A stretch of 64,000 nt of DNA from Actinomycetota bacterium (GTDB lineage: Bacteria; Actinomycetota; Thermoleophilia; Gaiellales; Gaiellaceae). Location of the stretch: contig SIRU01000046.1 in NCBI GenBank assembly GCA_004366385.1, positions 1 to 64,000 on the forward strand, given 5' to 3'. This document shows, in pieces, positions 1-64,000 of this stretch (its first letter is position 1; every line of letters begins with the position of its first letter). A program made the translations under genes and the position numbers. Below the pieces are notes generated by a model, which searched no databases, was not told the DNA's origin, and saw only the letters and a program-made list of their open reading frames with translations.

Positions 1-2
1 TG

Positions 3-293
3 GCCACGCCGGTCGGCCTCGCCGGGCTCGCGCTCGCGCTCATCGGGTCCCTCGGCGCGCTCGCGCTGGCCGCGCGGGTCGGGCAGTCTCGCGTCTCCCC
101 GGTCTTTGGCGGGCTGCTCGGCGCCCTGTTTGGACTCGGGATCGTGATCCTGCTCCAGCAGTTCGCTGTCGTCTACCCGACGCTCGGAGTCACCGCTGCG
201 CTGGTCGCGGCCGGGGCCGCGCTCGGTCTCGCGCTCGGTCTGTTCGGCATCGCCGGCCGCCAGGCGGACGCCCGCTCGATGCCGGTTCGGTAG
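3..293 (+). CDS. C-terminal part of an unknown membrane protein (partial)
   Basis: The window opens inside a reading frame that runs to the tag at 291-293. The 96 visible residues are almost wholly hydrophobic, with three stretches rich in Leu, Ala, Val and Gly that would make about three membrane helices, and a short polar tail ending in SMPVR. The start lies upstream of the window. No family motif is visible, so no function is given; it is most likely an integral membrane protein such as a permease or transporter end. Confidence 0.6.
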   Translation, partial: ATPVGLAGLALALIGSLGALALAARVGQSRVSPVFGGLLGALFGLGIVILLQQFAVVYPTLGVTAALVAAGAALGLALGLFGIAGRQADARSMPVR

Positions 294-367
294 CAGCGCG
301 CACTGCATCGGAGGCGCATCTCAGTTGCTGGGGACACCTCCCGGTTTCCCCAGACCCGTTCCCACTG

Positions 368-399
368 GTCCGGCTTGGCCGGACAACTCGCTGCGCGAG
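368..399 (-). terminator. Two hairpins downstream of tRNA-Lys
   Basis: Two compact hairpins follow the 3' end of the minus-strand tRNA gene: ctcgc/gcgag with a 3-nt loop at 387-399 and gtccggc/gccggac with a 3-nt loop at 368-384. They are probably the termination or processing signal of the tRNA transcript. No long T run follows, so factor-independent termination is not certain. A third weak hairpin (ctgggga/tccccag) lies at 328-353. Confidence 0.45.
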
Positions 400-472
400 T
401 GGGCCGTGAAGGATTCGAACCTTCGACCTTGGGATTAAGAGTCCCCTGCTCTACCAGCTGAGCTAACGGCCC
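400..472 (-). tRNA. tRNA-Lys (anticodon CTT)
   Basis: On the minus strand the 73 bases fold as a standard cloverleaf. The acceptor stem is GGGCCGT/ACGGCCC with discriminator A. The D arm is GCTC/GAGC. The anticodon loop CTCTTAA has CTT at positions 34-36, which reads AAG (Lys). The T arm GAAGG/CCTTC carries the TTCGAAT loop. The outer pair of the anticodon stem is a G-A mismatch. CCA is not encoded. It stands alone, not in a tRNA cluster. Confidence 0.95.
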
Positions 473-497
473 GGGACGAGCAAGGATAGCGCCGCCC

Positions 498-1550
498 TCA
501 GGGGCGAAGGCCGGTGCAGCCGCGGAGGGCGCGCCATGCTGCGAGCGCGCTCCCTCTCGCCGAGCCCGTCACCGGCCTCGGCACGCCGCCCGAGATCCGC
601 GCCGGCACCCAGCTGTAGGAGTCGATCCGTCGCCCGGTCGCCTGCACGAGCAGCACACCGGTGGTCGTCGAGAGCTCGCTCGTCCCGTACCAGACGAAGT
701 TCCCGAGGCCGTAGCCGACGAGCGCGCCCTTCATCCGCCCGGCGCCCTGTTGCCGGTGCGCGTGCCCGCCGACGACGATGTCGGCGCCGGCCGTGACGAG
801 CGCGCTCGCGAGGCTCTTCTGCCGGCTGGACGGGCACCCTTCGCCCTCGACCCCCCAGTGGAGGAAGACGACGACGGTGTCGGAGGTCGTGCGCGCGCGG
901 CGCACCTCCTGCACCAGGCGCGACACGTCCTTCGCCGAGGCGAGGCCCGGCTTCCCCGGCCCCGCCGTCCACGACGAGATGAGGTGGTCGTCGAGCACCT
1001 GCGTCGCGCCGATCACCGCGATCCGCTGGCCGTTGACCACCTTCCGGTACGGCGCGTACGCCTGCTTCGCGTCCAATCCCGCGCCGACGATCGGGAACCG
1101 GTACCGCTTCGCCGCCGCGAGCGAGTCGCGCAGGCCCTGCGTGCCGTAGTCCATGCCGTGGTTGTTCGCGAGCGACGCGACGTCGGCGCCTCCGCCGCGA
1201 AGCGCCGCGAATGCGCTCGGCGGGGCGCGGAAGACGTACTCCTTCGAGGCCGCGGCCCCACGGCTCGTCACCGCGGTCTCGAGGTTCACGACCGCGAGAT
1301 CCGCCCGCTCGAGCACCGGCGCGATCGGCGCGAGCACCGTCCGCGGCGACGCCGCGAGCTTCTGCCGGAGCACGCCCTCGAAGTGGACGTCGCCGCCGAA
1401 TGCGAAGACGACCGGCTTGCCGCTCCCGAGCGGCCCACGTGCCTGCGCAGGAGACGCTGCGCCGACGCTGTGGGTGCCGGTCGCGAGCAGGCCGACGGCG
1501 ATCGCGAGCAGCGCGGCGGCGGGTACGGCGATGCGGAGAAGGCGGGTCAC
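498..1550 (-). CDS. CapA-family (poly-gamma-glutamate synthesis type) metallophosphoesterase-like protein
   Basis: This 350-residue protein has an N-terminal hydrophobic segment (about residues 3-25), suggesting export or membrane anchoring. A CapA/PGA-synthesis domain follows, with FGGDVHFE near the start, VVNLETAVTS, SLANNHGMDYG, IGATQVLDD and the C-terminal VGGHAHR. These are the usual conserved patches of the calcineurin-like fold. CapA proteins act in capsule or poly-gamma-glutamate export, but many actinobacterial members are uncharacterised. GTG at 1550 is chosen because upstream extension would run into the divergent coxB gene and has no family similarity. No capB/capC neighbours are present, so its substrate is unknown. 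Confidence 0.75.
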   Translation of the reverse strand: MTRLLRIAVPAAALLAIAVGLLATGTHSVGAASPAQARGPLGSGKPVVFAFGGDVHFEGVLRQKLAASPRTVLAPIAPVLERADLAVVNLETAVTSRGAAASKEYVFRAPPSAFAALRGGGADVASLANNHGMDYGTQGLRDSLAAAKRYRFPIVGAGLDAKQAYAPYRKVVNGQRIAVIGATQVLDDHLISSWTAGPGKPGLASAKDVSRLVQEVRRARTTSDTVVVFLHWGVEGEGCPSSRQKSLASALVTAGADIVVGGHAHRQQGAGRMKGALVGYGLGNFVWYGTSELSTTTGVLLVQATGRRIDSYSWVPARISGGVPRPVTGSARGSALAAWRALRGCTGLRP

Positions 1551-1604
1551 GAGCGGGTCGAGGAGACGTGGCGGATGTCGGAGCACGATAGCTCGCCGTT
1601 GGAG

Positions 1605-1610
1605 TAACCT
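1605..1610 (+). promoter_or_regulatory. Probable -10 box (TAACCT) of the cox operon
   Basis: TAACCT lies 7 nt before the coxB GTG, and no Shine-Dalgarno fits between. The same geometry is seen before msrB, dcd, gabT and two other operon-first genes here. It suggests that transcription starts at or next to the start codon and that the mRNA is leaderless. Confidence 0.45.
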
Positions 1611-1617
1611 CGCGGCG

Positions 1618-2322
1618 GTGCGCAAGGGCATCGTCCAGCTCGTCGCGATCGGGGTGGGGATCGGCGTGGTGCTCACGCTCGTCGCGGTTCTCTTCAAGTG
1701 GCTGCCGACGTCGGCGTCGGAGGAGTTCGACCGCATCCAGGATCTCTACTGGTTCGCGACGATCATCTCGATCGGGATCTTCTCCCTCGTCACGGCCGTC
1801 GTCGTCTACTCGGTCTGGAAGTGGCGCGTCCCCGACGACGACGACGCCGACGGGCCGCCGATCCACGGCCACACCGGCCTCGAGATCCTTTGGACGGCGG
1901 TTCCGGCCGTGCTCGTCATCGCGATCGGGGTCTTCAGCGCGGTCGTGCTCGCGCAGAACGGCCGCGCCGGCGACCGGCCCCTGGAGGTCGAGGCGCTCGG
2001 TCAGCAGTTCGCCTGGAAGTTCACGTACTCGGACTTCGACGACGTCGCGTCGGGCGAGCTCGTGCTCCCGCTCGGTCGCGAGGTGCGGTTCACGATGCGC
2101 GCCGTCGACGTGATCCACTCGTTCTGGGTCCCGAACTTCGGCCAGAAGATGGACGCCGTCCCCGGGATCACGACGGAGATCCTCGTGACGCCGACCCGCC
2201 TCGGCGAGTTCGCGGTCGTCTGCGCCGAGCTGTGCGGGCTCGGGCACGCGACGATGCGCGCGAAGGCGCGGGTCGTCCGCCCCGCGGAGTTCGAGGCCTG
2301 GATCGAGGAGCGGCAGGCGTGA
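1618..2322 (+). CDS. coxB: Cytochrome c oxidase subunit II
   Basis: Subunit II (234 aa) takes electrons from cytochrome c through the binuclear CuA centre and passes them to subunit I at the cytoplasmic membrane. Hydrophobic helices lie near residues 4-27, 44-65 and 88-110, followed by an extracytoplasmic cupredoxin domain. The CuA ligands are visible: the first His in VIHSFWVP, then C202, E204, C206, H210 and M213 in the CAELCGLGHATM block. GTG at 1618 is preferred because it begins just before the first helix. It is the first gene of coxB-coxA-usp-coxC-usp, and its stop overlaps the coxA start by 4 nt. Confidence 0.95.
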   Translation: MRKGIVQLVAIGVGIGVVLTLVAVLFKWLPTSASEEFDRIQDLYWFATIISIGIFSLVTAVVVYSVWKWRVPDDDDADGPPIHGHTGLEILWTAVPAVLVIAIGVFSAVVLAQNGRAGDRPLEVEALGQQFAWKFTYSDFDDVASGELVLPLGREVRFTMRAVDVIHSFWVPNFGQKMDAVPGITTEILVTPTRLGEFAVVCAELCGLGHATMRAKARVVRPAEFEAWIEERQA

Positions 2323-4283
2323 CCGCGACGCACGACCAGCACGGCGGGCACGCAGCGGAGGGCTACCCGGAGCACTTCGAACCCCCGCGCGGCCGCGCGT
2401 GGACGATGGCCTTCGGCCCCGGCCTCGTCCGCGGGGCGTGGATGGCGCTGCGCGTCGTCGGGCTCGGCGCCCTGCTCGTCGTCGCGCTGCGCGCCTGGTG
2501 GGGCTGGTCGCCGTACTGGGACACGCACATCGTGCTCGTCGTCGGGGCGATGACGGCCGCGCCGATCGGGTTCCTCGCCGGGATCGGGTCGTTCGACTAC
2601 TGGCTGCACTACGTCTCCGGCCGGCCGACCCGCCCGGAGGACCACTCGGGCCACGGCGCGCGCACCTGGCGGGACTACTTCAAGGTCAACACCGACCACA
2701 AGGTGATCGGGATCCAGTACCTGGTCACGACGTTCTTCTTCTTCACGATCGGCGGGCTCATGGCGATGCTCTTCCGCGCGGAGCTCGCCCAGCCCGGCCT
2801 CCAGTTCGTCGACTCGCAGACCTTCAACGGCCTCGTGTCGGTGCACGCGACGCTGATGATCTTCCTCTTCATCATCCCGGCGTTCGCGGGCCTCGCGAAC
2901 TTCGCCGTCCCGCTGATGCTCGGCGCCCCGGACATGGCGTTCCCGCGGCTGAACGCGCTCTCGTTCTGGCTGCTCCCGATCGCCGGGCTCATGTTCCTCG
3001 CGAGCTTCCTCGTGCCCGGCGGCGCGTTCGCCTCCGGCTGGACGGCCTACGCGCCGCTCTCCGAGGGCCAGCCGATGGGGCAGACGTTCTTCAACATGGG
3101 CGTTCAGTGGGCCGGGGCGTCGTCGATCATGACCGCGCTCAACTTCCTGGTCACGATCATCACCATGCGCGCGCCGGGGATGACCTTCTGGCGCATGCCG
3201 CTGCTCGTGTGGGCGAACTTCACGACGTCGCTGCTGGTCGTCATCGCGACCCCGTTCATCGCCGGCTCGCAGTTCTTCGTGATGTTCGACCGGATCATGC
3301 ACACCGACTTCTTCACACCCGAAGGAGGCGGGTACGTGCTGGGGTACCAGCACATCTTCTGGTTCTACTCCCACCCGGCCGTCTACATCATGATGCTGCC
3401 CGGGTTCGGGATCGTCTCCGAGGTCATCTCGACCATGGCCCGGAAGCCGATCTTCGGCTACCGGCTGATGGCCCTCTCGCTGATCGGGATCCTCGTGCTC
3501 GGGTTCTCGGTGTGGGCGCACCACATGTTCGTGGCCGGGATGGCCGACTGGCTGCGCGTGCCGATGATGATCACGACGCTCCTGATCGCGGTCCCGACGG
3601 GGATCAAGGTCTTCTCCTGGACGGCGACCTTATGGCGAGGGCGTATCCGGCTGAACACGCCGATGCTGTTCGCGCTCGGGTTCGTGACCATGTTCGTGAT
3701 CGGCGGGCTCTCGGGGATCTACCTCGGCTCGGTCCCGATCGACATCCATGCCTCGGACACGTACTTCATCGTCGCGCACATCCACTACGTGCTCTTCGGC
3801 GGCTCCGTGTTCACGATCTTCGCGGGCGTCTACTACTGGTTCCCGAAGATGACCGGCCGCATGTACGACGAGCGGCTCGGGAAGCTCCACTTCTGGCTGA
3901 CCTTCGTCAGCTTCAACGCGACCTTCTTCCCGATGCACTACGTGGGGCTGCGCGGGATGCCGCGGCGCGTCTTCGACTACGCGGAGGCGTTCGGCCAGCT
4001 GAACTTCTTCATCTCGATCGCGTCGTTCGTCCTCGGCGCCTCGTTCGTGATCTTCGTCTACAACATCGTCACGAGCTGGACGCGGGGCCCGGTCGCGGAG
4101 TCGAACCCGTGGCGTGCGCACACGCTCGAGTGGCAGGTCTCCTCGCCGCCGCCGATCTTCAACTTCGACGAGATCCCGCAGGTCGTGGGCGGGCCGTACG
4201 AGTACGGCGTCCCGGGCGCGCGGCACGCGGTCATGAGCCCGGCGAAGGAGCACGTGGCCGAGCAGGAGGAGGTGCACGCATGA
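2319..4283 (+). CDS. coxA: Cytochrome c oxidase subunit I, A2 (YS-motif) type, with N-terminal extension
   Basis: This 654-residue subunit holds haem a, haem a3 and CuB and reduces O2 while pumping protons. Expected ligands are present: VSVHATLM (low-spin haem His), HPAVY (CuB His and cross-linked Tyr), VWAHHMF (CuB His pair) and VAHIHY (haem a3/haem a His pair). Helix VI reads WFYSHPAVY instead of GHPEVY. The usual D-channel Glu is replaced by Ala and a Tyr-Ser pair precedes, as in A2-type oxidases. About 110 extra residues with two predicted helices precede the canonical start near DYFKVNTDHK. The GTG start overlaps the coxB stop (GTGA). Confidence 0.95.
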   Translation: MTATHDQHGGHAAEGYPEHFEPPRGRAWTMAFGPGLVRGAWMALRVVGLGALLVVALRAWWGWSPYWDTHIVLVVGAMTAAPIGFLAGIGSFDYWLHYVSGRPTRPEDHSGHGARTWRDYFKVNTDHKVIGIQYLVTTFFFFTIGGLMAMLFRAELAQPGLQFVDSQTFNGLVSVHATLMIFLFIIPAFAGLANFAVPLMLGAPDMAFPRLNALSFWLLPIAGLMFLASFLVPGGAFASGWTAYAPLSEGQPMGQTFFNMGVQWAGASSIMTALNFLVTIITMRAPGMTFWRMPLLVWANFTTSLLVVIATPFIAGSQFFVMFDRIMHTDFFTPEGGGYVLGYQHIFWFYSHPAVYIMMLPGFGIVSEVISTMARKPIFGYRLMALSLIGILVLGFSVWAHHMFVAGMADWLRVPMMITTLLIAVPTGIKVFSWTATLWRGRIRLNTPMLFALGFVTMFVIGGLSGIYLGSVPIDIHASDTYFIVAHIHYVLFGGSVFTIFAGVYYWFPKMTGRMYDERLGKLHFWLTFVSFNATFFPMHYVGLRGMPRRVFDYAEAFGQLNFFISIASFVLGASFVIFVYNIVTSWTRGPVAESNPWRAHTLEWQVSSPPPIFNFDEIPQVVGGPYEYGVPGARHAVMSPAKEHVAEQEEVHA

Positions 4284-5116
4284 GCGGGCAGACGTCGGTC
4301 CTGGTCGTCGCGAACGAGACGCTCGTGGGAAGCGAGCTCGTCTCCGCCGTGAAGCGGCGCGCGGACGCCGGCCCGATCCGCGTCGTCGTGGTCGCTCCCG
4401 TGACCCAGCCGCGCGAGGGCTACGTCGTCTACCGGGACTCGCGGCGCTCAGCCGCCGGACGCCGCCTCGAGCGCACGCTCGCGGCGCTCCGAGAGGCCGG
4501 CGTCCCGGCGCACGGCGGCGTCTTCGACGACGACCCGCTCACCGCGGTCAAGGACGTCCTCGCCTCCGAGGACATCGACGAGATCATCGTCTCGACGCAT
4601 CCCGAGACGAAGTCCGGCTGGCTGCGCAAGAACCTCGTGGAGGAGATACGGCGCGCGGCCGGCGAGCGTCCCGTCGAGCACGTCGTCGTGGACACGGCCG
4701 CGCGCACGGCGGCGAACGTCCTCGTCGTCGCGAACGAGACCGTGCTCGGCGAGTCGCTGCTCGACCGGATCCGGGCACGGGCGCGCGAGGGCAGCGCCAG
4801 CTTCCTCATCGTGTGCCCGCAGAGCGACCCGACGCGTGCGGAGCATCCCGACGCCGAGCGCCGGCTCCGGGCCGCGCTCTCGACGCTGCGCGCGGAGGGC
4901 ATCGACATCCACGGGCAGGTCGCGCACCCGGACCCGTTCACGGCGGCGATGCAGGCGGTGGAGGACGAGCGGACGGACGAGATCATCGTCTCCACGTTCC
5001 CCGGCGAACGCTCCGGCTGGCTCCGGCAGGACCTCGTCGGGCGGCTGCGCTCGAAGAGCGGCATCCCGGTCGAGCACGTCGTCTCCGAGACCGAGCCCGC
5101 CGAGGTGTCCTCGTGA
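4280..5116 (+). CDS. Tandem universal-stress-like (ANET-motif) protein inside the oxidase operon
   Basis: This 278-residue soluble protein consists of two copies of one alpha/beta domain (about residues 1-140 and 145-270). Each copy has a VLVVANET first strand, a DP(L/F)TA patch and a DEIIVST-P-x-x-SGWLR block. The fold looks like a Rossmann-type universal stress protein, but the classical GxxG-(9)-GS/T ATP loop is not visible, so nucleotide binding is uncertain. It starts in a 4-nt ATGA overlap with coxA and ends in a GTGA overlap with coxC, so it is surely co-translated with the oxidase. A third copy is fused to membrane helices at 5738-6385. A role in sensing or assembly of the oxidase is inferred only. 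Confidence 0.75.
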   Translation: MSGQTSVLVVANETLVGSELVSAVKRRADAGPIRVVVVAPVTQPREGYVVYRDSRRSAAGRRLERTLAALREAGVPAHGGVFDDDPLTAVKDVLASEDIDEIIVSTHPETKSGWLRKNLVEEIRRAAGERPVEHVVVDTAARTAANVLVVANETVLGESLLDRIRARAREGSASFLIVCPQSDPTRAEHPDAERRLRAALSTLRAEGIDIHGQVAHPDPFTAAMQAVEDERTDEIIVSTFPGERSGWLRQDLVGRLRSKSGIPVEHVVSETEPAEVSS

Positions 5117-5727
5117 GCGCGCACGCCGAGGCTGCCCACCACGAGCACCACGGCCCTCCCGCCGCGCACCAGAGCTCACGCGTCGACGCGCGCGTGCTCG
5201 GGATGTTCCTGTTCATCGCCTCGGAGGCGATGCTCTTCGGCTCGTTCTTCACCGCGTACTTCTTCGTGCGCGTCGTGAACCCGGGTGCGCCGACCGAGTG
5301 GCCGCCCGAGCCGTACCACTTCCCCGTCTTCGTCGCCGGCGTGAACACGGCGATCCTCGTGACTTCGAGCTTCACGATGCACTGGGCGCTGCAGTCCATC
5401 AAGCGCGGGCAGCGGACGGCGTTCCTCGCGGGGATGATCCTGACGTTCGTGATGGGGTTCGCGTTCCTCCTCACGCAGGTCGTCGAGTACCTGAACGTCG
5501 GCTTCAACACGGGCGACGGCGCGTTCGCGTCGGTCTTCTTCGGGCTCACCGGCCTGCACGGGGCGCACGTCGCGGTCGGGCTCACGCTGCTCGGGATCGT
5601 CATCGTGCGCGGGTTCCGTGGCCACTACTCGCCCGAGCACCACCACGGCGTCGAGCTGCCGGGGATCTACTGGCACTTCGTCGACGTGATGTGGATCGTC
5701 GTCTACTCCGCGGTCTACCTCATCTGA
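5113..5727 (+). CDS. coxC: Cytochrome c oxidase subunit III
   Basis: Subunit III (204 aa) supports proton uptake and oxidase stability. A His-rich N-terminus (HAEAAHHEHH) is followed by five predicted membrane helices. Family patches include GMFLFIASEAMLFGSFF, LTGLHGAHVAVGL and the C-terminal YWHFVDVMWIVVY, with the conserved Glu of FIASEAM. It is the five-helix short form common in actinobacteria. GTG at 5113 overlaps the previous stop by 4 nt. Confidence 0.93.
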   Translation: MSAHAEAAHHEHHGPPAAHQSSRVDARVLGMFLFIASEAMLFGSFFTAYFFVRVVNPGAPTEWPPEPYHFPVFVAGVNTAILVTSSFTMHWALQSIKRGQRTAFLAGMILTFVMGFAFLLTQVVEYLNVGFNTGDGAFASVFFGLTGLHGAHVAVGLTLLGIVIVRGFRGHYSPEHHHGVELPGIYWHFVDVMWIVVYSAVYLI

Positions 5728-5737
5728 GGACGGAGTC

Positions 5738-6385
5738 GTGGAGAGCCCCTTCCGCAGCGAAGCCGCGGCCTTCCGCTTCCTCCTCCTCACCATCGGCGCG
5801 TTCGCGCTCATCGTCGGTGCCTCGTGGATCGACCCGTGGCTCGGGCTGCTGGTCTTCGTCGCGCTGACGGGGGGCGCCGTCTGGGTCTACTTCCGCCAGC
5901 GCGGCCCGGCTCCGCCCCCCGAGCGGATCGAGCACGTCGGCGCGCCCGACGAGCGGCGCGTGCTCGTCGTGGCGAACGAGACCGTCGGCGGCGACGAGCT
6001 CATGCGCACGATCGGCGAGCTGGCGCTCGCAGGCAAGACGCGCTTCCACGTCGTCTGCCCGGCGCTCAACTCACGGCTGCGGACCTGGACCTCCGACGAG
6101 GACCCGGCGCGCGCCGCCGCCCAGGAACGTCTCGACGCGACCGTCGCCCATCTCGCCTCGGTCGGGATCGAGGCGAGCGGCGAGGTCGGGGACGTCGACC
6201 CGCTCGTCGCAGTCGAGGATGCCGTGCGCCAGTTCCACCCGGACGAGCTCGTCGTCTCGACCCACCCCGAGGGCCGTTCGAACTGGCTCGAGCGCGGGGT
6301 CGTCGAGGCGCTGCGCCAGCGCTACGACGCGCCGGTGCAGCACGTGGTCGTCGACCTGGAGCGCCCGGTCAGCGAGGGCTCGTAG
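5738..6385 (+). CDS. Two-helix membrane protein fused to an ANET universal-stress-like domain
   Basis: The first 65 residues contain two predicted helices and occupy the place where small subunit IV usually sits in such operons. The remaining 150 residues are a third copy of the domain seen at 4280-5116, with RVLVVANETVGG, VDPLVAVED, DELVVSTHP and RSNWLERG. This suggests the domain is tethered on the cytoplasmic face next to the oxidase. The GTG at 5738 follows the coxC stop by 10 nt, with a GAGGACGG sequence before it. Function is unknown; a subunit-IV-like or regulatory part of the oxidase is an inference. Confidence 0.65.
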   Translation: MESPFRSEAAAFRFLLLTIGAFALIVGASWIDPWLGLLVFVALTGGAVWVYFRQRGPAPPPERIEHVGAPDERRVLVVANETVGGDELMRTIGELALAGKTRFHVVCPALNSRLRTWTSDEDPARAAAQERLDATVAHLASVGIEASGEVGDVDPLVAVEDAVRQFHPDELVVSTHPEGRSNWLERGVVEALRQRYDAPVQHVVVDLERPVSEGS

Positions 6386-6419
6386 GGGCGCGGTTGCGTC
6401 GCCCGCGCTCGGCTGCGTG

Positions 6420-7103
6420 CTAGCGCCCGGCGGCCGTCGCGACGTACTCGGCCACGGCCTCGATCTGTGCCGGGTCGAGCGAGCCCTTGAACGCCGGCAT
6501 CGCGCCTCTGCCGTTCGTCACACGGTCGACGGCCAGCTCCTTCGAGGGCCGCGACTGGTCGAGGTTCGGCCCGACCGTGCCCGCCGTGCCCGCGTCCGCG
6601 AGCACGTGGCACGAGCCGCAGCTCGTGGTGAAGATCGTCTTCCCGTCGGTGGGCCGCTCCGCGGTCACCCCGGTGCCGGCGACCGCCCCGACGTACACGG
6701 CGATGTCGCTGATCGCCCGATCCTGGTCCTCGACGCAGAAGGCGTCGCCCTCGACGTCCTCGCAGCGCGGGAGGGTCGTGTCCGCGTCCGGCATGCCCGG
6801 CTCGCCGGTCGACGTCTGGGCGATGGGGTAGCGGATCTGGCCCGCGACGACCTGCGCGAAGGTCGCGGACGTCATCCCGTCGGCGCGCGCCTGCGCGAAG
6901 GCGTCGTCGAGGTTCGGCCCGATCGTGCCCGCGGTGCCGGCGTCGGCGAGGACGTGGCAGCCGCCGCAGGCCTGGACGAAGAGCTGCTTCCCGGCCCCCT
7001 GGCTCCCCTCGCTCGTGAACCCGCCGGACCCGCAGCCTGCGGACACGACCGTCACGACGGTCGCGCACGCGACGGCAGCGAAAGAGGCGACCCTCACCCT
7101 CAC
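6420..7103 (-). CDS. Di-haem c-type cytochrome lipoprotein
   Basis: This 227-residue secreted protein starts with a signal peptide ending in a lipobox (VVSAGC), so it is probably anchored to the outer face of the membrane. It has two haem c domains with CGGCH and CGSCH, each followed by the near-identical VLADAGTAGT(I/V)GPNLD, showing an internal duplication. Two more cysteines in LPRCEDVEGDAFC separate the domains and may form a disulphide. It lies convergent to the cox operon and is the obvious local electron donor for CuA. GTG at 7103 is the assumed start. Confidence 0.85.
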   Translation of the reverse strand: MRVRVASFAAVACATVVTVVSAGCGSGGFTSEGSQGAGKQLFVQACGGCHVLADAGTAGTIGPNLDDAFAQARADGMTSATFAQVVAGQIRYPIAQTSTGEPGMPDADTTLPRCEDVEGDAFCVEDQDRAISDIAVYVGAVAGTGVTAERPTDGKTIFTTSCGSCHVLADAGTAGTVGPNLDQSRPSKELAVDRVTNGRGAMPAFKGSLDPAQIEAVAEYVATAAGR

Positions 7104-7114
7104 CGCGGGCGAGT

Positions 7115-7855
7115 CTATCCCGTGGACGAGCCTTGCAGCTGCTTCAGCAGGCGCCGCACCTCGGGTGCGGTCGGGTCGTCCGGCGCGATCCGGAGGAACT
7201 CCTTGTACGCCGCGATCGCCGTCTCCGTGTCGCCGGCGCCCTCCGCGGCCTGCGCGAGCTCGAGCTGGACGGTCGGGTCGTTCGGCGACGCCGCGGCGAT
7301 CCGCTTGTACGTCGCGACGGCGCTCGCCGACGCCTGCTGCGCTTCGCCGAGCGCGCTCGAGATCGCCGCCGAGAGCCTTTGGCTCACCGCGCTCGAGATC
7401 GGGTCGGGATCGAGCGGACGGCCGTCGAGCAGGATCGTGCCCGCCACCGACGCTCCCGGGGCGGTGTAGGCCGCCCGCGCGTTCGCGATGTTCGCGCGCC
7501 GCTGCGCATCGTCCGCCTGGGTCAGGTAGAGGCCCGCGAGCTCGCGCAGCGCGGCCACGTCCTTCGGGCGCAGCTGGGTGAGGCTCTCGAGCGCCTCGAT
7601 CGCCTCGCGCGTGTTGCCGGCTGCTTGGTGCGCCGTCGCGAGGTCGCGGAACGCCTCAGGATCGCGCGGGTTCTCGGAGACGCGCTTCTGCGCGGACGAC
7701 ACGGAGGGCACGCCCGAGCTTCCGCCGCCCTCGAAGACGTTCCCGAGGCCGATGCCGCCGGCGCCGACGCCGAAGCCGACGAAGCCGAGGGCGAAGACGA
7801 TGGCGAGGAAGAGGAAGACCCACTTCGCCTGTCGCCGCAGACGCGGGAAGAACAT
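7115..7855 (-). CDS. TPR-repeat membrane-anchored protein
   Basis: This 246-residue protein has a basic N-terminus (PRLRRQAK) and one helix (about residues 13-33), followed by a Gly-rich linker and tetratricopeptide repeats. Two are clear: residues about 65-125 with NPRDPEAFRDLATAHQAAG, and residues about 185-240 with SPNDPTVQLELAQAAEGAGD. The repeats probably face outward and bind other proteins; the partner is unknown. The ATG at 7855 is preferred over GTG at 7870 because GAGG sits 6 nt before it. It follows the amidohydrolase gene by only 11 nt and precedes the cytochrome c, so the three may be co-transcribed. Confidence 0.7.
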   Translation of the reverse strand: MFFPRLRRQAKWVFLFLAIVFALGFVGFGVGAGGIGLGNVFEGGGSSGVPSVSSAQKRVSENPRDPEAFRDLATAHQAAGNTREAIEALESLTQLRPKDVAALRELAGLYLTQADDAQRRANIANARAAYTAPGASVAGTILLDGRPLDPDPISSAVSQRLSAAISSALGEAQQASASAVATYKRIAAASPNDPTVQLELAQAAEGAGDTETAIAAYKEFLRIAPDDPTAPEVRRLLKQLQGSSTG

Positions 7856-7866
7856 GGTGTCCTCGA

Positions 7867-9168
7867 TCACGACGTCCTGGCGGCGGGCAGCAGCAGTCGC
7901 TCGCGCGCGCTGCGCGCTGCGTCGATCAGCTCGAGCCATGTCTTCCCTCCTTCCTCGTAGCGGGTCCGGCCGGACACGAGAGTAGCGACGACTCGCTCGG
8001 GAGCGCCGCCGAGAACCGCGGCCGTAACGGGATCTTCCCACGGGAGCCACGGCGTCCCGGCCAGCGAGAGGACGGTCAGGTCGGCGCGCTTCCCGGGTGT
8101 GAGCGAGCCGCGGTCGTGGTCGAGGCCGAGGGCGCGGGCGCCGCCGAGGGTGGCGAGCTCGAGTGCGTCCACGGCGGAGAGCGCGTCCGAGCGCCGCTCG
8201 CGCGCCCGTGCGCCGGCGACGGCCGCGCGCAGCTCGTCGAACATGTCGAAGGACGGCGTCGAGGCGGGGCTGTCGGTCGCGATGCAGACGCGGACGCCCG
8301 CCTCGCGCAGCTCGCGCAGCGGCGCGATCCCGCAACCGAGGTAGGCATTCGAGCGCGGGCAGTGCGCGACGGCGACGTCGTGGGCGGCGAGAAGGTCGAT
8401 CTCCTCGGTATCGGCTCGGACGCAGTGCGCCGCGAGCACGTTCGGCCCGAGCAGCCCGCGCTCGGCGAGCGCCCGGATGCCCGTGGTGCCGATCGGCTCG
8501 ACGAGGAGGGACGAAAACGCCTCCCAGCCGCCCGTGCCGCTGCGGAGGTACTCCGTCTCGTCCTCGCTCTCCGCGAGGTGCGTCGCGATCGGCAGCCCGA
8601 GGTCGGCGCACGCGCGGTACAGCTCGAGCGAGCACGTGTACGGCGCGTGCGGCGACACCCCCAGACGCACGTCGTCCGAGAGCCCATCGGCAACGCGGTC
8701 GCGCATGTGCTCGAACCGCTCGAGTGCGAAGGGCCCGTCCGCGTCCGCGCCGAAGACCTCGAGGTAGACCACCGCGCTCAGCCCGAGGTCGGCGCAGGCG
8801 GTCGCCGCAGCGCCCGCGAACGAGCAGTCGCCGATCGTGGTGATGCCCGAGCGGAGGCACGCGAGCGCGCCGAGACGCGCGATCGCCTCCATCGCCTCGA
8901 GGTCGATCTTCGCCTTGCGCTCGACGTGAAGCGCGATCCAGGGCCCGAAGGAGAGCCCGTCGCCGAAGCCGGCGTACGACGCGTACTCGAGGTGCGAGTG
9001 GGCGTTCACGAAGCCGGGGAGCAGCACCGCGTCCGGGTGGTGCTCGTCGCGCCCGAGCTCGTCCTGCGTCCCGACTGCGGCAATCACCCCGTCCTCGATC
9101 GCGACCGCGCCGTCGCGGATCGGCTCGCCGTCGACGGGCACGACCCAGTCGGCCGAGACGACCCTCAC
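7867..9168 (-). CDS. Amidohydrolase of the ATZ/TRZ (chlorohydrolase/deaminase) type
   Basis: This 433-residue cytosolic metal-dependent hydrolase has the TIM-barrel amidohydrolase layout: a small beta-sandwich start (VDGEPIRDGAVAIEDG), the HSHLEY metal site, SPHAPYTCS, HLAESEDE, AAHCV and DSPAS (catalytic Asp). Relatives deaminate purines, S-adenosylhomocysteine, aminofutalosine or triazines, and the substrate cannot be read from sequence. No other menaquinone (mqn) genes are in view, so an aminofutalosine deaminase role is only a possibility. GTG at 9168 overlaps the tatC stop (GTGA). Confidence 0.8.
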   Translation of the reverse strand: MRVVSADWVVPVDGEPIRDGAVAIEDGVIAAVGTQDELGRDEHHPDAVLLPGFVNAHSHLEYASYAGFGDGLSFGPWIALHVERKAKIDLEAMEAIARLGALACLRSGITTIGDCSFAGAAATACADLGLSAVVYLEVFGADADGPFALERFEHMRDRVADGLSDDVRLGVSPHAPYTCSLELYRACADLGLPIATHLAESEDETEYLRSGTGGWEAFSSLLVEPIGTTGIRALAERGLLGPNVLAAHCVRADTEEIDLLAAHDVAVAHCPRSNAYLGCGIAPLRELREAGVRVCIATDSPASTPSFDMFDELRAAVAGARARERRSDALSAVDALELATLGGARALGLDHDRGSLTPGKRADLTVLSLAGTPWLPWEDPVTAAVLGGAPERVVATLVSGRTRYEEGGKTWLELIDAARSARERLLLPAARTS

Positions 9169-9944
9169 GGCGGCGAGGCCTCGAGCAGGTCGTCGTCCTC
9201 CCAGGCGCTCCGCCAGCGCCGCTCCATGAGGACGGCGATCCAGATCGAGAGCTCGAAGAGGAGCACCAGCGGCACCACCTCGAAGGCGAGCGACACCGGG
9301 TCGACCGTCGGGAGCAGCGCGGCGAAGACCAGCAGCAGGACGAACGCGATCCGGCGGTTTCGCCGGAGCAGGTCGGAGCTGACGATCCGGAGCCGGACGA
9401 GCCCGAGCACGACGATGGGCAGCAGGAAGGCGAGCCCGCCGCCGAGGAGCAGCAGCGCGACGAAGGTGTAGTAGTAGCTCGCCCGGATCTGGATGTCGTA
9501 CAGCTCGGCGTCGTACGACGTGAGGAAGCCGAGTGCCTGCGGGAGGACGACGTAGTACATGAAGGCGACGCCGCACACGAAGAGCGCGGTCCCCGAGACG
9601 ACGAGCCCGAGCACGATCCGCTCGTTGCGCCTCTCCACCGCAGGGGCGAGGAACGCCCACACCTGCCACAGCAGCACGGGGAGCGCGATCGCGAGCGCGG
9701 CGATGAGGCTCACCTTCACCGAGGTCGTGAACGGCTCCGTGACCCCGAGCGTGACGAGCCGCTTGTCGTCGGGGAGCGGCCCCGTGAGCCACGCCATGAT
9801 CCGCTCGTGGAACGCGAACGTCAGCGCGAACGCCGGGACGATCGCGAGGAGCCCGACGATCAGGCGGGAGCGGAGCTCGTCGAGGTGCTCGACGAGAGTT
9901 GCCTCCTCACCGTGCTGGAGGCGGCGCGGGAGCAACCTGGGCAT
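9165..9944 (-). CDS. tatC: Sec-independent protein translocase TatC
   Basis: TatC (259 aa) is the receptor for twin-arginine signal peptides in the cytoplasmic membrane. The sequence has the family start (EEATLVEHLDELRSRL), six predicted helices and the conserved FHERIMAWLTGPLP loop. It follows tatA by about 10 nt on the same strand and overlaps the amidohydrolase gene. A likely substrate in this window is the PotD-like protein at 52405-53652, which has a twin-arginine signal. Confidence 0.93.
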   Translation of the reverse strand: MPRLLPRRLQHGEEATLVEHLDELRSRLIVGLLAIVPAFALTFAFHERIMAWLTGPLPDDKRLVTLGVTEPFTTSVKVSLIAALAIALPVLLWQVWAFLAPAVERRNERIVLGLVVSGTALFVCGVAFMYYVVLPQALGFLTSYDAELYDIQIRASYYYTFVALLLLGGGLAFLLPIVVLGLVRLRIVSSDLLRRNRRIAFVLLLVFAALLPTVDPVSLAFEVVPLVLLFELSIWIAVLMERRWRSAWEDDDLLEASPP

Positions 9945-9954
9945 TGACCTCCGG

Positions 9955-10200
9955 CTAGCGGACGGACTCGTGCTGCTCGGCGTCCTCGGCCTCCAGCTCG
10001 TCGTCCGAGCCGGGCGCCTCGAGCTCGGCCGGCGGCGTCGCGGACTGCTTGTCCTCGCCGGACACGGCCTCCTTGAACTCCCGCATCCCGCGCCCGATCG
10101 AGCGCCCCATCTCCGGCAGGCGCTTCGCGCCGAACAGCAGGAGCAGGACGATCATGATGATGATCAGCTCAGGCGTCCCGATGGGGCCGAGGAAGGCCAC
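9955..10200 (-). CDS. tatA: Sec-independent protein translocase TatA/TatE
   Basis: This 81-residue protein has a single N-terminal helix (IIIMIVLLLLFGAKRLPE), the conserved FG hinge and an amphipathic helix (GRSIGRGMREFKEAV), then a polar acidic tail. Its length and tail suit TatA rather than the longer TatB. It probably starts with GTG at 10200. It forms the pore partner of TatC, encoded 10 nt downstream. Confidence 0.92.
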   Translation of the reverse strand: MAFLGPIGTPELIIIMIVLLLLFGAKRLPEMGRSIGRGMREFKEAVSGEDKQSATPPAELEAPGSDDELEAEDAEQHESVR

Positions 10201-10304
10201 GTGCGCAGGGTACCACCGGGCTCCGGCGGCGACCCCTCGGCTACCATCTCCCGAGGCGGGCGCTCGGCGTCCGCATGCACCCGTCGAAAGGCGCTCTTAC
10301 GCAC

Positions 10305-11081
10305 ATGGCACTGCTCGAGATCAAGAACCTGCACGTCGCGCTGGAGGACGGCCCCGAGATCGTCAAGGGCGTCGACCTCGCCGTGGACCTGAACGAGAAG
10401 CACGCGATCATGGGCCCGAACGGCTCCGGCAAGTCGACGCTCGCGTACGCGCTCATGGGCCATCCGGCCTACGAGATCACCGAGGGGCAGATCCTGCTCG
10501 ACGGCGAGGACGTCACGGAGCTCGGCGCCGACGAGCGCGCGCAACGCGGGCTCTTCCTCGCCTTCCAGTACCCGCACGCCATCCCAGGCGTCACCGTGAC
10601 GAGCTTCCTGCGGAGCGCGATCAACGCGATCCGCAAGGCGAGGGCGGGCGAGGACGACCCGATCCCGATCCCGGAGTTCCGCACCGCGCTGCTCGCGGCC
10701 ATGGAAGACCTGAAGGTTCCGCGGGAGCTCGCGTCCCGGTATCTGAACGACGGGTTCTCGGGCGGCGAGAAGAAGCGCGTCGAGATCCTCCAGATGGCGC
10801 TGCTGAAGCCGCGCATCGCGGTCCTCGACGAGACCGACTCCGGCCTCGACATCGACGCTCTCAGGATCGTCGCGAACGGCGTCAACGCGCTCGTCGGCCC
10901 GGAGACCGGAGCGCTCGTGATCACGCACTACCAGCGCATTCTGAACTACGTGACGCCCGACTTCGTGCACGTGTTCGTGGACGGCCGTATCGTGGCCGAG
11001 GGGGGTCCCGAGCTCGCGCACAGGCTCGAGGCGGAAGGGTACGAGGCATTCACGCCCGCGACCGTCGGAGGTGACGCGTGA
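10305..11081 (+). CDS. sufC: Fe-S cluster assembly ATPase SufC
   Basis: SufC (258 aa) is the ABC-type ATPase of the SufBCD scaffold. Walker A (GPNGSGKS), signature (FSGGEKKR) and Walker B (IAVLDETDSGLD) are all present. The TDSGLD form is typical of SufC. ATG at 10305 gives the standard MALLEIKNLHV start; an in-frame ATG at 10275 would add ten unrelated residues. It opens the suf operon and overlaps sufB by 4 nt. A -10-like TACCAT lies at 10240-10245 in the gap from tatA. Confidence 0.95.
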   Translation: MALLEIKNLHVALEDGPEIVKGVDLAVDLNEKHAIMGPNGSGKSTLAYALMGHPAYEITEGQILLDGEDVTELGADERAQRGLFLAFQYPHAIPGVTVTSFLRSAINAIRKARAGEDDPIPIPEFRTALLAAMEDLKVPRELASRYLNDGFSGGEKKRVEILQMALLKPRIAVLDETDSGLDIDALRIVANGVNALVGPETGALVITHYQRILNYVTPDFVHVFVDGRIVAEGGPELAHRLEAEGYEAFTPATVGGDA

Positions 11082-13609
11082 GCACGCACGAGACCGAGGT
11101 CGTCCGCGGGATCCGCTCCGACTACGAGTACGGCTGGGCCGACTCCGAGCAGGACTACTTCTTCAAGTCGTCGCGCGGCCTTAGCCACGAGCTCATCGAC
11201 GCGATCTCCGACCACAAGTCGGAGCCGGACTGGATGCGGCAGTTCCGGCACAAGTCGCTCGACTACTTCCTCGCGCGGCCGATGCCGAGCTGGGGCGCCG
11301 ACCTCTCCGGGATCGACTTCGACAACATCTACTACTACATCAAGCCGACCGAGAAGCAGGCCTCGTCCTGGGAGGAGCTCCCGTCCGAGATCAAGGACAC
11401 GTGGGACAAGCTCGGGATCCCGGAGGCCGAGAAGAAGTACCTCGCGGGCGTGGGCGCCCAGTACGAGTCCGAGGTCGTCTACCACAAGCTCCAGGCCGAC
11501 CTCGAGGCGAAGGGCGTGATCTTCCTCGACATGGACTCGGCCCTCCGCGAGCACGAGGACCTCGTCAAGCAGCACATGGGCACGATCATCCCGCAGAACG
11601 ACAACAAGTTCGCGGCGCTGAACTCCGCGGTGTGGTCGGGCGGCTCGTTCATCTACGTGCCGCCGGGCGTCCGCGTGGAGATGCCGCTCCAGGCCTACTT
11701 CCGTATCAACGCGGAGAACATGGGTCAGTTCGAGCGCACGCTGATCATCGTCGACGAGGACGCGTACGTGCACTACGTCGAGGGCTGTTTCTGCGCCGGC
11801 TCGACGGTGCGCGTCCGAGACGGCGAGAAGCCGATCGAGGAGGTCGCGGTCGGAGACGAGGTGCTCACCCACGAGGGTCGGTTCCGGCGCGTGCGCGACA
11901 CAATGTCGCGCCGTTTCGAGGGGCCGATCTTCCGGATCGCCTTCGCCGGTGAGAGCTACCGCTCACTCGCGGTGACCCCGCGGCACCCCTTCCTCGTAGC
12001 GACCCGCAAGCGGGCGCGCGACCACAACACGACCTTCGAGCCGGAGTGGAAGGAGGCGTGGGAGCTGCGCATGGGCGACTACCTCGCCGTTCCCGCGTCG
12101 ATCGATCTCGAGGGAGAGGCACCGAGCCACTGGGGCGACGACGTCCTCGTGGGAAGCGGGGCGCGCACCGCAGTCGCGGAGCGAGTCGAGGTCGCTCTCA
12201 CACCGGGGATGTGCCGGGTCATGGGTCTCTACGTCGCGGAGGGCTCGGTCAGCGCGAACACCTCATACCTGTCCTTCGACAGCGCGACGCACGAGCAGCA
12301 CCTCCGCGACCTGGTGACGGACGTGCTCGACGAGTCGTTCGGTCTGGAGCCGTGGCTGCACTCCTACGACGGTCGCGCGGGTCGGTCGCTCCGCTACTCG
12401 TCCGTCCGGGCCGCGCGTTTCTTCGAGCAGACGTTCGGTCGCACGACGGACGAGCTGCGCGTGCCCGACTGGCTGTTCGGGCTCGGCGCCACGGAGCGTG
12501 CCGCATTCGTCCGCGGTCTCTACGACGGCGAGGGCAGCTACGACTCCGTGCTCAACCTCCATCGGATCAACCAGACCAACCGCGAGGTCGCCCAACGCTT
12601 GCGTGAGCTGCTGTTGTCGCTCGGCATCCGAGCGTCGTTGAGCCGTACCGATCGCCCGGCGCCGCGCCGACCGATGTGGCAGCTTGCGATCTGCGAGGCC
12701 GACAATCCGCTCTTCGAGAAGCTCGTGCTGGACTACTGGTCGGTCGCGCCGGGGCCGAGAAAGGCGGACGTCGTGCTCGCCGACGGCTACCTCTGGATGC
12801 CGATCCGGTCGATCGAGAAGGTTCAGGCGAACTGCACTGTCTACAACCTCAGCGTCGAGGAGGACGAGAGCTACGTCTGCGAGGGCGTCGTCTCGCACAA
12901 CTGCACCGCGCCGATCTACTCGTCCGACTCGCTGCATTCGGCGGTCGTCGAGATCATCGTCAAGAAGGGCGGCCGGCACCGGTACACGACGATCCAGAAC
13001 TGGTCGAACAACGTGTACAACCTCGTCACGAAGCGGGCCGTCGCCTACGAGAACGCCACGATGGAGTGGGTCGACGGGAACCTCGGCTCCAAGGTGACGA
13101 TGAAGTACCCAGCGATCTGGCTGATGGGCGAGGGCGCGCACGGCGAGGTGCTGTCGATCGCGTTCGGCGGCAAGGGCCAGCACCAGGACGCGGGCGGCAA
13201 GGTCGTCCACGTCGCGCCGCGCACGACCTCGGTCATCACCTCGAAGTCGATCTCCAAGGACGGCGGCCGCGCCGGCTACCGCGGGCTGCTCGAGGTGGCG
13301 AAGGGCGCGGTCGGCTCGAAGTCGAAGGTCGTCTGCGACGCGCTCATCCTCGACGACGAGTCGCGCTCCGACACGTACCCGTACATCCAGGTGGACGAGA
13401 ACGACGTCGACCTCGGCCACGAGGCGACCGTCTCCAAGATCGGCGAGGAGCAGCTCTTCTACCTCATGTCGCGCGGGCTCTCGGAGGCCGAGGCGAGCGC
13501 GATGATCGTCTCCGGGTTCGTCGAGCCGATCACGAAAGAGCTCCCGCTCGAGTACGCGGTCGAGATGAACCGCCTCATCCAGCTGCAGATGGAAGGCTCT
13601 GTTGGCTAG
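11078..13609 (+). CDS. sufB: Fe-S scaffold protein SufB interrupted by an intein
   Basis: The frame encodes 843 residues, of which residues 237-608 are an intein. The spliced SufB would be 471 aa, the normal length. The exteins have typical SufB sequence: DYEYGWADSEQDYFFK near the start, the VEG/CTAPIY junction and SKVVCDALILDDESRSDTYP near the end. The insertion is exactly before the conserved Cys of VEGCTAPIY, so splicing restores an unbroken SufB. Active SufB therefore depends on protein splicing. Together with SufC and SufD it builds Fe-S clusters. It overlaps sufC by 4 nt (GTGA). Confidence 0.95.
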   Translation: MSTHETEVVRGIRSDYEYGWADSEQDYFFKSSRGLSHELIDAISDHKSEPDWMRQFRHKSLDYFLARPMPSWGADLSGIDFDNIYYYIKPTEKQASSWEELPSEIKDTWDKLGIPEAEKKYLAGVGAQYESEVVYHKLQADLEAKGVIFLDMDSALREHEDLVKQHMGTIIPQNDNKFAALNSAVWSGGSFIYVPPGVRVEMPLQAYFRINAENMGQFERTLIIVDEDAYVHYVEGCFCAGSTVRVRDGEKPIEEVAVGDEVLTHEGRFRRVRDTMSRRFEGPIFRIAFAGESYRSLAVTPRHPFLVATRKRARDHNTTFEPEWKEAWELRMGDYLAVPASIDLEGEAPSHWGDDVLVGSGARTAVAERVEVALTPGMCRVMGLYVAEGSVSANTSYLSFDSATHEQHLRDLVTDVLDESFGLEPWLHSYDGRAGRSLRYSSVRAARFFEQTFGRTTDELRVPDWLFGLGATERAAFVRGLYDGEGSYDSVLNLHRINQTNREVAQRLRELLLSLGIRASLSRTDRPAPRRPMWQLAICEADNPLFEKLVLDYWSVAPGPRKADVVLADGYLWMPIRSIEKVQANCTVYNLSVEEDESYVCEGVVSHNCTAPIYSSDSLHSAVVEIIVKKGGRHRYTTIQNWSNNVYNLVTKRAVAYENATMEWVDGNLGSKVTMKYPAIWLMGEGAHGEVLSIAFGGKGQHQDAGGKVVHVAPRTTSVITSKSISKDGGRAGYRGLLEVAKGAVGSKSKVVCDALILDDESRSDTYPYIQVDENDVDLGHEATVSKIGEEQLFYLMSRGLSEAEASAMIVSGFVEPITKELPLEYAVEMNRLIQLQMEGSVG
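11786..12901 (+). mobile_element. SufB intein with LAGLIDADG homing endonuclease
   Basis: The intein is 372 residues. It begins at Cys237 (CFCAGSTVRV) and ends with VVSHN608 before extein Cys609. Splicing blocks are complete: block A Cys, block B TPRHPFLV with the key His, block F VYNLSVEEDESYV, and the terminal His-Asn. A homing endonuclease lies between, with two LAGLIDADG-like motifs: GLYVAEG (383-389) and GLYDGEG (480-486). Both acidic residues are kept, so it could still be active. By eye its wobble positions look less strictly G/C than the exteins, which fits later acquisition. Confidence 0.93.
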
Positions 13610-13635
13610 CTCGCAGTCCGCGAGCGGACTGCGAG
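13610..13635 (+). other. 12-bp perfect stem-loop after sufB
   Basis: Directly after the sufB stop, ctcgcagtccgc (13610-13621) pairs perfectly with gcggactgcgag (13624-13635) across a 2-nt centre. There is no T run, and co-directional genes follow at once. It is therefore more likely an mRNA-processing or stability element, or a partial terminator, than a full stop. The 3' arm overlaps the probable ribosome-binding sequence GCGAGG of the next gene, so it could also lower its translation. Confidence 0.6.
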
Positions 13636-13642
13636 GTGTGGG

Positions 13643-14005
13643 TTGATCGTCGAGCGCACCGACTTCGTCTCGGTGCCGGTCACGGATCTCGAGCGCTCCA
13701 CGGCCTTCTACCGCGACGTGCTCAGGCTCGAGCAGACCGGCGAGGGACAGTGGCCCGAGTTCCGGCTCGGCGAGAACGCCTTCCTCTACCTCCTCGACCC
13801 GGCGAACATCGGCCAGGAGTTCCGCGGCCCGCACACGGCGCCGATCGCGCTCCGCGTGCCGGACGTCGAGGCGGCGCGGAGGGAGCTCGAAGGCAAGGGC
13901 GTCGAGTTCCACGGCGAGACGTTCGACACCGGCGCCTGCCACATGGCGCACTTCGCCGACCCGGACGGGAACGTGCTCATGCTCCACCGCAGGTACGCCC
14001 CGTGA
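13643..14005 (+). CDS. VOC (glyoxalase/dioxygenase superfamily) protein
   Basis: This 120-residue protein folds as a pair of beta-alpha-beta-beta-beta modules: FVSVPVTDLERSTAFYRDVL at the start and APIALRVPDVEAARRELE in the middle, ending HFADPDGNVLMLHRRY. His/Glu metal positions of the VOC family are plausible but the reaction is unknown. It probably starts at TTG 13643 and overlaps the next gene by 4 nt. Its position inside the suf operon, with its paralogue, is unusual. Confidence 0.75.
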   Translation: MIVERTDFVSVPVTDLERSTAFYRDVLRLEQTGEGQWPEFRLGENAFLYLLDPANIGQEFRGPHTAPIALRVPDVEAARRELEGKGVEFHGETFDTGACHMAHFADPDGNVLMLHRRYAP

Positions 14006-14391
14006 TCGAGGTCGAGCGCGTCGACTACGTGCGCGTCCCTGTGACCGACATGGACGAGGCCGACCGCTTCTACGGAGAGCTCCTCGGCCTCCGCCGGAGC
14101 CCGAGCTCGCCCGGCGACGACTGGGTCGAGTACGAGGCCGGCAACGTGACGCTCGCGGTGATGACGCCGCACACGCACGAGTACGAGTTCGAGGCGCTCC
14201 CGCCCTCCACGATCGCGCTGCGTGTTGCCGACGTCGCGGCCGCGAAGGCGACGCTCGAGGCCGCCGGCCTCGAGGTCGGCGAGCTGTGGGACTCGGGCGT
14301 CTGCAAGGGCGCCGGTGTCAGCGACCCCGCCGGCAACCGCATCCTCCTCCACCGCCGCTACGCGGCATATCCGGACGGGAGGATGCCGTGA
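14002..14391 (+). CDS. VOC (glyoxalase/dioxygenase superfamily) protein, second copy
   Basis: This 129-residue paralogue of the preceding gene has the same start pattern (DYVRVPVTDMDEADRFYGELLGL) and the same end (DPAGNRILLHRRY). The two genes overlap by 4 nt and are likely a tandem duplication. GTG at 14002. It overlaps sufD by 4 nt, so it is locked into the suf operon. Substrate unknown; the two might form a heterodimer. Confidence 0.75.
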   Translation: MIEVERVDYVRVPVTDMDEADRFYGELLGLRRSPSSPGDDWVEYEAGNVTLAVMTPHTHEYEFEALPPSTIALRVADVAAAKATLEAAGLEVGELWDSGVCKGAGVSDPAGNRILLHRRYAAYPDGRMP

Positions 14392-15560
14392 CCGCCAGGG
14401 CGGAGCTGCTCGAGCGCTACCGCGCGCTCCCGCTCCCGACGACGAAGGACGAGCACTGGCGCTTCACCGACCTCTCCGGCTTCGATCCGGACGCGTGGAC
14501 GGTGAACGGAGCTTCGGAGATCGCAGCGCCGCCCTCGATCGTGGACGTCGAGGCGTCCGGGGTCGCCCGCGTCGGCGAGGCCGGGATCGAGATCGAACGC
14601 GCGCCGGACGGCGTCCGCTTCGAGCTGTTGCCCGAGGACCACGAGCTCCTGTACTCGCTCGTCGGGCTCGACGAGAAGTTCGCGGCGCACAACGCGGCCA
14701 TGTGGGAGCACGGGCTGCTCGTCCACGTGCCCGCAGGGGTGGAGCTCGAGCAGCCGCTGTACGTGCGCATCGCGAACGCGGTCGACGGCGGCGCGGTCTT
14801 CTGGCGGCTGCTGATCGTGGCCGAGCCGGGCAGCCGCTTCTCGCTCGTCGAGGAGTACGCGTCGGCGTCTCCCGAGCTCGCCGGGTACTCGAACGCGGCG
14901 GTGGAGATCGTGGTCAAGGACGGCGCCAAGGTCGAGTACGTGTCGGTGCAGAACTACTCGCGCGCCACGTGGCACTTCGCGTCGCACCACGCGCGGGTCG
15001 AGCGAGACGCGGAGCTCGACTGGGTCGCCGGCGGCTTCGGCTCCGCGAAGGGCAAGGTGCGGATCCAGAACGACCTCGCGGGCGAAGGCGCGACCTCGCG
15101 GGTGACGGGCGCGTACTTCGCGGACGGCACGCAGCACTTGGACTACGACACCTTCCAGGAGCACATCGCGCCCTCCACGACCTCCGACTTCGCGTTCAAG
15201 GGCGCGCTCCGCGACACCGCGCGCACGGTCTGGCGCGGGATGATCCGGGTCGAGGAGGGCGCTCAGAAGACGAACGCGTACCAGGAGAACCGCAACCTCC
15301 TGCTCTCGAAGACCGCGCACGCCGACTCGATCCCCGGGCTCGAGATCATGGCCAACGACGTCCGCTGCACGCACGGCGCGACGCTCGGCCAGGTCGACCG
15401 CGAGCAGCTCTTCTACCTGATGACGCGCGGGCTCTCGCGCTCAGAGGCCGAGCGGCTGATCGTCCGCGGGTTCTTCCAGGACGTCCTCGACCGCGTGGAG
15501 CTCGACCCGGTCCGGGACGCGCTCGCCGCCGCTCTCGAGTCCCGCATCCCCCAGGCGTAG
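14388..15560 (+). CDS. sufD: Fe-S cluster assembly protein SufD
   Basis: SufD (390 aa) pairs with SufB on the SufBC2D scaffold. The N-terminus has the usual helical start (YRALPLPTTKDEHWRFTDLSGFD). The beta-helix core has EGAQKTNAYQENRNLLLS, and the end has VRCTHGATLGQVDREQLFYLMTRG. The GTG start at 14388 lies in a GTGA overlap with the VOC gene. Its 3' end overlaps the convergent yceH frame by 120 nt. Confidence 0.93.
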   Translation: MTARAELLERYRALPLPTTKDEHWRFTDLSGFDPDAWTVNGASEIAAPPSIVDVEASGVARVGEAGIEIERAPDGVRFELLPEDHELLYSLVGLDEKFAAHNAAMWEHGLLVHVPAGVELEQPLYVRIANAVDGGAVFWRLLIVAEPGSRFSLVEEYASASPELAGYSNAAVEIVVKDGAKVEYVSVQNYSRATWHFASHHARVERDAELDWVAGGFGSAKGKVRIQNDLAGEGATSRVTGAYFADGTQHLDYDTFQEHIAPSTTSDFAFKGALRDTARTVWRGMIRVEEGAQKTNAYQENRNLLLSKTAHADSIPGLEIMANDVRCTHGATLGQVDREQLFYLMTRGLSRSEAERLIVRGFFQDVLDRVELDPVRDALAAALESRIPQA

Positions 15561-16142
15561 CCGCAGCTCCTCGAGCGCCGCCTCGAGCGCCTCGACGCGC
15601 GCCTCCAGCGCTGTGACGCGATCGTCGTCCGGCGCCGCTGCCTCGCCGACCGGCTCCTCTGCGCCCGCGACGACGAGCCGGTAGCGGACCTCCTTCTGGC
15701 CGGGCCGGCGCTCGAGCCGCTCGACGAGCCCGCGCTCGATCAGCGCCTCCAGCACGCCGTCCACCTCGCTGAGCGACGCGAACGGGTGCAGGCGCTCGGT
15801 GCGTGCCTTCAGCTCGCCCGGCGTCTGCGCGCCGCGCAGCATGAGCGCGGCGACGATCCCGAGCTCCGCGTGCGACACCGAGAGCGCCTCGTCGAGGAGG
15901 TGCCGGTACTTGACGACGCGGCTCCCCGGCCCGCTCGCCAACCGCGCGAGTCCCTTCCGCGAGAGGCGCGCAAGCGCGGTGCGGATCGTCTCCTCGTCGT
16001 AGTCGACGACCGGGTCGCGGTTCGTGGACTGGTTGCACGCGAGCCGGAGCGCGTTCAGCGTCAGCGGGTACACGTCCGGCGTCGTCCGCTGCTTCTCGAC
16101 CAGGCAGCCCAGGATCCGGATCTCCACAGCGTCCGCGTCCAT
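15441..16142 (-). CDS. YceH/DUF480 family protein
   Basis: This 233-residue protein has the YceH signature: [27 protein letters not shown]-type start, [11 protein letters not shown], and two winged-helix-like halves, then a C-terminal coiled coil ([23 protein letters not shown]). The family's role is not firmly known; a DNA-binding or regulatory part has been suggested from the fold. The last 40 residues lie antisense to the end of sufD and may be a recent read-through extension. It is divergent from msrB, with only 30 nt between the start codons. Confidence 0.8.
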
Positions 16143-16160
16143 GTATCGGACGGTAGTCGG

Positions 16161-16166
16161 TACGCT
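16161..16166 (+). promoter_or_regulatory. Probable -10 box (TACGCT) of msrB
   Basis: TACGCT is followed by 6 nt and then the msrB ATG, with no Shine-Dalgarno. This is the leaderless-mRNA geometry common in actinobacteria. Confidence 0.45.
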
Positions 16167-16172
16167 CGCGGG

Positions 16173-16568
16173 ATGAAAGCCAAGATCGAGCTCACCGACG
16201 AGGAGTGGCGCGCGCGGCTGACGCCCGAGCAGCACGCCGTTCTCCGGCAGAAGGGCACCGAGCGACCGTTCACAGGCGCGTACTGGGACGAGCACGACGA
16301 GGGCGTCTATCGCTGCGCGGGCTGCGGCAGCGAGCTGTTCCGCTCCGACGCGAAGTTCGACTCCGGCACGGGCTGGCCGAGCTTCGTCGAGCCGGCTTCC
16401 CTCGACAGCGTCGAGACGGAGACGGACACGAGCCACGGGATGGTGCGCACGGAGGTCACGTGCGCCACGTGCGGCGGCCACCTCGGCCACGTGTTCGACG
16501 ACGGCCCCGGCCCGACGGGCAAGCGGTACTGCATCAACTCGAGCGCGCTCGACCTCCGGCGAGCCTGA
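16173..16568 (+). CDS. msrB: Peptide-methionine (R)-S-oxide reductase MsrB
   Basis: MsrB (131 aa) repairs methionine-R-sulfoxide in proteins. It has the two zinc CxxC pairs (CAGC and CATC), the substrate patch [15 protein letters not shown] and the catalytic Cys in RYCINSS. The length is normal for a single-domain MsrB. It sits among Fe-S assembly genes, which fits protection from oxidative damage. Confidence 0.95.
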
Positions 16569-16569
16569 C

Positions 16570-17214
16570 ATGCCTGCGTGCTGTCGCGGCGGCGTCTGCG
16601 AGGAGATGTTCACGCCCCGGCAGGCGCGGCGGAGCCTCGAGCGCTGGCGCAAGGGAGGTCTCGACGACGTCGAGCGGAGCATGGTCGAGCTGGCGGCCGG
16701 GCGCGGGCTCGAGGGCGCGCGCGTGCTCGAGCTCGGCGGCGGGATCGGAGCGCTCCAGGCGGAGCTTCTCGCGGAGGGGGCCGAGCGCGGAGAGGTGGTG
16801 GAGGTCGTCGGCGCCTACGAGCCCTACGCGCGCGAGCTGGCGCGCGAGCGGGGTATCGAGGAGCGGACGTCGTTCCGCGTGGCGGACGTCCTCGAGGAGC
16901 CCGACGCCGCGGAGCCGGCCGAGATCGTGCTCATGAACCGGGTCGTCTGCTGCTCGCCCGACGGGGTGGCGCTCACCCGCCGTGCGGCGGCGCTCGCGCA
17001 GCGCACGCTCGTCCTCAGCTTCCCCCGCGACGTGGCCTGGACTCGGGCCGCGGTCAAGCTCATGAATGCGGGCCTCGCGCTGTTCCGGCGGTCGTTCCGG
17101 GTCTTCGTCCACCCGAGGAGCGCCCTCGTCGCCGCGGCCGAGGCCGAGGGTCTGCGTCCAGCGGGCGGAGGCCGAGGCGGAGCGTGGGAGTACGCCGCGT
17201 TCGAGCGGCCGTGA
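16570..17214 (+). CDS. Class I SAM-dependent methyltransferase
   Basis: This 214-residue protein has the SAM-binding motif I (VLELGGGIGALQAELL), an acidic motif II region and a later strand ALAQRTLVLSFPRD. The N-terminus has CCRGGVCEEMF, a possible metal-binding Cys cluster. The substrate is unknown. It begins at ATG 16570, one base after the msrB stop, so it is probably translated together with msrB. It overlaps the following gene by 4 nt (GTGA). Confidence 0.75.
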   Translation: MPACCRGGVCEEMFTPRQARRSLERWRKGGLDDVERSMVELAAGRGLEGARVLELGGGIGALQAELLAEGAERGEVVEVVGAYEPYARELARERGIEERTSFRVADVLEEPDAAEPAEIVLMNRVVCCSPDGVALTRRAAALAQRTLVLSFPRDVAWTRAAVKLMNAGLALFRRSFRVFVHPRSALVAAAEAEGLRPAGGGRGGAWEYAAFERP

Positions 17215-17822
17215 CGGAGCTCGGCCTCTTCCCGCTGCCGCTCGTGCTGCTCCCGACCGAGCAGGTTCCGCTGCACATCTTCGAGGAGCGCTACCAGGAG
17301 CTGATCGGCGAGTGCCTGGAGCGCGACACGGAGTTCGGGCTCCTGTACGCGGACGACGACGGGATCCGCGAGATCGGGACGAGCGCCGCGGTGATCGAGG
17401 TCATCACGCGCTTCGAGGACGGCCGCCTCAACATCGTCGTCGAGGGCCGCGAGCGGTTCCGGCTCGCAGAGCTGACGAGCGGCCGGAGCTTCCAGACCGG
17501 CGCCGTCTCCCCGCTCGTGGACGACGAGGACCCGGCCGGGCGCGAGGAGGTCGAGCGTGCGCGGGAGCTCTTCTCCCAGTTGCGCGAGCTCACCGGCGCC
17601 GAGGTCGAGATCCCGGCGGCCGAGGAGCCGCAGCTCTCGTACGCGCTCGCCTCGCGCGTCGAGCTCGAGCCGGAGATCAAGCTCGAGCTTCTCGCCGAGC
17701 GCTCCGAGCGCGTCCGGCTCGAGCGCGTGTGCGAGCTACTCGAGGGCGCCGCAGTGACGGTCTCGCGCCGGCGGCGCGCCGCCGAGCGCGCTGCGACCAA
17801 CGGCCGCGTGCACCTCGATTGA
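17211..17822 (+). CDS. Lon N-terminal-domain (PUA-like) protein
   Basis: This 203-residue protein corresponds to the substrate-recognition N-domain of Lon without the ATPase or protease parts. It has LFPLPLVLLPTEQVPLHIFEERY at the start, FGLLY, and the RFEDGRLNIVVEGRERFRL strand block. It ends in a basic tail (VSRRRRAAERA). Such stand-alone LonN proteins are widespread in actinobacteria, with unclear roles. GTG at 17211; it precedes sufS by 4 nt. Confidence 0.82.
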   Translation: MTELGLFPLPLVLLPTEQVPLHIFEERYQELIGECLERDTEFGLLYADDDGIREIGTSAAVIEVITRFEDGRLNIVVEGRERFRLAELTSGRSFQTGAVSPLVDDEDPAGREEVERARELFSQLRELTGAEVEIPAAEEPQLSYALASRVELEPEIKLELLAERSERVRLERVCELLEGAAVTVSRRRRAAERAATNGRVHLD

Positions 17823-17826
17823 CACG

Positions 17827-19095
17827 ATGTCGCGGGAGTACGATGCGGACGTGGCCGTGACGGCGAAGACGACGCTCGACGCGCAGCGTCTGCGCGCGGA
17901 CTTCCCCATCTTCGAGCAGACGTTCCACGGCAAGCCGCTCGCCTTCCTCGACTCGGCGGCGAGCTCTCAGAAGCCGCGCCAGATGCTCGAGGCGATGACG
18001 CACTTCTACGAGACGTCGTACGCGAACGTGCACCGCGGCGTGTACCAGCTCGCCGAGCGCGCGACCGAGGCTCTCGAGCTCTCGCGCGAGAAGGTGCGTG
18101 CGCTCCTGAACGCGCCCTCGGCGCGCGAGGTGATCTTCGTCCGCAACGCGACCGAGGGCATCAACCTCGTCGCCTACGCGTGGGGGCTCTCCAACCTCGG
18201 TCCCGGCGACCTCGTCGTCGTCACCGAGCTCGAGCACCACTCGAACTTCGTCCCGTGGCAGTACATCGCGCACCGCACCGGCGCCGGCTTCCGGATGATC
18301 CCGCTGGACGACCACGGCCAGCTCCGGCTCGACGAGCTGGACTCGATCGCCCGCGAGGGAAACGTGAAGGTGGTCGCGACCGGCGTCGTGTCGAACTCGC
18401 TCGGCACGATGAACCCGGTCGACCGGCTCGCCGCCTGGGCGCACGAGCACGGCGCGATCATGGTCGCGGACGGCGCCCAGTCCGCCCCGCACATGAAGAT
18501 GGACGTGCAGGCGCTCGGCTGCGACTTCGTCGCGATCTCGGCGCACAAGATGTGCGGCCCGAGCGGCGTCGGTGCCCTCTGGGGGAAGGCGGAGCTGCTC
18601 GAGCGCATGGAGCCGTTCCTCACGGGCGGCCACATGATCCGCTCGGTCGGAGTGGACGACTCGACCTGGGGGGAGCTCCCGCACAAGTTCGAGGCCGGGA
18701 CCGCCCCGATGGCCGAGGCGGTCGGCTTCGGCGCCGCGATCGACTACCTCACGGAGATCGGCTTCGACGCGATCGAGCGCTACGAGCACGAGCTCGCCGC
18801 GTACGCGCTCGACAAGCTCGCGGAGCTCCCGTGGGTCACGTCGTACGGCCCGCCCGCCGACCGGCGCGCTGGGATCGTCTCCTTCAACGTCGACGGCGTG
18901 CACCCGCACGACGTCGCGCAGGTTCTCGACTTCGAGGGAATCGCCATCCGCGCCGGTCACCACTGCTGCCAGCCGCTCATGCGCAAGCTCGGCGTGGCTG
19001 CCACGAACCGCGCGAGCTTCTACCTGTACACGATCCCGGACGAGATCGACCGCCTCGTGGACGGGCTGCACAAGGTCAGGAAGGCGTTCGGGTAG
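17827..19095 (+). CDS. sufS: Cysteine desulfurase SufS
   Basis: SufS (422 aa) is a class V PLP enzyme that takes sulfur from cysteine for Fe-S assembly. Visible features are the YANVHRGVYQLAERAT start block, the PLP Asp/Gln region (VADGAQSAPH), the PLP Lys in SAHKMCGPSG and the catalytic Cys in AGHHCCQPLM. An in-frame GTG at 17851 is an alternative start. It is followed by sufU with a 1-nt overlap, the usual SufS-SufU pair of Gram-positives. Confidence 0.95.
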   Translation: MSREYDADVAVTAKTTLDAQRLRADFPIFEQTFHGKPLAFLDSAASSQKPRQMLEAMTHFYETSYANVHRGVYQLAERATEALELSREKVRALLNAPSAREVIFVRNATEGINLVAYAWGLSNLGPGDLVVVTELEHHSNFVPWQYIAHRTGAGFRMIPLDDHGQLRLDELDSIAREGNVKVVATGVVSNSLGTMNPVDRLAAWAHEHGAIMVADGAQSAPHMKMDVQALGCDFVAISAHKMCGPSGVGALWGKAELLERMEPFLTGGHMIRSVGVDDSTWGELPHKFEAGTAPMAEAVGFGAAIDYLTEIGFDAIERYEHELAAYALDKLAELPWVTSYGPPADRRAGIVSFNVDGVHPHDVAQVLDFEGIAIRAGHHCCQPLMRKLGVAATNRASFYLYTIPDEIDRLVDGLHKVRKAFG

Positions 19096-19529
19096 TGGGA
19101 GAGTTCGAGCAGCTCTATCGCGAGCTGATCCTGGATCACTACAAGAGCCCGAGGAACCACGGGCTCCTCGATCCCGCGGACGCGAGCGCCGAGGGGCAGA
19201 ACCCGCTCTGCGGCGACGAGATCGCGGTCACCGTGCGGCTCGGCGCGGACGACCGGATCGAGGAGGTCGGCTTCGACGGCCGCGGCTGCGCGATCAGCCA
19301 GGCGGCGACCTCCATGCTCACCGATCTCGTGAAGGGGAAGACGGCGCAGGAGGTCGCGGAGATGCCGAAGGACGACCTCCTCGACGAGCTCGGCATTCCG
19401 CTGACGCCGGTGCGGCTCAAGTGCGCGATCCTCGGCCTCGGCGTGCTCAAGCTCGCGCTGCACAAGGCGCGCGGGACGCCGCTGCCGGAGGAGTGGGGAA
19501 CGTCAGCGCGCGACCTGGTGCTGGAGTAG
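19095..19529 (+). CDS. sufU: Sulfur-transfer protein SufU
   Basis: SufU (144 aa) is the zinc-dependent sulfurtransferase that activates SufS. Its ligands are present: NPLCGDE with Cys and Asp, GRGCAISQA, and the late Cys in RLKCAILG. The ILDHYKSPRNHG start is typical, as is the insert around LVKGKTAQE that separates SufU from IscU. GTG at 19095 overlaps the sufS stop. Confidence 0.94.
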   Translation: MGEFEQLYRELILDHYKSPRNHGLLDPADASAEGQNPLCGDEIAVTVRLGADDRIEEVGFDGRGCAISQAATSMLTDLVKGKTAQEVAEMPKDDLLDELGIPLTPVRLKCAILGLGVLKLALHKARGTPLPEEWGTSARDLVLE

Positions 19530-19537
19530 CGGCCGCT

Positions 19538-19855
19538 GTGGCCGAGATCGAGGTCGCAGCGGTCGACGAGCTGCCGCCCGGTTCGATGCGCCTCGTCCCG
19601 GCGGGCGACCGCGTCGTCGGCGTCTACAACTGCGCCGGTTCGCTGTACGCGATCGAGGATCGCTGCTCGCACGACGACGGCCCCCTGTGTGAGGGCGACT
19701 GGGAGCCTGATCTCTGCGTCGTCGTGTGCCCGCGGCACGGGTCGCGCTTCGACCTCGAGACGGGGATCCCGATGACCCTCCCCGCGTTCGCCCCCGTGCG
19801 CACCTTCCCGGTCTCGGTGCGGGACGGGATGATCGTGGTCGAGGTCGAGGAGTAG
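19538..19855 (+). CDS. Rieske [2Fe-2S] ferredoxin (NirD/bphF-like)
   Basis: This 105-residue soluble Rieske protein has CSHD and CPRH cluster ligands 20-odd residues apart and the surrounding FDLETG patch. Such proteins carry electrons to oxygenases or nitrite reductase, and many actinobacteria place one at the end of the suf operon. Its partner is not clear; the Rieske oxygenase at 45141-46241 is far away. Confidence 0.88.
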   Translation: MAEIEVAAVDELPPGSMRLVPAGDRVVGVYNCAGSLYAIEDRCSHDDGPLCEGDWEPDLCVVVCPRHGSRFDLETGIPMTLPAFAPVRTFPVSVRDGMIVVEVEE

Positions 19856-20454
19856 TGCTTGACGCGACCATCCTTGCGACGCTGGCCCGGCTCGAGGAGG
19901 AGGACCGGGAGGAGCGGGACGCCGGGCTCCCTCCGGAGCGACGCTCGCGCCAGGTCGCTCACTCCACCGGTCGCTTCCTGTTCGCCCTGGCGGCCGCGCA
20001 GGCCGGGATCGAGGTCCTCGAGATCGGCGGCTCGCGCGGCTACTCGTCGATCTGGCTCGCGGCGGGAGCACGCGTGCTCGGCGGGCGGCTCGTGTCGCTC
20101 GAGCACGACCCCGAAAAGTGCGCCGCGTGGCGTGCGAACGTCGCGGAGGCCGGTCTCGAGGAGTGGGCGGAGCTCGTCGAGGGGAACGCGTTCGAGACGC
20201 TCGAGCGGACGCAAGACGTCTTCGACCTCGTGTTCCTCGACGCGGAGAAGGACGACTACGAGGCGCTCTTCGCGCTCGCGCGGCCGCTGCTGGAGCCGGG
20301 CGCGCTCGTCGTCGCCGACAACGTCCTCTCGCACTCGGAGACGCTCACCGCGTACTCGGCCGCACGGCAGGCGGACCCGACGCTCTCGAGCGTGACCGTG
20401 CCGCTCGATCGCGGCCTCGAGCTCTCCGTCGTGCTCGCCGAGTTCGCGTCGTAG
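19855..20454 (+). CDS. O-methyltransferase (class I SAM, family 3 type)
   Basis: This 199-residue protein resembles catechol/caffeoyl-CoA-type O-methyltransferases. It has VLEIGGSRGYSSIWLA (SAM motif I), LVSLEHDPEK, FDLVFLDAEKDDY with the metal Asp, and VVADNVLSH. The GTG start at 19855 overlaps the Rieske gene stop by one base. It is the last gene of the suf-side operon. Substrate unknown. Confidence 0.8.
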   Translation: MLDATILATLARLEEEDREERDAGLPPERRSRQVAHSTGRFLFALAAAQAGIEVLEIGGSRGYSSIWLAAGARVLGGRLVSLEHDPEKCAAWRANVAEAGLEEWAELVEGNAFETLERTQDVFDLVFLDAEKDDYEALFALARPLLEPGALVVADNVLSHSETLTAYSAARQADPTLSSVTVPLDRGLELSVVLAEFAS

Positions 20455-20499
20455 AGATCGACTTTCCTCCATCCGCACGCAGTGCGTATGCTGCGCGTA

Positions 20500-20696
20500 C
20501 CGCGGAAAGGAGGTGGTCCCACTGACTGACGACTGTACGGGCTGCGGAGGTACCAGCGGGTAGAGGCGTGTCCCCGGGACCACCGGGAATCGCCTAGCCA
20601 GCGTAGGGGGCTCGCGATGACGCGCCGCACGTCGCTCCGCACGGACGACGCGCCGGAAGCGCCTCTACCAATCCAACGCTGGTCACCGTCGAAACG
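20500..20696 (+). ncRNA. Candidate structured RNA with a sequesterable extended Shine-Dalgarno
   Basis: This gene-free stretch opens with ggaaaggaggtggtccc (20504-20520), nearly the full complement of the 16S rRNA 3' tail. Long-range pairings are perfect. ggtggtccc (20512-20520) pairs with gggaccacc (20576-20584), hiding the Shine-Dalgarno. ggtagaggcg (20559-20568) pairs with cgcctctacc (20660-20669). ccagcgt (20598-20604) pairs with acgctgg (20676-20682). A hairpin also fits at 20589-20618 (atcgc/gcgat, agcc/ggct). Some helices exclude or cross each other, so a switch or pseudoknot is possible. A strong terminator follows at 20697. No known RNA class was recognised. Confidence 0.5.
20522..20563 (+). 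CDS. Candidate 13-residue CxxC leader peptide
   Basis: A short frame starts at CTG, exactly 8 nt after the aaaggagg core of an unusually long Shine-Dalgarno, and ends at tag. It would encode MTDDCTGCGGTSG. Two Cys in a CxxC arrangement and a perfect spacing argue for translation, although CTG is a rare start. It lies inside the loop of a helix that can hide its ribosome-binding site. The nearby Fe-S and cysteine-desulfurase genes make a cysteine- or metal-linked role tempting, but this is speculation. Confidence 0.35.
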   Translation: MTDDCTGCGGTSG

Positions 20697-20724
20697 AGGA
20701 AGGGCCGCGCGAGCGGCCCTTCCT
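20697..20724 (+). terminator. Strong GC-rich terminator hairpin
   Basis: aggaagggccgc pairs perfectly with gcggcccttcct over 12 bp around a GCGA loop. It separates the plus-strand RNA unit from the minus-strand FMN reductase gene and could serve both directions. The T run is short (tcctct on one side, tcctcg on the other). Confidence 0.75.
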
Positions 20725-20740
20725 CTGTGCGCAAGGCCGG

Positions 20741-21298
20741 TCAGGCCGCCGCGACGAGGTCGGGCACCGCCTCGGCGACGAGCGCGAGCAGGTGGCGCTC
20801 GAGGCGCCCGCGGACGGTCTCGTCCACGAGGCGCAGCTCGTCGTCGAACGCGAGCTGCGCGCGAGCGACCGGGAGCTCGCCCGCGGTCACGCGCGCACCG
20901 GCGACGCCCAGCACCTTGCGTAGGTCCTGCTGTGCCCAGATCGCCCCGTAGCTGCCGGTCGTCGCCCCGGCGACCGCGACGGTCTTCCCGGCGAGCGCCG
21001 CCCCGTCTCGGGGCCGCGACGCCCAGTCGATCGCGTTCTTCAGCACTCCCGGGATCGAGCCGTTGTACTCGGGCGTGACCACGAGCAGGGCGTCGGCCGC
21101 GACGATCCGCTCGCGAAGCTCCTCCACCGCCGGCGGGGCCTCTTCCCCGTCCACGTCCGCGTCGTAGGGCGGCAGGTCGCCGAGCCCGTGGAAGAGCTCG
21201 ACCTCGACGCCCTCCGGCGCGAGCTCGACCGCGGCGCGGGCGAGGGCCGCGTTGTACGACCCAGCCCGCAGGCTGCCGGGGACGGCGAGGATCCGCAC
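20741..21298 (-). CDS. NADPH-dependent FMN reductase (flavodoxin-like)
   Basis: This 185-residue protein has the NADPH:FMN reductase fold: LAVPGSLRAGSYNAALARAA (phosphate loop for FMN), VVTPEYNGSIPGVLKNAIDW (the family PEYN-G-hallmark) and GATTGSYGAIWAQQDLR. It reduces quinones, azo dyes, chromate or flavin at the expense of NAD(P)H; the true substrate is unknown. GTG start at 21298. It is 1 nt downstream of the yceI-like gene and probably in its operon, under the divergent MarR regulator. Confidence 0.85.
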   Translation of the reverse strand: MRILAVPGSLRAGSYNAALARAAVELAPEGVEVELFHGLGDLPPYDADVDGEEAPPAVEELRERIVAADALLVVTPEYNGSIPGVLKNAIDWASRPRDGAALAGKTVAVAGATTGSYGAIWAQQDLRKVLGVAGARVTAGELPVARAQLAFDDELRLVDETVRGRLERHLLALVAEAVPDLVAAA

Positions 21299-21299
21299 G

Positions 21300-21848
21300 T
21301 CAGGCCGCCCTCACCGCCGCGAACGTCGCGCGGAGCGTGACCTCGTCGGGCAGGAGGAAGCCGCCGCCCGGAAGCGGCGCGTTCCACGCGAGCCCGAAGT
21401 CGTTCCGGTCGACGACACCCTCGAGCTCGACGCCGATGCGCTCGTTCCCGTAGGGGTCGTGCGCCGCGCCGACGAAGCGGCCCTCGAGCTGCACGGGCTT
21501 CGTGACGCCCCTGATCGTGAGGTCGCCCTCGACGCGAAGCTCGTCGCCCTCGACCTCGACGGAGATCGACGAGAAGCGGAGCTCCGGATGGCGCGCCGTG
21601 TCGAAGAAGTCGGGCGACTGGAGATGGCCGTCCCGCTGCTCGTCGAACGTCGTGAGGCTCCGCGCGTCGACGACGCCCTGGAGCGACGGCGCGTCGCCAC
21701 CCGTGATCGTCCCCGTGAAGCCCGGCACGCGGCCCTTGATGTTGACGAGCCCGGCCTTCCTGACCTCGAACTCGAGCACCGACCACACGGGGTCGATCGT
21801 CCAGGTCCCGGCCGGGATCCCGGTGGTGACCTCTGCGAGTGCTGACAT
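21300..21848 (-). CDS. YceI-family lipid-binding protein
   Basis: This 182-residue protein has the YceI beta-barrel pattern: GTWTIDPVWSVLEFEVRKAG, LRFSSISVEVEGDELRVEGDLTIRGVTKPV and RNDFGLAWN. YceI proteins bind isoprenoid chains. No signal peptide is seen, so this one is cytosolic. Two ATGs compete, at 21854 and 21848. AAGGAG lies only 1-2 nt before the first but about 7 nt before the second, so 21848 is chosen. It is divergent from a MarR gene. Confidence 0.85.
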   Translation of the reverse strand: MSALAEVTTGIPAGTWTIDPVWSVLEFEVRKAGLVNIKGRVPGFTGTITGGDAPSLQGVVDARSLTTFDEQRDGHLQSPDFFDTARHPELRFSSISVEVEGDELRVEGDLTIRGVTKPVQLEGRFVGAAHDPYGNERIGVELEGVVDRNDFGLAWNAPLPGGGFLLPDEVTLRATFAAVRAA

Positions 21849-21878
21849 GGACATCCTCCTTGTGTGCTTTACTATTGA

Positions 21879-21896
21879 CTACGCAAACAATCGTAG
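21879..21896. promoter_or_regulatory. Candidate MarR operator between yceI-like and marR genes
   Basis: An inverted repeat ctacg/cgtag with an 8-nt AT-rich spacer lies midway between the divergent yceI-like and marR starts, in the most A/T-rich patch of the area. Size (18 bp) and place suit a MarR-dimer site controlling both genes. The arms are short, so this is a suggestion. Confidence 0.4.
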
Positions 21897-21906
21897 CGGG
21901 AGAAAG

Positions 21907-22386
21907 ATGCCCAGTCAAGTATTGATCGAGCAATCGTTGGGAGCGCAAGCGTTCGTCGCGCTCCTGCGCGCGCATGCGACGGTCACGCGCGAGCTGAGCG
22001 CGCGGCTCGACGCCGAGCACGGCCTCACGATCTCGGACTTCGAGGTGTTGCTCAGGCTCGTGGCAGCACCCGAGCGGAGGATGCGGCGCGTCGATCTCGC
22101 GCAGGAGGTCCTCCTCACCGCGTCGGGGATCACGCGGCTGCTCGACGGGCTCGAGCGTGCGGGCTTCGTGGAGCGCGACTCGTGCCCGACCGACCGGCGG
22201 GTGGTCTACGCGGTCCTCACCGACGACGGCCTCGCGAAGGTGCGCGAGGCGGCGGCAACCCACTTCGCACAGCGTGACGAGCTGCTCGGGACCCGCCTCG
22301 ACGACGGGGAGCTGATCGAGCTCGCGTCGCTCCTCGGACGGCTCGGCGGGCGCGACGACGCCGCGCCGTGTGACGCGACCGCGTAG
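21907..22386 (+). CDS. MarR-family transcriptional regulator
   Basis: This 159-residue winged-helix repressor has LTISDFEVLLRLVAAPERRMRRVDLAQEVLLTASGITRLLDGLERAGFVER, wing DRRVVYAVLT and a C-terminal dimer helix. It lies divergent to the YceI-like and FMN reductase genes and probably regulates them and itself in response to a small aromatic or oxidising ligand. ATG at 21907 follows GGGAGAAAG. Confidence 0.85.
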   Translation: MPSQVLIEQSLGAQAFVALLRAHATVTRELSARLDAEHGLTISDFEVLLRLVAAPERRMRRVDLAQEVLLTASGITRLLDGLERAGFVERDSCPTDRRVVYAVLTDDGLAKVREAAATHFAQRDELLGTRLDDGELIELASLLGRLGGRDDAAPCDATA

Positions 22387-22395
22387 CCCGCCTCG

Positions 22396-22965
22396 TCAGC
22401 CCTGCTCGAAGTTCTTCCAGTAGCGGCTCGGTGTCGGGCCGCGCTGACCCTGGTACTTCGAGCCGATCCCCTCGGAGCCGTACGGCCGCTCGGCGGGCTC
22501 GGAGAGCTGGACGAACGACAGCTGGCCGATCTTCATCCCCGGGTAGATCGTGATCGGCAGGTTCGCGACGTTCGAGAGCTCGAGCGTCACGTGCCCGTCC
22601 CAGCCGGGGTCGATGAACCCGGCCGTCGAGTGGATCAGCAGCCCCAGCCGGCCGAGCGAGCTCTTCCCCTCCAACCGCGCGACGAGGTCGTCGGTGGGCG
22701 TGCCCCGCTCGAGCGTCGAGCCGAGGACGAACTCGCCAGGGTGGAGGATGAACGCCTCGCCACCCTCGACCTCCACGAGCTCGGTCAGCTCCTCCTGCTG
22801 CGCCTTCACGTCGATGTAGGGGTAGCGGGAGTTCCGGAACACGCGGAAGTACGCGTCCACGCGCACGTCGAGGCTCGAGGGCTGCATGAGCGAGTCGTCG
22901 TAGGGGTCGATCCCGATGCGGCCCTCCTCGAGCAAGCGCCGGATGGCTCGGTCGGAGAGGACCAC
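22396..22965 (-). CDS. dcd: dCTP deaminase
   Basis: Dcd (189 aa) deaminates dCTP on the route to dTMP; actinobacterial members often also have dUTPase activity. The sequence has [14 protein letters not shown] at the start, [40 protein letters not shown] (active site with Arg, Ser and Glu) and a C-terminal [11 protein letters not shown] nucleotide-covering arm. GTG start at 22965. TAGAAT lies 6 nt before the GTG, so a leaderless mRNA is likely. Confidence 0.95.
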
Positions 22966-22971
22966 GGCGCG

Positions 22972-22977
22972 ATTCTA
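22972..22977 (-). promoter_or_regulatory. Probable -10 box (TAGAAT) of dcd
   Basis: Read on the minus strand, TAGAAT is followed by 6 nt and the GTG start of dcd. There is no ribosome-binding sequence between, which indicates a leaderless transcript. Confidence 0.5.
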
Positions 22978-23012
22978 CGAGCCGCGGCCGCGCGCCACGC
23001 CGGGCAGACTTC

Positions 23013-23027
23013 GTGACAAGTTGTCAC
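23013..23027. promoter_or_regulatory. 15-bp palindrome gtgacaa-g-ttgtcac
   Basis: A perfect 7-bp inverted repeat around a single central base lies between the divergent dcd and DUF4015 genes, upstream of both promoters' likely sites. It looks like an operator for a dimeric regulator. No matching regulator gene is adjacent. Confidence 0.5.
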
Positions 23028-23089
23028 AAAGATTCCCGCGGCGGCCTCCGGCCGCCCACCGCTGCGTTAAGGTTCTGCCCGCGGTGTCG

Positions 23090-24271
23090 ATGCTCTTCCC
23101 ACCCATCGACCCGAACGAGCGGTTCCGAGAGCGGCGCACCGCGGCTCTGAGGAGAAAGCGGCGCAGGCGTGCCGCGCTGATCGGGACGTTGCTCGTCGGG
23201 GTCGCCCTCGCGGGCCTCGGCGCCCGCTTCGTCGGCGTCGGGCCGGACGGGCCTGCTGCCACGAGCCCCGGCGGCTCCACGACCGCGGTTGCACGCGCCA
23301 GCTCGCTGCGCCCGCTGCCGGTCGAGATCCGGGGCGTCCACGTCACCATGGGCCTCGCGTCGCTTCCCGGGAAGCTCCAGGAGTACGTCGACCTCAAGAA
23401 CGAGGGGCTCACGGCGATCCAGCTCGACGTGAAGGACGAGGACGGCCAGATCGGGTTCGTCGCGCCGAAGCTCCGCCTCGCGACCGCGATCGGCGCGACG
23501 CGCGACTTCTACAAGCCGCGCGAGGCAGCGAAGCTCGTCCACCGCAACGGCCTGTACCTGATCGGGCGCGTGGTCGTGTTCGAGGATCCGGTGCTCGCGC
23601 AGGCACGCCCGGAGCTCGCGGCCCGCAGGAGCAACGGCGCCGTTTGGAAGGACGCTGCGGGGCTCGGCTGGACGAACCCCTACGACAAGCGCGTGTGGGA
23701 CTACAACATCGCGGTCGCGGCGGCCGCCGCCCGCAACGGCTTCGACGAGATCATGTTCGACTACGTCCGGTTCCCCTCGGACGGGGACGTGCAGAACGCG
23801 ATCTTCCGGAACCCGCGCGGCCTCAAGAAGAACGATGCCGTCCCGGCCTTCCTCGCGTACGCGGCGAAGAAGCTGGAGCCGCAGGGCGTGCGCGTCTCGG
23901 CCGCGGTGTTCGGGCTCTCGGCGGCACGGGACATGGGGATCGGGCAGATCCCGCGGCGGTTCGCCAAGCACGTGCACGCCATCTACGCGATGACGTACCC
24001 GTCCCTGTTCGGGCCGGGCGAGCTCGGCATCGCCGACCCCGGCGCTGCGCCCGGCGCGACGGTCTCCCGCGCGCTCCGCCGCTTCGACCGCTCGCTCGAG
24101 GGGCGCGACGCGCTGCTCCTCCCGTGGATCCAGGACTTCAGCTACAGCGTCCCGTACGGCAAGGACGAGGTGCGGGCGCAGATCTTCTCGGCGCGGATAG
24201 CGGGCGCGAAGGGCTATCTGCTCTGGAACGCCCAGGGCGTGTACACGCCCGGGACGCTCACGCCTCCGTAG
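23090..24271 (+). CDS. DUF4015 putative glycoside hydrolase
   Basis: This 393-residue protein has a basic N-terminus (RRKRRRRAALIG), a membrane anchor (about residues 27-45), a Ser/Thr/Gly linker, then a TIM-barrel DUF4015 domain. The domain starts at RGVHVTMGLASLPGKL and has IQLDVKDEDGQIGF, the hallmark FDEIMFDYVRFPSDG and YPSLFGPGE, ending in YLLWNAQGVYTPG. The family is thought to act on envelope or extracellular polysaccharide; the substrate is unknown. ATG 23090 is chosen over in-frame GTG 23084. Confidence 0.82.
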   Translation: MLFPPIDPNERFRERRTAALRRKRRRRAALIGTLLVGVALAGLGARFVGVGPDGPAATSPGGSTTAVARASSLRPLPVEIRGVHVTMGLASLPGKLQEYVDLKNEGLTAIQLDVKDEDGQIGFVAPKLRLATAIGATRDFYKPREAAKLVHRNGLYLIGRVVVFEDPVLAQARPELAARRSNGAVWKDAAGLGWTNPYDKRVWDYNIAVAAAAARNGFDEIMFDYVRFPSDGDVQNAIFRNPRGLKKNDAVPAFLAYAAKKLEPQGVRVSAAVFGLSAARDMGIGQIPRRFAKHVHAIYAMTYPSLFGPGELGIADPGAAPGATVSRALRRFDRSLEGRDALLLPWIQDFSYSVPYGKDEVRAQIFSARIAGAKGYLLWNAQGVYTPGTLTPP

Positions 24272-24274
24272 GCG

Positions 24275-24865
24275 CTATGGCGCCAGGCGCTCCCGCTCCC
24301 AGCCCGAGGGCGTGAGCCGGTACGCGATGCGGTCGTGGAGTCGGTCGTCTCGGTGCGTCCAGAACTCGAACGACGCCGGCGCGATCCGGTAGCCGCCCCA
24401 GAACACGGGAAGCGCGATCTCGCCGCCTCCGAAGCGGGCGGCCGCCTCGGCGTAGCGCCCCTCCAGCTCGTCCCGGCCGGCGAGCGCGCTCGACTGGGGC
24501 GAGGCCCAGGCTGCCAGCCGGCTCGCGCGCGGGCGCGTGGCCCAGTACGCCTCGGACTCCTCGCGCGCGACCTCCTCCACCGCCCCCTCGACGCGTACCT
24601 GGCGGCCGAGCTCCCACCAGTGGAGCACCGCCGCCGCCCACGGGCTCTCCGCGAGCTCGCAGCCCTTCCGCGACTCCCGGTTCGTGTAGAAGACGAGGCC
24701 GCGCTCGTCCAGGCCGCGGAGGAGGACGACGCGCGCCGACGGCCGGCCGTCAGGGGTCGCCGTGGCGACGACCATCGCGTCGGGCCGGGGAGCGGCCGCC
24801 GCGGCGTCGTCCAGCCACGCGCGCAGCTGGGCGACGGGATCGGGGTCGAGGTCGGCGAGATCCAT
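24275..24865 (-). CDS. pdxH: Pyridoxamine/pyridoxine 5'-phosphate oxidase
   Basis: PdxH (196 aa) makes pyridoxal 5'-phosphate with FMN and O2. It has DAMVVATATPDGRPSARVVLLRG (FMN site), FYTNRESRKGCEL, WWELGRQVRVEG, the FWGGYRIAP patch and the C-terminal DRIAYR / W..ERLAP end. ATG at 24865. It is divergent from a PLP-dependent aminotransferase, a sensible pairing. It converges with the DUF4015 gene, the two stops being 3 nt apart. Confidence 0.93.
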   Translation of the reverse strand: MDLADLDPDPVAQLRAWLDDAAAAAPRPDAMVVATATPDGRPSARVVLLRGLDERGLVFYTNRESRKGCELAESPWAAAVLHWWELGRQVRVEGAVEEVAREESEAYWATRPRASRLAAWASPQSSALAGRDELEGRYAEAAARFGGGEIALPVFWGGYRIAPASFEFWTHRDDRLHDRIAYRLTPSGWERERLAP

Positions 24866-24913
24866 CGCGCGGGAGGATGCCTGGAGCCGCGGCTCTCCGT
24901 ACGGGCTCCTGGC

Positions 24914-24919
24914 TAGGCT
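24914..24919 (+). promoter_or_regulatory. Probable -10 box (TAGGCT) of gabT
   Basis: TAGGCT, a 6-nt gap, then ATG at 24926, with no Shine-Dalgarno: leaderless geometry. Confidence 0.5.
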
Positions 24920-24925
24920 GCGGTC

Positions 24926-26281
24926 ATGGCGGCGACCCGGGCGATCGAGCTCCGGACGGAGATCCCGGGGCCTCGGTCGCGGGAGATCCTCGAGCGGGAG
25001 CGACGCGCGGTCGCGGCGCCGCTGATCGTGCACGTGCCGGTCGTGGCGGCCGAGGCGCGCGGGGCGACGATCACCGACGTCGACGGCAACACGTTCGTCG
25101 ACTTCGCCGGCGGCGTCGGCGTCATGAACGTCGGCCACGGCCACCCGGCGGTCGTGCAGGCGATCTTCGAGCAGGCCGAGCGCTTCGTGCACACGGACTT
25201 CACGGTCGTCCCGTACGAGCTCTACATCGAGCTCGCGGAGCGGCTCGGCGGGCTCGTCCCCATCAGCGGCGAGACGCGCGCCGCGTTCTTCAACGCGGGC
25301 ACCGAGGCGGTGGAGAACGCCGTCAAGCTCGCGCGCCTGCACACCGGGCGCCCGGGGGTTGTCGCCTTCGAGGGCGCGTTCCACGGGCGCACGCTGCTCT
25401 CCCTGACCATGACCTCGAAGGAGCACCCGTACAAGACGAGCCTCGGCCCGTTCGCGCCCGAGGTCTACCGGGCGCCCTACCCGAGCGCGTACCGCGGGCC
25501 CGAGGCGCGCGAGGCGCTGCACGCGCTCGAGCGCATCCTCGAGACGGAGGCCCCGGCCGAGCAGGTGGCGGCGATCGTCTTCGAGCCGCAGCTGGGCGAG
25601 GGCGGCTTCGTCCCGGCCTCGGCCGAGTTCGTGGAGGGCCTCCGCCGGATCTGCGACGAGCACGGGATCGTCCTCGTCGCCGACGAGGTGCAGACCGGCT
25701 TCGGCCGGACGGGACGGATGTTCGCGATGGAGCACTTCCCGGTTGAGGCCGACCTGGTCACGATCGCGAAGTCGATCGCGGGCGGGCTCCCCCTCTCCGG
25801 CGTCGTCGGGCGGGCGGAGATCATGGACGGCCCGCACGCGGGGGCGATCGGCGGCACCTTCATCGGCAACCCGGTGGCGCTCGCGGCGGCGATCGCCGTC
25901 CTCGACGTGTTCGAGGAGGAGCGGCTCGTCGAGCGCGCGGCCGCCGTCGGCGACGTGCTCCGGATGCGCATGCACGAGTGGCGCGAGCGCTGGCCGCAGG
26001 TCGGCGACGTGCGCGGCCTCGGCGCGATGCTCGCGATCGAGCTCGTCCACGACCCCGGCGACAAGACGCCCGCTCCCGAGCTCGCCGACGCCGTGCTCGA
26101 GGAGGCGCTCGGGCGGGGATTGATCCTGCTGAAGGCGGGCACGCTCGGGAACTGCGTCCGCGTCCTCTGCCCGCTGACCATCTCCGACGGCGAGCTGGGG
26201 GAAGGGCTCGACGCCTGGGAGGCCGCGCTCGTGGCGGTTCTGGGCGAGGGCGAGGCGAGCCTCGCCCCTACAAGTCAGTAG
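24926..26281 (+). CDS. gabT: 4-aminobutyrate (class III) aminotransferase
   Basis: This 451-residue PLP enzyme has the class III pattern: DVDGNTFVDFAGGVGVMNVGH, FNAGTEAVENAVKLAR, GAFHGRTLLSLTMTSK, VFEPQLGEGGF, ADEVQTGFGRTG, and the PLP Lys in TIAKSIAGG. Its overall shape matches GabT/4-aminobutyrate aminotransferase, which would feed polyamine- or GABA-derived nitrogen into central metabolism. Other omega-amino acid substrates cannot be excluded. Its last 7 nt overlap the convergent ddl gene. Confidence 0.85.
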   Translation: MAATRAIELRTEIPGPRSREILERERRAVAAPLIVHVPVVAAEARGATITDVDGNTFVDFAGGVGVMNVGHGHPAVVQAIFEQAERFVHTDFTVVPYELYIELAERLGGLVPISGETRAAFFNAGTEAVENAVKLARLHTGRPGVVAFEGAFHGRTLLSLTMTSKEHPYKTSLGPFAPEVYRAPYPSAYRGPEAREALHALERILETEAPAEQVAAIVFEPQLGEGGFVPASAEFVEGLRRICDEHGIVLVADEVQTGFGRTGRMFAMEHFPVEADLVTIAKSIAGGLPLSGVVGRAEIMDGPHAGAIGGTFIGNPVALAAAIAVLDVFEEERLVERAAAVGDVLRMRMHEWRERWPQVGDVRGLGAMLAIELVHDPGDKTPAPELADAVLEEALGRGLILLKAGTLGNCVRVLCPLTISDGELGEGLDAWEAALVAVLGEGEASLAPTSQ

Positions 26282-27294
26282 AGCAGCGTCGACTTCCGCT
26301 CGTGCCGCTCGAGCGCCAGCTCGACGAGGCGGTCGAGAAGCTCCGCGTACGTGATCCCCGAGGCCTCGAAGAGCTTCGCGTACACGCTCGTCGCGGTGAA
26401 GCCGGGGATCGTGTTGATCTCGTTGACGACCACCTCTCCGTCCTTCAGCACGAAGAGGTCGACGCGGGCCATGCCCTCGCACTCGGTGGCGACGAACGAC
26501 TCGACGGCGAGCGAGCGCACCCGCTCGCGGGCCTCAGGCGGGACGCGGGCGGGGATCACGAGCTCCATCCCGCCCTCGTCGTACTTCGCCGAGTAGTCGT
26601 ACCACTCGGCGTGTGCGACGATCTCGCCGACCTCGGACGCGATCGGGTCCCGGTTCCCGAGCACGCCGCACTCGACCTCGACCCCGTCGAGGAGCTCCTC
26701 GACCAGCACCTTGTCGTCGTGGCGGCGCGCGAGCTCGACGGCGGCGACGAGCTCGTCCTCGTTGTGCGCCTTCGTGATCCCGACCGAGGAACCGAGCCGC
26801 GCGGGCTTCACGAAGACGGGGTACGCGAACGGGTGCTCGGGCGCGTCGCCGTCGCGGAGCGTGACGTTGCGGGCCACCGGGATCCCTCGGTCGCGGAGGA
26901 CGGCCTTGAACAGGTCCTTGTCCATGCACAGTGCCGAGGCTGCGACGCCCGCTCCGACGTACGGGACGCCGGCGAGCTCGAGGAGCCCCTGCACCGTCCC
27001 GTCCTCGCCGAAGGGTCCGTGCAGGATCGGCAGCACGACGTCGACCTGCTCGAGCGCCTTGGCGGGCGCGGAGTCCGCCAGGACGGGAAGCGTCTCCGCG
27101 GTGGGCCTGGGCGCGGCGAGCGCGCCTGTGCTCGGCGCGGCCAGCCAGCGGCCGCTCCGCTCGATCTCGATCGTCGTCGTCTCGTAGCGCTCGGGATCGA
27201 GCGCGTCGACCACGGAGCGCGCCGAGGCAACCGAGATCTCGTGCTCGCTCGAACGGCCCCCGGCGATCACCGCGACGCGTAGGCGCCGGGTCAC
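26275..27294 (-). CDS. ddl: D-alanine--D-alanine ligase
   Basis: Ddl (339 aa) joins two D-Ala for peptidoglycan using ATP. It has the ATP-grasp features: VIAGGRSSEHEISVASA at the start, the ILHGPFGEDGTVQGLLELAGVPYVG region, FVKPARLGSSVGITKA, VECGVLGN, and the metal site VVVNEINTIPGFT. GTG at 27294 overlaps the pknB stop by 4 nt, so a cell-wall synthesis enzyme is attached to the kinase/division operon. Confidence 0.94.
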   Translation of the reverse strand: MTRRLRVAVIAGGRSSEHEISVASARSVVDALDPERYETTTIEIERSGRWLAAPSTGALAAPRPTAETLPVLADSAPAKALEQVDVVLPILHGPFGEDGTVQGLLELAGVPYVGAGVAASALCMDKDLFKAVLRDRGIPVARNVTLRDGDAPEHPFAYPVFVKPARLGSSVGITKAHNEDELVAAVELARRHDDKVLVEELLDGVEVECGVLGNRDPIASEVGEIVAHAEWYDYSAKYDEGGMELVIPARVPPEARERVRSLAVESFVATECEGMARVDLFVLKDGEVVVNEINTIPGFTATSVYAKLFEASGITYAELLDRLVELALERHERKSTLLY

Positions 27295-29195
27295 GGCGAG
27301 GTCGTGGTCGGCTCCGTGAAGCGGCCGACGTACAGCGTGACGAGCGAGCCCGGCGCGGCCTGGGTCGAGCCGGGCGGGTCCTGCGAGACGACGATGCCGT
27401 CGAGGTCGGGGTCGTCCGTGGCCTCCCGCACCACTCGTACGCGGAACCCGTTGTTCTCCAGGGTCGCGCGGGCGACGCTCTCGTCCTGGAAGGTGACGTC
27501 CGGCACGTTCTGGGTCGTCGGCCCGCGGGAGACCGAGAGCCTCACCGTCGTCCCTCTCGTGCTGGACGAGCCGCCGGCCGGCTCCTGGTCGACGACGACG
27601 CCGGCGGCGAGCGTGGAGTCCACGTTCGTGCGCGAGACGCCGAAGCCCGCGCTCTGGAGCTCGGAGGCCGCCTGGTCGTAGGGGAGCCCGACGACGTTCG
27701 GGACGACGACGGGGCGCGGTCCCGTCGACACGTTGATCCGGACCCTCGTGCCCTCCACGACGAGCGTGCCCGGCTTGATCGACTGCGCGGTGACGACCCC
27801 GGCCTCCTTGTCCGAGCTCACCTCGTTGACCTGCGCGTCGAGGCCCGCATCGGTGAGCTCGGCCACGGCGCTGTCGCGCGTCTGGCCGACGACGCTCGGC
27901 ACCTCCACCTCCGGTTTGCCGGAGGAGACGTCGATGAGAACCTGCGTGCCAGCCTCGACGCGGGTGCCCTCCGTCGGGTTCTGCGCGAAGACGACGCCTT
28001 CCTCGACGTCGGAGTTCGCGACCTGGCGCACGCGCGGGACAAGGCCCTCGTCGTTGATCAGACCGACGGCCTGCGCCTGCGGGAGCCCCACGACGAACGG
28101 CACGGCCACGGGCTTCGTGTCGCGGAACAGGTCCGAGATCGGGCCCCAGAGCAGGAAGCCGGCCAGGACGACCGCGAGGGCGACGCCGGCCCCGACGAGC
28201 CACGGCCAGACCGGCCGCTTCCGCTTCCGCGTCGGGTCGAAGTCCGGCGGGATGTCTCCGCCCGTCCGTGGCCGGCGCGCGACCTGGGTCGCGGCCGTGG
28301 TGTCGACTACGCCGCCGCCGAGCACCATCGTCGCCGCCTCGGTCGTCTCGACGGGGACGTGGCCGCCGTGCGCGACCGCCTCGAGGTCGGAGTCCATCGA
28401 CGCGGCGGACTGGTAGCGGTCCTTGGGCTCCTTGGCGAGCGCGCGCAGGACGACGTGGTCGAGGTCCTCCGGGACTTCGGGCCGGAGGTCGGAAGGAGCG
28501 CGCGGAGGCTCCGCGATGTGCTTCATCGCGATCTCGACCGGCGTCTCGCCGTTGAACGGGACCCGCGCGGTGAGGAGCTCGAAGAGGACGATGCCCGTCG
28601 AGTACAGGTCGGAGGTCTGGTCGACCGGGGCCCCGCGCGCCTGCTCGGGCGAGAGGTACTGGGCGGTGCCGATGATCGCGCCCTCCTCGGTCATCTGGCT
28701 GGCCCCGGCGCGGGCGATGCCGAAGTCGGTGACCTTGACGACCCCCTCCGGGTCGACGATCACGTTGTGCGGCTTGATGTCGCGGTGCACGACACCGTTG
28801 CGGTGCGCGTAGCGCAGGCCGGAGAGGATCTGGCGCGTGTACGCGATCGCGACGGGGATCGGGCACGGGCCGCGGCTGCGGATCAGCTCCTTCAGCGTCC
28901 GTCCCTCGACGTACTCCATGACGATGAAGTACGAGCCGTCGGTCTCGCCGCGGTCGAAGATGGAGACGATGTTCGGGTGCGAGAGGCCGGCCGCGTGCGT
29001 CGCCTCCCGGCGGAAGCGCTCGACGAACTGCTCGTCGTTCTGGTACCGGTTGTGCAGGATCTTCACGGCGACGCGGCGGCCCAGCTCCTGGTCCTCGGCG
29101 AGGTACACGTCGGCCATGCCGCCGCCTCCGAGCTTGCGTGTGACCCGGTAGCGGCCGGCGAAGAGGCTGCCGGTGAGGGTGTCTTGCGTCGCCAT
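27291..29195 (-). CDS. pknB: Serine/threonine protein kinase with four PASTA domains
   Basis: This 634-residue receptor kinase has kinase elements in order: GGGGMADVYLA loop, VAVKIL Lys, HRDIKPHN catalytic loop, DFGIAR and a GTAQYLSPEQA activation segment. A single helix follows (about residues 330-350: WLVGAGVALAVVLAGFLLW) and then four extracellular PASTA repeats beginning VPFVVG, VPSVVG, VPNVVG and VPDVTF. PASTA domains bind peptidoglycan fragments, so it links wall state to phosphorylation. The partner phosphatase is encoded in the same operon. It begins 12 nt after pbpA. Confidence 0.95.
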   Translation of the reverse strand: MATQDTLTGSLFAGRYRVTRKLGGGGMADVYLAEDQELGRRVAVKILHNRYQNDEQFVERFRREATHAAGLSHPNIVSIFDRGETDGSYFIVMEYVEGRTLKELIRSRGPCPIPVAIAYTRQILSGLRYAHRNGVVHRDIKPHNVIVDPEGVVKVTDFGIARAGASQMTEEGAIIGTAQYLSPEQARGAPVDQTSDLYSTGIVLFELLTARVPFNGETPVEIAMKHIAEPPRAPSDLRPEVPEDLDHVVLRALAKEPKDRYQSAASMDSDLEAVAHGGHVPVETTEAATMVLGGGVVDTTAATQVARRPRTGGDIPPDFDPTRKRKRPVWPWLVGAGVALAVVLAGFLLWGPISDLFRDTKPVAVPFVVGLPQAQAVGLINDEGLVPRVRQVANSDVEEGVVFAQNPTEGTRVEAGTQVLIDVSSGKPEVEVPSVVGQTRDSAVAELTDAGLDAQVNEVSSDKEAGVVTAQSIKPGTLVVEGTRVRINVSTGPRPVVVPNVVGLPYDQAASELQSAGFGVSRTNVDSTLAAGVVVDQEPAGGSSSTRGTTVRLSVSRGPTTQNVPDVTFQDESVARATLENNGFRVRVVREATDDPDLDGIVVSQDPPGSTQAAPGSLVTLYVGRFTEPTTTSP

Positions 29196-29207
29196 GCGTC
29201 CTAGAGG

Positions 29208-30695
29208 TTAGGGATTTCCTCTTTGAGACAGGATTGCCTGCATGACGGCGCGTGCGATGGGGGCCGCCGTCGCGCCGCCGGTGCCTGCCTGGTTCTCGAG
29301 CACGACCGCGATCGCGAGCTCCGCGGGCGAGCTCTCGTCGCGCGAGGCGAAGGCGATGAACCACGTCGTGTTCGAGCCGGCGACGCCGGTCTCGCCGGTC
29401 CCCGTCTTCCCGCCCACCGACCAGCCGGGGATCTGGGCCGCGGTGCCCGTGCCGCGGGAGACGGCGAGCCGCATCATGCGCGCCACGGCGTCCGCCGTCG
29501 GGCGGCTCACGGCCTGGCGGATCAGGCGCGGCCGCTGCCGGAGGACGACGTCCCCGCGGGGCGACACGATGCGGGCGACGGCCTGCGGCTCGAACAGCCG
29601 GCCGCCGTTCCCGATCGCCCCCGCGACCATGGCCATCTGGAGCGGCGTCACGAGCATCCGCTCCTGCCCGAAGGCCATTCGCCCCGCGTCGACGTCGGGG
29701 TTCTCCTCCGGGTAGTAGAGGCGCCCGTCGTCGTACAGGCCGCTCGGGCGCCGCTCGTCGGCCGGTGTCTCGAGCGGCGGCCGCTCGTAGAAGCCGAAGC
29801 GCCTCGCCGTGTCGAGGATCCGCTTCGCCCGCAGCGACTTGCCGATGTTGCAGAAGACCGAGTTGACGGAGTGGACGAGCGCGGTCTCGAGGTCGATGCG
29901 CCCGAACGGCCGGCTCGTGTCGAAGTTGTTCACGCGCCTGCCGTAGACCAGGCAGTAGCCGGGGTCGGTGAACTGGGAGCGCGGCGTGAACCGCCGCGAC
30001 TCGAGCGCCGCCGCGGCGGTGATCACCTTGAAGGTCGACCCGGGGACGAAGAGCCCCGCGCTGCCGCGGTTGAGGAGCGGCGACGGGTTGCGGCAGCGGG
30101 CGGTGATGTTCGAGATCTGGTCGAAGCGGTCCTCGACGAGGTTCGGGTCGAAGCTCGGCGACGACGCCAGGACGCGCACCTTCCCAGTCCGCGGGTCGAG
30201 TGCGACGACCGCGCCGCACTGGTCGCCGAGCTGCTGCATCGCGACCCGCTGCGCCTCCAGGTCGAGCGTCGTCACCACGTGGTTGCCCTTGATCGGCTTC
30301 CCGCGGAGCTCGTCGAGGGCGCTGTCCACGAGCGTCGAGAGGTTCGCCCGTGACGCCGTCAGGTAGTCGTTCAGCGAGCGCTCGAGCCCCGTGCGCGACT
30401 TCCCCACGGTGCTGTAGCCGACGAGGTGAGCGGTGAGCTTGCCCTGCGGGTAGGCGCGGAAGTAGAGGGTCTTGCCGCCGACCTCGCGCGGCCTGTTGCG
30501 GGCCAGCCGTGCGCGCGGCTGCGCCGTGAGGATCAGGCCGCGGTCGACGGCGAACTCCGCGACGCGCTTGATCGCGTTGTCCTGCCGATCGGCGAGCCCG
30601 GCCGCGGCCCACGTCTGCCAGTAGGTCGTCATCACGACGAGGGCGCCGACGAGCGCGAGCGCGACGTACGTGAGCCGGACGATCTGCCTGTTCAC
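29208..30695 (-). CDS. pbpA: Penicillin-binding protein 2 (transpeptidase, PbpA type)
   Basis: This 495-residue class B PBP has one N-terminal helix (about residues 7-28), a non-catalytic domain and a transpeptidase domain. The catalytic motifs are SxxK in PGSTFKVI, SxN in VHSVNSVF and KTG in GGKTGTGE. In actinobacteria PbpA works with the SEDS protein encoded just upstream to make septal or polar peptidoglycan. GTG at 30695 overlaps the ftsW/rodA stop (GTGA). Confidence 0.93.
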   Translation of the reverse strand: MNRQIVRLTYVALALVGALVVMTTYWQTWAAAGLADRQDNAIKRVAEFAVDRGLILTAQPRARLARNRPREVGGKTLYFRAYPQGKLTAHLVGYSTVGKSRTGLERSLNDYLTASRANLSTLVDSALDELRGKPIKGNHVVTTLDLEAQRVAMQQLGDQCGAVVALDPRTGKVRVLASSPSFDPNLVEDRFDQISNITARCRNPSPLLNRGSAGLFVPGSTFKVITAAAALESRRFTPRSQFTDPGYCLVYGRRVNNFDTSRPFGRIDLETALVHSVNSVFCNIGKSLRAKRILDTARRFGFYERPPLETPADERRPSGLYDDGRLYYPEENPDVDAGRMAFGQERMLVTPLQMAMVAGAIGNGGRLFEPQAVARIVSPRGDVVLRQRPRLIRQAVSRPTADAVARMMRLAVSRGTGTAAQIPGWSVGGKTGTGETGVAGSNTTWFIAFASRDESSPAELAIAVVLENQAGTGGATAAPIARAVMQAILSQRGNP

Positions 30696-31996
30696 GTGCG
30701 GCTCAGGGCGTTCGCCCGGTTGGAGACGAGGAGGAGCAGCGCCAGGAGGACGAAGTTCGCGACGATGCTCGTGCCGCCGTAGGAGACGAACGGGAGCGTG
30801 ATCCCCGTCAGCGGCACGATCCGGAGGACGCCGCCCACGATCACGAACGTCTGGAGCGCGAACCCGAACGTGAGCCCGGCGGCGAGCAGCTTGGAGAAGC
30901 CGTCCTGTGCGTGGAGCGCGATGCGCATCCCGCGCGCGACGAAGACCATGAAGACGAGCACGAGGGCGGCGGCGCCGACGAGCCCGAGCTCCTGCGCGAT
31001 CGCCGAGTAGATGAAGTCGGTGCGGAGTGCGGGGATGAGCTCGGCGCCGTCCGGCGCGCGGAAGATGCCCTCGCCGAGCCCCGTGCCGCCGAAGCCGCCG
31101 TTCCCGATCGAGTACAGGCTCTTCACGAGCTGGTACGAGTCGCAGTCCTGGCGGAGCAGCAGCTCGCCGGTCTGGGAGCAGTAGACGGGCTCGTCCGTCC
31201 ACGGTGCGAGCCAGATCGTCACCCGCTGGTTGACGCGGTCGATCGCCGTGTACAGGAACGTCGCGCCGCCGACGAAGAGCGCGAGCCCGGCCGCGACGAA
31301 CAGCGCCCGCCCGGTCGCGACGTAGAGCATCGCCAGGAAGATCCCGAAGTTGAGGAGCGCGCTCCCGAGGTCGTTCGTCTGGACGATGACGAGCATCGCC
31401 GCGCCCCAGATTGCGAGCAGCGGGCCGAAGTCCTTGATCCGCCCCTGCGCGATGACCTCGCGCTTCTCGCGCAGGTAGCCGGCGAGGAAGACGACGAGGC
31501 AGATCTTCGCGAGCTCGCCCGGCTGGAACTGGACGACGCCGAGGTCGACCCACAGCCGGACTCCCTCGACGCTCCGGCCGATCACGGGCGCGGAGGGGAG
31601 CAGGAGGAGCACGACGGCCGCGACGCCGAACAGGTAGCGGTACGACTCGAGGACGCGGTAGTCGTGGCGGAGGACGACGAGGACGGCGCAGAGCCCGGCG
31701 ACGCCGATGAGCACCCACAGCGCCTGCCGCCCGCCCGAGGGGTCGAGGCGGTAGTTCATCGTCAGCCCGAACGCGGTGAGGACGGCCGCGAGCGGGAGCA
31801 GCGCGCCGTCGGCGTACGGCGCCGTCCTCCGCACGACGACGTGCGCGGCGAGGTAGAGCGCCAGGAACAGCCCGCCGTAGGTGAGCGCGCTCGGCGAGAG
31901 CTCGGCGTCGCGCGCGAGCGTGACCGTCGCGAGCGCGGTTCCCGCGATCAGGCCGGCGAGCACCAGCCCCACGAGCTCACGGGTGCGCGCCGTCAC
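30692..31996 (-). CDS. SEDS-family peptidoglycan polymerase (FtsW/RodA)
   Basis: This 434-residue membrane protein with about ten to twelve helices has the SEDS marks: GVRLWVDLGVVQFQPGELAKI, the large outer loop with YQLVKSLYSIGNGGFGGTGLG, FIYSAIAQELGLVGA and the closing TGITLPFVSYGGTSI. SEDS proteins polymerise glycan strands from lipid II together with a class B PBP, here PbpA encoded next. FtsW and RodA cannot be told apart by eye; the operon position matches the actinobacterial RodA/FtsW linked to pknB. Confidence 0.93.
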   Translation of the reverse strand: MTARTRELVGLVLAGLIAGTALATVTLARDAELSPSALTYGGLFLALYLAAHVVVRRTAPYADGALLPLAAVLTAFGLTMNYRLDPSGGRQALWVLIGVAGLCAVLVVLRHDYRVLESYRYLFGVAAVVLLLLPSAPVIGRSVEGVRLWVDLGVVQFQPGELAKICLVVFLAGYLREKREVIAQGRIKDFGPLLAIWGAAMLVIVQTNDLGSALLNFGIFLAMLYVATGRALFVAAGLALFVGGATFLYTAIDRVNQRVTIWLAPWTDEPVYCSQTGELLLRQDCDSYQLVKSLYSIGNGGFGGTGLGEGIFRAPDGAELIPALRTDFIYSAIAQELGLVGAAALVLVFMVFVARGMRIALHAQDGFSKLLAAGLTFGFALQTFVIVGGVLRIVPLTGITLPFVSYGGTSIVANFVLLALLLLVSNRANALSRT

Positions 31997-32934
31997 TGCG
32001 TGGTGGCGAGGTAGAGGGCGAGGAGCCCGAGCACGAGGACACCGGCGATCAGGGCCAGCGCGGCGATGCGGCCGCCCGGCCCAGCGCCGTGGCGGCGGAG
32101 CGACGCGGACGACTCCTCCGTCGCGGAGCTCCCGTCCGGATCCCCGTTCCGCTCCGGGTCGACGGCCTCGGCGGCGGGCGCAGGGAGGGGGGTGGAGACG
32201 GCCTCTGCCCCGTCGACAGCGGCGAGCAGCTCGAAGAGCACGACGGTGACGTTGTCCTCGCCGCCGTGCTCGTTCGCGGCGGCGACCAGCGCGTCCGCCG
32301 CGCGAGCCGGATCGCGCCCGGCCCGCTCGATCGCCTCGTGCATCTCGTCCTCGCCGACCATCGTCGGGAGCCCGTCGGAGCAGAGGAGGAAGAGGTCGCC
32401 CGGCTCCGCCTGTACGGTGAAGGCGTCCACCTCGACCGACGGCTCGGTGCCGAGCGCGCGCGTGATCGCCGAGCGCTGCGGGTGGCGCTCCGCCTCCTCC
32501 GGCGTCAGGACGCCGCTCTGGACGAGCTCGGCGACCAGGGAGTGATCCGTGGTCAGCTGCTCGAGACGGCCGCCGCGCAGGAGGTACGCGCGCGAGTCGC
32601 CGACGTGGCCGATGCCGACGGCTCCGGTGTCCGCGTCCACGAGCGCGGCCGTGACCGTGGTCCCCATGCCGGCGGTCTGCGGGTCGGCGAGCGAGCGCTC
32701 CCAGATGCGCCGGTTCGCCTCGGTGATGAGTGCGACCACTCCCTCCTCGCCCTGAGCCTCGCTCCCGGCCTCCCCGAGCGCGGTCGCGGCGAGACCGGCC
32801 GCGATCTCGCCTGCGCGCGCTCCGCCCATGCCGTCGGCGACGGCGAAGAGCGGCGGCTCGCAGATGAACGCGTCCTCGTTCCGCAGCCTTCGCCGGCCCG
32901 GGTCGGTGAGGCCCGCTGCACGCCCGATTCTCAC
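31993..32934 (-). CDS. PP2C-type Ser/Thr protein phosphatase (PstP-like)
   Basis: This 313-residue phosphatase has the metal-binding PP2C motifs: LRNEDAF, VADGMGG, GTTVTAAL, HVGDSRAYLLR, SDGL and GGEDNVTVVL. A Pro/Ala/Glu-rich linker follows and then one C-terminal helix (LALIAGVLVLGLLALYL), so the enzyme is membrane-anchored facing the cytoplasm. It reverses phosphorylation by the PknB-type kinases encoded nearby. GTG at 32934 overlaps fhaB. Confidence 0.93.
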   Translation of the reverse strand: MRIGRAAGLTDPGRRRLRNEDAFICEPPLFAVADGMGGARAGEIAAGLAATALGEAGSEAQGEEGVVALITEANRRIWERSLADPQTAGMGTTVTAALVDADTGAVGIGHVGDSRAYLLRGGRLEQLTTDHSLVAELVQSGVLTPEEAERHPQRSAITRALGTEPSVEVDAFTVQAEPGDLFLLCSDGLPTMVGEDEMHEAIERAGRDPARAADALVAAANEHGGEDNVTVVLFELLAAVDGAEAVSTPLPAPAAEAVDPERNGDPDGSSATEESSASLRRHGAGPGGRIAALALIAGVLVLGLLALYLATTQ

Positions 32935-33425
32935 GGCTCGAAGACCAGCTCCGTCTGGCCGATGCGGAGGACGTCGCCGGGCTCGAGCCGTTCCGCGGAG
33001 ATCCGCCCGCCGTTGACGAACGTGCCGTTCGTCGAGCCCAGGTCCTCCACCCAGATGCCGTCGGTGCGGGAGTCGATGCGTGCATGCCGCCCCGAGGCGA
33101 ACTCGTCCGCGTCGAGCGGGACTCCGTTGCCCGCCTCCCGGCCGACGACGGCCGGCGTCGTGAGCTCGAGTGCGCGTCCTGTGTCGAGGGCCGGGCTCTC
33201 GAGCACGACGAAGCGCGCGACGGCGGGGGTGTGCTCGACGATGCCGTGCTCCGCGCGTAGCGCGGCCGCCTCCTTGGCCCCGAGGATGATGCTCTCCTGC
33301 GGGGCTTCGGACATGTCGCGCGTCGCCGAGCGGACGATGTAGACGATGAACAGGTACAGCAGCACCAGGAAGCCGATCTTGAGGGCGAGGAGCGCCTCCT
33401 CGGTCGCGAGGGCGAGCACGTTCAC
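32931..33425 (-). CDS. fhaB: FHA-domain protein FhaB, membrane anchored
   Basis: This 164-residue protein has an N-terminal helix (about residues 13-33), a linker, and an FHA domain with VVGREAGNGVPLD, SGRHARI, DLGSTNGTFVNG and LRIGQTELVF. The phosphothreonine-binding residues (GRE, SGRH, STNGT) are intact. FhaB-type proteins bind phosphorylated partners of PknB-like kinases and help organise septal wall synthesis. It overlaps fhaA and the phosphatase gene by 4 nt. Confidence 0.92.
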   Translation of the reverse strand: MNVLALATEEALLALKIGFLVLLYLFIVYIVRSATRDMSEAPQESIILGAKEAAALRAEHGIVEHTPAVARFVVLESPALDTGRALELTTPAVVGREAGNGVPLDADEFASGRHARIDSRTDGIWVEDLGSTNGTFVNGGRISAERLEPGDVLRIGQTELVFEP

Positions 33426-34204
33426 GGGAGCGAGCGGCCGAAGACGATCTCCGAGGAGCCGAGGGTGATGGTGTCGCCGTCCCGGAGCCGCTCCCGCTCC
33501 ACGCGCTTCCCGTTGAGCTGCGTGCCGTTCGTCGAGCCGAGGTCGACGACCCAGTACGTCGCCCCCTCCTGGCGGACCTCGGCGTGGCGGCGGGAGACGT
33601 TCACGTCCGCGACGTGGACGTCGCAGGTGCGCGAGCGGCCGAGGACGACCCGCGGCGAGGTGATCTCCTGCTTCCTGCCGGCGATCGTGAGCGACACGAC
33701 CTCGCGCTCGGGCGGGGCCTGAGGCGCGCCGTCGACGGGCGGGACCGGTGGCCGGTAGATCATCGTCTGCACCGGCTCGTCGAGCGGGAGATCGGGCAGC
33801 TCCGGCGCGGGCGTGGCCGCCGGCGCCCCGGAGTCCGCGGAGACGAGGCGGGTCGCGATCCCGAACTCGCCGACGGCGAGGTCGGTGTCGGTCGTCACGA
33901 GCACGCGCGGCGCCGTCAGCAGCGCGTAGCGCTCGCGGCGCGCGTGCTCTGCCAGGTACTCCTCGAGCTCGCCGACGAGCGACTCCTCGTACCCGGCGAG
34001 CTGCTCGCGGTCGGACGGCGAGAGGTACACGGTGTACTCGTTCGGGACGTAGACGCGGGAGACGGAGACCGTTCGGTGGTCGTCCATCTCCTTCACGAGC
34101 TTGCGCGCCAGCTCGATGGGCTGGACGTGCGTCCTGAAGGCGCGGCCGAACACGCCTTCGAAGAGGCCTTCGATCTTCGACTCGATCGTGCGAAACACGC
34201 TCAT
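33422..34204 (-). CDS. fhaA: DUF3662 plus FHA-domain protein FhaA
   Basis: This 260-residue protein starts with the DUF3662 domain (FRTIESKIEGLFEGVFGRAF, HVQPIELARKLVKEMDDHR, VYVPNEYTVYLSPSD). A Pro-rich linker follows and then a C-terminal FHA domain (LGRSRTCDVHVADVNVSRRHAEV, DLGSTNGTQLNG). FhaA recruits phosphorylated pseudokinase or MviN-type partners in mycobacteria and tunes wall synthesis. It is the first gene of the 4-nt-overlapped part of the cluster. A kinase gene ends 27 nt upstream on the same strand. Confidence 0.93.
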   Translation of the reverse strand: MSVFRTIESKIEGLFEGVFGRAFRTHVQPIELARKLVKEMDDHRTVSVSRVYVPNEYTVYLSPSDREQLAGYEESLVGELEEYLAEHARRERYALLTAPRVLVTTDTDLAVGEFGIATRLVSADSGAPAATPAPELPDLPLDEPVQTMIYRPPVPPVDGAPQAPPEREVVSLTIAGRKQEITSPRVVLGRSRTCDVHVADVNVSRRHAEVRQEGATYWVVDLGSTNGTQLNGKRVERERLRDGDTITLGSSEIVFGRSLP

Positions 34205-34231
34205 GGCGGGTTGCCCACCCGGGGGCTGAGT

Positions 34232-35857
34232 CTACCCGCGAGGCCCTGCCGCAATCGCGCCCGCGAGCCCCCAGGTGAGCGCCACGAGGAGGATCGAGGC
34301 GATGCCGGCCCCGGCTGCGACGACCGCTGCGAGCAGCCCTGCTCCGACCGCGAGGACGCCGTAGCGCGAGAGCTTGCGCGCGAAGGGGAGCAGGGCTGCA
34401 GCGGCCGCTGCCACCGCCGCTGTCGCGAGGACGAGAGGATCGGTTGCGAGCGCCCGGGCCAGCTCGGTCGCGACGTCGGCGGGCGGGCTCGGCGGCGCGA
34501 TGCCCACCTCGGGCGCCACGCTGCCCAGCGGCGCGAGCTCCTCGCCCGCGAGCCAGGTCGTGAGTGCGGCTGCGAGCACTGCCAGCGCGGCCTGTGCGGC
34601 GCGTCTCACCGTCCCCCGCACGGGTTGGACGGCAAGCGGGACGAGCGCGAGCAGGCCGACGCCCGCGAGCAGCGGCCCGCAGACGAAGAGGAGGCCGGTA
34701 CGCGCCTCGCGCCACGAGACCGCGAGCCACGCGAGCGCGAAGGCCCCGTACAACAACGCCGCTCCCTGTGACGCGTTCCCGATCGGGAAGACCGGCGCCG
34801 CAAGCGCCACGGCGAGCCCCAGCCGCGGGTCCATCCACGCGGCGAGGCCGGCCCCCGCGACGAGCGCCGCGACGAGGGCGGGCGGCCAGAAGGGGAGGAG
34901 GGTGGCCCCGAGGAGGGCGGTCGCCGCGGCCAGGCCGACGGGCAGAGCGCGTTGCGCTGCCTTCGGACGGGGCAGGGTGCGCTTGGCAGGCCTGCCGGCA
35001 GGCTGCGTGCGCGACCTCGTCCTCCGCGCCGGGGCCGCTCGCAGGGCGGATCGAAGCTGCGTGGCGAGGGCGGACGCTCGCGGCCGGCTCCGGGGATCCC
35101 CGGCCAGGGCCCCGTCGACCGCGGCGAGAAGCCGCCGTGGGAGGTCGCGGCGCTCGGTCGCGAGCCGCGGCGCTCCGGCCCCGATCGCGGTCGCCACCTC
35201 CTGGAGCGGGAGGCCCCAGAACGGATGCCTCCCTGCCAGCGACTCCCACAGCAGGACGCCGACTGACCACACGTCGCTCTCCGGCTGCGCCTCGGAGCCG
35301 GCGAGACGCTCCGGTGCGATGTATGCCAGCGTCCCCGGGACGTCGCCGACCGCCGTCAGCGTGTCGGCGCCGTCGAACTGGGCGAGGCCGAAGTCGAGCA
35401 GGCGGGCGGCGACCTGGTCGCCCTGCTCGAGGATGATGTTCGAGGGCTTGACGTCGCGGTGCACGATGCCCGTGCGGTGGGCGTGCGCGAGCGCCTCGAG
35501 CACCTGCGCCGCGACCTCGACGGTTTCCTCGTCGGAGAGGTCGTCCATCCGCAGGGCCTCGCGCAGCGTGCGCCCGGCGACGTACTCGTACGCGATGTAG
35601 ACGTGGCTCGAGTCGTGACCGACGTCGTAGGCGCGCACGCAACGCTCGTGGCGAAGGCGGCGCGCGGCGAGCGCCTCTCGCTCCGCGCGGGCGGCCGCCT
35701 TCCCCTCGCGCGCGATGATCTTGAGCGCGACGTCGAGGCCCGTGCGCTCGTCGCACGCGAGCCAGACCGACCCCGAGCCCCCGCTCCCCAGCGGGCGCAC
35801 GGGGCGATAGCGGCCGAGGACGAGGTCTCGGGTCGAGGGGATCGCGACGGAGGACAC
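34232..35857 (-). CDS. Serine/threonine kinase with a polytopic membrane C-terminal half
   Basis: Residues 1-265 are a complete Hanks-type kinase: GSGGSGSVWLA loop, VALKII Lys, HRDVKPSN, DFGLAQ, then GTLAYIAPERL. A basic stretch follows (RRTRSRTQPAGRPAKRTLPRPK), and then about 230 residues with seven or more predicted helices instead of PASTA repeats. This architecture differs from PknB. The membrane part has no motif that I recognise and may sense a lipid or voltage, or act as a channel-like module; that is inference. It lies 27 nt upstream of fhaA, so it is likely part of the same transcription unit. Confidence 0.8.
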   Translation of the reverse strand: MSSVAIPSTRDLVLGRYRPVRPLGSGGSGSVWLACDERTGLDVALKIIAREGKAAARAEREALAARRLRHERCVRAYDVGHDSSHVYIAYEYVAGRTLREALRMDDLSDEETVEVAAQVLEALAHAHRTGIVHRDVKPSNIILEQGDQVAARLLDFGLAQFDGADTLTAVGDVPGTLAYIAPERLAGSEAQPESDVWSVGVLLWESLAGRHPFWGLPLQEVATAIGAGAPRLATERRDLPRRLLAAVDGALAGDPRSRPRASALATQLRSALRAAPARRTRSRTQPAGRPAKRTLPRPKAAQRALPVGLAAATALLGATLLPFWPPALVAALVAGAGLAAWMDPRLGLAVALAAPVFPIGNASQGAALLYGAFALAWLAVSWREARTGLLFVCGPLLAGVGLLALVPLAVQPVRGTVRRAAQAALAVLAAALTTWLAGEELAPLGSVAPEVGIAPPSPPADVATELARALATDPLVLATAAVAAAAAALLPFARKLSRYGVLAVGAGLLAAVVAAGAGIASILLVALTWGLAGAIAAGPRG

Positions 35858-35960
35858 CGGTGCCGGACCACTTGGCCGCTCCGAACGGAAGTCCTGCGTC
35901 GGCTCCGCGCCGAGGACGGAGTGGGTCGCGCTGAAGCCTGACCCCGACCGTCTGCATCGC

Positions 35961-35966
35961 TACAGT
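35961..35966 (+). promoter_or_regulatory. Possible -10 box (TACAGT)
   Basis: TACAGT lies in the gap between the divergent kinase and envelope-protein genes, about 22 nt before the ATG at 35989, with GAGGGACGG between as a weak Shine-Dalgarno. Confidence 0.35.
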
Positions 35967-35988
35967 GGCCCGAGGGACGGGTAGTCCG

Positions 35989-37143
35989 ATGACGACGCAC
36001 GACGAAGACATCCTCGATTTCGACTTCTTCGGCGAGGACGAGCCGCCGACGTGGGACGAGCCCGCCGAGCGGCCCACGGAGCCGCGCCGAGGACGGCCGC
36101 CGCGCGGCCCGCGTCGCCCGCGCCTCCGCACCCCGGGGAACCTCACGCCGCTGCTCCGGCTCGTCGCCCTGATCGCGCTCGGCATCCTCGTCGTCGTGCT
36201 TCTCGCCGTCTGGGTCGAGGGGTGCGCGTCCGACCGCAAGCGGGAGCGCTACACGGACTACATGACCGAGATCGGGCAGGTGGGCAACGCGTCCGCGCGG
36301 CTCGGACAGCAGCTCGCGACGACGCTCACGACCCCGGCGCTCAAGCTCGAGGACCTCGACGCCAAGCTCGGCGGGTTCGTGCAGACGGCCGAGAACCAGG
36401 TGGCGCGGGCCGAGGCGATCGACGCTCCCGGCGCGCTGCACCCGGCGCACCTGGGGGCGATCGAGGCCCTCAAGTTCCGCGCGGTCGGCCTCGGGGGCCT
36501 GAGGGTGGCGTTCCAGGAGACGGCGGACGCGAACGACTCCGCCGCCGCCGGTCGGCAGCTCGCGACGCAGCTTGACCGGCTGCTCGCGAGCGACGTCGTC
36601 TGGGCCGACTCGTTCGGCGCCCGGGCCTCCGCGGTCATCGCGGAGGAGGAGCTGGCCCCGCTCGAGCCCCCCACCTCGACGTTCGTCTCCGCCGCGGAGA
36701 TCACGACGCCAGAGGCGCTCGCCGCCATCTGGCAGCGCATCCAGGGCGCGTCCTCCGGCGGGACGCCGACGGGCCTGCACGGCAGCGGCATCGCGTACGT
36801 CAAGGCGCTCCCGAGCGGGCAGCTGCTCTCCACCGACACCGAGACGGAGATTCTGGTCACCGACGAGCTGAAGTTCGAGGTCGGCGTCGAGGACACGGGC
36901 GACAGCCAGGAGGTCCGGATCAAGGTGACGCTCACGATCCCGAAGACGCCCGAGAACATCGTGCTGACGCGGACGATCCCGATCATCGACCCGGGCGAGA
37001 CGAAGGCGGTGACCTTCCCGATCGGGAACGAGATCCCGCCGTTCGGCGAGCAGGTCTCGGTCAAGGTGGACGTCGACCCGGTCCCGGGCGAGACGAACAC
37101 GGCCAACAACACGGCCGAGTATCCGGTCATCTTCACGCTTTGA
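35989..37143 (+). CDS. Membrane-anchored extracytoplasmic protein with a C-terminal CARDB/Ig-like domain
   Basis: This 384-residue protein has an acidic N-terminus, a Pro/Arg-rich region (PRRGRPPRGPRRPRLR) and one helix (about residues 58-80). A long helical segment follows, in which LARQLGTTL-like heptads suggest a coiled coil. The final beta-rich domain (about residues 290-384) ends VPGETNTANNTAEYPV, typical of CARDB or similar Ig-like adhesion folds. ATG 35989 is preferred over GTG 35965. No catalytic motif is seen. It overlaps the next gene by 4 nt. Confidence 0.65.
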   Translation: MTTHDEDILDFDFFGEDEPPTWDEPAERPTEPRRGRPPRGPRRPRLRTPGNLTPLLRLVALIALGILVVVLLAVWVEGCASDRKRERYTDYMTEIGQVGNASARLGQQLATTLTTPALKLEDLDAKLGGFVQTAENQVARAEAIDAPGALHPAHLGAIEALKFRAVGLGGLRVAFQETADANDSAAAGRQLATQLDRLLASDVVWADSFGARASAVIAEEELAPLEPPTSTFVSAAEITTPEALAAIWQRIQGASSGGTPTGLHGSGIAYVKALPSGQLLSTDTETEILVTDELKFEVGVEDTGDSQEVRIKVTLTIPKTPENIVLTRTIPIIDPGETKAVTFPIGNEIPPFGEQVSVKVDVDPVPGETNTANNTAEYPVIFTL

Positions 37144-37610
37144 CGGCGTCGCTCGCGGTCGCGGTGGCGGTCGGCGCCGCGGCGGCGGCGGCGCTCTGCG
37201 TCTCGCTCCTGCTCTGGCGCCGCGTCGCGCGGATCGAGGCGCGCCAGCAGGTCGTGCTCGCGAGCGGTCACCGCGACCTGCTCGAGTTCGCGGTCGCGCT
37301 CCAGGGCCGGATCGACGACCTGCACCGGGTCGTGGACGAGGTTGCGTCCGGGCTCTCGCGTGTCGACCGGCGTGTCGACGGCGCCGTGACCAACGTGGCC
37401 GTGGTTCGCTACGACGCCTACGAGGGGACGGGCGGGCAGCAGTCGGCGTCCTTCGCGCTCCTCGACGCCACGCGCACGGGCACGGTCGTGTCGGCGATCC
37501 AGGGTCGCGACTACGCGCGGATCTACGTGAAGGATCTCGACCGCGGGCGATCGTCGGTCGCGCTCTCGCCGGAGGAGCAGGAGGCCGTCGAGCGCGCGAT
37601 GGCCCGGTAG
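37140..37610 (+). CDS. DUF4446 family protein
   Basis: This 156-residue protein has one N-terminal helix (about residues 4-26), a coiled-coil-like stretch (QGRIDDLHRVVDEVASGLSRVDRRV), and the DUF4446 core VAVVRYDAYEGTGGQQSASFALLDA followed by VVSAIQGRDYARIYVKDL. The family's function is unknown. The start is TTG at 37140, overlapping the previous stop as TTGA, which argues for translational coupling. Confidence 0.82.
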   Translation: MTASLAVAVAVGAAAAAALCVSLLLWRRVARIEARQQVVLASGHRDLLEFAVALQGRIDDLHRVVDEVASGLSRVDRRVDGAVTNVAVVRYDAYEGTGGQQSASFALLDATRTGTVVSAIQGRDYARIYVKDLDRGRSSVALSPEEQEAVERAMAR

Positions 37611-37638
37611 CGCAGGGCCTCCGGCGGGTTCGCCGCGG

Positions 37639-38166
37639 TCAGGCCGCGGCCGCGGCGGCCGAGGCGTCGAGGCCGGGGAGGTACGTGCGCCAGACGTCCG
37701 GGATGTGCTCCGCGGTCAGGCGGATGAAGAGGACGGGCGTCGGCGGGCGCGGCGTCGTCTTGAGCGTCATGCTCGTCTCCTCCAGCAGCCGGTCGCCCTT
37801 CCGGTGGTTGCACGGCGCGCAGGACGCGACCACGTTCTCCCACACCGACGTGCCGCCGCGCGAGCGCGGGACGACGTGGTCGAGGGTGAGCCGGTTCGAG
37901 TTCGAGCCGCAGTACGCGCACTGCCAGCCGTCGCGTGCGAAGAGCACGCGCCGGGAGATCCGGCGCGTCACGCCGCGTGGCACGCGGACGTACGTCTTGA
38001 GGCGGATCACGTTCGGGCGCTCGAAGTTCGAGCTCGACGTGCGCAGCGGCTGGTCGTGGCGCTCGAGGATCTCCGCCTTGCCCTTCCACACGAGGACGTG
38101 GGCGCGGCGCACCGAGCAGACGTTCAGGGGCTCGTAGCTTGCATTGAGGACGAGTACCCGCTCCAC
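37639..38166 (-). CDS. HNH endonuclease family protein
   Basis: This 175-residue protein has the common actinobacterial HNH layout: VLVLNASYEPLNVCSVRRA at the start, FARDGWQCAYCG and CAPCNHRKG zinc pairs, and the HNH core LTLDHVVPRSRGG. Such chromosomal HNH proteins are widespread and rarely mobile; a DNA-repair or processing role is possible but unknown. GTG at 38166 is chosen because the family begins there. It is divergent from argC. Confidence 0.83.
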   Translation of the reverse strand: MERVLVLNASYEPLNVCSVRRAHVLVWKGKAEILERHDQPLRTSSSNFERPNVIRLKTYVRVPRGVTRRISRRVLFARDGWQCAYCGSNSNRLTLDHVVPRSRGGTSVWENVVASCAPCNHRKGDRLLEETSMTLKTTPRPPTPVLFIRLTAEHIPDVWRTYLPGLDASAAAAAA

Positions 38167-38213
38167 CGCGCGCGCAGCGTAGCAGCCGAATCTGCGCTCG
38201 TTCCGACTGCTAT

Positions 38214-38240
38214 CCGCATAACGCGCGTACTTTCTGCATA
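38214..38240 (+). promoter_or_regulatory. ARG-box-like operator and promoter of argC
   Basis: ccgcata (38214-38220), ten variable bases and tttctgcata (38231-38240) recur with the same spacing in front of argR at 42196. The extended -10 tgcataat overlaps the right half and ends 6 nt before the argC ATG. Bound ArgR would therefore block a leaderless promoter. The tgcata cores resemble halves of known ARG boxes. Confidence 0.65.
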
Positions 38241-38248
38241 ATACGCCT

Positions 38249-39241
38249 ATGGCCACCGTCGCAGTCGCCGGCGCCTCCGGGTATGCCGGGCAGGAGACGC
38301 TCGACCGTGTCCTCGCGCACCCTGCGCTCGAGCTGTGGGCGCTCGGCTCGGACTCGCTGGCCGGGCAGCCCGCCGGCGCGCTCGACCCGCGTCTCGGGCG
38401 CAACGGGTGGAGCCGGATCCCGCGCTTCATCACGAACGAGGCCGCGCTCGAGAGCGGCGCCGACGTCGTCTTCCTCTGCCTCTCGCACGAGGAGGCCGCC
38501 GCGGTCGAGCCGCCTCCGCGCAGCGTCGTGGTCGACCTCTCGGGCGGGCACCGGTTCGCCGATCCGGCGGTCTACGACGCCTGGTACGGGTTCAGCCATC
38601 CGCGCCCGGAGGGGCTCGAGTCCTGGTGCTACGGGCTGCCGGAGGCGAGCCCGCCCGCGGGCCGGCTCGTCGCGAACCCGGGTTGCTATGCCACTGCCGC
38701 CCTGCTCGCGCTGTGGCCGCTCCGGGACGAGATCGAGCGCGAGGCCGTCGTGATCGACGCGAAGTCGGGGACGACCGGCGCGGGCCGCACGCTCACGCCC
38801 GCCTCGCACGCCGGGGTCGTGCTCGAGAACCTGGCGCCGTACCGCGTCGGCGAGCACCAGCACGCGCCCGAGATCTCGTCGCTCCTCGGCTTCCCGGTCG
38901 CGTTCACGCCACACCTGCTCCCGGTCCGCCGGGGCCTGGTCGCGACCTGCTACGCACGCTCGAAGGGGGCAGACCTGCGCGCCGTCCTCGAGGAGCACTA
39001 CGCGGAGAGCCACGTCGTCTCCGTGCTGCCCGAGGGCGTCGTCCCCGAGCTCGCCCGCGTCCAGCAGACCGACGGCGCCGAGATCGGCGTCTTCGACGAC
39101 CGGCTGACCGGGATGACGATCGTCGTCTGCGCGCTCGACAACCTCGGGAAGGGGGCGGCGGGCCAGGCGATCCAGAACGTGAACCTGCTGTTCGGCTTCG
39201 AGGAGACGGCCGGGCTGCGGCTCTCGGGGGTGCTCGTCTGA
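38249..39241 (+). CDS. argC: N-acetyl-gamma-glutamyl-phosphate reductase
   Basis: ArgC (330 aa) reduces N-acetylglutamyl phosphate, the third step of arginine synthesis. It has the NADP loop VAVAGASGYAGQE, the catalytic Cys in VANPGCYATAA, SGTTGAGR and the HQHAPEI patch near the substrate His. First gene of argC-J-B-D. The ATG at 38249 directly follows the -10, so the mRNA is probably leaderless. Confidence 0.95.
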   Translation: MATVAVAGASGYAGQETLDRVLAHPALELWALGSDSLAGQPAGALDPRLGRNGWSRIPRFITNEAALESGADVVFLCLSHEEAAAVEPPPRSVVVDLSGGHRFADPAVYDAWYGFSHPRPEGLESWCYGLPEASPPAGRLVANPGCYATAALLALWPLRDEIEREAVVIDAKSGTTGAGRTLTPASHAGVVLENLAPYRVGEHQHAPEISSLLGFPVAFTPHLLPVRRGLVATCYARSKGADLRAVLEEHYAESHVVSVLPEGVVPELARVQQTDGAEIGVFDDRLTGMTIVVCALDNLGKGAAGQAIQNVNLLFGFEETAGLRLSGVLV

Positions 39242-40404
39242 TGTCCGTGACCGTGGCGCTCGGATTCGAGGCGAGCGGTGTCGCCGCCGGGATCCGCCGC
39301 GCGTCCCCCGACCTCGCGCTCGTGCGCTCGGTACCGCGTGCGGTGGGGGGCGCCGTGTGGACGACGAACCGCGTGCAGGCGGCGCCCGTCGAGGTCTCGC
39401 GGCGGCACCTCGAGCTGGCCGAGCCGCAGGCCGTCGTCGTCAACGCCGGCGTCGCGAACGCGGCGACGGGGGCGGCCGGCATCGCGGACGCGGAGGCCAC
39501 GGCGTCCGTGCTCGCCGGTCGGCTGGGCCTGGCACCGGAGGAGGTCGTCGTGCTCTCGACGGGGGTCATCGGGGTTCCGCTGCCGCTCGAGCGGGTGCTC
39601 GCAGGTGTCGAGGCGGCTGCGTTAACGCTCTCCAGCGAGGGAGGCGACGCGGCCGCCGAGGCGATCCTGACGACCGACAACGGGCCGAAGCAGGCGCTCG
39701 CGGACGGCGGCGGCTTCACGGTCGGCGGGATGGCGAAGGGCGCGGGGATGATCCATCCGCGGCTCGCGACGATGCTCGCGGTCGTGACCACGGACTACCC
39801 GCTCGAGCCCGGTGAGCCCGCGGAGCTCCTGCGGGAGGCCGTGGACGCGACCTTCAACCGCATCTCCGTGGACGGCGAGTGCTCGACGAACGACGCGGTG
39901 GTGCTGCTCGCGAACGGGGCGAGCGGCGTCTCTCGCGATTCCGGCTCCGACGCGCGCTTCGCGGACGCGCTGCACGCCGTCTGCGACGGCCTCGCGCGTC
40001 AGATCGTCGAGGACGGAGAGGGTGCGACCGTCCTGCTCGAGATCCGTGTCGCGGGCGCGGAGACGGACGAGGAGGCGGTCGCGGTAGCGCGCCGGATCGC
40101 CACCTCCCCGCTCGTCAAGACCGCGGCCTTCGGGCGGGACCCGAACTGGGGGCGTGTGCTCGCGGCCGCCGGCTCGGCGCCCTGGAACGGAAGCTTCGCG
40201 CGGCTCGACCCGGAGCGGCTGAGCGTCGCCTTCGACGGGGTCCCGGTGTTCGAGCGCGGCGCGCCGACGGGGCTGGCCCCGTCGCTCGAAGGCGTGGCGG
40301 TCGCGATCGACCTCGACCTCGGCCTGGGCGCGGGCTCCGCCGGCTACCTCGCCTCCGACCTCACGTACGACTACGTGCGGCTGAACGCCGAGTACACGAC
40401 GTGA
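39241..40404 (+). CDS. argJ: Bifunctional glutamate N-acetyltransferase / ornithine acetyltransferase
   Basis: ArgJ (387 aa) recycles the acetyl group between ornithine and glutamate. It has VVNAGVANAATG, KGAGMIHPRLATMLAVVTTD with the Thr where the chain self-cleaves into alpha and beta parts, and FNRISVDGECSTND. Whether it is bifunctional cannot be seen; no separate argA is in view. It starts in a TGATG overlap with argC. Confidence 0.95.
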   Translation: MSVTVALGFEASGVAAGIRRASPDLALVRSVPRAVGGAVWTTNRVQAAPVEVSRRHLELAEPQAVVVNAGVANAATGAAGIADAEATASVLAGRLGLAPEEVVVLSTGVIGVPLPLERVLAGVEAAALTLSSEGGDAAAEAILTTDNGPKQALADGGGFTVGGMAKGAGMIHPRLATMLAVVTTDYPLEPGEPAELLREAVDATFNRISVDGECSTNDAVVLLANGASGVSRDSGSDARFADALHAVCDGLARQIVEDGEGATVLLEIRVAGAETDEEAVAVARRIATSPLVKTAAFGRDPNWGRVLAAAGSAPWNGSFARLDPERLSVAFDGVPVFERGAPTGLAPSLEGVAVAIDLDLGLGAGSAGYLASDLTYDYVRLNAEYTT

Positions 40405-41069
40405 CGCGCGTCGTGGTCAAGGTCGGCGGGCGCGTCGCGGCGGCGTCCGCACGGCACGTGCTCGAGCACGTACGCTGTGGGCACGAGGTCGTCGTCGTCC
40501 ACGGCGCCGGGCCGCAGATCGGCGCCGAGCTCGCCCGCCACGGCCTCCCGAGCGAGTTCGTGGGCGGGCGTCGCGTGACAAGTCCGGCGGCCATCGCCTT
40601 CGTGCGACGGTCGCTGGTGGCCGTGGGGGCTGAGCTCGCCGCAGTGCTCGGCCCCCCGGCACTTCTCCTCGCCGGCGACGAGATCGGCCTCCAGGCGCGC
40701 CCGCTGCCGGAGCTCGGCCTCGTCGGCGAGCCGCTGCCGTGCCGGCCGCCGGCCGTCGAGGCAGCGCTTGCGCACGGCCGGATCCCGGTGATCGCGCCGA
40801 TCGCCGCCGGCCCGCTGAACGTGAACGCGGACGAGGCCGCGAGCGCGCTCGCGATCGGGCTCGGCGCAGAGCGGATCTCGTTCGTGACCGACGTGCCCGG
40901 CGTCTACGTCGAGGGCGAGCTCGCGGAGCGGATCGGGGCCGTGGAGGCGGATCGCCTCCTCGCCGACGGCGCCTTCGAGGGCGGGATCGTCCCCAAGCTC
41001 CTCGCTGCCGTCCGGGCCGCGCAGGAAGGCCTCCGCGTGGACATCGGCGTGACCGAGGTGGCGGCGTGA
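40401..41069 (+). CDS. argB: Acetylglutamate kinase, short form
   Basis: ArgB phosphorylates N-acetylglutamate. The protein is 222 residues, shorter than the common 260-300. It keeps VVVKVGGR, VVVVHGAGPQIG, NVNADEAASALAIGLGAERISFVTDVPGV and the end GGIVPKLLAA. The N-terminal helix used for arginine inhibition and hexamer formation is absent, so feedback control may differ. GTG at 40401 overlaps argJ. Confidence 0.92.
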   Translation: MTRVVVKVGGRVAAASARHVLEHVRCGHEVVVVHGAGPQIGAELARHGLPSEFVGGRRVTSPAAIAFVRRSLVAVGAELAAVLGPPALLLAGDEIGLQARPLPELGLVGEPLPCRPPAVEAALAHGRIPVIAPIAAGPLNVNADEAASALAIGLGAERISFVTDVPGVYVEGELAERIGAVEADRLLADGAFEGGIVPKLLAAVRAAQEGLRVDIGVTEVAA

Positions 41070-42211
41070 GCGCCGTCGCGAGCGGGCTCGACCGGCTTCT
41101 CCCCGCCTACGCGCGCGCGGACCTCGAGCTGGTGCGCGGCGAGGGCGTGCACGTGTGGGACGCGGACGGCCGCTCGTACCTCGACTTCGGCGGCGGGATC
41201 GCCGTGGTCGCGCTCGGCCACTGTCACCCGGTGCCGCTGGCCGCTGCGCAGGTGCAGCTCGAGACGCTCTGGCACGCGTCGAACCTGTACCGGACGCAGC
41301 CGGCCGAGCGGCTCGCCGCGCTGCTGTCGGAGCGCTTCGGCGGCGCGCAGGCGTTCTTCTGCAACTCGGGGGCGGAGGCGGTCGAGGCGGCGCTGAAGTA
41401 CGCGCGCAAGGCAACCGGGAGGCCCGGTGTCGTGGCGCTCGAGGGCTCGTTCCACGGGCGGACGCTCGGCGCGCTCTCGGCGACCGGGCAGCCGGCGAAG
41501 CGGGAGGCGTTCGAGCCGCTCGTGCCGGGCGTGCGCTTCGTGGCGCCGAACGACGTGGGCGCGTTGCGCGCTGCGGCGGACGAGACGGTCGGGCTCGTCC
41601 TGCTGGAGCCGATCCTGGGCGAGGGCGGCGTGCTCCCGCTGGAGCCGGCCTTCGTCGCCGCCGCGGCCGAGCTCGACGCGCTCCTGTGCCTGGACGAGAT
41701 CCAGGCCGGGGTGGGTCGCACCGGCTCGTTCTTCGCCTTCGAGCAGCTCGGCGTGACGCCCGACCTCGTCACGCTCGCGAAGGCGCTCGCGAACGGGCTC
41801 CCGATCGGCTCGCTGCTCGTCTCCGACGACGCCGCGGGCGCGTTCGTCCCCGGCGACCACGGCTCGACGTTCGGCGGGAACCCGGTCTCGTGCGCGGCTG
41901 CGTGCGCGGTCGTCGAGGCGGTGGACGACGAGCTGCTCGCGAACGTGCGGGAGCAGGGGGCGGCGCTCGCGGCCGGCCTGGCCGAGCTGACCGGGGTGCA
42001 CGAGGTGCGCGGCCGCGGGCTCCTGCTCGGCGCGGTGGTCGGCTCCCCGGCGGGGGACGTCGTCGCCGAGTGCCGCGCGCGCGGCCTGCTCGTCCTCTCC
42101 GCCGGCGACGACGTCGTCCGGCTCGCCCCGCCGCTCGTCATCGGCCCGGACGAGGTCGCCGAGGCGCTCGCGACCCTCGCTTCCGTCCTCGCTGACCGCA
42201 TATCTTGCTAG
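41066..42211 (+). CDS. argD: Acetylornithine aminotransferase
   Basis: ArgD (381 aa) is a class III PLP aminotransferase making N-acetylornithine. It has YLDFGGGIAVVALGH, FFCNSGAEAVEAALKYARK, GSFHGRTLGALSATGQ, LEPILGEGGV, LDEIQAGVGRTG and the PLP Lys in TLAKALANGLP. GTG at 41066 overlaps argB. Its stop lies between the two halves of the argR operator, so argR is only 13 nt away. Confidence 0.94.
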   Translation: MSAVASGLDRLLPAYARADLELVRGEGVHVWDADGRSYLDFGGGIAVVALGHCHPVPLAAAQVQLETLWHASNLYRTQPAERLAALLSERFGGAQAFFCNSGAEAVEAALKYARKATGRPGVVALEGSFHGRTLGALSATGQPAKREAFEPLVPGVRFVAPNDVGALRAAADETVGLVLLEPILGEGGVLPLEPAFVAAAAELDALLCLDEIQAGVGRTGSFFAFEQLGVTPDLVTLAKALANGLPIGSLLVSDDAAGAFVPGDHGSTFGGNPVSCAAACAVVEAVDDELLANVREQGAALAAGLAELTGVHEVRGRGLLLGAVVGSPAGDVVAECRARGLLVLSAGDDVVRLAPPLVIGPDEVAEALATLASVLADRISC

Positions 42212-42222
42212 CTTTCTGCATA
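42196..42222 (+). promoter_or_regulatory. ARG-box-like operator of argR
   Basis: The same two boxes as before argC (ccgcata and tttctgcata, ten bases apart) lie across the end of argD and stop 2 nt before the argR GTG. This suggests autoregulation of argR and a separate promoter for argR-argG-argH. Confidence 0.6.
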
Positions 42223-42224
42223 TT

Positions 42225-42689
42225 GTGAATCGCCGCGAGAGACAGAGCGCCATCCTCGAGCTCGTCCGCGAGCGTGCGCTCTCGACGCAGGCCGAGGTCG
42301 CGGCGGCGCTGAAGGAGAGCGGCTTCGACGTCGTGCAGACCACGGTCTCGCGCGACATCGCCGACCTCGGGCTGGTGAAGGTGCGCGCGCCGAGCGGCCG
42401 GCTCGTCTATGCACCCCCCGGCACCACCGACACCGACCGCCTGCGCGCCCTCGTCGCCGCGATGCGCCGCTACGCGATCGGGCTCGAAGCGGCCGGCTCG
42501 CTGGTCGTGATCACGACGCCGTCCGGCTACGCGAACGCGCTCGCGCAGGCGATCGACGAGTCCGGCCACGCCGGCATCGCGGGGACGGTCGCCGGCGACA
42601 ACACGATCCTCGTCGTCGCGCGCGACGGGACTCCCGCCGCGGTTCTCCGCGAGGAGCTCGCGGGGCACGTGCTGGAGGGCGCGGCGTGA
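42225..42689 (+). CDS. argR: Arginine repressor ArgR
   Basis: ArgR (154 aa) is the hexameric arginine-sensing repressor. Its winged-helix N-domain has RQSAILELVRERALSTQAEVAAALKESGFDVVQTTVSRDIADLGLVK. The C-domain, which binds arginine, has NALAQAIDESGHAGIAGTVAGDNTILVV. GTG at 42225. It overlaps argG by 4 nt. Confidence 0.95.
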   Translation: MNRRERQSAILELVRERALSTQAEVAAALKESGFDVVQTTVSRDIADLGLVKVRAPSGRLVYAPPGTTDTDRLRALVAAMRRYAIGLEAAGSLVVITTPSGYANALAQAIDESGHAGIAGTVAGDNTILVVARDGTPAAVLREELAGHVLEGAA

Positions 42690-43891
42690 GAACCGCTGCC
42701 GTCGCCTACTCGGGCGGGCTCGACACGAGCTGCATCCTCGCGTGGCTGCAGGAGGACTGGTACGGGTTCGACCGCGTGCTCGCCGTCCTCGTCGACGTCG
42801 GGCAGGAGTTCGACCTCGAGGAGTCCATCACGCGTGCGAACGCGGCCGGCGCCGACGACGTGCTCCTCGTCGACCGCAAGGACGCGTTCGCAGACGAGCA
42901 GTGTGCGCGCGCGATCGTCACGAACGCGCTGTACGAGGGGAAGTACCCGCTCGTGTCGGCGCTCTCCCGGCCCGTGATCGCGCAGGCTGTCGCGGAGATC
43001 GCGCTCGAGCACGGCGCGGAGGCGGTCGTCCACGGTTGCACCGGCAAGGGCAACGACCAGCTCCGCTTCGAGCTCGCGTTCAAGGCGCACTACCCCGGAG
43101 TGCAGGTGATCGCGCCGCTGCGCGACCGCATCTGGACGCGCGACGAGGAGATCGCCTACGCGCTCGAGAAGGGGATCCCGGTCACGCAGACCGCGGCCTC
43201 GCCGTACTCGATCGACGAGAACCTGTTCGGGCGCGCGATCGAGGCGGGCGTGCTCGAGGATCCCTGGGCAGGGCCTCCGGAGGAGCCGTACGCGCTCACC
43301 TCCGATCCTGCCTCCGCGCCGGATCCGATCGAGGTCGTCGTCGGTTTCGAGCGCGGGATCCCCGTTGCGCTGGACGGGGAGGAGGTCCCCCTCGCGGCGC
43401 TGATCACGCAGATGAACCACCTCGCGGGCGCCTACGGGATCGGGCGGATCGACATGATCGAGAACCGCGCCGTCGGCATCAAGAGCCGCGAGGTGTACGA
43501 GGCGCCGGGGGCGATCGCGCTCATCGCCGCGCACTCCGCGCTCGAGGACGTCGTGCTCACGAAGGACGAGGCGCGCCTCAAGCGGCCGCTCGAGCAGCGC
43601 TGGACCGAGCTCGTGTACGAGGGCCGCTGGTTCAGCCCGGCCCGCGAGGCCATCGACGCGTTCGTGGACTCGACGCAGCAGCTCGTGACCGGCGAGGTGC
43701 GCCTGGAGCTGCGGCCGAACGCCGCGGTGGTCACCGGGCGGCGCTCGCCGCATCTCCTCTACTCGACGGAGCTCGCGTCCTACGGCACCGGCGAGACGTT
43801 CCCGCACGAGGCCGCCGAGGGCTTCATCCGCATCTCGTCGCTCGAGACCGAGCTGCACGCGGCTCGGGCGCGTGCCAAGATCGAGGCGTGA
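42686..43891 (+). CDS. argG: Argininosuccinate synthase
   Basis: ArgG (401 aa) joins citrulline and aspartate with ATP. It has the P-loop-like AYSGGLDTSCIL, DVGQEFDLEE, HGCTGKGNDQLRFE and SREVYEAPGAIAL. The length is normal. GTG at 42686 overlaps argR and its stop overlaps argH. Confidence 0.95.
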   Translation: MRTAAVAYSGGLDTSCILAWLQEDWYGFDRVLAVLVDVGQEFDLEESITRANAAGADDVLLVDRKDAFADEQCARAIVTNALYEGKYPLVSALSRPVIAQAVAEIALEHGAEAVVHGCTGKGNDQLRFELAFKAHYPGVQVIAPLRDRIWTRDEEIAYALEKGIPVTQTAASPYSIDENLFGRAIEAGVLEDPWAGPPEEPYALTSDPASAPDPIEVVVGFERGIPVALDGEEVPLAALITQMNHLAGAYGIGRIDMIENRAVGIKSREVYEAPGAIALIAAHSALEDVVLTKDEARLKRPLEQRWTELVYEGRWFSPAREAIDAFVDSTQQLVTGEVRLELRPNAAVVTGRRSPHLLYSTELASYGTGETFPHEAAEGFIRISSLETELHAARARAKIEA

Positions 43892-45120
43892 CGACCTGGC
43901 AAGCGCGCGTGGGGGCGCGCCTCGATCCCGACGTGTGGGAGTTCCTGCGCGCGGACGACGCCGAGCTGCTCCCGTACGACTGCGAGGCCACGGCCGAGCA
44001 CGCGCAGCGGCTGCACGCGGCCGGGCTGCTCACCGACGAGGAGCTGGACGAGGCCGAGGGCCGGCTCGCGGAGATCGCGCAGGATCCCGACGGCTATCTC
44101 GAGACCGACGAGGACGTGCACTCCGCGATCGAGCGGCTGCTCGGCGAGGTCGGCCGCAAGATCCACGCCGGCCGCTCGCGGAACGACCAGGTCGCCGCTG
44201 CGATGCGTCTGTACGTGCTCGACGCCTGCGCCGAGGCGCGCGAGGGCATCGACGCGCTCGCGCTCGTCTGCCTCTCGTTCGCGGAGTCGGAGGCGGAAAC
44301 GGTGATGCCGGGCTACACGCACCTGCAGCGCGCGCAGCCGGTCACGCTCGGGCACCACCTGCTCGCGTGGGTCGAGATGCTCGACCGCGACCGCACCCGC
44401 TTCGCCGCCGCCGCCGAGGCCGCCGCCGAGAGCCCGCTCGGCGCCGGCGCGCTCGCCGGCTCGACGCTCGAGCTCCCGCCCCCGCCGAGACAGATGCGGA
44501 ACTCGATCGACGCCGTCGCCGACCGCGACTTCGCGCTCGACTATCTCTACGCGGCGGCTGTTCTCTTCAACCATCTCTCGCGGATCGGCGAGGAGCTGGT
44601 GCTCTGGGCGAGCGCCGAGTTCGGCTTCGTGCAGCTCCCCGAGGCCGCCGCGACCGGCTCGTCGATGATGCCGCAGAAGCTGAACCCGGACGTGGCCGAG
44701 CTCGCACGCGGGAAGGCCGGGACGGCGATCGGCCGGCTGACGGGTCTGCTCGCGACCGTGAAGGGGCTCCCGCTCGCATACGACCGCGACCTGCAGGAGG
44801 ACAAGGCGCCCGTGTTCGCGACGCGGCGCGACGTCGTGCGCGCGCTGCGCGCGCTGACCGTCCTCGTCAGCGGGCTCGAGGTCGACCGCGACCGGCTCGC
44901 GAAGGCGGCCTCCGACCCGCTCCTGCTCGCGACGGACGCGGCCGAGGCGCTCGTCCGCAAGGGCACGCCGTTCCGCGACGCGCACGAGGAGGTGGCGGCG
45001 AAGGTCCGCGCCGGCGAGTTCCGCAAGCCGCGCTCGGCAGCCACGCGCCCTGCGCCCGGGCCCGGCGGCATACGCGAGGCGCTCGCGGAGGCGCGCCACC
45101 GCTTCGCCGACAACCTGTAG
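43888..45120 (+). CDS. argH: Argininosuccinate lyase
   Basis: ArgH (410 aa) splits argininosuccinate into arginine and fumarate. It has DEDVHSAIERLL, GRKIHAGRSRNDQVA, PGYTHLQRAQPVTLGHH and the catalytic loop GSSMMPQKLNPD. It is slightly shorter than the usual 450-470 residues, mainly at the N-terminus. Last gene of the arginine cluster; argF is not present. Confidence 0.94.
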   Translation: MTTWQARVGARLDPDVWEFLRADDAELLPYDCEATAEHAQRLHAAGLLTDEELDEAEGRLAEIAQDPDGYLETDEDVHSAIERLLGEVGRKIHAGRSRNDQVAAAMRLYVLDACAEAREGIDALALVCLSFAESEAETVMPGYTHLQRAQPVTLGHHLLAWVEMLDRDRTRFAAAAEAAAESPLGAGALAGSTLELPPPPRQMRNSIDAVADRDFALDYLYAAAVLFNHLSRIGEELVLWASAEFGFVQLPEAAATGSSMMPQKLNPDVAELARGKAGTAIGRLTGLLATVKGLPLAYDRDLQEDKAPVFATRRDVVRALRALTVLVSGLEVDRDRLAKAASDPLLLATDAAEALVRKGTPFRDAHEEVAAKVRAGEFRKPRSAATRPAPGPGGIREALAEARHRFADNL

Positions 45121-45140
45121 GGGCGAGGCGTGCTACGCCG

Positions 45141-46241
45141 TCAGTCGAGCGCATCTCGCACGCGGCGCTGGAAGTCGGCGATGAGCTGCTCGCTCTCGGC
45201 CATCAGGCGGCCCTGAGGCACGAGGCCGGAGTCGAGGCCGCGCTGGACGGACTCGACGAGCGACGTGTCCTCCTCGGCGACCTGCGTGTCCCAGGCCATG
45301 AGCTCCTCGACCTCGCTCTCGGGCGCGTCCTCCGCGAAGAAGTAGTCCGTGACCTCGACCGTTCGCGCCGGCCCGTCCGGGAGCCAGCGCTCGAGCGAGA
45401 TGTTCGGCATCCCCGGCGCGATGTTCACCGTGGTCGCGGGGAGGAGGAAGTGGTACTGGGCCTGCGAGACGTCGCCGCGCGGCACATACGGCGCCTTCCC
45501 GTTTCCGGAGAGGGCAGATGCGCGCACCGGCCCGATCTGGGCCGAGAAGGTCGGGTGCACGGCGAGCCGGTACGAGTCCGGGTCGACGTCGACGACCTTG
45601 CTGAAGCCGGGGTGCGCGGTCGGGCAGTGGTAGCACTCGAGGAAGTTCTCCATCGCGACCTTCCAGTTCGCCCCGATCGGCCACTCGTGGTGCGAGTGGA
45701 AGCGGAGAACGCCGAGGTCGAGGCCGCTCTCGGCGACGATCGCGGGCAGCGCGCCCAACCACTCGTCGAGTGGTTGCGCATCGGGGTCGGGATTCGCGAA
45801 CACGAACGGCCCCCACACCCCGACCGCGACCGTGAGCAGCGAGAGCCCGCTCGGGTCGAAGCCGGGCTCGCGCTCGGCGCGCGGCGCCCGCCGCAGTGAG
45901 CCGTCGAGGTCGTACGTCCACGCGTGGTAGGGGCACTGGAGGGTCTCGCGGCGGCCCTGCCCGGAGACGACGAGGTGGCCACGGTGGCGGCAGACGTTGA
46001 CGAAGCCGCGCAGCTCGCCGTCCTTGCCGCGGACGATCGCGACCGGCACGTGACCGATCTGCGACGCGAAGTAGCTCCCGGGCTCGGACACCCACTCCGC
46101 CGGCCCCGCGTACGTCCAGGCGGAGGCGAAGATCCGCTCCCGCTCGAGTGCGTACACGGCGGGGTCCGAGTACCAGCTCGCGGGGAGCGTCCAGCCTTCC
46201 TCGAGGGGCCGATCGACCGGTGAGACCTTGATTCCTGACAC
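45141..46241 (-). CDS. Rieske non-haem iron oxygenase, alpha subunit
   Basis: This 366-residue oxygenase has the Rieske cluster (CRHRGH and CPYHAW) and the catalytic iron site in NWKVAMENFLECYHCPTAHPGF. Its overall pattern resembles quaternary-amine oxygenases (choline monooxygenase/GbcA/carnitine type) more than aromatic-ring dioxygenases. Next to polyamine transport and amine oxidase genes, an amine substrate is likely; this is inference. The reductase partner is not encoded here. The only plausible start, GTG 46241, lies inside the TetR palindrome, so the mRNA is leaderless or nearly so. Confidence 0.82.
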   Translation of the reverse strand: MSGIKVSPVDRPLEEGWTLPASWYSDPAVYALERERIFASAWTYAGPAEWVSEPGSYFASQIGHVPVAIVRGKDGELRGFVNVCRHRGHLVVSGQGRRETLQCPYHAWTYDLDGSLRRAPRAEREPGFDPSGLSLLTVAVGVWGPFVFANPDPDAQPLDEWLGALPAIVAESGLDLGVLRFHSHHEWPIGANWKVAMENFLECYHCPTAHPGFSKVVDVDPDSYRLAVHPTFSAQIGPVRASALSGNGKAPYVPRGDVSQAQYHFLLPATTVNIAPGMPNISLERWLPDGPARTVEVTDYFFAEDAPESEVEELMAWDTQVAEEDTSLVESVQRGLDSGLVPQGRLMAESEQLIADFQRRVRDALD

Positions 46242-46254
46242 TACTGTCAGGAAT
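46231..46254. promoter_or_regulatory. TetR operator: perfect 10-bp inverted repeat
   Basis: attcctgaca and tgtcaggaat form perfect 10-bp arms around a 4-nt spacer, exactly between the divergent Rieske oxygenase and tetR genes. It covers the oxygenase start codon. Its right edge touches the GATACT -10-like box of tetR (46255-46260). It is most likely the binding site of the adjacent TetR regulator, shutting off both directions. Confidence 0.8.
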
Positions 46255-46265
46255 GATACTCGGGC

Positions 46266-46861
46266 ATGTCCGAGGCGAGCAAGGTCGCGCCGGCTCGATC
46301 GGCGAACCGCGTCGAGGAGATCCTCCGCGCCGCCTGCCGCGTGGTCGCCGAGGAGGGTGCGCACGCGCTCCGGATCGGAACCGTCGCGCGTGAGGCGGGC
46401 ATCTCGCGCACGCTCGTCCACTACTACTTCTCCACGAGGCAGGAGTTGCTCCGCGCGACGTTCGCGTACGCCGAGGGCCGGCGCGTCGAGGCGCTCGCGG
46501 CCGAGCTGCAGGAGCTTGCGACGGCCCGGGAGCGCGCCGAGCTCGCGCTCCGGCGCACGCTCGACCCGGAGCTGCCGGAGGTGCCCGCCCTCTGGAACGA
46601 GGTCTGGTCGAGCGCGCGCGACGACGAGGAGCTCGGCCCGCTCGTCCGCGAGCGCTACCGCGAGTGGGCCGAGCGCATCGTTGAGCTGCTCGACGAGGGA
46701 CGAGCCGACGGGTCGGTGCCGGCCTCCGTCGACCCCCGGGCCGCGGGCTGGCGGCTCGCCGCCCTCGCGGACGGCCTCGACTCGATCGGGTACGTGGGGC
46801 TCCTCGACCGCGATGCCGCGCTCGCGGTGCTTCGCTCCGCCCTCGAGAGGGAGCTCGCGTC

Positions 46862-46865
<4 letters not shown>
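46266..46865 (+). CDS. TetR-family regulator
   Basis: This 199-residue repressor has an N-terminal helix-turn-helix (RVEEILRAACRVVAEEGAHALRIGTVAREAGISRTLVHYYFSTRQELL) and an all-helical ligand domain. The ligand is probably an amine or polyamine derivative, judged by neighbours. It is divergent from the Rieske oxygenase, and its stop is joined to the potA-like gene, so it may control that operon too. ATG at 46266 is 5 nt after GATACT, again a leaderless layout. Confidence 0.88.
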
Positions 46866-47943
<1,078 letters not shown>

Positions 47944-47947
<4 letters not shown>

Positions 47948-49272
47948 CCGACGTCGTCGTGCTGGGGGCCGGGCTCGCCGGGCTCGCGGCGGCGCGGGAC
48001 CTCGCCGCGGGCGGTGCCGACGTCGTGGTGCTGGAGGCGCGCGAGCGCGTCGGCGGCCGCGTCGAGCAGGTGGCGGTGGACGACGAGCGCCCCGTGCAGC
48101 TCGGCGGCGAGCTCGTCGGGAGCGCGCATGTGGCGTACCTCGGCCTCGTCGAGGAGCTCGGGCTCACGCTCGCCACGACCTACACGGCGGTCGAGGGCGC
48201 GACGACGTACGACCTCGTCGAAGGCGTGCTCCGCTCCGAGGACGGCTTCCCGTTCGCGACCGCGGAGGAGGGCGCGGACTTCGAGCGCGTCGAGCGGCTG
48301 TTCGGGGAGCTCGTCGCCACGGTCGACCCGGACGACCCGTGGTCGCATCCGGACGCGTCCCGGCTCGACGACGCCTCGGTCGCCGGCTGGCTCCGGTCGG
48401 TGGACGCTGCGCCCGCGGTCGTGCGTGCGGTCGAGGCGGGCGCGCTCGCCCTTGCGGCAGGCTCGAGCGAGCGGACGTCGCTGCTCTCCGAGCTCCGCAA
48501 GGCCGCCGCAGTGGGCGACACGGGGTTCTACTCGTACGACCTGTGGGAGTCGCTGCAGGTCGCCGAGGGGAGTGCCGAGGTCGCGCTGCGGATGGGCGCC
48601 GAGCTCGGCGAGCGGGTGCGGCTCGGGGCCGAGGTGGCGGCGGTCGAGATCGCCTCGCACGGCTGTCGCGTCACGCTCGCATCCGGCGAGGACGTGCGCG
48701 CAGAGGCAGTCGTGTGCGCCCTGCCGGCGAGCGTTCTGCACGGGATCCGGATCGAGGGCGCCTCCCCCGACCGGCTCGCGTCGCTCCGCGCGCAGCGCCA
48801 CGCGCAGGCCGCCAAGGTGGTCACGACCTACGACCGTGCGGTGTGGGCGGACGTCGGCGCGAACGGGCTCTCCGAGGGCGAGCAGCTGCTCGCGTCGACG
48901 TGGCCGCAGCGTCCGGGAGTCCTCTCCGGGCTCGTCCCGCCGGAGCGGCTCGCGTGGCTCGTCGCGACCGCGGAGGAGCACCGCGCGGGGATTCTGCATG
49001 CGGAGCTCGAGCGGCTGTACGGCCCGGACGCCGGGCGCCCGCGGCACACGTTCCTGCGGCTGTGGGGCGTCGACCCGTACACGCTCGGGTACACGACGAA
49101 CTGGTGGCCGGGCGACGTGCTGCGCGTCGGGCCGCTGCACGGGACGCACGACCCGCCGTTCTACGTCTGCGGCTCGGACCAGTGGGTGGCCGGCTACATG
49201 GAGGGCGCGGTGCGGACGGGGCGGGCGGCCGCTGCGGCCGCGCTCGGGAGGGAATCGTGGGCGGCCGCCTGA
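47944..49272 (+). CDS. FAD-dependent amine oxidase (monoamine oxidase family), copy 1
   Basis: This 442-residue flavoprotein has the FAD fold DVVVLGAGLAGLAAARDLAAGGADVVVLEARERVGGR, an ELVGSAHV patch, and the C-terminal flavin motif YVCGSDQWVAGYMEGAVRTG. Family members oxidise putrescine, other polyamines or amino acids with O2, giving aldehyde, ammonia and peroxide. It overlaps potA (GTGA) and the second oxidase gene by 16 nt. Substrate inferred from context only. Confidence 0.83.
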
Positions 49273-50612
49273 TCGAGGCCGACGTCGCCGTCGTCGGCGC
49301 GGGCGTCGCGGGGCTCGCGGCCGCGTCGCGGCTCGTCGCCGAGGGGCGCGAGGTCGTCGTCTTGGAGGCGCGCGACCGCGTCGGCGGGCGGCTCTGGAAC
49401 ACGGAGATCGGCGGCGAGGCGAACGAGCTCGGAGGCGAGTGGGTCGCGCCGTACCACTCGCGGCTGCAGGCGCTCCTGCACGAGCTCGGGATCGAGCTCT
49501 TCCCCGCCTACCGCGAGGGCGACGACGTGTACGTGGACGAGGCGGGGCGCGCGCACCGGCATTCAGGCGACGAGACTGGACTGTCGTCGAAGAGCGAGCG
49601 CGCGCTGAAGGAGGCGGACGCGAAGCTCGACGCGCTCGCGAAGGAGCTCGACCCGGAGGCGCCGTGGGAGCACCCCCGCGCGCGCGAGCTCGACACGATC
49701 ACGTTCGACGAGTGGCTGCGCGCCGAGGTCCCGGACGTGGAGGCGCGCGAGAACCTCGCCTCGTACCTCGCGGACGGGTTCCTGACGAAGCCGGCGCACG
49801 CGTTTTCGTTGTTGCAAGGGCTGTGGGCGATCGCGGGGGCAGGCGGGACGTACGAGCTCTTCGCTGCGGAGCAGTGCCTCGCGTACCGCGTCGTCGGCGG
49901 CTCGCAGCTCATCCCGCTGCGGCTCGCGGAGCAGCTCGGGGAGCACGTCGTGCTGGAGGCTCCCGTGAGCGAGATCCGGCGCTCGGACGACGGGGTCGAG
50001 GTCGACGCCGGCCCGGTCGAGGTGCGCGCGGCGGCCGCGATCGTCGCCGTCCCGCCGAACCTCACGGGCGGGATCCGCTTCGAGCCCGCGCTGCCTGCGT
50101 GGCGGATGCGGCTCCAGCAGGCGATCTCGCAGGGGAGCGTGACGAAGTACCTCGCGGTGTACGACGAGCCGTTCTGGCGCTCGGAGGGGCTCTCCGGCGA
50201 GGGCTTCGCGCCGCACCAGCTCGTGCGCGAGCTGTACGACAACTCGCCGCCGTCGGGCGCGGTGGGCGTCCTCTGCACGTTCCTTCCGGGCGAGCAGGCG
50301 GACGCGGTCGCGCGGATGGGAGAGAGCGCGCGGCGGGCCGCCATCCTCGACGGGATGGCGAGCTTCGTCGGTCAACGGGCGTTCGCGGCGAGCGACCTGA
50401 TCGAGACGGACTGGGCCGCGGAGGAGTGGACGCGCGGCGCGTACGCCGCGACCTTCTCGATCGGCGGCCTCACCCGCTTCGGCCCCGACCTGCGCCGCCC
50501 CGTCGGCCCGGTGCACTGGGCGTGCTCCGACATCGCCGGCCGCGGCCACATGCACATGGAGGGCGCGGTGCGCTCGGGCGAGGCCGCCGCGGAGGCGGTT
50601 CTCTCCCTCTAG
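49257..50612 (+). CDS. FAD-dependent amine oxidase (monoamine oxidase family), copy 2
   Basis: This 451-residue protein has the same family fold: DVAVVGAGVAGLAAASRLVAEGREVVVLEARDRVGGRLWN, GGEWVAPYHSRLQ (MAO-like second motif), a central FLTKPAHAFSLLQGLW region, and the flavin end ACSDIAGRGHMHMEGAVRSGE. It differs clearly from copy 1, so they likely act on different amines or successive steps. GTG at 49257 has GGGAGG upstream. It converges on the permease genes. Confidence 0.85.
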   Translation: MGGRLIEADVAVVGAGVAGLAAASRLVAEGREVVVLEARDRVGGRLWNTEIGGEANELGGEWVAPYHSRLQALLHELGIELFPAYREGDDVYVDEAGRAHRHSGDETGLSSKSERALKEADAKLDALAKELDPEAPWEHPRARELDTITFDEWLRAEVPDVEARENLASYLADGFLTKPAHAFSLLQGLWAIAGAGGTYELFAAEQCLAYRVVGGSQLIPLRLAEQLGEHVVLEAPVSEIRRSDDGVEVDAGPVEVRAAAAIVAVPPNLTGGIRFEPALPAWRMRLQQAISQGSVTKYLAVYDEPFWRSEGLSGEGFAPHQLVRELYDNSPPSGAVGVLCTFLPGEQADAVARMGESARRAAILDGMASFVGQRAFAASDLIETDWAAEEWTRGAYAATFSIGGLTRFGPDLRRPVGPVHWACSDIAGRGHMHMEGAVRSGEAAAEAVLSL

Positions 50613-50613
50613 C

Positions 50614-51501
50614 TCACTCCGGTCGGAGCTCGGCGAGCTCCTGGAGCGTCGAGCCGCCCGCGCCCCGCCGCGCCCGCACCACCCGCCACAGCAGGAACGC
50701 GATCCCGGCGATGAGGATCGTCACGCCCAGCGTCAGCGATGCGAGCGCGTTCAGCGCGGGCGTCGGCGCCGTGCGCCCCGTCGAGTAGATCCGCACCGGG
50801 ACCGTGTCGGTCGTCGTCCCCGACGAGAGGAAGTGGCTGATCACGAAGTCGTCCATCGAGATCGCGAAGACGACGATCGCGCTCGCGACGATCGCCGGCA
50901 CCAGCAGCGGCAGCAGTGCGAGCCGCACCGCCTGCCAGGCGGACGCCCCGAGATCGCGCGCCGCCTCCTCGTACTCCGGGCCGATCGAGAGCAGCCGTGC
51001 GCGGACGATGATCAGCACGAACGCGAGCGAGAACGTGATGTGCCCGATCGCCTGCGCCTGCGTCCCGAGCTCGACGAACGAGAGCACGTGGATGAAGACG
51101 AGCAGCAGCGCCGTCCCCATCACGATCTCCGGCGTGACGAGCGTCGCGAGCGACATCCCCCGCGCCGCCCCCGCCCCGCGGCCGCGCCAGCGCGTGAGCC
51201 CGATCGCAAGCGCGACCCCCAGCGGCACCGTCACGAGAACCGCGATCGCGGCCAGCTTCAGGCTCTGGGAGAGCGCCGAGCTCAGGTTCGGGTCGTGCAG
51301 CACCGAGAGCTCGGGGTCGCCCGTGTACCAGCGCAGGGACCAGCCTTGCCCGGTCGAGCGGGAGCGGCCCTCGTTGAACGAGAAGCGGATCGCGACGAGG
51401 ATCGGGACGATCGACCACACGAGGTAGAGCACGGTGAACAGCACGAGAAACCGCGGCTTCCCCCACGGGTTCGCCCACCACCCCCGGAAGCGCGTCGTCA
51501 C
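50614..51501 (-). CDS. potC: Polyamine-type ABC transporter permease (PotC)
   Basis: This 295-residue membrane protein has six predicted helices and the permease signature EEAARDLGASAWQAVRLALLPLL, the loop that docks on the ATPase. SMDDFVISHFLSSG is typical of PotC/PotI. GTG at 51501 overlaps the potB stop. Last gene of the potD-B-C unit. Confidence 0.9.
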   Translation of the reverse strand: MTTRFRGWWANPWGKPRFLVLFTVLYLVWSIVPILVAIRFSFNEGRSRSTGQGWSLRWYTGDPELSVLHDPNLSSALSQSLKLAAIAVLVTVPLGVALAIGLTRWRGRGAGAARGMSLATLVTPEIVMGTALLLVFIHVLSFVELGTQAQAIGHITFSLAFVLIIVRARLLSIGPEYEEAARDLGASAWQAVRLALLPLLVPAIVASAIVVFAISMDDFVISHFLSSGTTTDTVPVRIYSTGRTAPTPALNALASLTLGVTILIAGIAFLLWRVVRARRGAGGSTLQELAELRPE

Positions 51502-52412
51502 GACCCGAGCCTCCGCTGCGCCCGCGCCGTGGCGTACACGTAGTACCCGAGCAAGAGCGTCAGGAAGAGCATGAGGCAGACGACGAGCGCGGCGCCGACC
51601 GGGATCTGCTGGCCGCCGAGGATGTAGAGGTAGATCTGGTTGCCGATCATGCTCGTCGTCGGCGACTGCGAGAGCAGGTCGGTCGTGTAGTAGTCGCCGA
51701 ACATTGGGAGCGCGATGATCACGATGCTCGCGAGGATCGCCGGCACCGAGAGCGGCAGCGTCACGAGCCGGAACGCCTGGAACGGGCTCGCGCCGAGGTC
51801 GCGCGCGGCCTCGAGCTGGCTCCGGTCGATCCGGTCGAGGAACGCGTACAGCGGCAGGATCATGAACGGCACGTAGCCGTAGACGAGGCCGAGGATCACG
51901 CTCGACGCGCGCCCGTCCAGCCAGTTCCGCGGCGCGTCGAGGATCCCGACCCAGAGGAGCACGTCGTTCACCCAGCCGTCGTCCTGGAGCAGGTTGATCC
52001 ACGCGAGCATCCGCATCAGGTAGCTGACGAAGAACGGGGCGATGAGGCCCGCGAGGAGCAGGCCCTTCCAGCGCCCGCCGTAGCGGGCGACGTAGTACGC
52101 GACCGGGTACGCGATGAGCAGCGAGAGCGCGGTCGCGATCGCGACGTAGGCGAACGTCCGCAGGAAGACCCGCCCGAACGAGCCGCCGAAGAGCCGCTCG
52201 AGCGTGAACTCGAAGGACGCCGTGCTCCACGCGAGCGGGTTCCACTCGGGCCGCGGGGTCAGGAAGAGCGGGTCGACCGACCCGAACGCGATGCAGAGGA
52301 CGACGTAGAAGGGGAGGAGGAAGAAGAGGCAGAGCCACGCGACCCCGGGCAGGGCGAGGCCGGCCCAGAAGGCGTCTCCGCGTCGCGGGCTTACCGGCTG
52401 CGGCTCAGCCAA
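51498..52412 (-). CDS. potB: Polyamine-type ABC transporter permease (PotB)
   Basis: This 304-residue membrane protein has six helices and the docking loop LEAARDLGASPFQAFRLVTLPLS. APFFVSYLMRMLAWINLL and ALPMFGDYYTTDLL are PotB-like. It starts with TTG at 52412 inside the potD end (8-nt overlap). Confidence 0.9.
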   Translation of the reverse strand: MAEPQPVSPRRGDAFWAGLALPGVAWLCLFFLLPFYVVLCIAFGSVDPLFLTPRPEWNPLAWSTASFEFTLERLFGGSFGRVFLRTFAYVAIATALSLLIAYPVAYYVARYGGRWKGLLLAGLIAPFFVSYLMRMLAWINLLQDDGWVNDVLLWVGILDAPRNWLDGRASSVILGLVYGYVPFMILPLYAFLDRIDRSQLEAARDLGASPFQAFRLVTLPLSVPAILASIVIIALPMFGDYYTTDLLSQSPTTSMIGNQIYLYILGGQQIPVGAALVVCLMLFLTLLLGYYVYATARAQRRLGS

Positions 52413-53652
52413 CCCCCGCCTTGAACTCGGCCCAGGCGTTCTGCCACGCGACCTGCCCCGACTGGGACAGCTCCGTGAGGAAGTAGCCGGTGTCGAAGTC
52501 GCTCTCGCGCACGATCGCGGTCGTGAGGTGCGGAGCGACGACCTCGTCCGTCACGAGCCGGTCGGGGTCGAGCGCGGTCAGCGGCGGCTGGTAGCCGACG
52601 TAGTTCGCGAAGTTGTCGTACCCGTGCTTCACGTCCAGCAGGTAGTCGAGGAAGTGATGGGCGAGGACGGGGTTCTTCGCCGTCCGTGGGATCGCCATCA
52701 GGTCGTTGCCGATCGTCCCCTTGCCGTCCTCCGGGAACCAGAAGCCCAGCACCTCGGACGTGAGACCCTCGGGGAGGTACCACTGCGCCGAGATCGCGCT
52801 GCCCGACCACATCTGGTGCACCCATGCGCGGCCCTCGGGAAGGTTCGTGTAGTCGTCGGTCGAGGTCTTGACGTTCACCGCCGGGATGAGCGACTCGAGC
52901 TCCCGCTTCGCGTGCTCGATGTGCTCGGGGTCCTCCGTGTTGATGTCCTCGATGCCGTTCTTCAGGAGCATGTGGGCGGGGGCGTCGCGACCGTCGTCCA
53001 GGAGGTACGTCTTCCCCTTGTTCGCCTCGTCCCAGTAGATCTCGTACGGGTTCGAGAGGTCGGCCGGCGTCGTCTTCACCTTGTCCGTGCGGTATCCGAT
53101 CCCGGTCGTCCACATCAGGTACGGCGCGGAGTACAGGGAGCCCTTGTCGTACCAGGGGTCCTGCACCGAGGGCCACGCGTTCTGCAGGTTCGGCAGGTAC
53201 TCGTGGTTCAGCGGCTGCAGCACCTTGCCCACGACGAGCCGGCCGAGGCGGTCCGGCACGGGGATGAAGACGTCGTACTCGACGGCGCCCGAGGAGATCT
53301 TCGCGATCGCTTCGTCCATCGTGGAGAAGAACGTCTCCTCCACGTTCACGCCGTACTCCTGGCCGAAGTCCTTCTTGATCCTCGGCCACAGGTAGCCGTT
53401 CCAGTTGTAGATCTTGAGCGGGCCCTTCTCCGGCTCGAGCCCGGACGCGATCGCCGGGTTGTCGTCATAGAGAGGCCACGTGACCGGGTTGTCGGGGCGC
53501 GCGAGCACGAGCTCGGCTGCGTCGCCGCCGTTTCCGCCGCCGCAGGCTGCGAGCAACGGCCCCAGGCTCGAGAGCGCGAGCACGCCGCCGGCCGACCGCC
53601 CGATGAACTCGCGCCGTCCGTACCTCGGCTCGCGCGGATGGAACGTCACCAT
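52405..53652 (-). CDS. potD: Polyamine-type periplasmic binding lipoprotein (PotD) with Tat signal
   Basis: This 415-residue solute-binding protein has a twin-arginine signal (RREFIGRSAGG) and a lipobox ending LLAACG, so it should be exported folded through the TatABC system and lipid-anchored. The mature part has KIYNWNGYLWPRIKKDF and VFIPVPDRLGRLV, typical of PotD/PotF. It binds spermidine or putrescine in related systems. ATG 53652 overlaps the upstream synthetase gene by 7 nt. Confidence 0.9.
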   Translation of the reverse strand: MVTFHPREPRYGRREFIGRSAGGVLALSSLGPLLAACGGGNGGDAAELVLARPDNPVTWPLYDDNPAIASGLEPEKGPLKIYNWNGYLWPRIKKDFGQEYGVNVEETFFSTMDEAIAKISSGAVEYDVFIPVPDRLGRLVVGKVLQPLNHEYLPNLQNAWPSVQDPWYDKGSLYSAPYLMWTTGIGYRTDKVKTTPADLSNPYEIYWDEANKGKTYLLDDGRDAPAHMLLKNGIEDINTEDPEHIEHAKRELESLIPAVNVKTSTDDYTNLPEGRAWVHQMWSGSAISAQWYLPEGLTSEVLGFWFPEDGKGTIGNDLMAIPRTAKNPVLAHHFLDYLLDVKHGYDNFANYVGYQPPLTALDPDRLVTDEVVAPHLTTAIVRESDFDTGYFLTELSQSGQVAWQNAWAEFKAGVG

Positions 53653-55715
53653 GAGCCCTCGCTTTCCGGCCGCTCGTCGGCGAGTGAACCAGAGTCGTGC
53701 GGCCCGGTCAATCTCCAGGCCGGCTCGGCCACGACGAGCAGCGCGTCCACGGCGACCGTGCCGGCCGGGCTCACGACGAGCGGGTTGACGTCGACCGCCT
53801 CGATCTCCGGGTGCGCGAGCGCCAGCTCGGCCACGGCGACGAGCGTGCGCGCGATCACGTCCTCCGGGTCGTCGAGCTCGGCCTCGGCCACGAGCTCGAT
53901 CGCGTCGTCCAGCCCGATCGGCGCGAGCGAGAGGACGACGCTGTCGAGCTGCTCGACCTCGGCGCCGCCTCTCCCGACCGCGAGCACGGGGCCGAAGCCC
54001 GGGTCGCGCGTCATCCCGACGAGCGCCTCAGCGCCGGGCTCGACCTGCTTCGCGACGAGTACGGGGCCGCCGAGCCTCCGCGCGACGGCAGCGGCAGCGT
54101 CCGGGCTCTCCACGTTCAGGACGACGCCGCCCTCGCGGCTCTTGTGCGCCGGGCCGTCCAGCTTGACGACGACCGGCGGGCCGAGCTCGTACGCGGCCGC
54201 GGCGGCCTCGTCCGGGGTGATCGCGCGCCGCCTCGGCGCGAACCGGACGCCGTAGCGCTCGAGCGCGAGCGCCGACTCGTGCTCCGGGAGGTGGCCCGGG
54301 TCGAGGAGGTCGCGCACGTCGGGGCCGCGGGCAGGCTCGGGTAGCGGCCGCCACGGGCGCAGGCCGATGACGTGCGCGAGCGCGAGCAGCGAGTCGCGGG
54401 GACCGCGCAGGAGCGGGACGTCGAGCTCGCGCGCGAGCTCCTGGAAGCTGCGCGGCGGGTCGGCCGAGTGCACCGTCGTCATCGCCGCGAAGACGTCGTG
54501 CTCCTCGGCGAGCCGGCCGAGCGCGCGCAGCGTCAGCTCGCACCACTCGTCGTTCGTCTCGTCGCGGAACTGCGAGAGGTCGGCCTGGCCGAGGAGGACG
54601 TCGAACGCGCCCGACTCGGCCAGGAGCTCGAGCGAGCGCGGGTAGACGAGCGTCTCGTCCGCGACCGCCCAGGCGTCGAGCGGGTTGCCGGGCGCGAGGT
54701 AGTTCGGGAACTCCTCGCGGAGGCGGGCGGCGAGATCCTCGGGAAGCGGCTCGAAGGGGAGCCCCGCGGCCTCGGCGTGATCGGCGAGGAGCGCGCACTC
54801 GCCGCCGGACTCGGAGATCGCGGCGAGACGGCGGCCGCGTGGAAGACGTCGCCGGCCGAGAAGCTCGAGCGTCTCGACGAGCTCGTGGAAGTCCTCGACC
54901 TCGATCGCGCCGTAACGGCGGAGGACGGCGGAGAACCCGCGGCCGGAGCCGACGAGCGCGCCCGTGTGCGTGAGGGCGGCGCGCGCCGCGGCCTCGGAGC
55001 GCCCGACCTTCAGGCACACGACCGGCTTCCCCGCTTCGGCGCAGGCGCGGAGCGCCGACAAGAACGCGTCCGGGCGGCGAACCGTCTCGAGGAAGAGCCC
55101 GACCGCGCGCGTCCCCTCGTCCTCGGCGAAGAAGCGGAGGTAGTCGGCGGCGTCCGTGACAGCCTCGGCGCCGGACGAGACGACGCAGCGGAAGCCGACG
55201 CGCCCGCCGAGCGAGAGGAACGCGTCCGCGATAGACCCGGACTGGCAGAGGACGGCGACGTGGCCCGGCGCGGTCGTGCCCTGCGGGCGGCCGATCCAGG
55301 CCGCCGGCCCATCCGGCGCGTACGTCCCCATGCAGTTCGGGCCGAGCAGGGCGGCGCCGAGCTCGCGGGCGCGGGCGGCCAGCCGCTCGGTCGTCGGCGC
55401 GGCGGCGACCCCGGCCTCCGCCCCGACTCCGGGGACGACGAACGCGCGCACGCCGGCGGCCGCGGCCTCGTCGAACGCCTCTTCGATGCGCACGTGGCTC
55501 ACGAGCAGGAACGCGGCCTCGGGGGTCTCCGGCAGCTCGGCGAAGGATGGGTAGCAGCGAAGCCCGGCCACCTCGTCCCGGCTCGGGTGGACGCCCCACG
55601 CCGTGACCCCGCTCCGCACCGTCGTCGCGACCGCGTCCTCGTTTCGCGGCGAGGCCCCGACGACCGCGATGGAGCGGGGGAAGAGGAGCGCGCGCACGTT
55701 CGGCACGGCGCGCAT
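53646..55715 (-). CDS. Acyl-CoA synthetase (NDP-forming), fused alpha-beta type
   Basis: This 689-residue protein has a CoA-binding domain (SIAVVGASPRNEDAV), two succinyl-CoA-ligase-like domains (CQSGSIADAF, LTHTGALVGSG; the phosphorylated His is expected here), and a C-terminal ATP-grasp domain (VVVKLDGPAHKSREGGVVLNV, VDVNPLVV). It interconverts acyl-CoA with acid plus ATP; the acid is unknown. Together with the neighbouring thioesterase and acyl-CoA dehydrogenase it could treat acids from amine oxidation. It heads the potD-B-C unit. Confidence 0.85.
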   Translation of the reverse strand: MRAVPNVRALLFPRSIAVVGASPRNEDAVATTVRSGVTAWGVHPSRDEVAGLRCYPSFAELPETPEAAFLLVSHVRIEEAFDEAAAAGVRAFVVPGVGAEAGVAAAPTTERLAARARELGAALLGPNCMGTYAPDGPAAWIGRPQGTTAPGHVAVLCQSGSIADAFLSLGGRVGFRCVVSSGAEAVTDAADYLRFFAEDEGTRAVGLFLETVRRPDAFLSALRACAEAGKPVVCLKVGRSEAAARAALTHTGALVGSGRGFSAVLRRYGAIEVEDFHELVETLELLGRRRLPRGRRLAAISESGGECALLADHAEAAGLPFEPLPEDLAARLREEFPNYLAPGNPLDAWAVADETLVYPRSLELLAESGAFDVLLGQADLSQFRDETNDEWCELTLRALGRLAEEHDVFAAMTTVHSADPPRSFQELARELDVPLLRGPRDSLLALAHVIGLRPWRPLPEPARGPDVRDLLDPGHLPEHESALALERYGVRFAPRRRAITPDEAAAAAYELGPPVVVKLDGPAHKSREGGVVLNVESPDAAAAVARRLGGPVLVAKQVEPGAEALVGMTRDPGFGPVLAVGRGGAEVEQLDSVVLSLAPIGLDDAIELVAEAELDDPEDVIARTLVAVAELALAHPEIEAVDVNPLVVSPAGTVAVDALLVVAEPAWRLTGPHDSGSLADERPESEGSW

Positions 55716-55723
55716 TCTCTCCG

Positions 55724-55729
55724 TAGAGT
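55724..55729 (+). promoter_or_regulatory. Probable -10 box (TAGAGT) of the thioesterase gene
   Basis: TAGAGT lies 7 nt before the ATG at 55737, inside the 21-nt gap to the divergent synthetase gene. No Shine-Dalgarno; leaderless layout. Confidence 0.45.
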
Positions 55730-55736
55730 CGAGCGC

Positions 55737-56132
55737 ATGGCGCACGAGAAGGCGATCGAGATCCGCTGGCGCGACGTCGACGCGTACCTGCACGTGAACA
55801 ACGCGGTGTACGCGACGTACCTCGAGGAGTGCCGCGACGAGTGGGTCGAGCGCGCGCTCGCCGGCGTCGGCGACCCGTGGGACTTCGTGCTCGCGCGGGT
55901 CGCGATCGACTTCCGCCGCGAGCTCCGGCTCGAGGACGAGGGCGTTGTCGTCTCCTGCCGCCTGGAACGGATCGGGAACTCCAGCTTCACGCTGCGCGAG
56001 CAGGTGCGGACGCGCGACGGCGAGCTGTCCGCCGAGTCCGAGGCCGTCCTCGTCGCGCGCGACCGCGAGACCGGCCGCTCGCGCCCGCTGACCGAGGCGG
56101 AGCGCGCCGCGTTCGAGGCGATCCGCGACTAG
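55737..56132 (+). CDS. Acyl-CoA thioesterase, 4HBT hotdog family
   Basis: This 131-residue hotdog-fold protein has IRWRDVDAYLHVNNAVYATYLEECRDEW (active-site Asp and the HVNNA patch), FVLARVAIDFRRELRLEDE and SSFTLREQV. It hydrolyses acyl-CoA, and it faces an acyl-CoA synthetase gene on the opposite strand. Substrate unknown. Confidence 0.85.
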   Translation: MAHEKAIEIRWRDVDAYLHVNNAVYATYLEECRDEWVERALAGVGDPWDFVLARVAIDFRRELRLEDEGVVVSCRLERIGNSSFTLREQVRTRDGELSAESEAVLVARDRETGRSRPLTEAERAAFEAIRD

Positions 56133-56135
56133 GCT
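56130..56135 (+). promoter_or_regulatory. Probable -10 box (TAGGCT) of the acyl-CoA dehydrogenase gene
   Basis: TAGGCT overlaps the thioesterase stop and lies 7 nt before GTG 56143, so this gene may have its own leaderless promoter. Confidence 0.4.
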
Positions 56136-56142
56136 CCCGCGG

Positions 56143-57309
56143 GTGATCGTTCCCGAGCTCCCCGACGACATCCGCGCGCTGAAGGAGGCCGTCGGCGCGT
56201 TCGTCGAGCGCGAGGTCTACCCGCTCGAGGCGAGGATCGCGGAGCGCGGGTCGATCGACTGGGACGAGGCCGCCGACCTGCGCCGTCGCGCGCGTGAGGC
56301 CGGCTTCGCGATGCTGAACATGCCGGCCGAGGCGGGCGGGCGCGACCTCTCCATGCTCGGCCAGGTCGCGCTCGAGGAGGAGTCGGGAAAGGCGACGAAC
56401 GGTCTCGGCTTCGCGGTCGTCGACCGCGGCCCGCGCGAGCTGTACGAGATCGCGACGCCGGAGCAGATCGAGCGCTACGTCGCGCCGATCGTGCGCGGCG
56501 AGTATCGCGAGGCGTGGGCGCTCACCGAGCCCGGCGCCGGGTCGGACCTGAGCGGGCTGCAAGCGACGGCCGTGCGCGACGGCGACGAGTGGGTGCTGAA
56601 CGGCGAGAAGTGGTTCGTGACGAGCGAGGGCCCGCCCGGGGTCTACATCGTGCTCGCGGTCGCGGAGGGAGAGCAGGCCTTGTTCCTCGTCGACCCGGAC
56701 GCGCCCGGGCTCGAGATCCGGCGCACGCCGGGCTTTCTCCATGACCCGTACCTCGACCACCACCCGGAGATCGTGTTCACGGACTGCCGGGTGCCCGAGG
56801 CGAACCGCGTGCCCGCGAGCGGCGACGAGGGCGCCAAGGAGTGGATCCTCGTCGAGCGGCTGTTCATCGCTGCCCGCTGCTGCGGCGCGGCGCTGCGGCT
56901 CGTCGACTCGACCGCGGAGTGGGCGCAGGAGCGCGAGGCGTTCGGCTCGCCGATCGCGGAGTACCAGGGCATCTCGTTTCCGCTCGCGGACTCGCTGACG
57001 GAGCTGCACGCGGCGCGGCTCTTGACGTACCACGCGGCGCACGCGTTCGACGTGCTCGAGGACCGCAAGGTCGTGCACGGGAAGGTCTCGATGGCGAAGC
57101 TCTTTGCGTCCGAGATGGCCGGGCGCGTCGCGGACCGCGCGGTGCAGGCGCTCGGCGGCCGCGGGTACATGACCGAGAACCCCGCGGCGCGCTTCTACCG
57201 CGAGCTCCGCGTCGACCGGATCTGGGAAGGCACGAGCGAGATCCAGCGCTCGATCCTCTCCCGAGGCGTCTTCAAGCGGGGCGCGGCCCCGTACCTGGGC
57301 TGGGACTGA
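56143..57309 (+). CDS. Acyl-CoA dehydrogenase
   Basis: This 388-residue flavoenzyme introduces a double bond into acyl-CoA. It has the AWALTEPGAGSDLSGLQ and W.LNGEKWFVT flavin-contact strands, the AQEREAFGSPIAEYQGI helix and the final ALGGRGYMTENPAARFYRELRVDRIWEGTSEIQ. Chain length preference is unknown. It sits with the thioesterase, M20 hydrolase and synthetase in a catabolic block. Confidence 0.92.
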   Translation: MIVPELPDDIRALKEAVGAFVEREVYPLEARIAERGSIDWDEAADLRRRAREAGFAMLNMPAEAGGRDLSMLGQVALEEESGKATNGLGFAVVDRGPRELYEIATPEQIERYVAPIVRGEYREAWALTEPGAGSDLSGLQATAVRDGDEWVLNGEKWFVTSEGPPGVYIVLAVAEGEQALFLVDPDAPGLEIRRTPGFLHDPYLDHHPEIVFTDCRVPEANRVPASGDEGAKEWILVERLFIAARCCGAALRLVDSTAEWAQEREAFGSPIAEYQGISFPLADSLTELHAARLLTYHAAHAFDVLEDRKVVHGKVSMAKLFASEMAGRVADRAVQALGGRGYMTENPAARFYRELRVDRIWEGTSEIQRSILSRGVFKRGAAPYLGWD

Positions 57310-57311
57310 CG

Positions 57312-58700
57312 GTGGCCGTCGAGCGCGCACGGGTAATCGAGGCGGTCGAGGCCGCCCGCCCGGTCGTCGAGCGGATCTCGGCCGAGGTGTGGGATCTCGC
57401 GGAGCTGAGCCTCGAGGAGGTCGAGTCGGCCCAGGTGCACGTACGCGAGCTCGAGGCCGCCGGCTTCGAGGTCACGACCGGGACCTCGGGCTTCGAGACC
57501 GCGTTCGTCGCCGAGCGGCGCTTCGGCGACGGGCCGGTCGTCGGCTTCCTCGCCGAGTACGACGCGCTCCCGGGGCTCGGGAACGAGGCCGTCCCGCGGC
57601 GGCAGCCGCGCGCGGACGGGAAGACGAGCGGCCACGGGTGCGGTCACAACGTGCTCGGCGCCGCGCTCACCGGGGCCGCCGTCGCCGTCGCGGGCGTCCT
57701 CGAGGCCGACGGGCTGCCGGGCACCGTGCGCGTGTACGGGTGCGCCGCGGAGGAGACCGAGGGCGCGAAGGTGTACATGGCCCGCGACGGCCTCTTCGAG
57801 GACGTCGACGCGTGCTTGCACTGGCACCCGTGGTCGCTGGCCGCCGTGATGAACATGCGCCTGGCCGCGACGAGCGCCGTGCGGATCGCGTTCCACGGGA
57901 AGACCGCGCACGCCGGCATGGAGCCCTGGAGCGGGCGGAGCGCGCTCGACGGGCTCGAGCTCACGGCGCACGGCCTCAACCTCATGCGCGAGCACGTCGA
58001 GCCCACCGCCCGGATCCACTACGTCTACGAGCACGGGGGCGAGGCGCCGAACGTCGTGCCCGACTACGCGCGCATGCTCCTCCTCGTCCGCGACGTCGAC
58101 CGCGCGCACGTGGTCAGCACGGTCGAGTGGGTCCGGCAGATCGCCGAGGGCGCCGCGCTCGCGACCCAGACGACCTCCGAGGTCGACGTCTTCTTCGGCA
58201 TGCACGACCTGCTCCCGAACACGCCGCTCGCGGAGCGGATGCAGATCCATCTCGAGGCGGCCGGTGTGCCGAGCTGGACCGACGAGGAGCAGGCGTTCGC
58301 CCGCGAGTGCCAGGCCAACATGGGGTTGCCCGAGGCGGGCCTGTTCGAGGACGTCGTCCCGCTCCAGCCCGAGGTCGCGATCGGCGGCTCCTCGGACGTG
58401 GCCGACGTGAGCTGGAACGCGCCGACGATGGGCGTCGTCCTGCCGACCGCGCCGATCGGCGTGAGCATGCACACGTGGCCAGTCACGGCGTGCGGCGGGA
58501 TGTCGATCGGCCTCAAGGGCGCTCTCACCGCGACGGACGTCCTCGTCGCGACCGCGCTCGACGTGCTCACGGACTCGGAGCTGCGCGCCGCCGCCCGCGC
58601 CGACTTCGAGCGGCGCACCGCGGGCGCAAGGTACGTCTCGCCGATCCCGCCGGAGCAGACCGGCCCGCGCGGGTTCCGGCTTCCGGTCTCCGCTCCCTGA
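57312..58700 (+). CDS. M20-family amidohydrolase (AbgB-like)
   Basis: This 462-residue zinc peptidase-type hydrolase has GFLAEYDALPGLG, SGHGCGHNVLGAAL (metal His/Cys region), AAEETEGAKVYMARDG, CLHWHPW, and GGSSDVADVSW at the end of the catalytic domain. The pattern is close to AbgB/AmiA-type aminoacyl-aminobenzoate hydrolases, which cut amide bonds of N-acylated amino compounds. GTG at 57312 is 2 nt after the acyl-CoA dehydrogenase stop, so co-expressed. Confidence 0.85.
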   Translation: MAVERARVIEAVEAARPVVERISAEVWDLAELSLEEVESAQVHVRELEAAGFEVTTGTSGFETAFVAERRFGDGPVVGFLAEYDALPGLGNEAVPRRQPRADGKTSGHGCGHNVLGAALTGAAVAVAGVLEADGLPGTVRVYGCAAEETEGAKVYMARDGLFEDVDACLHWHPWSLAAVMNMRLAATSAVRIAFHGKTAHAGMEPWSGRSALDGLELTAHGLNLMREHVEPTARIHYVYEHGGEAPNVVPDYARMLLLVRDVDRAHVVSTVEWVRQIAEGAALATQTTSEVDVFFGMHDLLPNTPLAERMQIHLEAAGVPSWTDEEQAFARECQANMGLPEAGLFEDVVPLQPEVAIGGSSDVADVSWNAPTMGVVLPTAPIGVSMHTWPVTACGGMSIGLKGALTATDVLVATALDVLTDSELRAAARADFERRTAGARYVSPIPPEQTGPRGFRLPVSAP

Positions 58701-58777
58701 GCCTCCGCTGCCGCCCGGTGTGACGCGCGCGGGTCGCGGCGGCGTATCGCAGGCGTCACCCCACAGCGGAGGTACCG

Positions 58778-59482
58778 ATGAAACGCCTGCTCCTCGCCGC
58801 AACCGCTCTCTTCGCCCTCGTCGCTCTCGCCGGGGCGGTCGGGCTGCCCGACCTCGCCGGCGCGCAGGACGCGCCCGAGGCGACGCACACGATCACCGTC
58901 AACGGCGTCGGCACCGTGAAGTCCGTCCCCGACGAGGCGCAGATGTCGTTCGGGGTCGAGACGCGCGGCGCGACCGCGAAGGCCGCCGTCGCCGCCAACG
59001 CCGACGCGATGCGCAAGGTCGTGAACGCGCTGCGTCAGGCTGGCGGCCGCGAGATCGCCACGCAGTGGGTCAGCGTCTACTCGATCTCCGGCTCCGAGAC
59101 GGGCTCCGTCACCGAGTACTCCGCCTCGAACAGCGTGTCCGTCACGTCCGACACCGGCGACGCAGCGGCGCTCATCGACGCGGCCACGACCGCGGGCGCG
59201 AACCAGGTCTCCGGGCCGGGCCTCACGTCGAGCAACACGGAGGAGCTCTACCGGCAGGCGCTCGCGAAGGCCGTCCACGAGGCCCGTCTCCGCGCGCAGG
59301 CGCTCGCGAAGGCCGCCGGCCGCGAGCTCGGCGGGATCACCGCGATCGTCGAGGCCGGCGCGACGCCGTCGCCGCTGCCGTACGCCAACGCCGAGCGTGC
59401 CGCGCTCGACTCCTCGACCCCGATCGTCCCGGGCACGCAGGAGACGACCGCGACGATCAGCGTCACCTTCTCCCTCCGGTAG
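58778..59482 (+). CDS. Secreted SIMPL-domain (DUF541) protein
   Basis: This 234-residue protein has a signal peptide (KRLLLAATALFALVALAGA) and the SIMPL domain: ITVNGVGTVKSVPDEAQMSFGV, IATQWVSVYSI, and ALAKAVHEARLRAQALAKAAG. Homologues are periplasmic or surface proteins of unclear function, linked in some species to oxidative-stress defence. ATG has a good GGAGGTACC Shine-Dalgarno 6 nt upstream. A strong terminator follows. Confidence 0.85.
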   Translation: MKRLLLAATALFALVALAGAVGLPDLAGAQDAPEATHTITVNGVGTVKSVPDEAQMSFGVETRGATAKAAVAANADAMRKVVNALRQAGGREIATQWVSVYSISGSETGSVTEYSASNSVSVTSDTGDAAALIDAATTAGANQVSGPGLTSSNTEELYRQALAKAVHEARLRAQALAKAAGRELGGITAIVEAGATPSPLPYANAERAALDSSTPIVPGTQETTATISVTFSLR

Positions 59483-59489
59483 TGCGCAA

Positions 59490-59520
59490 GGCCGGGATCC
59501 CCGAGCGGGGGATCCCGGCC
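59490..59520. terminator. 13-bp terminator hairpin between SIMPL gene and glnA
   Basis: ggccgggatcccc (59490-59502) pairs perfectly with ggggatcccggcc (59508-59520) around a 5-nt loop. It lies just after the SIMPL gene stop and before the convergent glnA end, so it probably stops both. The T run is missing on both sides. Confidence 0.7.
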
Positions 59521-59609
59521 GCGCGGCAGAGCAACGGACCCGCCTGCAGGGCCGACTCCAGCTCCGTGAGGCCTCGTCGGGAGCTGCCCCGCGCGCCACC
59601 CAGCGCTCC

Positions 59610-61061
59610 CTAGCAGTCGTAGTAGAGGGCGAACTCGGCCGGGTGCGGGCGGAGCCGGACGGCGTCGATCTCGTTCTCGCGCTTCCAGGCGATCCAGGTC
59701 TCGATCAGCTCCTTGCTGAAGACGTCGCCGCGCAGGAGGAACTCGTGGTCGGTCTCGAGCGCGTCGAGGGCCTCCGCGAGCGAGCCCGGGACCTGCGGCA
59801 CGTCGCCGTTCGCGTGCTCGAACAGGTCGTAGTCCGCGGGCGCGCCGGGGTCGAGGTCGCGCTCGATCCCGTCCAGCCCGGCCATGAGCATGGCCGAGAA
59901 CGCCAGGTACGGGTTCGCGGCCGCGTCGGGCGGGCGGAACTCGATCCGCTTCGCCTTCGCGGAGTCGGAGTACATCGGGATCCGGATGCACGCCGAGCGG
60001 TTCCGCTGCGAGTAGACGAGGTTCACCGGCGCCTCGAAGCCGGGGACGAGCCGCCGGTACGAGTTCGTCGTCGGCGCGCAGAACGCGAGCAGCGCCGGCG
60101 CGTGCGCGAGCAGGCCGCCCACGTACGCCCGACCGAGCTGCGAGAGGCCCGCGTACCCGGACTTGTCCGCCATCAGCGGCGTGCCCTCCTTCCAGAGGGA
60201 CTGGTGGGTGTGCATTCCCGAGCCGTTGTCGCCGTACAGCGGCTTCGGCATGAAGGTGACGCTCTTCCCGTGCCGCCGGGCGACGTTCTTGACCACGTAC
60301 TTGTAGGTCATCACCTGGTCGGCCATGCGCGTCAGCGTCGTGAAGCGGAGGTCGATCTCGCACTGGCCGCCCGAGGCGACCTCGTGGTGGTGGAACTCGC
60401 ACGCGATCCCGATCCGCTCGAGCTCGAGCACCATCTCCGTGCGCAGGTCGTGGAGCGTGTCGGACGGCGCGGCCGGGAAGTAGCCCTCCTTCGGCCGCGC
60501 GGTGTAGCCGAGCCCGGGCTTGCCGGAGTTCCAGTAGCCCTCCTCCGAGTCCACCGAGTAGTGGGAGCGGTTGGGGCCGAGGTCGTAGTGCACCTCGTCG
60601 AAGACGAAGAACTCGCACTCGGGGCCGAAGTTCGCCGTGTCCGCGATGCCACTCGCGCGCAGGTGCTCCTCCGCGCGCCGTGCGACGCCACGCGGGTCCT
60701 TCGCGTACGGCTCGCGCGTGATCGGGTCGGCGATCTCGCAGACGAGGCTCAGCGTGGGGGCCTCGGTCGCGGGGTCGAGGATCGCGGACGACGCGTCCGG
60801 GATCAGGAGCATGTCCGAGTCCTGGATCGCCTGCCAGCCACGGATCGACGAGCCGTCGAAGCCGAGCCCGTCGTCGAACGCACTCTCGTCGAACGCCCGG
60901 ATCGGCAGCGTCACGTGCTGCCAGGTCCCGAGCAGGTCGCAGAACTTGAGGTCGACCATCGCCGCGCGCGTCTCGGTCGCCCACTCGAGCGCGTCGCGCG
61001 CGTCCGGCAGCGTCTCGCCGCCGTTTCGCAGGTAGCGCTGCCTCTCCTCGATCTCGGACAT
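59610..61061 (-). CDS. glnA: Glutamine synthetase type I
   Basis: GlnA (483 aa) makes glutamine from glutamate, ammonia and ATP as a dodecamer. It has FDGSSIRGW (substrate latch region), the metal-binding [49 protein letters not shown] and [15 protein letters not shown] Tyr in the ADYDLFE segment corresponds to the adenylylation loop (NLYDL in enterics), so GlnE-type control is possible. ATG 61061 follows GGGAGG. A terminator and antiterminator precede it. Confidence 0.95.
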
Positions 61062-61091
61062 CCCGCCTCCCTTCTCCGCCGGTGGACCAAA

Positions 61092-61126
61092 CAAAAAGAC
61101 CCCGGGTCTCCGAGAGTCCCGAGGCC
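61092..61126 (-). terminator. Intrinsic terminator in the glnA leader (attenuator)
   Basis: Read on the minus strand, ggcctcggg pairs with cccggggtc (nine pairs, two of them G-U) around an 11-nt region that can form its own small hairpin, directly followed by tttttgttt. This is a classic factor-independent terminator pointing toward glnA. It ends only about 30 nt before the glnA ATG, leaving no room for a promoter between, so it must act on glnA transcripts. Confidence 0.7.
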
Positions 61127-61191
61127 TCGTCGCCTCGGCCGAGCCGTCCGCGGCCCGACCAGAGCCGAACCGTAGCGGCGTCCCCGGACGG
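61119..61191 (-). promoter_or_regulatory. Candidate antiterminator and aptamer domain of the glnA leader
   Basis: The hairpin ccgaggc-gacgag-gcctcgg (61119-61138, read on the minus strand) uses bases 61119-61126, which are also the 5' arm of the terminator, so the two cannot form together. Upstream, ccgtccg (61185-61191) pairs with cggacgg (61144-61150) and encloses two small hairpins built on gccg/cggc repeats, giving a junction-like element. Together these look like a sensing domain, antiterminator and terminator. It does not match the glutamine riboswitch consensus that I recall, so the ligand or effector is unknown. Confidence 0.5.
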
Positions 61192-61231
61192 ACGCAAGAG
61201 TCCCGACGCTCGCAGCGCGCACATCCGTTCT

Positions 61232-61248
61232 CCCCACCCTGGGTGGGG
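61232..61248. other. 17-bp GC palindrome in the glnA upstream region
   Basis: ccccaccc and gggtgggg flank one central t. It lies about 170 bp upstream of glnA, between the leader and the probable promoter area. It could be an operator or a further RNA hairpin. A longer imperfect stem (ggcacga/tcgtgcc on the minus strand) lies further upstream near 61301-61328. Confidence 0.4.
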
Positions 61249-61491
61249 TGTTCGGCCACCCTCCACCCGCTGCTGAGCGTAACGCCGAAGTCCACACGCG
61301 TGGGGCACGAGACCCCGACGAGTTCGTGCCAATGTCTCCACAGGCCTCGCCGTCGTGGGAGCCGGCCGGCGCTGGCTTGCTCACCGGCGGCGAGTACCTA
61401 GCCGCGGCTCTCGATCCTCGCTAGGGTTCCCGCCTCGTGCTCACGCCGTCGCGGCCGTGGGCGTTGTCGTCGTCGAGAGGAGGTATCGCGG

Positions 61492-61569
61492 ATGGTCGAC
61501 AGTGACATGCACGCGATCCCGTTTGACGGGCGCGGCCCGGTTCTCGGCGCGGACTTCCTGGCTCCTTAG
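61492..61569 (+). CDS. Candidate 25-residue small protein
   Basis: ATG at 61492 is preceded at 8 nt by gagaggaggt, one of the best Shine-Dalgarno sequences in the window. The frame runs 26 codons to tag, beginning MVDSDMHAIPF and ending LGADFLAP. A TAGGGT -10-like box lies at 61422-61427. The codons are moderately G/C-ending. It ends just before the promoter of the ABC transporter operon. No homologue recognised; it may be a leader peptide or chance. Confidence 0.35.
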   Translation: MVDSDMHAIPFDGRGPVLGADFLAP

Positions 61570-61588
61570 CTCCTCGCGGAAGCCACGG

Positions 61589-61617
61589 TTGACCGCATCC
61601 GGTCGCGCGGCTATCCT
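61589..61617 (+). promoter_or_regulatory. Near-consensus housekeeping promoter of the ABC operon
   Basis: TTGACC (61589-61594), a 17-nt spacer, and TATCCT (61612-61617) form one of the most convincing vegetative promoters in the window. Transcription would start near 61624, giving a leader of about 137 nt before the ABC ATPase gene. Confidence 0.75.
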
Positions 61618-61662
61618 CCGCGACCTGATGTTGCTCCTCCGTAGCTGAGACACCCGGTCCCG

Positions 61663-61710
61663 CGGGCCACCGGGGCTCCTTCGAGACGTCTCGAAGGGAG
61701 TCGTGGCCCG
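61663..61710 (+). promoter_or_regulatory. Structured 5' leader of the ABC operon
   Basis: Outer arms cgggccac (61663-61670) and gtggcccg (61703-61710) pair perfectly and enclose ccttcgagacgtctcgaagg (61678-61697), itself a perfect 20-nt palindrome. The result is a long two-tier hairpin in the 5' UTR. No T run follows, so it is not a plain terminator; it may be a binding site, RNase site or switch. Confidence 0.55.
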
Positions 61711-61760
61711 GCCGTTGCTTGGACGTTTTCTCGCTACGCAGTTCTTCGAAGGAGCACCAC

Positions 61761-62624
61761 ATGACCGAGATGCAAGAGGCAGTACCCATCGAGGCCGTGC
61801 GCCGGCGTGCCGAGCCTGCCGTGGCTGTCCACGAGCTGAGCAAGCGGTTCAGGCTCAAGGACCGCAAGAAGGGCCGCTTCGGCAAGAAGACGCGCGTGGC
61901 GCTCGACGGCGTCACGTTCGAGATCGCGCGCGGCGAGACCGTCGCCATCCTCGGCCAGAACGGCTCCGGAAAGTCGACGCTCGTCCGCCTGCTCTCGACG
62001 CTGCTCCTGCCCGACGGCGGCGCCGCCGAGGTCCTCGGGCACGACGTCGTGTCGGAGCACCGCGCCGTGCGCCGGCTCGTCAACCGCGTGTCGGTCGAGG
62101 CCTCGTTCTTCAAGAAGATGTCGGCCGCGGAGAACCTGAGCTACGCGGCGCGCTACTACGGCATGACCGCGGGGCAGACTCGCGACAGGATCCCGGCGAT
62201 CCTCGAGCGGGTCGGCTTCCCGCCGGACCGGCGCGACGAGTCGATGGAGAACCTGTCGCGCGGGATGCAGCAGAAGGTCGCGCTCGCGCGGGCGCTGCTC
62301 ACCTCGCCCGTCGTGCTGCTGCTCGACGAGCCGACGACCGGGCTCGACCCGCGCTCGAAGCTCGAGGTGCAGGAGTTCATCCGCGAGATCCGCTCGTCAC
62401 ACGACTCGACGATCCTGCTCTGCACCCACGACCTCGCGGAGGCCGAGGCGCTCGCGGAGCGGGTCGGGATCCTCGATCGCGGACGCCTGCTCGTCCTCGA
62501 GCCGGCGGCGGAGATCAAGCGCCGCTACGGCGCGGCCACGCTCGAGGAGGCGTTCTTCGCCGCGACCGGGCGGGAGTTCGAGGCCGAAGGGGACGAGGAC
62601 GACGACAGGGAGGTGTTCGCATGA
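61761..62624 (+). CDS. ABC-2 type exporter ATP-binding protein
   Basis: This 287-residue ATPase has AILGQNGSGKST (Walker A), LSRGMQQKVALARALL (signature), VLLLDEPTTGLD (Walker B) and the switch His in CTHDLAEAE. An insertion RLKDRKKGRFGKKTR lies after the first strand. Such systems (DrrA/NatA-like) export drugs, ions or lipids. ATG has GAAGGAG upstream. It overlaps the permease gene by 4 nt (ATGA). Confidence 0.9.
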   Translation: MTEMQEAVPIEAVRRRAEPAVAVHELSKRFRLKDRKKGRFGKKTRVALDGVTFEIARGETVAILGQNGSGKSTLVRLLSTLLLPDGGAAEVLGHDVVSEHRAVRRLVNRVSVEASFFKKMSAAENLSYAARYYGMTAGQTRDRIPAILERVGFPPDRRDESMENLSRGMQQKVALARALLTSPVVLLLDEPTTGLDPRSKLEVQEFIREIRSSHDSTILLCTHDLAEAEALAERVGILDRGRLLVLEPAAEIKRRYGAATLEEAFFAATGREFEAEGDEDDDREVFA

Positions 62625-63457
62625 GAGCCATGTACGCGACGATGCGCGCCGAGCTCGTGGGCGCGGGCGGCGTCGTCGAGCGCAACGCCTACCTGACGAA
62701 GCGCTACATCTGGTGGGACGTCGCGTGGTTCGCGTGGACGGTCGCGAACACGCTCACGATCGTCTTCATCGCGAAGGGCGTCGAGGCGACCGGCGGCTCG
62801 CTCGACGTGAACCGCACCATGACGACGCTCCTCATCGGCGCGGTCGTCTGGGCGTACCTCGGGATCCTCTTCATGTTCCTGATGGAGACGGTCGCGTGGG
62901 AGCGCTGGGAGGGGACGATCGAGTACACGTTCATGGCCCCGCTCTCGCGGGCCATGCACCTGGCGGGCCAGGGCGCGTTCGCGATCCTGTACGGGCTCGT
63001 GCGGGCGGCGTTCCTGTTCGTCGTGTGCGCGTTCGTCTTCTTCGACCTCTCGATGCCGAACGCGAACTACTTCGCGGCGTTCGTCGTCCTCGTCGTCTCG
63101 TCGATCTCGTTCATCGGGATCGGGATGATGATGTCCGTGCTGCCCCTGATCTCCCCGGAGAAGGGGCCGCAGCTCGGGTTCGTCGCGCAGGGGACGCTGC
63201 TCGTGGTCTCCGGCGTCTACTACCCGGTGGAGGTGCTGCCCGAGTGGATGCAGGCGATCTCCACGATCTCGCCGGCGACGTACGCGCTCGACGGCATCCG
63301 CGAGGCGATTCTCGAGGGGCAGGGGCTGACCGCCATGTGGGACGAGCTCTGGCCGCTGCTCGTCATCGGCGTCGTCTCGATCCCGCTCGGCCTCTGGACG
63401 TTCGCGCGCGGTGAGAACTACGCGAAGAGGCACGGGAAGCTGAAGAGGAGCGGCTGA
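62621..63457 (+). CDS. ABC-2 type exporter permease
   Basis: This 278-residue membrane protein has six predicted helices, with the ABC-2 patterns IEYTFMAPLSRAMHLAGQ and the closing LVVSGVYYPVEVLPEWMQAISTISPATYALDGIREAIL. It pairs with the ATPase encoded upstream. The substrate is unknown. Confidence 0.88.
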   Translation: MRAMYATMRAELVGAGGVVERNAYLTKRYIWWDVAWFAWTVANTLTIVFIAKGVEATGGSLDVNRTMTTLLIGAVVWAYLGILFMFLMETVAWERWEGTIEYTFMAPLSRAMHLAGQGAFAILYGLVRAAFLFVVCAFVFFDLSMPNANYFAAFVVLVVSSISFIGIGMMMSVLPLISPEKGPQLGFVAQGTLLVVSGVYYPVEVLPEWMQAISTISPATYALDGIREAILEGQGLTAMWDELWPLLVIGVVSIPLGLWTFARGENYAKRHGKLKRSG

Positions 63458-63461
63458 GGTG

Positions 63462-64000
63462 ATGAGCGACTACGCCGTCCACGTCGCAGCGCTCGAGAAG
63501 GTCTTCGACGTCCCCGAGCGGGAGGCCGGGTTGCGCGCGGCCACGAAGAGCCTCGTCCGTCGCAAGTGGCGGCAGGTGCGGGCGGTCCACGGCATCTCCT
63601 TCGACATCGCGCCGGGCGAGATCGTCGGCTTCCTCGGCCCGAACGGCGCCGGCAAGACGACGACGCTGAAGATGCTGTCCGGGCTGCTCTACCCGACGGG
63701 CGGCGAGGCGCGCGTGCTCGGGCACGTCCCCTCCAGGCGCGAGCGGGCGTTCCTGCGCCGCATCACGCTCGTGATGGGGAACCGGAACCAGCTCCAGTGG
63801 GACCTCCCCGCGCTCGACTCGTACGAGCTGAACCGCGCGATCTACCGCATCCCGCGCGATGACTTCCGGCCCGTCCGGGACGAGCTGATCGAGCTCCTCG
63901 ACGTCGGCGACCTCGTGCGCAAGCCGGTGCGCAACCTCTCGCTCGGCGAGCGCATGAAGGTCGAGATCGTGGGCGCGCTCCTGCACCGCCCGCAGGTGCT
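63462..64000 (+). CDS. Second ABC-2 exporter ATP-binding protein (partial at window end)
   Basis: The visible 179 residues start MSDYAVHVAALEKVF and have FLGPNGAGKTTTLKMLSGLL (Walker A), a Q-loop around VMGNRNQLQWDLPA and the signature LSLGERMK. The NRNQLQWDLPALDS stretch resembles ATPases of the three-gene ABC-2 sets with two permeases. ATG 63462 (or GTG 63459) is 4 nt after the permease stop. A second permease probably follows outside the window. Confidence 0.9.
   Translation, partial: MSDYAVHVAALEKVFDVPEREAGLRAATKSLVRRKWRQVRAVHGISFDIAPGEIVGFLGPNGAGKTTTLKMLSGLLYPTGGEARVLGHVPSRRERAFLRRITLVMGNRNQLQWDLPALDSYELNRAIYRIPRDDFRPVRDELIELLDVGDLVRKPVRNLSLGERMKVEIVGALLHRPQV

Follow-up and report, generated by a model that had tools for sequence, protein, structure and literature searches.

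We identified, in the window (the whole 64,000-nt stretch of DNA that was analysed), an RNA that we interpret as a stand-alone translated sRNA of the Ms_IGR-5 group (RF02471) and most likely as a translation-operated RNA switch, an interpretation to which we give a little less than even chances. Comparison of its copies in related genomes revealed homology to that group, a shared reading frame, a set spacing between a second Shine-Dalgarno (SD) sequence and the stop codon, a covarying helix that contains the stop codon, and neutral drift of the encoded peptide. The membership in Ms_IGR-5, the second SD sequence before the stop and the location of the stop codon in a covarying helix are new with respect to the initial annotation of this DNA. 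The features of the RNA are listed in Table 1.

Table 1. Positions of the RNA and its elements in the window
Feature	Position	Strand	Evidence
Whole RNA, ~228 nt	20499..20726	+	5' end predicted; conservation, covariance model scores, fold z
-10 promoter box TATGCT	20487..20492	+	TANNNT conserved at fixed distance
SD1 AAAGGAGGUGGUCC, near-complete complement of 16S 3' tail	20506..20519	+	16S pairing, near-invariance
Micro-ORF CTG...TAG, LTDDCTGCGGTSG, 13 codons + stop	20522..20563	+	frame conservation, neutral amino-acid change
P1, GUCC (20516-20519) with GGGC (about 20538-20542, in ORF), start codon in loop	20516..20542	+	weakly supported
SD2 GGAGG, 10 nt before stop codon	20546..20550	+	fixed GAGG-to-stop distance
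P2a 5' arm ACCAGCG, last ORF codons	20552..20558	+	matched arm types
P2a 3' arm CGCUGGU	20677..20683	+	matched arm types
P2b 5' arm GGUAGAG, includes stop codon	20559..20565	+	covariation
P2b 3' arm CUCUACC	20663..20669	+	covariation
P3 hairpin GGCG...CGCC, loop holds anti-SD GGGACCACC (20576-20584)	20565..20594	+	pairing, modest covariation
Terminator hairpin, 13-bp stem (20696-20708 with 20713-20725)	20696..20725	+	sequence, fold, relatives' terminators

Transcription unit and relation to Ms_IGR-5

Judged from the sequence, the promoter, SD1, the 13-codon frame, two long-range helices and the terminator belong to a single transcription unit of a Gaiellales-type (Thermoleophilia) genome. A TANNNT hexamer was found 21-23 nt 5' of GGAGG in 41 of the 45 order-level copies, the rest of the flank being unconserved, and the transcript is expected to start near 20499. 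The terminator that had been noticed initially is present, with a stem that we count as 13 bp instead of 12 and a poor U-tract; many relatives carry TTCTTTT. Compared with dinucleotide shuffles, the fold of the RNA gave z = -3.95. The neighbours in the window are an O-methyltransferase and an FMN reductase, the latter (20741-21298) being the next gene and lying on the opposite strand, while in other families the RNA is found beside dcd (dCTP deaminase), a DtxR-like repressor, gyrA, a histidine phosphatase, a class IV aminotransferase or alanine dehydrogenase. With a fixed -10 box, a terminator of its own and neighbours that vary, it has the form of a free-standing predicted transcript, which bears out the initial annotation, where it was described as a self-contained RNA unit that does not serve as leader to a downstream gene.

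The promoter sequence is what points to expression in the Gaiellales host organism. A homologous transcript has been validated by RNA-seq in S. lividans (PMC8079986), the S. avermitilis homologue forms a transcription unit (PMC8780764), and a homologue overlaps an sRNA in M. smegmatis, the overlap being with IGR-5 (PMC10454040). Two side observations concern the surroundings of the RNA. In short DNA-search matches, the terminator stem GGGGCCGC...GCGGCCCC (window 20696-20725) recurs at several unrelated sites on other contigs of the genomes G000 and G036. Members of the order tend to have the RNA close to sufS/sufU or dcd (window 17827-22965; L036, L037), although its immediate neighbours change.

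A DNA search at E up to 0.01 detected the RNA in 54 of 61 related genomes, the few weakest matches being short GC-rich stretches only; the named relatives that carry it are Thermoleophilia, several of them labelled Gaiellaceae. The initial annotation had made its proposal depend on conservation outside this genome, and such conservation was thus found. A covariance model of 37 order-level copies (R1) had matches in 159 of the 299 class genomes and in 32 of the 396 phylum genomes. A second model (R2), with 72 positions and 53 copies from across the phylum, had both branches in its training set and is hence not independent evidence of homology; it matched 156 of the 396 phylum genomes, almost always in a single copy. 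The window copy, which is in both training sets, scores 119.5 bits with R1 and 61.3 bits with R2. One genome (G022) has three copies or fragments, on C131, C229 and C292, as a mixed bin or by real duplication; a contig labelled Acidobacteriota (L186, JAGWRZ010000087.1) carries the Thermoleophilia form of the RNA and is possibly mis-binned. No phage match was obtained with the mycobacterial copy as query, and no plasmid match with the streptomycete-type copy.

R1 was built from order-level copies only and RF02471 was built independently of it; the two coincide at the same place and on the same strand in ten genomes (G083, G086, G101, G423, G455, G462, G471, G550, G561 and G568). We therefore concluded that the window RNA is homologous to Ms_IGR-5. 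The distant copy L097 (G568), compared with Rfam, scores 45.9 bits with RF02471, which is above the cut-off. In the window region the curated score (45 bits) was not reached, with no RF02471 match at E up to 5, and the model has no match in the window copy's own genome and order. As RF02471 detects neither the window copy nor its order, the window RNA is, by this comparison, placed as a diverged Thermoleophilia branch of Ms_IGR-5 outside the curated boundary. The elements shared with Ms_IGR-5 come in the order of an A-C-rich 5' end, GGAGGUGGUCC, GGAC, (G)GAGGUG, GCUAG, a 3' AGUCACC element and the terminator. Rfam treats Ms_IGR-5 as a non-coding sRNA of Actinobacteria and draws a different 5' pairing (SD with GCUGCC); its model is without the frame, the SD2-to-stop spacing and P2 that the window RNA and its relatives have. 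No function for Ms_IGR-5 was found in the open-access literature searched.

Other known RNA classes did not account for the window RNA. At the gathering score, a tRNA was the sole Rfam match in the window, and at E up to 5 the window region gave chance or terminator-driven matches only, such as RsmY. An RsmY/RsmZ-type RNA (RF00195) was rejected at 24.6 bits against a gathering score of 57, the match consisting of a short GGA hairpin and the terminator hairpin. Neither bacterial SRP RNA (RF00169) nor tmRNA (RF00023) has a match in the window, and the genome has its own copies of both, at C51:9170-9269 and C44:80421-80788, respectively. tmRNA resembles the window RNA in being stable, in acting together with the ribosome and in containing a short internal frame, but the window RNA lacks tRNA-like ends, has no tRNA-like domain, and its frame is entered through an SD sequence.

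Reading frame and its two SD sequences

The near-complete complement of the 16S rRNA tail seen in the initial annotation proved to be a selected SD sequence. AAAGGAGGTGGTCC has a single 0-mismatch occurrence in the window, at 20506-20519, where 0.12 chance matches are expected when up to 2 mismatches are allowed. In this genome the 16S tail reads GGCTGGATCACCTCCTTTC, and GAAAGGAGGUGGUCC pairs with it over 15 contiguous nt including one G-U pair, which makes SD1 an uncommonly strong ribosome-binding site; across the phylum SD1 is nearly invariant (53 copies). It had also been proposed that a perfect 9-bp anti-SD sequesters this element. The pairing exists (GGUGGUCCC/GGGACCACC, 20512-20520 with 20576-20584), but its 9-bp form is present in 10 of the 45 order-level copies and is a genus-level character, so it was rejected as a general feature; the GGACC core of the anti-SD was found in 35 of the 45, and what occurs more widely is the 5-bp core GGUCC/GGACC alone.

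The frame that follows had been described as 14 codons starting at CTG; the frame and its spacing are conserved, and the length is 13 codons, 14 being reached by including the stop. CTG at 20522 lies 8 nt past GGAGG, and the TAG stop occupies 20561-20563. All 48 order-level copies have a start codon in frame with a conserved UAG or UAA, 6-10 nt after GGAGG, and the start codons are TTG, GTG, CTG and, once, ATG. The SD-to-stop distance in these copies takes all values modulo 3, the start codon moving accordingly. Among 40 held-out copies, which were not used for the model and in which length changes recur but which are mutually related and thus not 40 independent events, ATG, GTG, TTG or CTG stood in frame with the stop in 36, compared with 6.0 expected when the interior was shuffled; the remaining 4 have ATC or ATA at 8 nt. 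ATT, ATC and ATA are rare start codons, best known from infC. One of these three is the sole well-placed start codon in L089, L099, L100, L101, L104 and others, and such starts could make initiation IF3-sensitive.

The encoded amino acids behave differently from the frame. Between nearest-neighbour copies, 15 of 61 changes were synonymous, compared with a neutral expectation of about 0.245, a ratio that is based on 61 changes in total and in which RNA constraints could mask codon signals. The CxxC motif stressed by the initial annotation is complete in the window copy only among the 48 order-level copies, the others having Ser for at least one Cys. A Cys-peptide function was rejected, since Ser mostly stands in place of Cys in other copies and the amino acids drift neutrally. 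From the in-frame counts and the neutral synonymous share, the frame and its ends look selected and the amino acids do not; the micro-ORF is probably translated, and its translation apparently counts for more than the peptide produced. The sequence and the peptides had no matches in the open-access literature searched, within which the coding finding is likely, but not certainly, new.

SD2 lies just before the end of the frame. In all 98 copies the stop is preceded by GGAGG or GAGG, at a distance of 10 nt in 59 copies and of 11 nt in 39. With the stop codon in the A site, SD2 would be 7-8 nt from the P-site codon, which is a normal SD spacing, and this suggests that SD2 may hold the terminating ribosome. 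The frame through SD2 reads Ser-Gly-Gly in the window lineage and (Leu/Arg/Cys)-Glu-Val elsewhere. A C-terminus TxEVxxx is found over much of the phylum, with T-x-E-V-x-x-(R/G/S/C) recurrent in Actinomycetia and several other groups, and it could be a conserved peptide instead of a by-product of SD2. Together with the phylum-wide conservation of frame, SD and stop, this would fit a very short mRNA or a dual-function RNA with a functional micropeptide. We consider this unlikely, since the synonymous share equals the neutral expectation, the window and f5 lineages read SD2 in another frame, as SGG or GGG and not EV, and the E-V codons, which show almost no synonymous alternatives, fall on the nearly invariant GAGGTG.

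Long-range helices around the stop codon

The two long-range helices of 10 and 7 bp in the initial annotation are present and correspond to P2b and P2a, respectively; mutually exclusive helices do exist in this RNA, and P2b covaries. For P2b, 95.5% of cells are paired in 19 distinct arm pairs, 4 of the 7 pairs have changed on both sides, and the covariation score was reached by 0 of 500 shuffles; because UAC/UGC served to locate the 3' arm, the three pairs at that site are fitted, and the evidence comes from the other four. Copies with a UAA stop have UUAC partners, and UAG/UAA thus covaries with the partner. P2a has many arm types with matching partners, for example ACCAGCC/GGCUGGU, ACUCGC/GCGAGU and ACGAGCU/AGCUCGU. 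The 3' arms of P2 were extracted by terminator-anchored alignment. A swapped-arm energy test over the whole phylum gave a weak result (native -16.2 versus -13.8 kcal/mol, native better in 75 of 98), because the 3' arm was wrongly located wherever a second hairpin precedes the terminator; P2 is therefore claimed firmly for the order only.

P3 is paired in 94.6% of cells with modest covariation, and P1 in 79% of cells over 53 copies. P1 shows no covariation in these copies, as its SD side hardly varies, and it was not accepted as a covarying helix. The consensus fold of the order-level copies contains an SD/AUCGCC pairing, and in mycobacteria P2 competes for the equivalent strand.

Two natural copies bear on the P2 region. 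L017 (G029:C79, about 1501-1660) keeps SD1, the frame, SD2, the stop and P3, followed by a terminator, and is without the P2 3' arms; P2 is thus not indispensable. L011 (G002:C23, about 1600-1660) has a tandem duplication (GGCTCGCGATTCGCGCTGTGCGTGCC repeated) in the variable arm between P3 and P2b, from which it follows that large changes in length are tolerated in that arm.

In the free RNA, the predicted unpaired probability is 0.01 for the stop codon, 0.00 for the P2 3' arms and 0.93 for the start codon. When a ribosome footprint was masked on the stop, the energy model predicted for this one sequence that P2 opens and the anti-SD pairs with SD1, the unpaired probability of the anti-SD falling from 0.56 to 0.03.

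A possible mechanism and other readings

In the mechanism that we infer, from translation itself through the holding of the ribosome and the switch to any downstream effect, SD1 would recruit the 30S subunit via up to 15 base pairs. The ribosome would then read 10-15 codons of unimportant sequence and stop at a base-paired codon (P2b), where SD2, 10-11 nt 5' of the stop and at normal P-site spacing, may hold it. The held ribosome would keep the 5' strand of P2 open, with the 3' half freed or re-paired; in the genus of the window the anti-SD could then close SD1 and limit loading to about one ribosome at once. Ribosome occupancy would in this way set the fold of the RNA and presumably its stability or its activity towards a putative partner. 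As the masking result was predicted by an energy model from one sequence, and only 10 of the 45 copies have the 9-bp form, the general claim is weaker, namely that translation to the stop is predicted to open a conserved helix. Of the earlier idea that the RNA switches translation of its own Cys peptide, the selected SD and frame and the exclusive helices stood, while the Cys peptide did not and the 9-bp sequestration is genus-specific.

The same SD elements would serve an RNA that tethers 30S or 70S particles through SD1 and SD2 and so lowers or stores translation capacity, in the manner of a hibernation factor. The near-complete anti-16S sequence, nearly invariant phylum-wide, the second SD at a fixed distance from the stop and the frequent non-AUG start codons are in favour of it, but a single chromosomal copy per genome would have to yield about as many transcripts as there are ribosomes, and we regard this reading as quite improbable. 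Low weight is likewise given to a conventional base-pairing sRNA that regulates target mRNAs through its loops, with translation serving only to protect or clear it. The homologue is classed by Rfam as an sRNA, it belongs to a set from an Hfq pull-down in M. smegmatis (reviewed in PMC4109619; IGR-5 overlap, PMC10454040), and unpaired conserved loops and a linker exist; the strongest conservation, however, is in the ribosome-binding and frame elements and not in a seed-like loop. The short translated ORF with alternative helices and a terminator behind it recalls attenuators, but a leader or attenuator of a neighbouring gene is refuted for the window by the next gene on the other strand and, with neighbours that differ between families, is hardly credible elsewhere.

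The translation-operated switch that we prefer has partial parallels in known systems. In leader-peptide attenuators of the trp and ilvB type a short translated frame ends in competing helices, as does the short frame here; the window RNA differs from them in having no downstream gene, a terminator of its own and no conserved amino-acid codon bias. At the prfB (RF2) frameshift site an internal SD just before the stop, at compressed spacing, acts on the translating ribosome. The window RNA likewise has an SD-like element just 5' of its stop codon, but the spacing is normal (7-8 nt to the P site) and no frame continues past the stop. SgrS and RNAIII are dual-function sRNAs containing a short ORF, and the window RNA resembles them in this respect, whereas its coding sequence drifts neutrally and it is the act of translation that looks selected.

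More tentatively, the RNA may represent a class of ribosome-operated regulatory RNAs in much of the Actinomycetota, possible but on balance doubtful, in which the coding sequence is arbitrary and the RNA reads ribosome occupancy and switches its fold. Selection in such a class would keep the geometry only: a near-complete SD, an open frame, and SD2 10-11 nt before a stop buried in a helix.

Mycobacterial and streptomycete Ms_IGR-5 carries the annotation of a non-coding sRNA. Should the conserved core be a translation device, then an uncharacterised RNA found in roughly two fifths of the sampled Actinomycetota genomes would be testable as such in M. smegmatis or Streptomyces, and, if true, it would clearly exemplify an RNA whose conserved product is the act of translation and not the peptide.
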